21,341 nucleotides of DNA from a virus. The position numbers and the translations under genes are program-made. Location: positions 1 to 21,341 of IMG/VR virus record IMGVR_UViG_3300022222_000027; one strand, given 5' to 3'. Of the stretch, positions 1 through 21,341 are shown in pieces. The first letter of the stretch is position 1, and every line of letters starts with the position of its first letter. The notes beneath the pieces were generated by a model that did not search any database, was not told the DNA's origin, and saw only the letters and a list, made by a program, of their open reading frames with translations.

Positions 1-676
1 ACGGGTTCGAGCTGTCGATCGACGCAATGTCCGGTGAGATGTCGATAGGATCGAACGGGACCGACTGGGTGACGTCCGTTGATAACTCGAACAGGAGGTT
101 TGGAATCGAGTTGTTCGTGTACTTCAGCTTGAAGTTCTTGAACACGACGTAGGCGCGCCCACGATATGCCGGGACGAAGTTTCCTTCCAAGCCCCACGCC
201 GCGATCGTCGGGTCAGGCTCCTGATCTTCCGTCCCGTAATAGATAGCGATCGACTCCGCCAAGCTAGGGCCGCCCCCAACCCTTCGCCCAATGGGAGTCT
301 CCCGTAGGTCCGTCATGAGCAGGTCATTCGCCCAGATGCGAGTGATCCCTTGGATCACGCCCTCACAGAGCAAGACGGCGAAGCTGGCGAGGTACTCGGC
401 GAGACTTTCGCCGTCTTTCACTGTTATGACTTCCTGGATAGGGCCGGCCCAGATGATGTTCCCGGCCATTTTCATCGTGCCGTAGACGACCGGGATCCCT
501 ATCCCATAGGCCGCCGACTGGACGTTGATCGAATCCAGTCGTGGCCCTTCGAGCACCTCGTCCTTGCCGTACAGCCCTAGGACGTTGCGGTCGATCCAGG
601 CGCCGATCGTAGAACCGACCTGCGCTCCGGCCGGTCCTCCGTAGTAATACCCTACGACCGTTCCAACTACCTGCAT
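1..676 (-). CDS. Phage tail hub / tip protein, N-terminal part (GTA gp15 / lambda J-like), cut by window edge
   Basis: The frame is open from an ATG at 676 to the left edge, giving 225 residues of a longer protein. Residues about 57-80 read YGIGIPVVYG followed by MAGNIIWAGPI. This 'pick a path, build a hub' signature opens the tail-hub proteins of gene transfer agents and related siphophages, which are large proteins with a TIM-barrel-like domain. The N-terminus is glycine/alanine rich, as usual in the family. The start overlaps the stop of the NlpC/P60 gene as TGATG, and the gene order DUF2460, DUF2163, NlpC/P60, hub is the classic GTA-type tail-tip order. The protein would form the tail tip that contacts the host. 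The C-terminal receptor-binding part is outside the window. Confidence 0.85.
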   Translation of the reverse strand, partial: MQVVGTVVGYYYGGPAGAQVGSTIGAWIDRNVLGLYGKDEVLEGPRLDSINVQSAAYGIGIPVVYGTMKMAGNIIWAGPIQEVITVKDGESLAEYLASFAVLLCEGVIQGITRIWANDLLMTDLRETPIGRRVGGGPSLAESIAIYYGTEDQEPDPTIAAWGLEGNFVPAYRGRAYVVFKNFKLKYTNNSIPNLLFELSTDVTQSVPFDPIDISPDIASIDSSNP

Positions 677-1071
677 CAGTCAACTCCGTGCAATGAGTAA
701 GCCGCGACGACATCTACGCCAGAGATCGGCGCTTCAACGACGTGTCCGATGAATCGATCCGCATGGATCAGCGTCGAACCTGTGAATAGCCCAAGGTGCG
801 TGACAGCGCCGAAGTGGCGGGTCAACAGCACGTCAGCGGGCCGCGGTGACGAGGTGCGGGAAGCGAATCGTTTGACCGCTCGGTGGATCTGGGAAGGAGT
901 CGGGTTTGGTTCGTAGTCCAGGAAATCATCCCACGAGTTCATCGCGAAGTTCTTTGCCAGGAGGATCAGGCCCGCGCAGTCGACCCCATGCGGCGTTCGC
1001 CCGTGGTCCCGGTACTGGACGCCGAGGAGTTTCCTAGCTTCGGACAGGATGCGCGCTCTCATCGGTCCCAT
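676..1071 (-). CDS. NlpC/P60-family tail peptidase (peptidoglycan hydrolase, GTA gp14-like)
   Basis: This 131-aa protein matches the compact NlpC/P60 papain-like cysteine peptidases found in phage tail tips. The catalytic cysteine is C32 in the motif HGVDCAGLI. The probable catalytic histidine is H92 in AVTHLGLFTG, and H103 in LIHAD fits the third polar residue. Known family members cut peptide links in peptidoglycan, so the likely role is local wall opening during DNA entry. The gene overlaps the DUF2163 gene upstream by 13 nt and the hub gene downstream by one base. A second ATG at codon 4 (MRARI) is an alternative start. The length fits the phage subfamily, with no extra binding domain. 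Confidence 0.88.
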   Translation of the reverse strand: MGPMRARILSEARKLLGVQYRDHGRTPHGVDCAGLILLAKNFAMNSWDDFLDYEPNPTPSQIHRAVKRFASRTSSPRPADVLLTRHFGAVTHLGLFTGSTLIHADRFIGHVVEAPISGVDVVAAYSLHGVD

Positions 1072-1961
1072 GCGTGCCGCACCGATCCCGGCCCATGAGT
1101 GATGGGCAGTGTGCCCTGCTCCGGGATGTGGGGCTCACCACCGAAGTTCAGCACGTTGTCGAAGCGCACCGAACAGGTTCGGATGATCTTGTCGCAACCG
1201 AACGTCGCCTGGAATGCGTCACCCGGCTCGATAGCGAACGGCATCGCCTGGAAGAGGATCAAGTCCTCTGTATCTCCGTCGTAGGATTTGATCTCCATGG
1301 TAAGCCCGACGTTTAACCCGTCGAGCCACTCCACGAGCCCGAATCTCCAGACGTCCGGGTCCGCACTCTCCGTCACGAGACTCGCCGTGAACTGCTGCCG
1401 ATCGGTGACGTAGATGACGCTGGAGTCTTCCTGGTACGGGTTGTCGCCCGTGCTCGGCGTTAGGTCGAATTTGCAGCGGGCGTCGCCGAGCGTGTACCGG
1501 CAAGTGACCGACGTGATCTCCACGATCTCCTGCTGGAGGCGCTGACTCTTACCGCGGATCTCGCAGGTGAAGCTCGTGTCGCCAATCTTGATCTCTCCTG
1601 CGCTCCAACCGAGCGCCAGGTAGAGCGCACCCATGGATAGGTCTTCATAGTTCACGACGAAAATGTCGACCGTGGCCATGTCGAAGAGACCGGCGGCTAC
1701 GTCTGCCTCCGTGATCATGCCCTGGTGCATGAACGAGATCACCTCCATGTTGTCCACGCCCATCCCTCGATCCTGGGAAAGGGAAGTAGAGATGAATCCG
1801 GTGCTGGCCTGGTACGTGTCCCCGGTGAACACGATGTCCGTATCGTGATCGGTGTAGAAGTACTCGGTCCCGTCGCGACGTTGTACGCGCCATAGCACTG
1901 CCCGTGTCGTGGTTTCCTGCTGGAGGTGGGCTCTCAACTCCGCGCTGATCGCCTTGCTCAC
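1059..1961 (-). CDS. DUF2163 / BR0599-family baseplate hub protein (GTA gp13-like)
   Basis: This 300-aa protein carries the two hallmark segments of the DUF2163 family. The central one is CRYTLGDARCKFDL at about 154-167, with C154 and C163. The C-terminal one runs from FGCDK (255) through RTCSVRF to NFGGEPHIP (272-280), with C256 and C263. In gene transfer agents this family forms part of the tail hub between the distal tail protein and the tip, where the cysteines may bind a metal or iron-sulfur cluster; the ligand cannot be told from the sequence. The start overlaps the DUF2460 stop by 4 nt, and the end overlaps the NlpC/P60 gene, so the genes are translationally coupled. Confidence 0.9.
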   Translation of the reverse strand: MSKAISAELRAHLQQETTTRAVLWRVQRRDGTEYFYTDHDTDIVFTGDTYQASTGFISTSLSQDRGMGVDNMEVISFMHQGMITEADVAAGLFDMATVDIFVVNYEDLSMGALYLALGWSAGEIKIGDTSFTCEIRGKSQRLQQEIVEITSVTCRYTLGDARCKFDLTPSTGDNPYQEDSSVIYVTDRQQFTASLVTESADPDVWRFGLVEWLDGLNVGLTMEIKSYDGDTEDLILFQAMPFAIEPGDAFQATFGCDKIIRTCSVRFDNVLNFGGEPHIPEQGTLPITHGPGSVRHAWDR

Positions 1962-2554
1962 TGGCGGATCTCCAGGAGTTCTACGGCGGTTGAGCGCGCC
2001 TCATACGTCGAAAGGTTGATCGGGAGGTGGTCCGAGGCGAAGCGCATTGGAATATGGAAATCGAACGTTGCCGAGATCACGTCACCGATCGATGGAGGCG
2101 AGGTGAACGTCACGATCCCGGTGACGGTACTGACGGTCCACCCGCTCATCTGCTCCACGCCGTCCACGAAGATCTGGACCGTCCCGCCGATTGGCTTGAC
2201 GATCTTCCTGGAGTACTCGTAAGTCCCTGGTTCGTAGACCTTCTGCAACTGGAATATCGTCTCCACTCCGTCGCCGGTTCCGATCTTGGAACCGACTGCT
2301 TCAAAGTCGTCATGGTTGAGGAACCGAAAGCCATGCAGCATCCCGCGACGGGCGCGGTGGAAATCCCGTAGCAGCATGAGTTGCCACTTCGCCTTTACCC
2401 CATAAGCGACATTCCAACGCTCCCGGTCGTGCTCCCAGTTCTGGTTCCGCCGCTCGTGCCCAGACGTGAGTTCCACCACTTCGGTCGAGAACTCGGCGCC
2501 TCCCTCGGATTCGTAGGAAATATCCGTGGGAAACAAGACCTCGTGGAAGGCCAT
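1958..2554 (-). CDS. DUF2460 distal tail protein (GTA gp12-like, TIGR02217)
   Basis: This 198-aa protein has the DUF2460 pattern: an N-terminal FHEVLFPTDISYESEGG segment, then the conserved GHERRNQNW with an R-R-W-x-V-x-Y-like stretch, and LLRDFHRARRGMLHGFRFLNHDDF at about 61-84. In gene transfer agents and related siphophages this protein is the distal tail ring connecting the tube to the hub. Its ATG overlaps the tape-measure stop as TGATG. The C-terminal half is beta-rich. It sits between the tape measure and DUF2163 genes, which is the expected place. Confidence 0.9.
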   Translation of the reverse strand: MAFHEVLFPTDISYESEGGAEFSTEVVELTSGHERRNQNWEHDRERWNVAYGVKAKWQLMLLRDFHRARRGMLHGFRFLNHDDFEAVGSKIGTGDGVETIFQLQKVYEPGTYEYSRKIVKPIGGTVQIFVDGVEQMSGWTVSTVTGIVTFTSPPSIGDVISATFDFHIPMRFASDHLPINLSTYEARSTAVELLEIRQ

Positions 2555-5500
2555 CAGTTATTCCTCCGACTGACTTGATCGATCGCGACTCCCAGCTTGC
2601 CTGCGATCTGCCCAGCAGACGCGCGGAACGACCCGATGTCTGGCGTCTGGATATTCATGGTGACCTGGACGGCCGTCTTCCTCCCGTGTCCGCCCATCCC
2701 GCGCATGAAGTCCGGATCCTTCAGTTTCTCCAGGGGAATGACTGCTTCTGGCCCGGCTTCACCCAACATGGCGAACGTCGGCTTGCGGAACATCCCACCC
2801 TCGGCGGCGCCGTGGGCGCTCTCCATGATCGCCTCGTAGTCGACCGGGGCGGAGCCGCCGCCGCCGCCGCCGCCGCCACCGCCACCGTCGTCGCTGAAGA
2901 GTTTAGATATAAATGACATAGCGCCCTCAGCGTCACCGCCACCGCCACCGTCACCGCCACCGCCCTCTTTGCTCATCAGGCTGGCCACGAAATCTTTGGC
3001 GGTCTGCTCGGCTAGCTCGGTCATCAGGTTGTTCCAGATATCCGAGATCGTGTCCGCCATGGACTCCCAGTCGCCGGTGATCGCGCTGGTCAACGCGGAT
3101 CCCAACAACTCACGCAGCGAGCCCTGGAATTCGTCCGCCCACTGCTGCAAGAGAGTCCCGTGCTCCGCGTAGAATTCGCGCTCCTCGGCCAGGAGTTGCT
3201 TCGTGCGCGTGAGCCCGAGGGCCTGCGCGGACTCGATCGATGCGCCAGCGTCTAAGTAGGCATCGACCTCCGCGTAGATCTGCTCTTGGCGCCGCATCTC
3301 ATAGGCGTCCCAAGCGGCCTGCAATTGCACGGTCGTAGCTACTCCGCCGTCCAGTATGGCCTGGAAGCCAGCCATCTGAGTGGCCTTGGTCGCATCAGCG
3401 GACGCTTGCGCGGCCTCTGGATCGAAGATCGGGCCGATGAATGACTTGGACTCCCGCAAGGCGGCCGCGGCCTCCATCGACCCGCCAGCCTGCATGAAGT
3501 CGGCGACCTCCCTGTCGAGTTGCTCCTTGCGGATCCGGTGATAGCCGTCCCACGCCATCTGGATCTGCTCGACGGTGCCGACGCCTGCCTCCAGGATCGC
3601 CTGGAACCCGTCAAGTTGAACCGCCTTGGCCTGGGCCAGAGCTTCCGGGTCATATTCCGGGCCGGTGAACTCGCCCTGCGACTTCGCTGCGCGCAGGAGT
3701 TCGGCTTCCTCCATCGTCCCCCCGGCCTTCAGGAACGCGTCTACGGTCTCATCTATCTCCCTGCGCTCCGATTCGTGGAGCGCGGTCCACACAGACTGGA
3801 GTTGAGCTGTGGTCCCGAGCCCGGAGGCAAGGACCGCCTTGTATCCGTCGACCTGCGCCTGAAGGGACTTCTTCGCTGCCGTGACCCCCCCGCCTTCCTC
3901 GTCGCCGAGTTCATCGAAAATCCCTGGGATCTGGACCTTCGAATAGTCTCCCCCCAGGAGTTCCTCCACCGTGCCCTTCAGTTTGTTGGCTCCGGTCTGC
4001 GCGCGGACGAAGTCGTCCAGGATCGCCTGGCCAGGCGAGCGAGTGTCCATGTCCTTCACGCCGTCTGTCCACGCGTCGACGATTCCATTGACGGCGTCTT
4101 CAGACGCCTTCGCACCTTGCCTCCAAGCATCTGTCGCGTGCTGGACCAAGCTTTTAAGCGATTTTCCGACGCCGCTGAAATCCAACTGAATCAGGGAATT
4201 GAGCGCATTCCACACGTCGCCGATGGCGCCCGCGATGTGGCCCAGATGGATGAACACCACCTTCAGAACACCGGCGATGACGTTCCCGATCGTCTTGATC
4301 GTGGCCTCTACCACCTCGAAGAGGTTAGTTCCCAGGATCCCCAGCAATGCCCAGAACTCTTCCCATGGGGTTGGATCTGGCGGTGCGAGCGCGACGATCA
4401 TCTTTCCGGCCGTCGCTTCCATCGCCATTTCGGCCTCGGTCATCGGGCCGATGAACCCGTCGTCGACCAACCTTCTCATAGCACCGACAACACGATCGGA
4501 TCTGGTCTCGATCCCTCCGAAAGCCTCTGCGAACGCTTGGGACATAGCGGCCAACAACACGACCAAGAGGCCGACCAACTTTGATACCCCTACGATGATC
4601 GTCGCCAACCCCTGGACGAACTGGTTGATGAGGGATCGGTTTTCCTGGACCCACTTTGTCAACGCCCTGATCTCTCCGGCCAGTTCCGCTTCGAATTGCT
4701 CGAACGCTTGGATGGCGGTGTTCTCCACCGTGGCCATGAGTTGCTTGAACGCCGTCTCGGTCGTGCCGCGCATAATGTCGGATAGAGTTTTCGCTTCTCC
4801 ACCGACGTTGCGTAGGGCGTTCTGGAATTCACGCGACTCCTTGGTCAACTGGGCCAGCACGAACGCAACGCGTCCGCCTTGTCGGCCGAATAGTTTGAGG
4901 AAGTCGTTCGGCGATGCGCCGCGGCTGTTGAGTTCAACCAGAACGTCGACGAGGTCGGTACTCTCTAGGCCCAACATAGACGCCGCGTGGGTCGCCTTGG
5001 TGAACGCCTGGGCCAGGTTGGTTCCCGCCAGAGATCCGCGAAGGCCGGCATTCCCCAGCACGCCGAGCAACCCAGCGGTTTCTTCGATCGTGTATCCGAA
5101 TGACGCAGCGACCGGCGAGGCGTACTTGAACGCCTCGCCCAAGTCGGCCATGTCAGTCGCCGATCGGTTGACGGCTCCGACAAAAACGTCGGTGATGCGA
5201 CCCATGTCTCGAGTTTCCAAGCCGAAGCTGTGCATCGCGGCGGCGGCCAGACGCGCGGATTCTTCCAGCGAGAACTGTGCGGCGGTCGCGAGGTTGAAAA
5301 TATGCGGCATGGCCTGGACGGACTTTGCCGCATCGAAGCCAGACTGCCCGAGTTGTTTGAAGGCTTCAGCAGCTTTGATGGCGCCAAACTCGGTCGACTC
5401 GCCGAGTTTGAATGCTTCGGCGCGCATCAACGCGATTTGCTCCGTCGTGGCTTCCATGACAGCGCCGGCTACGGTCAGTTCGTGCGTGAACTTGGACCCG

Positions 5501-5703
5501 ACCTCGGTGATCTTCTTGAAGATCAGAAGACCTGCCAACGCAGCCGTGGCCCCGGTCACCTGCGCACTGAATCCCCCGAGCGCGGAGCCGACGCCGTCGA
5601 TCTGCCTACCGAGGCTCCGGAACAGGCCGTGAGATTTGGTGACGCCTTGCTCGAGGGGCTTCGTGTTGAGCCCGATGTGCGCGATCAGGGTTCCGATCGT
5701 CAT
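2554..5703 (-). CDS. Tail tape measure protein (TP901 type)
   Basis: The 1049-aa product is by far the longest in the window and sets tail length. Residues about 80-400 resemble the TP901 tape-measure core (repeated AAEAFKQLGQSG- and NRSATDMADLGEAFKYASPVA-like helices). Hydrophobic helices occur around 366-395 and 455-500. Residues 619-838 hold three copies of a repeat of about 80 aa. Two poly-glycine linkers lie at 913-923 and 940-950. Near the C-terminus GGMFRKPTFAMLGEAGPEAVIPL (969-991) is the usual C-terminal tape-measure motif. The ATG at 5703 has AGAGG about 8 nt upstream. The first 98 nt overlap the end of the frameshifted chaperone frame, and the stop overlaps the DUF2460 start. Confidence 0.93.
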   Translation of the reverse strand: MTIGTLIAHIGLNTKPLEQGVTKSHGLFRSLGRQIDGVGSALGGFSAQVTGATAALAGLLIFKKITEVGSKFTHELTVAGAVMEATTEQIALMRAEAFKLGESTEFGAIKAAEAFKQLGQSGFDAAKSVQAMPHIFNLATAAQFSLEESARLAAAAMHSFGLETRDMGRITDVFVGAVNRSATDMADLGEAFKYASPVAASFGYTIEETAGLLGVLGNAGLRGSLAGTNLAQAFTKATHAASMLGLESTDLVDVLVELNSRGASPNDFLKLFGRQGGRVAFVLAQLTKESREFQNALRNVGGEAKTLSDIMRGTTETAFKQLMATVENTAIQAFEQFEAELAGEIRALTKWVQENRSLINQFVQGLATIIVGVSKLVGLLVVLLAAMSQAFAEAFGGIETRSDRVVGAMRRLVDDGFIGPMTEAEMAMEATAGKMIVALAPPDPTPWEEFWALLGILGTNLFEVVEATIKTIGNVIAGVLKVVFIHLGHIAGAIGDVWNALNSLIQLDFSGVGKSLKSLVQHATDAWRQGAKASEDAVNGIVDAWTDGVKDMDTRSPGQAILDDFVRAQTGANKLKGTVEELLGGDYSKVQIPGIFDELGDEEGGGVTAAKKSLQAQVDGYKAVLASGLGTTAQLQSVWTALHESERREIDETVDAFLKAGGTMEEAELLRAAKSQGEFTGPEYDPEALAQAKAVQLDGFQAILEAGVGTVEQIQMAWDGYHRIRKEQLDREVADFMQAGGSMEAAAALRESKSFIGPIFDPEAAQASADATKATQMAGFQAILDGGVATTVQLQAAWDAYEMRRQEQIYAEVDAYLDAGASIESAQALGLTRTKQLLAEEREFYAEHGTLLQQWADEFQGSLRELLGSALTSAITGDWESMADTISDIWNNLMTELAEQTAKDFVASLMSKEGGGGDGGGGGDAEGAMSFISKLFSDDGGGGGGGGGGGSAPVDYEAIMESAHGAAEGGMFRKPTFAMLGEAGPEAVIPLEKLKDPDFMRGMGGHGRKTAVQVTMNIQTPDIGSFRASAGQIAGKLGVAIDQVSRRNN
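2854..2967 (-). repeat. Poly-glycine linkers coded by CCG/CCA triplet runs
   Basis: On the plus strand the stretch holds runs of CCG and CCA triplets that code for eleven glycines at residues 940-950 and a glycine/aspartate run at 913-923 of the tape measure. Between them is a short non-glycine segment (AEGAMSFISKLFSDD). The runs separate the long helical body from the C-terminal GEAGPEAVIPL domain and look like flexible hinges. Triplet repeats of this kind change length easily without breaking the frame. Confidence 0.8.
3190..3849 (-). repeat. Three tandem repeats of about 80 aa inside the tape measure protein
   Basis: Residues 619-697, 698-777 and 778-838 of the tape measure align with each other. 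Each starts with DGYKAVLASG, DGFQAILEAG or AGFQAILDGG. Each continues with a Q-rich helix ending in W (SVW, MAW, AAW), then an ExxxxVDAF/ADF/DAY segment and a GG or GA turn (KAGGTMEEA, QAGGSMEAA, DAGASIESA). The first two also share a GPEYDPEA / GPIFDPEA tail; the third is shorter. This is seen directly in the translation. Duplication of helical modules is a known way for tape measures to change tail length, but that is inference here. Confidence 0.85.
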
Positions 5704-6064
5704 CCGGGATCCTCTTGCGCTTCGGCTCTCGTTGCTCTAGTCGCTTCGACGTTTCGAAGATGGACAGTAACGCGGCCTTATGATCTTCTGCGGTCTGCTT
5801 GCCCGATGGGACCCACGTCTGCGGCATGAAATCCGTCTGCTTGAACTTTCGACTGCGCTTCCCACGCTGGGAATTCGCGATCACACAGGCGATCATCGAA
5901 GCCCGGTTCCACTCCTCACCGTCCCCGAAACTCTCGACCGATCCGTAAGCCGTCCACTCAGACAACTGGCGTGAAGTCAGGAGCTCCAGGAGGAAATCGG
6001 GGTGTGGGACGCCTAGCTGGAGGCAGAGTCGGAAGAGGAATCGCCGGCCTGGCCGGCTTCGGAT
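5606..6064 (-). CDS. Tail assembly chaperone, downstream frame (lambda GpT-like), made by -1 frameshift
   Basis: This frame has no start of its own that fits. It enters by a -1 slip from the preceding chaperone gene, giving a fusion of about 272 aa (about 120 from the first frame plus 152 here). The segment LELLTSRQLSEWTAYGSVES, followed by a glycine/acid stretch, AVIAN-like CVIANSQRG and KQTDFMP, is the recognisable T-domain of tail assembly chaperones (T-S-R-x-L-x-E-W then DFMP). Such G/G-T pairs coat and fold the tape measure during tail assembly. The frame ends 98 nt inside the tape-measure gene. Basic residues dominate the last 50 residues, which may be poorly conserved. Confidence 0.8.
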   Translation of the reverse strand: MRSRPGRRFLFRLCLQLGVPHPDFLLELLTSRQLSEWTAYGSVESFGDGEEWNRASMIACVIANSQRGKRSRKFKQTDFMPQTWVPSGKQTAEDHKAALLSIFETSKRLEQREPKRKRIPDDDRNPDRAHRAQHEAPRARRHQISRPVPEPR

Positions 6065-6423
6065 TCCCCCGCCAGATCCTCCACGTCCTGCTTCGTCATG
6101 GCGTTCATCTCCACGATCACGGTGAAGACCCGAGACAGAGCGGCTGCACTCTTGCGCCCCAGCTTGTCGAGATCCGCAGCCTCGAACATCCTCTTCCCGT
6201 TCGAGTCCACGATCGCCGCCTGAGCGAATTTCGCGCGGAGGTTGGCGGAGCCGAGCCCCTTGCCTTGACCCAGTGACTGCACCTCGGCCTCGAGACGGTC
6301 GCGCTGCATGCCGGAGAGCGACTTCAGCCGAACGACTCCACCCCATTCCGGGACAGAGACGTCGCGGTATTGCATGTCGTCGACACTGAGGATCTGCTCC
6401 TTGCTGAGAACGAGAACCTGCAT
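6013..6423 (-). CDS. Tail assembly chaperone, upstream frame (lambda GpG-like)
   Basis: This 136-aa acidic protein lies between the tail tube gene and the tape measure, the fixed position of the tail assembly chaperone in long-tailed phages. It starts MQVLVLSKEQILSVDD and contains VPEWGGVVRLKSLSG, a segment common in this class. The ATG at 6423 follows GGGGAGG; a TTG directly before it is possible but would lie too close to that ribosome site. The C-terminus (GDSSSDSASS) is a low-complexity tail that follows the slip site. Most ribosomes would make this short form, and a minority the longer fusion. It acts in tail assembly and is not expected in the mature virion. Confidence 0.82.
   Translation of the reverse strand: MQVLVLSKEQILSVDDMQYRDVSVPEWGGVVRLKSLSGMQRDRLEAEVQSLGQGKGLGSANLRAKFAQAAIVDSNGKRMFEAADLDKLGRKSAAALSRVFTVIVEMNAMTKQDVEDLAGESEAGQAGDSSSDSASS
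6043..6070 (-). promoter_or_regulatory. Candidate -1 programmed frameshift signal (slippery GGGGGAA plus hairpin)
   Basis: On the minus strand the first chaperone frame reads GCG GGG GAA, giving the heptamer G GGG GAA at 6070-6064. Six nucleotides later comes a perfect hairpin, GCCGGC-CAG-GCCGGC (6057-6043). Both A- and P-site codons can re-pair one base back (GGG to GGG, and GAA to GGA with a G-U middle pair). After the slip the frame continues ATC CGA AGC and reaches the T-like domain. A heptamer, a spacer of 5-9 nt and a stem is the standard geometry of -1 frameshift sites. The heptamer is not the lambda one, so the site is inferred. Confidence 0.65.
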
Positions 6424-6441
6424 CAAACCTCCCCGCCCAGG

Positions 6442-6864
6442 TTAAGTCGTCATGTCGACGGCGCCGGTGATCTTCAGGGTCACCGAAAGCGTGATCTTGT
6501 CGTCAGGCACGATCGTCAGCGGTAGGTCCGTGACGAACGCGGCGAAGGTAAGCGTGGTGTCGAGCGGATCGGAGATCACGATCTGGTAGTTGCGCGAATC
6601 CGCCGACTCGAAATCGGTCAACATCGCGGCGTAGCCCGCCGAGGTGAAGTTCATCTCGAGGGTGACTTCGCCTCCGTCGCGGAACCCGCCGATGTACTCG
6701 CGATAACCGCCGACCGAATCGAGCGAGGTGACGTCGATGAAGTCTCTGGTCATGCCCGGACCGGTGATCGAGTTGATCTCGGCAATCGGGTCGTAGCCCT
6801 CTGGGCTGGTTCCATCGCCCCGCATGAACTGAGTGCCTACTCCGGCAATGGCAGAACTGGCCAT
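6442..6864 (-). CDS. Major tail tube protein
   Basis: This 140-aa, mostly beta-strand protein has the pattern of lambda V/SPP1-type tail tube subunits. It has an early RGDGTSPEGYDPIAEINSI segment, then RDFIDVTSLDS-GGYREYIGG and GEVTLEMNF, and a C-terminal strand pair ending LSVTLKITGAVDM. Hexameric rings of this protein stack around the tape measure to form the tube. The ATG has an AAGGGG ribosome site just upstream. The gene lies directly between the tail terminator and the chaperone genes, and 18 nt separate it from the chaperone start. Confidence 0.9.
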   Translation of the reverse strand: MASSAIAGVGTQFMRGDGTSPEGYDPIAEINSITGPGMTRDFIDVTSLDSVGGYREYIGGFRDGGEVTLEMNFTSAGYAAMLTDFESADSRNYQIVISDPLDTTLTFAAFVTDLPLTIVPDDKITLSVTLKITGAVDMTT

Positions 6865-6907
6865 CTGAGCCCCCTTCCTCGGCGGCTACAGAACTACGTG
6901 GGGCGTC

Positions 6908-7318
6908 TTACTCCACGGTTGTTCTGTGGATACGGAAGTTGATCGAAAACACGTTGCGCTGGCTCTCGTCGAGTTCCAGCCATGAAACCGGCGACAACAC
7001 CCAGATTCCGATGTACCTGGACCCGTCGACCACCTCTCCATGGCGTCCGTTCAAAGAGTTTTCTATGTCCTGAGCCCAACGGTGGGGATCATCGTAGTTC
7101 CCCCTGCCGCCGCGCACAATACACTGTACAGTTGGCCTTTGGTAAACGAGGTGCGGGTCGGGGGCAGACCCACCAGAATCCTTCATGGAAATGCACCGGT
7201 CTGGCTTGGGCGGAAGCTCCCCTCGGAACAAGTTCTGGGCGAAGGTAAGCGCTAGTCCGGTATCCTCTTCAAGAAGGGTCGCCAGGTCTTGCGAGGGCGG
7301 GTTCTGGCCGGGACTCAT
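6908..7318 (-). CDS. Tail terminator / minor capsid-type neck protein
   Basis: The start chosen is the ATG at 7318, which forms an ATGA overlap with the stop of the upstream gp10-like gene and gives 136 aa (MSPGQNPPSQ...). A longer open frame exists upstream, but it lies inside the neighbour. The acidic LATLLEEDTGLALTFAQNLFRG start, the VQCIVRGG-x-x-NYDDPH middle and a beta-strand C-terminus (FSINFRIHRTTVE) resemble phage tail terminator proteins annotated as minor capsid protein (PF12691-like). Such proteins cap the tail tube and join it to the connector. The position immediately before the tail tube gene supports this. The exact family is a judgement from pattern and position. Confidence 0.7.
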   Translation of the reverse strand: MSPGQNPPSQDLATLLEEDTGLALTFAQNLFRGELPPKPDRCISMKDSGGSAPDPHLVYQRPTVQCIVRGGRGNYDDPHRWAQDIENSLNGRHGEVVDGSRYIGIWVLSPVSWLELDESQRNVFSINFRIHRTTVE

Positions 7319-7716
7319 GGTCCGGACGCCCTCTCGAACGCGATCACGTCGCGCATGAACCGCAACGCTTCTTGCTCCTTTTCGACCAGGGCCTTCTCGA
7401 GGAACTTCCACTGCGCCTCTGGATTGTAGCGCTTCTGGTAGTTCCGGTTTATCTCATGCACCGCTGGGGCGTATGTCGCGGTGTAGTAGATCGTTCCCAG
7501 CAGCAAGCTCGACCCGCGCCACGCATCGACTGAGGTATCGGCGCCCCCGCGGAGGTGTCCGGTGTCGACCGGAGTCATCTGCATCGCCCGAGCTTTCACC
7601 AGTTCGCACGCGCCCTTCATGGCCACGCGAGACCTGACGCGCATGCGTGAGACCGCCCTGTTCAGGTTACTATTCACGTAAGTCACGCCGTTGATGTACC
7701 GGTTGATCTGCGCCAT
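7315..7716 (-). CDS. HK97 gp10-like head-tail / neck protein
   Basis: The 133-aa product (start ATG at 7716 in a TGATG overlap; a GTG three codons earlier is possible) contains ELVKARAMQMTPVDTGHLRGG at about 39-59. The motif A-x-x-x-x-P-V-D-T-G-x-L-R is the signature of the HK97 gp10 family of neck or tail-completion proteins. It is followed by beta strands with YYTATYAPAVHEINR. The C-terminal helix is rich in E and K. The protein would sit at the head-tail junction with its neighbours. Confidence 0.82.
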   Translation of the reverse strand: MAQINRYINGVTYVNSNLNRAVSRMRVRSRVAMKGACELVKARAMQMTPVDTGHLRGGADTSVDAWRGSSLLLGTIYYTATYAPAVHEINRNYQKRYNPEAQWKFLEKALVEKEQEALRFMRDVIAFERASGP

Positions 7717-8075
7717 CAGAGCCACACCCGACGCGCCGTCCGCGTGCCCTTCAAGTTGTCGATCGATTCGTAGGACATAATCTCCAGGGAATCCTCCAAG
7801 GAGAGCGGGTCCAGGCCGCTCGAGTCGACCTCATCCAAGGGTCCCAGCCACAAGTAACCCCCTGGGTCCATGGGCTGTCCAACCTGCACGATAGCCTTGG
7901 AGGTAAGTTCCCGGCCGTTGGCCGTACGGAATAGTTCACCTACCCAGTCCCACCTGACCTTGACGGCGACAGGGTCATCGAAAATCCTCCCGGAGGTCCC
8001 GTCGGAAGCCGGGTTGCCCCAGTAGACGGCATCATGGATCAGGACGTTGGCGTAGCCCCTGGAGCGTGACGGCAT
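7716..8075 (-). CDS. Putative head-tail joining (head closure) protein
   Basis: This 119-aa protein reads DAVYWGNPASDGTSG-x-x-FDDPVAVKVRWD, then FRTANGRELTSKAIVQV and GYLWLG. The pattern (a Y/W-rich start, a KVRW strand, a G-x-E-x-x-S-x-A-x-V strand, a GYL turn) is typical of small beta-barrel head-tail adaptors that close the connector after DNA packaging. It lies between a helical connector gene and the gp10-like gene, the usual place for a head closure protein. A TGATG stop/start overlap couples it to the next gene. The name rests on pattern and position. Confidence 0.62.
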   Translation of the reverse strand: MPSRSRGYANVLIHDAVYWGNPASDGTSGRIFDDPVAVKVRWDWVGELFRTANGRELTSKAIVQVGQPMDPGGYLWLGPLDEVDSSGLDPLSLEDSLEIMSYESIDNLKGTRTARRVWL

Positions 8076-8078
8076 CGG

Positions 8079-8453
8079 TTACCCGAACGTGTGAAACGAG
8101 ACGACGGACTTACTTCCGGTCTCGATGGCGCTGTCCAGGATGCCCTTCCAGTCCAGAACCCTGACCTGCTGACCGTAGGGAGTGAAATCTAGACCCATCG
8201 CGGTTTTCCCGCGGTAGCGAGTCTCGGTCGTGGTTCCGGTGCGCTCGGCTTCCATGTCCGGGTCGCGCACTGCCACGAAGTGCGCCGCAAGCCACTTCTC
8301 GATCTGCTTCAGGAGGTCGGATGCGTATCCGGCCCCGGTCAGTCGACTCGTCACGATCACGTTGGCCGTGTGGAGAAACGGCGTGATGATTTCGACCTCG
8401 AGGGCCGTGTCCATGATGGCTTTCACTTCGTGTTCGGAAACTCGACAAGCCAT
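8079..8453 (-). CDS. Putative head-tail connector / adaptor protein
   Basis: The 124-aa product starts with a helical segment (SEHEVKAIMDTALEVEIITPFLHTANVIV) and has EKWLAAHFVAVRDPD at about 48-62, the L-A-A-H-F pattern seen in phage head-tail adaptor proteins that dock under the portal. The C-terminal part is more extended (YRGKTAMGLDFTPYGQQVRVLD). A strong ribosome site, GGGAGG seven nt before the ATG at 8453, is unusual in this tightly coupled block. It fits a fresh translation start after the modification island upstream. Confidence 0.65.
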   Translation of the reverse strand: MACRVSEHEVKAIMDTALEVEIITPFLHTANVIVTSRLTGAGYASDLLKQIEKWLAAHFVAVRDPDMEAERTGTTTETRYRGKTAMGLDFTPYGQQVRVLDWKGILDSAIETGSKSVVSFHTFG

Positions 8454-8477
8454 GCATGGCCTCCCTGGGTTGGTGTG

Positions 8478-8507
8478 CCCCCCCCCGCCGAGAATAGCGG
8501 ATTCTCA
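8478..8507 (-). other. Intergenic hairpin and C9/G9 homopolymer after the methyltransferase gene
   Basis: The methyltransferase stop codon is immediately followed on the minus strand by an inverted repeat GAGAAT-CCGCT-ATTCTC (8507-8491). A run of nine G (nine C on the plus strand, 8478-8486) comes a few bases later. There is no T-run, so this is not a standard intrinsic terminator. It marks the junction between the modification island and the connector genes. Confidence 0.5.
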
Positions 8508-9143
8508 GGGCCTACGGCAGAAGACGAACGTCTCGATGTCTTCCCTGCCGGCGCGTGACTCCAAATCGTTCACCTCCAGGCATTCATAGCCGAGCCCGCG
8601 CGCCCAGCGGATCAGTCCGGCCCGGGTCCAGTACCAGAGGTGCTCGCCGGGCTTGAAGTGCTTGCTCCTGAGTACGTGGTCACGATCGCGGTAGATCGGC
8701 ATGGTCAAGAAGGCGAACTCAGACGCGCGGACGAAGGCGTCACTCGCCCTGGGGATGTGCTCCAGTGAGTCCCAGAAAGTCATCGACTTGTTCCAGCCAT
8801 GGAGATCCGGAACGAAGATCGCGCGTTCTTGCAGCCAGGCGACGGCCCTGGGGTTCAAGTCGGTCCCGAAGGTGTTCGGGCGGGCCTCGACGAACTGACC
8901 GCACCCGATGCCGACATCGAGCAGGAACGCGCTCGACGGGAGATACTTCGCGACGAGTTCCGTCCGGATCTCGGTCAGCTTGACGCCCATCGGGCTCGCC
9001 GCGCGGTCGATGTATTCTTGCCAATAGTTCTGGCCGTACTCCATCGGCTTCGAATCGCAGTAACCGAGGCCGAGATCATCCAGCCACGTCAGAGATCCGG
9101 ACCCGATCGGTTCACCGTTGCTCAAAACATCATTCCTGATCAT
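8505..9143 (-). CDS. SAM-dependent class I methyltransferase
   Basis: The 212-aa product (ATG at 9143, ATGA overlap with the GT9-like gene) has the Rossmann methyltransferase motifs. Motif I is LLDVGIGCGQF at about 74-84. An acidic residue ends strand 2 in GTDLNP (93-98). A later MTFWDSLEHIP segment matches the LEH motif of the Methyltransf_23/11-type families. The last third (KHFKPGEHLWYWTRAGLIRWARGLGYE) is the usual lid/cap of sugar- and small-molecule-type enzymes. The substrate is not shown by the sequence. Context with glycosyltransferases and a cupin suggests O-methylation of a glycan, but methylation of another phage or host target is possible. Confidence 0.85.
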   Translation of the reverse strand: MIRNDVLSNGEPIGSGSLTWLDDLGLGYCDSKPMEYGQNYWQEYIDRAASPMGVKLTEIRTELVAKYLPSSAFLLDVGIGCGQFVEARPNTFGTDLNPRAVAWLQERAIFVPDLHGWNKSMTFWDSLEHIPRASDAFVRASEFAFLTMPIYRDRDHVLRSKHFKPGEHLWYWTRAGLIRWARGLGYECLEVNDLESRAGREDIETFVFCRRP

Positions 9144-9286
9144 GCCGATTCCTGATTCAACGATCCGAGCGGGCTCTTGCGATCGGGACTTACAGGATCT
9201 CCACAGGCGTTTAGCGCCTCCGCGCAACTCGCGGCGGCTTTTATGTTGAGAGCGGCGTTCCAGTCAGCGTTCTCGGTGAAGCCTCC
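9140..9286 (-). mobile_element. TnpB C-terminal remnant fused in frame to the GT9-like gene
   Basis: The last 48 residues of the GT9-like protein read GGFTENADWNAALNI, then KAAASCAEALNACGDPV, ending LGSLNQESA. The block T-x-N-A-D-x-N-A-A-x-N-I is the third RuvC motif (with its catalytic Asp) of TnpB from IS200/IS605 or IS607 elements. The pattern AxxxxxACGDPV...KQE-like tail is the usual TnpB end. The rest of TnpB, including the zinc ribbon, is absent, so this is a relic left after deletion, joined in frame to the host gene. Recognition is from memory of family patterns. Confidence 0.72.
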
Positions 9287-10180
9287 TGTGAGTCGGAGCA
9301 AATCATCCGCGGCGCGACCCGGAGAGAAGTCTTCCATCTCGAGCGAGGAATACTTGGCTCCTGGTTGGACCCAGTTTGACCGGAAGCCTGAATTCGGATA
9401 GCGCTTGCGATTCCAGACCATGACCGTTGGCCGGCCGAAGTACGTGGTCAGGATCGTGTTTCCGTTGGCGAACCCAACCATCCCATCGCATCCCCGTAGG
9501 AGTGCGAAGTACTCGTCTGGATCGGTTTGTCCGCACATGTTGAACTCTCGTGGGCGCCCTAGCTTGTCGGCGAACTCGGAATCCCAAGGTAAGCCGACCT
9601 GGAGAATGCGATGTCCCGGAAAGCTCGCCTCCAGCCGAGTCAGCAGATTGCGAACAGACTGGACTCCCAGTTCGTTCGCCCACAAGAGGGCGGAAAAGTA
9701 GGTCAGGATCCAGGGTCCCTTGGCGCGGTGCTCGAGCGCGAAGGCCGTTTCCTGCGCGGCCTCCAGGATCGGGTAGTCCCACTCCGGCTCCGAGCCCATC
9801 GCGTTGTCGATCGGTTTGCCCAACTCCATCCAGCCATTCAACGCGAACGCGAAGTCGAACCCACAATAGTTCGAGATCACGGTTCGGTCCGTCCGGCACA
9901 ACTCGCGGAGCTGCGCCCCGTAAATCCTCGGTATCACCATGTAGTCGACGAATCGGAGGAAGGGGACCCTTTGGATGAACTCGGCCGAGCGGCGGGGGCC
10001 GCCCATGTCCCAGAGCCACACGTCTGCCTCGGCTATGGCGCAGTGCTTCGAGAGAAAGTCGCGGAGTTTCAGGATCACCCAATGGCAATCCCCCAGCCCT
10101 GGCGGGAGGAGAATGCGAGGTCGGGCTCCGTCCCTGGTGTGCTTGGCGAGAAGATTTGGGTTCCGGGGTGGAGCGATCAT
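9140..10180 (-). CDS. GT9-like (heptosyltransferase-fold) protein with TnpB-derived C-terminal tail
   Basis: The 346-aa product starts at the ATG at 10180, in an ATGA overlap with the upstream paralogue. A long open frame further upstream lies within that gene and is not used. The N-terminal ILLPPGLGDCHWVILKLRDF is a GT9-type G-x-G-D loop. The C-terminal half has GCDGMVGFANGNTILTTYFG, then RPTVMVW, the nucleotide-sugar site region of GT9/GT-B enzymes (ADP-heptose type). It is a paralogue of the next gene upstream. Residues about 299-346 do not belong to the enzyme fold: they match the end of transposon TnpB proteins (see the separate entry). The donor and acceptor sugars are unknown. Confidence 0.78.
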   Translation of the reverse strand: MIAPPRNPNLLAKHTRDGARPRILLPPGLGDCHWVILKLRDFLSKHCAIAEADVWLWDMGGPRRSAEFIQRVPFLRFVDYMVIPRIYGAQLRELCRTDRTVISNYCGFDFAFALNGWMELGKPIDNAMGSEPEWDYPILEAAQETAFALEHRAKGPWILTYFSALLWANELGVQSVRNLLTRLEASFPGHRILQVGLPWDSEFADKLGRPREFNMCGQTDPDEYFALLRGCDGMVGFANGNTILTTYFGRPTVMVWNRKRYPNSGFRSNWVQPGAKYSSLEMEDFSPGRAADDLLRLTGGFTENADWNAALNIKAAASCAEALNACGDPVSPDRKSPLGSLNQESA

Positions 10181-11112
10181 CCTCCCCGCAGGGAGAACTC
10201 CCTGGGTTGCCCGCAAGCGAGGATCAGTTCCGCCGCCTCTTCGGCCGCCTGCTCCGGATGGAGGGTTTCCACCCATGCGGGGAGGTAGATGGTCCCATTG
10301 CGTGATTCGTCGACCCATGATGTTGACATCCCCTTCCCGAAGTAGTCCGACCAGAGCATATAGGTCGGTATCTTCAGGTGCGTCGCAAGCATCCCGTTCC
10401 CGCCACACCAGCCCACGAACCCATCGGCGCATCGGACCATGGCCATGAACTCGTCCAGGGTAGTCTTGCCGACTCGGCTGGTGAGCGTCTCAGGATAGGC
10501 CCATTCGTCGAGGAGGCGGTCAGTCCACGGCACATCCCAGGTGGAGCCGGTCAACGTCAAGCGATACCCACCCAGCAGCCTGGCCAACTCAGCGATGAAT
10601 CGTCGAATCGTTTGAATCGGCCACGCGCGAAGCCAGGTCTTGAACATGCCCTGATCCGAAAAGTACAGCATGACCTCAGGGGTCGACACGGCGCGGTACT
10701 GGGCGAGGAACAATTCCTCCCCGGCCGTGACCCCTAACTGGTAATTCCAGTTCGTTTCACACCCGCCCAGCGCCTGGCTGAGATGCGTTCCATTGCGCAG
10801 CTTCCCGTTGGGGCACAGGAACCAGTCGAAGCCATCGACCTGATCGATGTCGCGAGTTCCGGCCAGATAGCACGCCGAGAACTGCTTGGGAGCATCGTCG
10901 CGTGCGCGATTCCAGTATCCACCCGGCGTGCAAAAAGCCACGCGCTCCACCAGCCCGAGTGAACGTGGTCGACCGTCCAGATTCCAGACCCAGATCTCGG
11001 GCGGGATATCTATCTCTCGTTGCTTCATGAACCCCTCGAGCTTCAACAGCACGAAATGGAGGTCTCCCATACCGGAAACGACGAGGATCTTCTTCGGAGC
11101 CTGCTCGCTCAC
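10177..11112 (-). CDS. GT9-like (heptosyltransferase-fold) glycosyltransferase
   Basis: The 311-aa product has an N-terminal KILVVSGMGDLHFVLLKLEGF loop (G-M-G-D) and WVWNLDGRPRS. The C-terminal domain has RCADGFVGWCGGNGMLATHL (228-246) and IPTYMLW. These positions fit the two halves of GT-B, GT9-type enzymes, which move heptose or similar sugars from nucleotide donors. The gene is a tandem paralogue of the following one. It starts at a GTG with only a weak ribosome site, directly after the region holding the plus-strand zinc gene, so start certainty is moderate. The role is probably glycan building on the virion or host surface; the substrate is not known. Confidence 0.75.
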   Translation of the reverse strand: MSEQAPKKILVVSGMGDLHFVLLKLEGFMKQREIDIPPEIWVWNLDGRPRSLGLVERVAFCTPGGYWNRARDDAPKQFSACYLAGTRDIDQVDGFDWFLCPNGKLRNGTHLSQALGGCETNWNYQLGVTAGEELFLAQYRAVSTPEVMLYFSDQGMFKTWLRAWPIQTIRRFIAELARLLGGYRLTLTGSTWDVPWTDRLLDEWAYPETLTSRVGKTTLDEFMAMVRCADGFVGWCGGNGMLATHLKIPTYMLWSDYFGKGMSTSWVDESRNGTIYLPAWVETLHPEQAAEEAAELILACGQPREFSLRGG

Positions 11113-11208
11113 TGCGGTCCGCTGAGCTGGGTTGCCGGTACTGACTGTCCTGCAACTAACCCAGAATTCAAAGGCTCCGGCATGTTTTTTCTGCTATCCT
11201 TCTCTGAC

Positions 11209-11571
11209 ATGAAAGCTCCTGATTTAACTCACCAGGTTTTCGGTCGACTGACCGTGCTTCGTCTCTACTGCATCTCCCACGACCGTCATGCAGTCTGGGA
11301 ATGCCTCTGCATCTGCGGGAATATGCGCACCGTTTTGTCGAAGAACCTTCAAAGCGGCGCAACCCAGAGCTGCGGGTGTCGAAGGAAACTGCCTCCTTCG
11401 CAGGAAAAGCCACGGAAGTCGCGCGCGGCACCCGAGAAGCAGCGCCCCGACACTTGCTATCGTGGGCATAAATTCACTCTAGAGAACACATACGTGAATC
11501 CGACCAAGCTCTTCCGTGTTTGTCTCCAGTGCCGTAAGGACAGGGACAAGGACTTGAAGAAAGGTTCGTAG
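11209..11571 (+). CDS. Small zinc-binding protein with homing-endonuclease-type DNA-binding motifs
   Basis: This 120-aa basic protein is one of three plus-strand genes and the only one inside the minus-strand operon. It begins MKAPDLTHQVFGRLTVLRLY, the D-L-x-x-x-x-F-G-R-L-T-V-L start common in phage AP2/HNH homing-endonuclease proteins. It continues with W-E-C-L-C-I-C-G-N and then LQSGATQSCGC. The C-terminal CYRGHKFTLENTY plus RVCLQCRKDR (C-x-x-G-H, C-x-x-C) resembles a zinc module that often precedes HNH nucleases, but no HNH catalytic core is visible. It may be an intron-less homing-type element or a regulator. It sits next to a TnpB remnant. Confidence 0.7.
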   Translation: MKAPDLTHQVFGRLTVLRLYCISHDRHAVWECLCICGNMRTVLSKNLQSGATQSCGCRRKLPPSQEKPRKSRAAPEKQRPDTCYRGHKFTLENTYVNPTKLFRVCLQCRKDRDKDLKKGS

Positions 11572-11619
11572 GCCCAAGCTATCTCGAGCGAGAAGGCGGT
11601 GAAAAGTTTTACCTCCTCC

Positions 11620-11635
11620 CCGCCCTAAAGGGCGG
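11620..11635 (-). other. IS200/IS605-type right-end hairpin (possible guide-RNA scaffold end)
   Basis: On the minus strand the TnpB stop codon lies within a perfect hairpin CCGCCC-TTTA-GGGCGG followed by GGAGGAGGTAAAAC. This is the recognisable right-end form of many IS200/IS605 elements, where the tnpB 3' end and the omega-RNA scaffold overlap and the guide follows directly. Only this end is present; the left end and most of tnpB are missing. Confidence 0.6.
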
Positions 11636-11776
11636 AGATTCCGGGGGAGGCCCCGGTGGTTGACGCTTCAACGAACGGAACGCCAGTGCCCATCGACACC
11701 ACCCGGCTTACCCGTTCTCCACGTCCGTTTTCCGTCTCGGCAAGTCCTGCCGCGACGACGTTCTTAGCGGCGATTA
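11625..11776 (-). pseudogene. Second TnpB C-terminal remnant, next to the cupin gene
   Basis: Directly after the cupin stop the minus strand reads, in the -1 frame relative to the cupin, about 48 residues: AAKNVVAAGLAETENGRGER, ending GASPGISAL with TAG inside a right-end hairpin. A-A-K-N-V-x-A-A-G-L-A matches the end of TnpB (the helix after RuvC motif III), and the final proline/isoleucine-rich tail is typical of the element end. No zinc ribbon, no start and no first part of tnpB remain. It differs in sequence from the remnant fused to the GT9-like gene, so two different elements are represented. Confidence 0.65.
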
Positions 11777-12214
11777 GCCGCTCCCGGGCCTCCGCTCCAT
11801 GTCTCCGCCGAGTTCGAACATGCCGCCCTCGGACCTCCGCTCGATGTCTCCGTCGAGTTCGATCATGCCGTCATCGACCCATGCAATTTCGATCATATCC
11901 GAATCCAGAATCCCCCGAAACTCGTGGAACTTTCCCGGCCCGACGTGATGCGTTTCCCCGGGGAAGATCCGGAAACTGGTCTTCGTTGGCCTGCCTGGAG
12001 CCCTGTGGTTAACGGTCTCTCGACATGCCTCAACCAGGCCAGTCAACACCACGAACTTGTTGTGTTTCTTGAGGTGCTGGTGCCAAGAACAGCGGTAGCC
12101 CTTCTTGACTTGAAGGTAGTGCGCCGTGTGGGTAGCCGACGCTGAAAGCAACGCGCGCCGACCCCAGATCTTCTCCTCCCACACCACGCTATCTGTTCCA
12201 GATGTGTAACTCAC
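11774..12214 (-). CDS. Cupin-domain protein
   Basis: The start is taken as the GTG at 12214, overlapping the stop of the 46-aa membrane protein gene as GTGA, with a G-rich ribosome site just upstream; the length is 146 aa. Cupin motif 1 is GYRCSWHQHLKKHNKF (H45, H47, H51) and motif 2 is PGETHHVGPGKFHEF (H89/H90, P-G, H97), fitting a metal-binding barrel of the mannose-6-phosphate isomerase/sugar epimerase type. The N-terminus has VVWEEKIWGRRALLS, a form common in phage cupin proteins. The last 30 residues are a duplicated 15-residue unit. Role in the island is probably sugar or sugar-nucleotide handling, inferred from context. Confidence 0.78.
   Translation of the reverse strand: MSYTSGTDSVVWEEKIWGRRALLSASATHTAHYLQVKKGYRCSWHQHLKKHNKFVVLTGLVEACRETVNHRAPGRPTKTSFRIFPGETHHVGPGKFHEFRGILDSDMIEIAWVDDGMIELDGDIERRSEGGMFELGGDMERRPGSG
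11780..11869 (-). repeat. 45-bp tandem duplication at the cupin C-terminus
   Basis: The codons for GMIELDGDIERRSEG (11869-11825) are repeated as GMFELGGDMERRPGS (11824-11780) with a few changes. The two copies are clearly alignable at DNA level, for example TCGAACTCG and GAGCGGAGG in both. The second copy ends right at the TnpB remnant. Confidence 0.85.
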
Positions 12215-12351
12215 CAAACCCCCATCCAGAAGAGAACGACGTGTTTTAGATCCCGCATGAATAGCGGAATCGCCCATGCCAAGATAAAAAATGGCAGCAT
12301 GATCGCCAACAGTATGAACCGACAGCCGGCCCTGCGCCGATCCGTTGTCAC
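12211..12351 (-). CDS. 46-aa single-pass membrane protein
   Basis: A very short frame starts at GTG 12351, in a GTGA overlap with the stop of the GT8-like gene, and ends in a GTGA overlap with the cupin start. The product begins with a short basic stretch (TTDRRRAGCR), then FILLAIMLPFFILAWAIPLF, a clear membrane helix, and a final segment (LKHVVLFWMGVW) that may lie at the membrane surface or form a second short hydrophobic part. The two-sided coupling is strong evidence that it is a gene. The family is not recognised. It could anchor the modification enzymes or act at the host membrane. Confidence 0.6.
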   Translation of the reverse strand: MTTDRRRAGCRFILLAIMLPFFILAWAIPLFMRDLKHVVLFWMGVW

Positions 12352-13070
12352 GGGGACCAGTGTTCCCGCAGCCAGTCCGGGACCGGGGGCGGAACCTCGT
12401 GTGGGCGGGGCTTCCCATGGAACACCACCATGCTCGCCCCCGCGGGAAGAATGCATTTCCTGCCCCGAAGGTCCACCTTGAATGACAGAACGCCGTTGAG
12501 CGCGTCCTGGACGAAGCGAGACTCGATTCTCCTTGGACCGTCGCCCACGCGCGCGCGGATCCATTCCTGATCCCCCCTGAATCTGCCATGTCGACTCGTG
12601 AGCCCGACACTATTTCCAACATTCCACCACATAAACGGTTTAGAATTCATCTCATAGATGAACGCGTCCGTGAGCCATCTGTAGTCGCCGTTCCACCCCA
12701 TAACGCCAGAGCATCGATCCTGCTTGTAGAACCCGCGCAGCATCCAAAAAACCTCGCTGTTATCCTGGGCGCAGATTGCATCCGCCAGAGGATCGAGACT
12801 CCCCGTGATCACGGTGTCCAGATCCAGATACAGCACGGGACCCAACAGACGAAACAGTTCGATTTTCGACCACCAACCAGGCCACGAGAACTCCAACGGA
12901 GAGACGGTAAACGGCGGAATCTTCGGATGGCTGAATGCAACCCGGTCGTCGACGAGGAGGATTTTCTCGTGTTCCCGGGTGAGATGGCGCTCTACTCCGG
13001 CGAATAGCTTGGTGAAGTAGCTGGGATCATAATCCCCACCAGATCGATAGACCGCTGCGACGCGTAGCAT
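12348..13070 (-). CDS. GT8-like glycosyltransferase (GT-A fold, DxD motif)
   Basis: The 240-aa product (ATG at 13070; AGAGG five nt upstream) starts MLRVAAVYRSGGDYDP and has GWWSKIELFRLLGPVLYLDLD at about 65-85, with the metal/nucleotide-binding DxD motif as D83-L-D85. GT8 and related families show this arrangement: W-x-K-x-x-x-F then Y-L-D-x-D-T. The C-terminal HGKPRPHE segment resembles the conserved HxxGxxKP-like end. It would transfer a sugar from a nucleotide donor. It opens the modification island in transcription order. The acceptor is unknown. Confidence 0.8.
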   Translation of the reverse strand: MLRVAAVYRSGGDYDPSYFTKLFAGVERHLTREHEKILLVDDRVAFSHPKIPPFTVSPLEFSWPGWWSKIELFRLLGPVLYLDLDTVITGSLDPLADAICAQDNSEVFWMLRGFYKQDRCSGVMGWNGDYRWLTDAFIYEMNSKPFMWWNVGNSVGLTSRHGRFRGDQEWIRARVGDGPRRIESRFVQDALNGVLSFKVDLRGRKCILPAGASMVVFHGKPRPHEVPPPVPDWLREHWSP

Positions 13071-13091
13071 CAATGCCTCTTCTGTCTCCGT

Positions 13092-13125
13092 CCCCCCCAC
13101 CCCGTACGAGAGCCACGGGGGGGGG
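13092..13125 (-). other. Hairpin with C7 and G9 runs between the Ig-like gene and the modification island
   Basis: The plus strand has seven C (13092-13098), then CCCCGT (13100-13105), a 9-nt loop, ACGGGG (13115-13120) and a run reaching G9 (13117-13125). It can form a stem of about ten pairs with one mismatch. There is no T-run in either direction. The structure separates the Ig-like gene from the glycosyltransferase island and mirrors the C9 tract at its other end. Confidence 0.5.
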
Positions 13126-13135
13126 CCGCTCGTGA

Positions 13136-13456
13136 CTACTTGATCTGAGGCGCTCCGAACTCAAACCCAACCGTTGCCGCCATCGCGGACACGACTTCGA
13201 TGTCCCCGATCGCCTTGATTTCGGTCACCCCTTCTCCGATGTCAGCGTCGGCCTTGCATACGATCTGCGATACGCCGATCGGGCCAACGGTGATCGCCTC
13301 GGCCGACATACCATCGGGGGCTACGACCAGATCGATCACTTCAGGGTTTGAGTTACTCCAAACCGGGGCTCCATCCACCTGCGCCGGGTTGCCGGCGAGG
13401 GTCTTTGGCTTCACCGAAATCGAGATCTTCTGCTCGTCCGTGAGAATGCTTGCCAT
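13136..13456 (-). CDS. Ig-like (Big-type) small virion-associated protein
   Basis: The 106-aa product (ATG at 13456; GGAG 10 nt upstream) reads MASILTDEQKISISVKPKT, then VDGAPVWSNSNPEVIDLVVA with AITVGPIGVSQIVCKADADIG. This is the strand pattern of bacterial Ig-like (Big_2) domains, with the W-S-x-S-x-P-x-V core. Such single domains decorate phage capsids or tails and can bind carbohydrate. It sits between the small-gene chain and the modification island, in the virion block. A decoration role is inferred from fold and context. Confidence 0.7.
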   Translation of the reverse strand: MASILTDEQKISISVKPKTLAGNPAQVDGAPVWSNSNPEVIDLVVAPDGMSAEAITVGPIGVSQIVCKADADIGEGVTEIKAIGDIEVVSAMAATVGFEFGAPQIK

Positions 13457-13577
13457 ATGCGTTGGTCTCCGTTCCTTCAGTGTTGCCGGGCCGAATACCA
13501 TCCCGAGCGTCCCGGCACGCTTCGGGCGTCTGAAAATCCATCGAATAAACCAGCAAACGTTGCGCCGGAGATCTACG

Positions 13578-13814
13578 TCAAACGCGATTGCGCGCTCTTC
13601 CCGCATGCGAATGCCTCAATTCGTCAAGGTCCTCCTCGAAGCCGTCGTCTATCTCACCCGGCCAGGTGCCGAAGAGCGCCCTTACGTCCGCTATCGGCCG
13701 CACGTTCTGTGCCTGCGCCAGCTCGTCCAGCGTCGGTGATTCCCAGAAATTCCGCGAGATCGGAGTGCCCTGCTGGAGTAAATCGGCGGCCTCGATCGCT
13801 TCATTTCTCTTCAT
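13578..13814 (-). CDS. Small conserved protein (antitoxin-like pattern), function unknown
   Basis: The chosen ATG at 13814 has a GGAGG ribosome site five nt upstream and gives 78 aa: MKRNEAIEAADLLQQG..., then NFWESPTLDELAQAQNVRP and LFGTWPGEIDDGFEEDLDEL. The core SPTLDELAxxQxVxPxxDxxxLxGTWP, then D-x-F-x-x-x-L-x-x-L-R, is a pattern I associate with small bacterial proteins found near toxin genes. No toxin is seen next to it here. A GTG at 13865 in a GTGA overlap with the previous gene would add 17 residues (SWHYLPEPAGASSEAA), and this longer start cannot be excluded. Confidence 0.65.
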   Translation of the reverse strand: MKRNEAIEAADLLQQGTPISRNFWESPTLDELAQAQNVRPIADVRALFGTWPGEIDDGFEEDLDELRHSHAGRARNRV

Positions 13815-13861
13815 GGCTGCCTCCGAGGACGCCCCAGCCGGCTCCGGCAAATAGTGCCAGC

Positions 13862-14185
13862 TCACTCACCACTCTTTTCGGTCGCCTCACGCCGCCGCTC
13901 CAGCCGGGCTATGGCGAGGCCATAGGCGCTCTGGCCTTTCGCGACCCTGATGACACGCCGCCCGGTGGCGTCCTTTATCCACGGGCGGTCGTAGCGAAGG
14001 CCGAAGCCCTCGACCCTCCGCTCGAACGATGTTCGGGAATCTGACAACGACCCCTTCTTGAGTCCCTGCCAGGCGATGCAGTCGGTGGCGTGAGGCTTGC
14101 CGGATCCCTCACGGCACGCGGGGCAATAAACGAGAGTGCAGATCTGGCAGACCGTGAGATCAGTTCGGTGGATAAGGCAGGTCAT
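13862..14185 (-). CDS. Small protein with a B-box-like zinc motif, function unknown
   Basis: The first 36 residues of this 107-aa protein hold a regular ligand set: C3-x2-H6, C13-x2-C16, C21-x2-C24, H32 and C36 (TCLIHRTDL, VCQICTLVYCPAC, HATDC). The spacing is like a B-box or cross-brace zinc finger. The rest is basic and helical (ARLERRREATEKSGE). The ATG at 14185 overlaps the end of the preceding frame as ATGA. I do not recognise a family. A nucleic-acid or protein-binding adaptor role is the most that can be said. Confidence 0.65.
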   Translation of the reverse strand: MTCLIHRTDLTVCQICTLVYCPACREGSGKPHATDCIAWQGLKKGSLSDSRTSFERRVEGFGLRYDRPWIKDATGRRVIRVAKGQSAYGLAIARLERRREATEKSGE

Positions 14186-14352
14186 TCGATGCCGGCGGTA
14201 TCGAGCGTGTGAGGGGACCAGATCGCCAGCCTGAACTTGCCGAAGAGGTCTCGGACGAAGAGCGCTCTGGTGACTCGAGGCGACGCTGCGAGCCAGTTCC
14301 GAATGGCCTTCTCAGCAAGAGTCTTCGCTTCATCGAAATGTAAGAACGCTAT
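14182..14352 (-). CDS. 56-aa gene apparently starting at ATA, function unknown
   Basis: The minus strand reads AAGGAGG, five nt, then ATA at 14352-14350, in a TGATA overlap with the stop of the previous gene. The frame runs 56 codons (AFLHFDEAKTLAEKAIRNW, then SPRVTRALFVRDLFGKF) with G/C-ending codons. It ends in an ATGA overlap with the next gene. Elsewhere in this operon the same place holds TGATG, so the start looks like an ATG changed to ATA. No ATG, GTG or TTG lies in frame between the previous in-frame stop and the ATA. Either ATA is used, or the gene is silenced by start loss, or it is read by frameshift from the gene before. The product family is not recognised. Confidence 0.5.
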   Translation of the reverse strand: MAFLHFDEAKTLAEKAIRNWLAASPRVTRALFVRDLFGKFRLAIWSPHTLDTAGIE

Positions 14353-14612
14353 CAGAGCCTCCTTGCATTGTTCGCACCGACGTCTCGTGGCTGATCCGTC
14401 GGCTTCACGCGAGCACCCCCGTGGTCACCACTGGAAGTGGGACGCACGACGTGAGCAGGCGTGACCTGGGTGGACAGATGCCAGCCTATGCACTCCACGC
14501 AACGATAAGCACGCACGAAAATATTCCCCTGTTCGCGCATGCGCTGCGCCTGCTCGAGCGCATGCGCCTGCATCTTGTGGCGGCGTTTTCCTGTCCTCTG
14601 GCACAGGCTCAC
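14352..14612 (-). CDS. Small zinc-binding protein (YRCxxCxGWHLS type)
   Basis: The 86-aa product starts at GTG 14612, seven nt after GGGAGG and in a GTGA overlap with the 48-aa gene. It has C4 then TGKRR-x-K in the N-terminal part, and AYRCVECIGWHLST at 35-48 (C38, C41, H45). This K-R-x...Y-R-C-x-x-C-x-G-W-H-L form occurs in many small phage proteins that probably bind one zinc ion. The last 38 residues are polar and seem unstructured. Function is unknown. Confidence 0.72.
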   Translation of the reverse strand: MSLCQRTGKRRHKMQAHALEQAQRMREQGNIFVRAYRCVECIGWHLSTQVTPAHVVRPTSSGDHGGARVKPTDQPRDVGANNARRL

Positions 14613-14755
14613 AATAGAACCTCCCGAGAGCAGCTACGGGCGGCGGTCGTCGCCCGAAAAACCCCGGGATCGAGCAGCGCGGCGTGGATGGCAGAGCCGA
14701 GGGTCAGCGGCGCGGAGAGGTCGACGCTGCAAAGCTCCAGTTCGAGGAGCTTCAC
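14609..14755 (-). CDS. 48-aa coupled small gene, function unknown
   Basis: The frame starts at GTG 14755, in a GTGA overlap with the stop of the gene before, and ends with TGA inside the GTGA start of the gene after. The product begins KLLELELCSVDLSAP and continues LGSAIHAALLDPGVFRATT. Exact coupling at both ends, with no stop between, makes this a likely gene despite its size. No domain is recognised. Confidence 0.5.
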   Translation of the reverse strand: MKLLELELCSVDLSAPLTLGSAIHAALLDPGVFRATTAARSCSREVLL

Positions 14756-15219
14756 AGCGGGCCGCCCAACTCACGCGCGGCGATAGCCTGTGAGAGGGCG
14801 TCCAACAGCCTGACCACCTCGATCGTGAGATCGTACCCGGTCCTCGATTTCGTTATCCCGGCGACGCCCGCCATAAAGTGCGGCTCGCAGCAGGGCTGTC
14901 TGAGATCCCGCGTGACGCGCGCGCAGTCGGCGGCGAAGCTCTCCGGTAGCCCTGGGGGCATCGCCCGGGCCACCGCGAGATAGACCATCGCCCGCGCCCG
15001 CGCGGCCACGATCACTGCGAGCTCCGGCGTCTTCTTCTCAAGCAATCCTTGCGTGACACGCGCACCGCTCAGACCGACCAGTCTGAGCAGGTCATCGTCG
15101 TCCGACTCAACCTTCGCTCCGATCTCCAGCAACGCTGCCTCGATCGCTTCAGCGATCTCTGCGAGCTTCGCGTCATACGCCGCCCATGCGGCTTCGACCG
15201 GATCCGTAGTCAACGCCAT
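14752..15219 (-). CDS. Helical protein of unknown function
   Basis: The 155-aa product (ATG at 15219, weak ribosome site, 10-nt overlap with the gene before) is nearly all alpha-helical. It has an alanine/glutamate-rich N-terminal part (VEAAWAAYDAKLAEIAEAIE), an acidic DDDD stretch near residue 48, and VIVAARARAMVYLAVARAM in the middle. Two adjacent cysteines and a histidine (CCEPH) near residue 118 could bind a metal. I do not recognise a family. A longer frame upstream lies inside the neighbours and is not used. Confidence 0.6.
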   Translation of the reverse strand: MALTTDPVEAAWAAYDAKLAEIAEAIEAALLEIGAKVESDDDDLLRLVGLSGARVTQGLLEKKTPELAVIVAARARAMVYLAVARAMPPGLPESFAADCARVTRDLRQPCCEPHFMAGVAGITKSRTGYDLTIEVVRLLDALSQAIAARELGGPL

Positions 15220-15455
15220 GCCCTGCTGTTCTCGCTCAGGGCGTGTAAGACACAGACTCGTTCGGGCGTGCGGTCGGCCCGGACTACTGCGACAGCGCCG
15301 GGCTCTGGACAGTGTGCGCACGGGGGGATCGGGGCGCAGTCCTTCGCGCGAGACGCGCTCGCTGCTTCTATGCCCGGCCCGGGGCACGGGATCACACGCC
15401 ACTCGGCCAAGACGACTGCGGGCGGCGAGTCGGCGAAGACGTCGCCGCCGCTCAT
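15210..15455 (-). CDS. Small cysteine-containing protein (possible zinc finger), function unknown
   Basis: The 81-aa product starts with ATG at 15455, in an ATGA overlap with the gene before, and overlaps the next gene by 10 nt. The C-terminal part reads PPCAHCPEPGAVAVVRADRT, then VCVLHA, a C-x-x-C plus C-x-x-H set spaced like small zinc-ribbon proteins. Proline and alanine are abundant in the N-terminal half. No family is recognised; the coupling supports it being a true gene. Confidence 0.55.
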   Translation of the reverse strand: MSGGDVFADSPPAVVLAEWRVIPCPGPGIEAASASRAKDCAPIPPCAHCPEPGAVAVVRADRTPERVCVLHALSENSRAWR

Positions 15456-15829
15456 CGCCCACCGGCCTGACTCAACGCCGAGTCCAACGCCGCTGCCCGC
15501 TCGCGAGACCCAGCGTCGTACCGCTGGATCGCAGCACGCACGTCGCGCAGCTCGCGAGACTCAGCCGCGACGTAGCGCGCGACGACCGCGTCGGCCTCTT
15601 TCGCCCGGCTGCCACGGATCGCCCGCGCGTAGTCGCTCGCGAATGCGTACCGCACCGCGTCGATGCGATCCATGTGCATCGAGACCTGGAGGCGCAGGTG
15701 ATAGCCCGGGTCGATCGCCCACTGTAGCGGGGGAATCAGCGCGCGACTCGGCGCGATCTCGGGGGTGATCGTGTCGCTCGCGCCGACTTCGCGCGCGCGC
15801 TCCATGACGGGGCCGTGATCTCCTGACAT
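15452..15829 (-). CDS. Hypothetical helical protein heading the small-gene chain
   Basis: This 125-aa protein (ATG at 15829, GAGG seven nt upstream) starts MSGDHGPVMERAREVGASD and has a central segment with WAIDPGYHLRLQVSMHMD, followed by a long basic/acidic helix rich in A, R and E (SRAKEADAVVARYVAAESRE) that may form a coiled coil. It is the first gene after the hairpin near 15.9 kb, so it probably heads a separate translation or transcription segment. I do not recognise a family. Confidence 0.62.
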   Translation of the reverse strand: MSGDHGPVMERAREVGASDTITPEIAPSRALIPPLQWAIDPGYHLRLQVSMHMDRIDAVRYAFASDYARAIRGSRAKEADAVVARYVAAESRELRDVRAAIQRYDAGSRERAAALDSALSQAGGR

Positions 15830-15898
15830 CGCCTACCTCGATCGGGTGCGCGTGGTAGCCTTCGTCGTCGCCCGTGCGCACCCGCGCCGGTCGACTCG

Positions 15899-15927
15899 CC
15901 CCTCGACCTGCCAATCAGGTCGGGGGG
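15899..15927 (-). terminator. Strong 12-bp hairpin after the head block (possible terminator or processing site)
   Basis: The arms 15899-15910 and 15916-15927 (core CGACCTG ... CAGGTCG, extended by C/G pairs and one G-U) can form a 12-bp stem with the 5-nt loop CCAAT. It lies about 120 nt after the stop of the DUF115-like gene and 70 nt before the next gene on the minus strand. There is no U-run, so a simple intrinsic terminator is not proven. The rest of the 15830-16048 gap shows a second, weaker inverted repeat (CCAGTC ... GACTGG) and no gene. Confidence 0.45.
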
Positions 15928-16048
15928 TCTCTCAAGCGCCCAGTCTCGAATCCTCGACTGGAAGCCAAAACCCGCAGATCGCGCTCGACACGCGGACGGC
16001 GAGACAAGCCGCGGCGGGCCCAAGGCCCCGTAAAACCGGCAGGACGCT

Positions 16049-16762
16049 TCAGACGCAGGGATCGCTTCCCACCACACCGATATCTTTATCGACAGGGGGA
16101 GCCCGCTGCAACAAAATTCCCGGGTCCACGATCGGAAATTCCCGGATCGCACTCCCCGGCGTCGCATTCACGATCTCGATCCGCCGCCGCTCCGCATCCC
16201 GGGCAATGGCCGCGAAGCTGATCAGGAACTTCGAATAAGGCGCCTCCACCTTCCTCGCCCGACCCACCAGGCGCAACACCTTCTGCTGAATGGGCGCATA
16301 ATCGTCATGCCAGTGCGACCTCTCCCCCACGTCGCGCATGTCGAAGCCCAACAACACGATCCGCTTCGCCCCCAGAGCCACCGCCAGATTGATCGCACAC
16401 GCGCCCGACGAACGATTCCACGACAACGCACCGCCGCCGAACACCAAGCCCGCCGGCGACGTCTGCTTACGGCAGACCTTCACGCCCTTCACCCCGAGCA
16501 ACTTTATGCACGTCGTCACCTTCAGACCCGAGAACCCAAGCAGCTCACGCTCCCCGAACCGATGCCACCACGAACAGTCCGCGAAGAAACACACCTCCGC
16601 AAACGGGGCGATCTTGTGCGACTGGTTCACCGCAATCACCCGACGCCCCTGCAGCCCGGATACAGAAACGGCGGCCACCGATGGGCCGCCGCCTAAGATG
16701 AAACACTCGCCGCCCGGCCAGATCTCAGGAATCTGCCAGTACCTTCGCTCCCGATCAATCAC
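16049..16762 (-). CDS. DUF115 / MptE-like domain protein
   Basis: The 237-aa product starts at GTG 16762 (GTGA overlap with the gene before). It begins WQIPEIWPGGECFILGGGPS, a G-G-G-P-S loop, then GRRVIAVNQSHKIAPFAEVC. A later segment reads SSGACAINLAVALGAKRIVLL and GFDM. These are the motifs of the DUF115 (6-hydroxymethylpterin pyrophosphokinase MptE-like) fold, a Rossmann domain also found in flagellin-glycosylation accessory factors and in many phage genes. In this phage, placed after the capsid gene, a part in virion glycan handling is possible, but activity is not shown. Confidence 0.78.
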   Translation of the reverse strand: MIDRERRYWQIPEIWPGGECFILGGGPSVAAVSVSGLQGRRVIAVNQSHKIAPFAEVCFFADCSWWHRFGERELLGFSGLKVTTCIKLLGVKGVKVCRKQTSPAGLVFGGGALSWNRSSGACAINLAVALGAKRIVLLGFDMRDVGERSHWHDDYAPIQQKVLRLVGRARKVEAPYSKFLISFAAIARDAERRRIEIVNATPGSAIREFPIVDPGILLQRAPPVDKDIGVVGSDPCV

Positions 16763-17184
16763 CCCTTAATGGGCTCCAGCACCGACTGATACGCCACGCC
16801 AAACGGCACAATCGCCGGAGTCTTCGGAGCCTGACCCACCGGATTCGCCACAGCCGCAGCCGGGGGCCTCGTCACGTCCTCCCCGGACGCCAACTCCACC
16901 GCATCCGCCTGTCGCAAAGGCTTGTCGTTGATCGCCAGGCCCGTCTCCAGGTTGACCACGTCGTACCAACCTTTCCCCCGCGTCCGCAACTCCAAACCCG
17001 TTCCATAGTCGTTGGGACTCGACACCTCAGGACCCTCCAACGCCCGGAACTTGTCCTTGGCGCCGTGCAGGTCCTTCACCGACTTAAACTCAATCCTATC
17101 CCCAGCCTTGGTCCGGACCACTGTCCCATCCGCCATCTTGTGCGAATGAACTCCGAACCCCTCCTTGTGTAGAAACCTAGGCAC
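16759..17184 (-). CDS. Unknown protein between capsid and DUF115-like genes
   Basis: The 141-aa product starts at GTG 17184 with a GGGGGA ribosome site seven nt upstream. It reads MPRFLHKEGFGVHSHKMADG, then VKDLHGAKDKFRALEGPEVS and GWYDVVNLETGLAINDKPLR, and ends with an alanine/proline-rich segment (RPPAAAVANPVGQAPKTP) that is probably flexible. No domain is recognised. The position next to the major capsid gene suggests a head or neck part. It follows the capsid stop by about 40 nt. Confidence 0.65.
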   Translation of the reverse strand: MPRFLHKEGFGVHSHKMADGTVVRTKAGDRIEFKSVKDLHGAKDKFRALEGPEVSSPNDYGTGLELRTRGKGWYDVVNLETGLAINDKPLRQADAVELASGEDVTRPPAAAVANPVGQAPKTPAIVPFGVAYQSVLEPIKG

Positions 17185-17223
17185 TTACCCATCCCCCTTG
17201 TTCAGCCGAGGCCCGCCCCGGAA

Positions 17224-18219
17224 CTACGACAGGTGAACGATCCCGGAATTGCCGTCATGGTCGAACCGAATCCGCGGAGGCATGATCGCCAACACCTTGA
17301 AATTCAAGAGGAAACCACCCTCCTGCTCCCACTCCACCGTCGTCGGCTGCATCCCGTTCACGATCTGAACCGTCTCCGGAACCATCTCCACCAAGACCGC
17401 ATTGTCAGCCGGCAAGAAGTCCGAAACCGTAACCGCCTCCAGACCCTCGATCTCCAAGACCCGCTGCCGAATCGTCTTGTCCCCATTCGCCTTGTAGTCG
17501 GCCCCCAGCTTCAACTGCCAAGCCGCCGGAACGTACAAAACCCACGGACCCCTGTGCTTGACTGCCAACGACTCCGCCACCATGTCCATGACCTGCTGCA
17601 AAATCTCTTCACCCGTCACGCCCACATCCGTCCACGCCGTCCCCAGAGCCATCGTCACGCGCTGCGGGAAGTCCGTGTACCCATACAACGCCGTCCCACC
17701 CCAACCCAACGCTCCCGCACCCTGGAACAACACCGTCTCCGCCAACTCCGCCACCTTGCGCGCCGACACCCGAGCCTGAATCGTGTCCAAGGACTCCCCA
17801 CCATTGCGACTCGCCGCCAAGTGACGCGAATCCATCTGGAAATCCTTGTGGTAAAGCGGAATCGGCATGCTCTGAGTCGCAAACTCCACCCGGTCATTGT
17901 CCGCACGATTCAACCCACTCATCGAGATCTGAGCCTCGTGCATGTCCGACTCACTCTGATACTCCAAGGCCAACTTGCCAAACGCATTCGATAAGTTGTA
18001 CTGCAACCCCCGCGACATCAAATCCTGAACTCCCACCAAACGAAGCCGACTCGAATCCACTACCGTCCGGTCAATCTCGATCCACTCGTCCCGACGAAGC
18101 GTCGCGTTTGTCCGTATCGCCCGAACATCCATGTTCGCCGCCAACAAACGCTGGGCAACCACTCCTCGCCCAGAACCCCCGCGGAAAAAATCCAACCCCG
18201 AAGAAATCATCGGGTCCAT
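17224..18219 (-). CDS. Major capsid protein, encapsulin-like HK97 fold (DUF6260 type)
   Basis: The 331-aa protein has the run of motifs of encapsulin-like phage capsid proteins. IPLYHKDFQMDSRHLAASRN with GGESLDTIQA appears near residue 125. GGTALYGYTDFPQR is near 175. LYVPAAWQLKLGADYKANGD with TIRQRVLEIEGLEAV follows near 235. The end is GMQPTTVEWEQEGGFLLNFK plus a final GIVHLS. This family builds the icosahedral shell of many siphophages and of encapsulin-type nanocompartments. The ATG at 18219 has a GGGGG ribosome site. It follows the decoration-like gene, as in related phages. Confidence 0.9.
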   Translation of the reverse strand: MDPMISSGLDFFRGGSGRGVVAQRLLAANMDVRAIRTNATLRRDEWIEIDRTVVDSSRLRLVGVQDLMSRGLQYNLSNAFGKLALEYQSESDMHEAQISMSGLNRADNDRVEFATQSMPIPLYHKDFQMDSRHLAASRNGGESLDTIQARVSARKVAELAETVLFQGAGALGWGGTALYGYTDFPQRVTMALGTAWTDVGVTGEEILQQVMDMVAESLAVKHRGPWVLYVPAAWQLKLGADYKANGDKTIRQRVLEIEGLEAVTVSDFLPADNAVLVEMVPETVQIVNGMQPTTVEWEQEGGFLLNFKVLAIMPPRIRFDHDGNSGIVHLS

Positions 18220-18305
18220 CCGTTACCCCCTTCAACTCCCCATCAAGAAAACTTCTCTGTACTCCAGCCAAAAAACGTAGCGAAGCACCAACTCCCAATC
18301 CCAAA

Positions 18306-18743
18306 CTACGACACCTCGATCACAATCCGACCCGTGCCATCCGCACCACTCGAACCACTCATGTCAAAAGCCTCACGGCTGAACCCCACAATGTCGTCCG
18401 TCCCCTCCACACCCACACGAACCCGCCCATTCCCCGTCGACGTCACCGGAGTCCCGAACTCAACCTCCTCCCCGTTTTCCAAAAGCACCAACACCCGATC
18501 CCCCTGCCGAGGAGATATCAAAATCATCCGCTCCCCAATCGCGTACTCGTCGTCAATCGTCCGACCAATCAAATCATTCTCCACCGCAAACATCTTCGGA
18601 TGCGCAGACCCATCAGTACTGTGCGGGACAAACGTTCCACCAGCCACAGGCTCCACCATCATCCCAGGCATCACCACCACCGAAGCCTCCGCCTCTGTAA
18701 TCGGAACGTCCGTCCGAACCCGTACCACTCGCAACGTCGACAT
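18306..18743 (-). CDS. Capsid decoration / head stabilisation-like protein
   Basis: This 145-aa protein, with GGGAGG six nt before its ATG, lies between the prohead-protease-like gene and the major capsid gene. That is the standard place of decoration proteins. The beta-rich sequence has HPKMFAVENDLIGRTIDDEY, then AIGERMILISPRQGDRVLVL with LENGEEVEFGTP. This 'M-F-A-V-E-N-x-x-x-G, I-x-x-x-Y-x-x-G-x' series is typical of phage capsid cement-like proteins. It ends with a glycine/serine-rich segment and a final strand. Confidence 0.7.
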   Translation of the reverse strand: MSTLRVVRVRTDVPITEAEASVVVMPGMMVEPVAGGTFVPHSTDGSAHPKMFAVENDLIGRTIDDEYAIGERMILISPRQGDRVLVLLENGEEVEFGTPVTSTGNGRVRVGVEGTDDIVGFSREAFDMSGSSGADGTGRIVIEVS

Positions 18744-18808
18744 CTACCGCCTCCCTTGCTCGTCCCCGTATCAACACCCAATCCCAAAAACCAAAACCAA
18801 AAACCCAA

Positions 18809-20323
18809 CTACGCCGTCGGAACCGACCGCTTGTCATCAAATACCTTCGGCATCTCCGGCACATCATTGTGCGCAAACAACTGCGCCCGAGCCACCCCAC
18901 CCGCTCCGCTGTAGTCCACAGGAGGCGCCGCCAACACCGACAACTTCTCCAACTCAGAGTCCAACCAACCCTCCAACTCCACCCGCGTATACGGATTACG
19001 CACATTCCCGCAAATCGTCTCAATCCGTGCCGCCCGAACCCCAGCCCGAGCCGCCAACGCCGCAGATACCACCGACTGAATCTCCAAAGGCGCCCCAGCC
19101 ATCCACGAACTCACCGTCACCACCCCACCCCCAACTCCTCCACCCAACTTCGCCGCCTCTACCGAAACCACCAACGCAGCCGACTCCTCCTCCCTCTGCA
19201 ATGCCGCATAACCAGACGCCAACTCCACCAACCGCTCCACTCCAAATGACTCCAACACCGCCGAATCATCCACCGTAAACGGAGACTTCTCATGCGCAAT
19301 CAATCCCATGACCAAATCCCTGACCTTCACGTCACCCTCCTCGCCTCGCTCCAACTCCAACACTCCACCCACCAACTCCTGATTCGACAAACCCACCCGA
19401 ACCCACTCCGATTCCCGCCGAACCTCCAAAGGACCCCCACCCAACAAAACCAACCCCAACTCCCCTCCCACCTCAAACCGCTGATCATAATACCGAGTCC
19501 CCAACTGCTCCCCAGTCTCCAAATCCATCCCATGACAAGCCGTAATCACATGATCCCCAAAAACCTCATGCACAAAGTAATGCCTACCACCCTCATCCAA
19601 ACCACTCACCAAAACCTGAAGCCGATCCTCTAAATCCCCACGACTCAACTCACTCACCACAACCCCACGAACCCCAAATAACTCACGACCAATCCCAGCG
19701 AAAATCCTGTGCAACTGACCAAACGGATTCGCCTTCATCAGTGAATTATCCCCCACATTCACGTTCAATCCACACCCATCCTCCAAAGAACACGCACCCC
19801 TACCCCCAGGCAAAAGCGCACAATGATCAGGCACTATGTTCAAAACCGATGACCCAAACGCCTCCCCATTCCACTCCCCAGATACCCCGTCCAAATCAAA
19901 AATCATCCCAGGCGAAACCTCCACAGGACGACCAGATCGAACCACCGACAACAACCCAGGATCAAGCCGCCGACACGCCTCCACGTCTATCCACGCATCC
20001 CCCACTATCCCACGCTTCAAACCATCATAACGCGCACCAAAAATCTGACCCACCTTCCGACCCTCAAACTCCTCCGGAGAATTCGCCGTCACAAACTTTC
20101 CACCCCTCTCAGGATGAAAAATCGGCAACACCCGACCATTCCAACCCTCCACAGAACGCTCCAACTCATGCGCAGAGTAAAATAACGGACCGCCAGAACC
20201 ACAATGCACACCCTCGACAAATATCACCAAGGACGTGACCAAATAAGGACGACCCTCCAACATCACCTCACGCGCATTCACCACAGATGACGCCCTACAA
20301 CCACAGAAGACACTCAAAGCCAT
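18809..20323 (-). CDS. DUF2213 prohead protease-like capsid protein
   Basis: The 504-aa product starts at ATG 20323 (a GTG one codon earlier is equally possible; AGAGGG lies just upstream). Residues about 22-200 carry the DUF2213 pattern: GRPYLVTSLVIFVEGVHCGS with PLFYSAHEL and LPIFHPE, then VGQIFGARYD, AWIDVE, GRPVEVSPGM and a final NIVPDHCALLPGGRGACS. Phage DUF2213 proteins stand just before the decoration and capsid genes and are thought to act in prohead maturation; protease activity is an inference here. The C-terminal 250 residues are alanine/valine-rich and could serve as a scaffold-like region. The coding strand is strikingly C-poor. Confidence 0.82.
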   Translation of the reverse strand: MALSVFCGCRASSVVNAREVMLEGRPYLVTSLVIFVEGVHCGSGGPLFYSAHELERSVEGWNGRVLPIFHPERGGKFVTANSPEEFEGRKVGQIFGARYDGLKRGIVGDAWIDVEACRRLDPGLLSVVRSGRPVEVSPGMIFDLDGVSGEWNGEAFGSSVLNIVPDHCALLPGGRGACSLEDGCGLNVNVGDNSLMKANPFGQLHRIFAGIGRELFGVRGVVVSELSRGDLEDRLQVLVSGLDEGGRHYFVHEVFGDHVITACHGMDLETGEQLGTRYYDQRFEVGGELGLVLLGGGPLEVRRESEWVRVGLSNQELVGGVLELERGEEGDVKVRDLVMGLIAHEKSPFTVDDSAVLESFGVERLVELASGYAALQREEESAALVVSVEAAKLGGGVGGGVVTVSSWMAGAPLEIQSVVSAALAARAGVRAARIETICGNVRNPYTRVELEGWLDSELEKLSVLAAPPVDYSGAGGVARAQLFAHNDVPEMPKVFDDKRSVPTA

Positions 20324-20379
20324 CACATGGGCCCTCTAATCACTGGATATAGGTGAACTCAGACCGAATCCTTCCCCCT

Positions 20380-20396
20380 TTGACAAAAACTGTCAA
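20380..20396 (-). promoter_or_regulatory. TTGACA palindrome, possible operator / -35 element before the head block
   Basis: The 17-bp sequence TTGACAAAAACTGTCAA is a perfect inverted repeat with 6-bp arms and a 5-bp spacer, so it gives a consensus -35 box (TTGACA) on both strands. On the minus strand a 17-nt spacer is followed by AAGGAT, a weak -10 match (3 of 6). The site lies about 60-70 bp upstream of the first head gene. A regulator binding here would block or activate that promoter. Confidence 0.35.
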
Positions 20397-20649
20397 GACA
20401 CCCACCCACGTACGCCTCGCCACCAACCCCCCGGTACAGGATCGACCCCGCGACGCGCCCTGGCGGCTCCGCTGGCAGCCCCACGCGTATCCACAAAAAA
20501 AGTCGAAGCTGAAAAGGGCCGTTTCGTAATCAAAAAGTTTCGGCCGCACCGTCTACCAGGCGGGTGAAATGACCCGAATCCGCCGAATTCAGCCCATTAA
20601 CTGGGTCAGGACGCGCAACTTCATGCGAAGCGCCGTAACGACGTGCGGC

Positions 20650-20719
20650 GCTTGGGGCTTGGCGCTTGGGGCCTGGCGCTTGGCGCCTGGAGCTTGGGGC
20701 TTGGGGCCTGGGGCTCAAG
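20650..20719 (+). repeat. Heptanucleotide tandem array GCYTGGN (ten units)
   Basis: Ten consecutive 7-bp units can be read on the plus strand: GCTTGGG, GCTTGGC, GCTTGGG, GCCTGGC, GCTTGGC, GCCTGGA, GCTTGGG, GCTTGGG, GCCTGGG and a degenerate GCTCAAG. Nine match GCYTGGN. The units recur, inverted and shorter, after the next two genes. The G-rich strand has repeated GGG tracts. Confidence 0.9.
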
Positions 20720-20831
20720 CTAAAGCCGCAAATTCTTTTTTGAATCTTGTTTTTCGTCTCAGGTTCCGCCGCTGGTTGGTCGATAAGTGGGGCGTAGGGC
20801 GGTTTTGCCTTCCTCAACCTGGAGACGAACC

Positions 20832-21086
20832 ATGACCAAGCACATCTCGATTTACGACCTTCCCCCCCGTCCTGGCCTTCGCTGGATCTGGACACCGACG
20901 AGCACGAAGGTCCGACGGTCCTGTCAGCTTTGGTTGGGTGAGGAGCTACTCGCCAGCGTGTGGTACGAAGATAGCCTGTTCATTTGGGCTGGATCGGTGG
21001 ATAACAAAGGGCTCCGGGGCTCCTTCTTTAGCCGCGAGGCTGCGCAGCTCGCCGCGGTCATGACCGCATGGGCTAACCGTTCTTAG
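20832..21086 (+). CDS. Small protein of unknown function (84 aa), between repeat blocks
   Basis: The ATG at 20832 has GGAG seven nt upstream and starts MTKHISIYDLPPRPGLRWIW. The middle has SCQLWLGEELLASVWYEDSL with FIWAGSVDN, a tryptophan-rich beta segment, and the end is SREAAQLAAVMTAWANRS, an amphipathic helix. The layout (short beta sheet, then helix) resembles small phage proteins of non-virion type, but no family is recognised. It lies between an array of GCYTGGN units before it and inverted GCCCCAAG units directly after its stop, and it is transcribed away from the head block. Confidence 0.62.
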   Translation: MTKHISIYDLPPRPGLRWIWTPTSTKVRRSCQLWLGEELLASVWYEDSLFIWAGSVDNKGLRGSFFSREAAQLAAVMTAWANRS

Positions 21087-21099
21087 CCCCAAGCCCAAG
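21076..21099 (+). repeat. 24-bp direct repeat, copy 1 (end of first small gene)
   Basis: The 24 bases starting ACCGTTCTTAG and ending in AAGCCCAAG are identical to the last 24 bases of the window. They include the final codons and stop of the 84-aa gene (…R-S-stop) and the first C-rich heptads. The flanking bases also match (GGCT before, one base difference). Confidence 0.9.
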
Positions 21100-21112
21100 G
21101 CCCAAGCCCCAA
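21087..21112 (-). repeat. C-rich heptad block with G-quadruplex potential on the minus strand
   Basis: Directly after the stop of the 84-aa gene the plus strand reads CCCCAAGCCCAAGG, continuing CCCAAGCCCCAA. On the minus strand this gives four G-tracts (GGGG, GGG, GGG, GGGG) with loops of 3-4 nt, fitting the usual G-quadruplex rule. The units are the inverse of the GCTTGGG array at 20.65 kb. Confidence 0.75.
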
Positions 21113-21148
21113 CGTTAGGTTTCACTGGTGGCGAACAAAGGAGAGACG

Positions 21149-21328
21149 ATGAACGAAGCACTGACAAAGGCCCTGCACTCCGCGACATTCGCGGGGCGCG
21201 AGCTGCAGGACGCATTGAAGACCGCCGACGCCGTGGAGGCTCTGGTGCTGCTGCCGATGATTGCCGACGCCGCCAGGCTGGCACAGCAGATCAGCGGCCT
21301 GATTCACGCGAGGGCTGACCGTTCTTAG
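21149..21328 (+). CDS. Small helical protein of unknown function (59 aa)
   Basis: The ATG at 21149 has AAGGAG six nt upstream. The product is a single or double helix: MNEALTKALHSATFAGRELQ, then DALKTADAVEALVLLPMIAD and AARLAQQISGLIHARADRS. It has no cysteine and no membrane segment. The last codons and stop lie inside the 24-bp repeat shared with the gene before, which may reflect duplication of the spacer rather than of the gene, because the rest of the two proteins does not align. No family is recognised. Confidence 0.6.
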   Translation: MNEALTKALHSATFAGRELQDALKTADAVEALVLLPMIADAARLAQQISGLIHARADRS

Positions 21329-21341
21329 CCCCAAGCCCAAG
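21318..21341 (+). repeat. 24-bp direct repeat, copy 2 (end of second small gene, at window edge)
   Basis: This is identical to 21076-21099 and stands in the same relation to its gene: last codons, TAG, then CCCCAAGCCCAAG. The heptad block probably continues past the window edge. Confidence 0.9.

Follow-up and report, generated by a model that had tools for sequence, protein, structure and literature searches.

Two tnpB-derived omegaRNA remnants in a phage contig, one of them read in frame as the C-terminal tail of a glycosyltransferase-like protein

TnpB is thought to be the stock from which Cas12 arose. In the IS200/IS605 element ISDra2 the 3′ end of tnpB doubles as the scaffold of the guide RNA, termed reRNA or omegaRNA (Karvelis et al., 2021, PMC8612924). 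RAGATH-18 has been described as the reRNA core of IS607 TnpBs, where cleavage needs the pseudoknot PK1, which involves part of a conserved 3′ flanking motif (PMC11061315), while in Thermococcus kodakarensis some HgcC transcripts are found without an associated transposase gene (PMC4247193). In the 21,341-nt viral stretch analyzed here (IMG/VR record IMGVR_UViG_3300022222_000027; hereafter the window) the guide-RNA end of tnpB outlives the nuclease gene in two ways, as a tnpB-less RNA unit (copy B) and as a new protein end (copy A; Table 1). The reading that we consider probable is that tnpB elements inserted into this phage lineage and decayed to omegaRNA stumps, with one stump captured in frame as the tail of a glycosyltransferase (GT) that lies next to a methyltransferase (MTase).

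Table 1. Positions of the tnpB remnants and neighboring genes in the window (R1, omegaRNA covariance model described in the text; RE, right end).
Feature	Position	Strand	Basis
MTase, start overlapping the GT stop as ATGA	8505..9143	-	PHROG 6564, E 1.7e-62
GT9-like glycosyltransferase gene with tail, 346 aa	9140..10180	-	Translation, GT9 fold matches, 28 viral homologues
Copy A: TnpB C-terminal remnant, in frame as GT residues ~300-346	9143..9283	-	PHROG/Pfam matches, profile score, tnpB-type blastn matches
Copy A: omegaRNA/reRNA core within the GT coding sequence, RE hairpin lost	9149..9249	-	R1 71.5 bits, RAGATH-18, pair count
GT paralogue without tail, stop overlapping the GT start (ATGA)	10177..11112	-	E ~1e-32 to GT
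HNH endonuclease-like gene facing copy B	11020..11571	+	PHROG 374, E 4e-17
Copy B: putative guide position in the flanking DNA	11586..11605	-	Expected from TnpB biology (PMC8612924)
Copy B: tnpB-less omegaRNA and RE remnant	11606..11772	-	R1 at 11660-11767, HgcC match, identity to L091/L090
Copy B: RE hairpin, 9 bp, loop of 4	11617..11638	-	Fold -17.4 kcal/mol; plasmid matches
Copy B: final 48 TnpB residues	11628..11771	-	93.8% identical to L091 TnpB
Cysteine dioxygenase/cupin-like gene directly upstream of copy B	11774..12562	-	PHROG 7851, E 1.6e-8

An earlier, sequence-only reading of this DNA had assigned residues 299-346 of the GT to the C-terminus of TnpB. That observation is confirmed, with two corrections: the TnpB-like part begins near residue 300, and the final residues are closer to omegaRNA-region DNA than to any conserved TnpB peptide. 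The tail, which ends in TGGFTENADWNAALNIKAAASCAEALNACGDPVSPDRKSPLGSLNQESA, resembles the C-terminal region of TnpB (OrfB/Cas12f1-like) in several searches. GT residues 300-335 are matched by two transposase families of PHROG, 12300 (E 2.6e-4) and 506 (E 4e-3), the tail aligns with the end of Pfam PF07282 (its final 14 columns; E 0.035) and a profile of TnpB C-termini taken from other loci only scores 37.3 bits, against 12.7 bits for the best of about 2,000 shuffles of the tail's own residues; a search of NCBIfam returned nothing. At the DNA level, blastn of the 161-bp tail sequence against 7.3 Gb of plasmids matched nine records (E 5e-7 to 0.4) from Bifidobacterium, Nostoc and Streptomyces, most being annotated as TnpB or transposase and the rest carrying no annotation at the match. 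The frame of tnpB is also the one in which tblastn aligns the tail to four loci (L001, L002, L042 and L043). Searched by itself with tblastn, the tail matched nothing among plasmids or phages. The nearest source found for copy A is 72% identical over 25 residues only, with no close match in any collection searched. A further candidate relative among genome contigs (L040) was rejected as a chance match to DPVSPDRKSP. Neither copy encodes a nuclease with a complete RuvC domain and zinc ribbon, about 46 residues being left in copy A and 48 in copy B. The whole contig gave no match to PF07282 at E <= 0.001 and no full-length tnpB was found anywhere in its 21 kb, a fragment outside which such a gene could lie.

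The RNA side of both copies was assessed with a covariance model (R1) of 16 tnpB 3′ ends, from plasmids and one phage contig, aligned without the window. Its structure has 23 pairs, 15 of which show changes on both sides, with 93.8% of alignment cells paired compared to 32-46% when the partner strand was slid as a control. Scanning the window with this independent model revealed a covarying omegaRNA scaffold core in copy A (71.5 bits) and in copy B (67.8 bits), the next, unrelated match scoring 10.5 bits; a scan of 55 relative loci (561 kb) gave no match. Copy A, which retains 19 of the 23 consensus pairs, aligns over positions 1-71 of the 71 in RAGATH-18 (Rfam RF03064; E 0.01), as does a Nostoc tnpB 3′ end over the whole core, with the score of copy A (27.0 bits) lying below the curated gathering threshold of 44.9 bits. 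The Nostoc cores are most like copy A in their 3′ half and carry the RE hairpin directly after GGAATC, the very point at which the homology of copy A to these elements stops, and copy A has no such hairpin, there being no stem of at least six perfect pairs in the 200 nt 3′ of its core. A decayed Nostoc-type RE hairpin at 9118-9147, into which a second model that includes the RE (R2) reaches weakly, was considered and rejected as unproven, its stem being mismatched and containing no perfect 6-bp stretch. Folded as a single strand, copy A is no stabler than its shuffles (z 0.78), and so only the covariance evidence was used for its RNA. It had been proposed that an RNA might still be made from the GT gene. 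The scaffold is indeed encoded in the tail, as R1 and RAGATH-18 indicate, but a useful RNA from copy A was an over-reading; having lost the RE hairpin and all else that would follow the core, its sequence should not yield a working or standard guide RNA.

Copy B, absent from the earlier reading, was found about 2.4 kb from copy A by the omegaRNA model scan. It forms 21 of the 21 consensus core pairs for which it has letters, two positions being gapped, and carries an RE hairpin (CTCCGCCC-TTTA-GGGCGGGG). HgcC (RF00062) is matched over positions 1-130 of 130 (E 1.2e-5), despite which the score of 32.2 bits stays below the curated threshold of 50. Over 165 bp copy B is 95.8-97% identical to the elements at L091 and L090. 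Derivation of copies A and B from one another by duplication was rejected, only short weak matches being found between them.

Copy B may possibly give rise to a guide RNA that works without a tnpB of its own. We nevertheless estimate it to be unlikely that copy B, and perhaps copy A, has been retained as a guide RNA acting in trans with TnpB supplied elsewhere. Such an RNA would be transcribed from the upstream phage gene, would load into a TnpB made by the host, by another phage infecting the cell or from some part of the genome outside the contig, and would cut or block DNA matching the flank, for example in rival phages without the insertion. The complete core pairing and intact RE hairpin of copy B are in keeping with this, as are tnpB-less copies in other viral contigs, one of them immediately behind a gene, the arrangement seen in copies A and B. 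Precedents exist in the HgcC transcripts without an associated transposase gene (PMC4247193) and in a frameshifted tldR locus whose guide has been suggested to act in trans (PMC13418256). Against it, an identity of 96-97% marks copy B as young, and in a young copy an intact structure would be expected without selection; moreover, the tip of its RE is altered from GATGTCAA to GAGGTAAAA. In addition, its guide flank had no exact match in viral contigs, no other site in the window with up to three mismatches and only matches of E >= 2 among phage records. A broader form of the proposal holds that this phage group carries tnpB-less omegaRNA genes behind structural or sugar-modifying genes which supply trans guides to co-resident TnpBs, the GT tail being one now read as protein; this we regard as quite unlikely, and if true it would amount to RNA-guided homing, or to competition between phages, in a parasitic form that contributes guides alone.

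Pairing between a TnpB guide and its target matters most at the 5′ start of the guide. A pairing of the copy B guide with the GT gene (repeat D2) was rejected as chance, the paired part lying away from that start and repeats of this size being common in the region. The cupin-like gene, for which no relatives were found, ends in a 45-bp tandem duplication (D1, 11777-11866; 87% identical) that immediately precedes copy B. On the other side the HNH gene, possibly encoding a free-standing homing endonuclease, ends about 15 bp from the putative guide.

An exact search of viral contigs for the RE of copy B identified five loci. Two of these (L091 and L090) hold full-length elements with TnpBs that share 93% identity, the intact TnpB of copy-B type at L091 spanning 435 codons stop to stop. 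L090 carries two tnpB frames (12283-11084 and 5629-4550, minus strand) together with a shorter tnpB-less copy (3482-3599, minus strand) behind another gene (ORF 3616-4326). The remaining loci, L089, L092 and L093, share a different omegaRNA/RE copy (L092:9018-9171, minus strand) with a core of 54 bits, which is tnpB-less in L092, where the surroundings are readable. The 5′ break falls within roughly the last 60 tnpB codons in copy A, copy B, L092 and L090. Four cases, found partly via RNA and RE searches, are too few to claim a mechanism, but this region would not be favored if a ~1.3-kb gene were truncated at random. In plasmids, 1,702 records match copy B, most of those listed doing so over the RE, and 1,517 are from Klebsiella, including one locus (L088) that is a truncated tnpB end with its RE; truncated ends of this kind are common. 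In L086, a plasmid of Nostoc sp. C052, an RE hairpin match that bears no tnpB annotation adjoins a methyltransferase gene.

The body of the GT was read as a complete GT9-like fold and the structural evidence agrees with this. Foldseek matched the predicted structure to heptosyltransferase II (1psw, E 5.6e-10) and the GT9 protein 3tov (E 6e-8), in keeping with a GT9/GT-B fold, while a Pfam search of the GT gave no GT9 match. AlphaFold, run with 16 sequences, predicted the full protein as a confident body (pLDDT ~92 for residues 20-300) followed by a low-confidence tail, with pLDDT of 63-76 at residues 301-330 and 39-45 beyond 330. By its gene content the phage appears to be rich in sugar-modifying genes; a sialyltransferase-like gene (16049-16762, minus strand; PHROG 4603, E 1.3e-35) and a further glycosyltransferase (12348-13100; PHROG 1962) lie in the same window.

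Relatives of the GT were gathered with an alignment of four GTs, giving 28 viral loci, a single-sequence query having found no matches in viral contigs or in the phage collection. The MTase adjoins the GT in 27 of the 28, and the triplet of GT paralogue, GT and MTase is also present in two of the three closest relatives (L046 and L047 of L046-L048; 48-50% identity). None of the 28 has a tail, their GTs ending at the last GT-B helix, which is where the tail of the window begins, and as such the tail is not part of this GT family. The ATGA overlap of GT and MTase noted earlier is present at 9140-9143. That the fusion had created the coupling of the two genes is not supported, since in the tail-less L046 the ATG of the MTase lies inside the final 8 nt of the GT gene, with L049 and L051 being similar. 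The coupling thus predates the capture, although the present ATGA sits at the captured junction. The MTase of the window starts 20 codons ahead of a conserved Trp, compared to about 9 in L046 and a similarly small distance in most other relatives compared; because its N-terminus is longer than theirs, new DNA may reach beyond the MTase start. A 9-bp direct repeat (ATCAGGAAT) is found at the tail/MTase junction (9131-9157, minus strand), a possible trace of a deletion.

As the GT domain is complete without the tail and the gene overlap existed before, the tail is most likely tolerated rather than useful. A useful C-terminal domain, serving for example in oligomerization or in spacing to the MTase start, is improbable. 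The frame has stayed open over 46 codons, as would be expected anyway of a frame inherited from tnpB, and a helix is predicted at 305-325 (pLDDT 63-76), but residues 331-346 are disordered and relatives at 48-50% identity manage without a tail. Hardly credible is an assembly artefact joining a tnpB fragment to phage DNA, since, while this is a 21-kb virus record from a contig collection and tnpB ends are repeated DNA, it would require a pair of joins spaced by about 140 bp with the frame kept, both between genes that are adjacent in nearly all relatives, for a sequence without a close match in the searched collections and with copy B as an independent second case.

In the history that we favor, IS200/IS605-type tnpB elements would have entered the phage lineage at least twice, with all but the 3′ end of the element being lost at both sites. 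For copy A we infer an insertion near the GT-MTase junction followed by removal of the RE and of the 5′ portion, leaving a remnant that starts just ahead of the last RuvC motif and stops where the omegaRNA core ends. By chance this remnant would have become attached, with the tnpB frame preserved, at the point where the GT naturally terminates, resulting in an extra tail of about 46 residues, a short helix and then disorder, with a stop overlapping the MTase start. Copy B would be a younger stump that keeps both its omegaRNA core and its RE hairpin. An intact parental insertion at the GT-MTase junction was found in no virus, and so insertion followed by deletion is not separable from an illegitimate recombination event that brought in a tnpB end of foreign origin.

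In the open-licence papers searched we came across no account of a phage enzyme whose tail is an in-frame tnpB end, combined with another tnpB-less omegaRNA in that phage and with comparable copies in other viral contigs. If the tnpB-less copies of phages are expressed, they would add a trans-guide layer for TnpB systems in viruses; if not, the locus offers an example of a structured transposon RNA turned into an in-frame protein tail. The pairing of GT and MTase resembles that of Pseudomonas phage PP9W2 (L044), where the genes likewise adjoin and overlap beside head-tail genes, whereas the window GT is tailed and that of PP9W2 has no detectable sequence similarity to it. Like the TldR-gRNA of Enterobacter prophages (PMC13418256), the remnants are TnpB-derived RNA sequences on a phage, but in the window no TldR protein was found and there is no sign of a host target. 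Copy B matches the HgcC RNA over its full length, yet scores below the gathering threshold and is located in a phage, HgcC having been described in archaea. Copy A likewise aligns to the whole 71-nt RAGATH-18 core, although it scores below that family's threshold and lacks the conserved 3′ flanking motif. Compared with ISDra2 TnpB, the contig holds no full tnpB, and copy A is without RE and translated within another protein, whereas the core model fits both copies and copy B adds to it the RE hairpin and flanking "guide" DNA.
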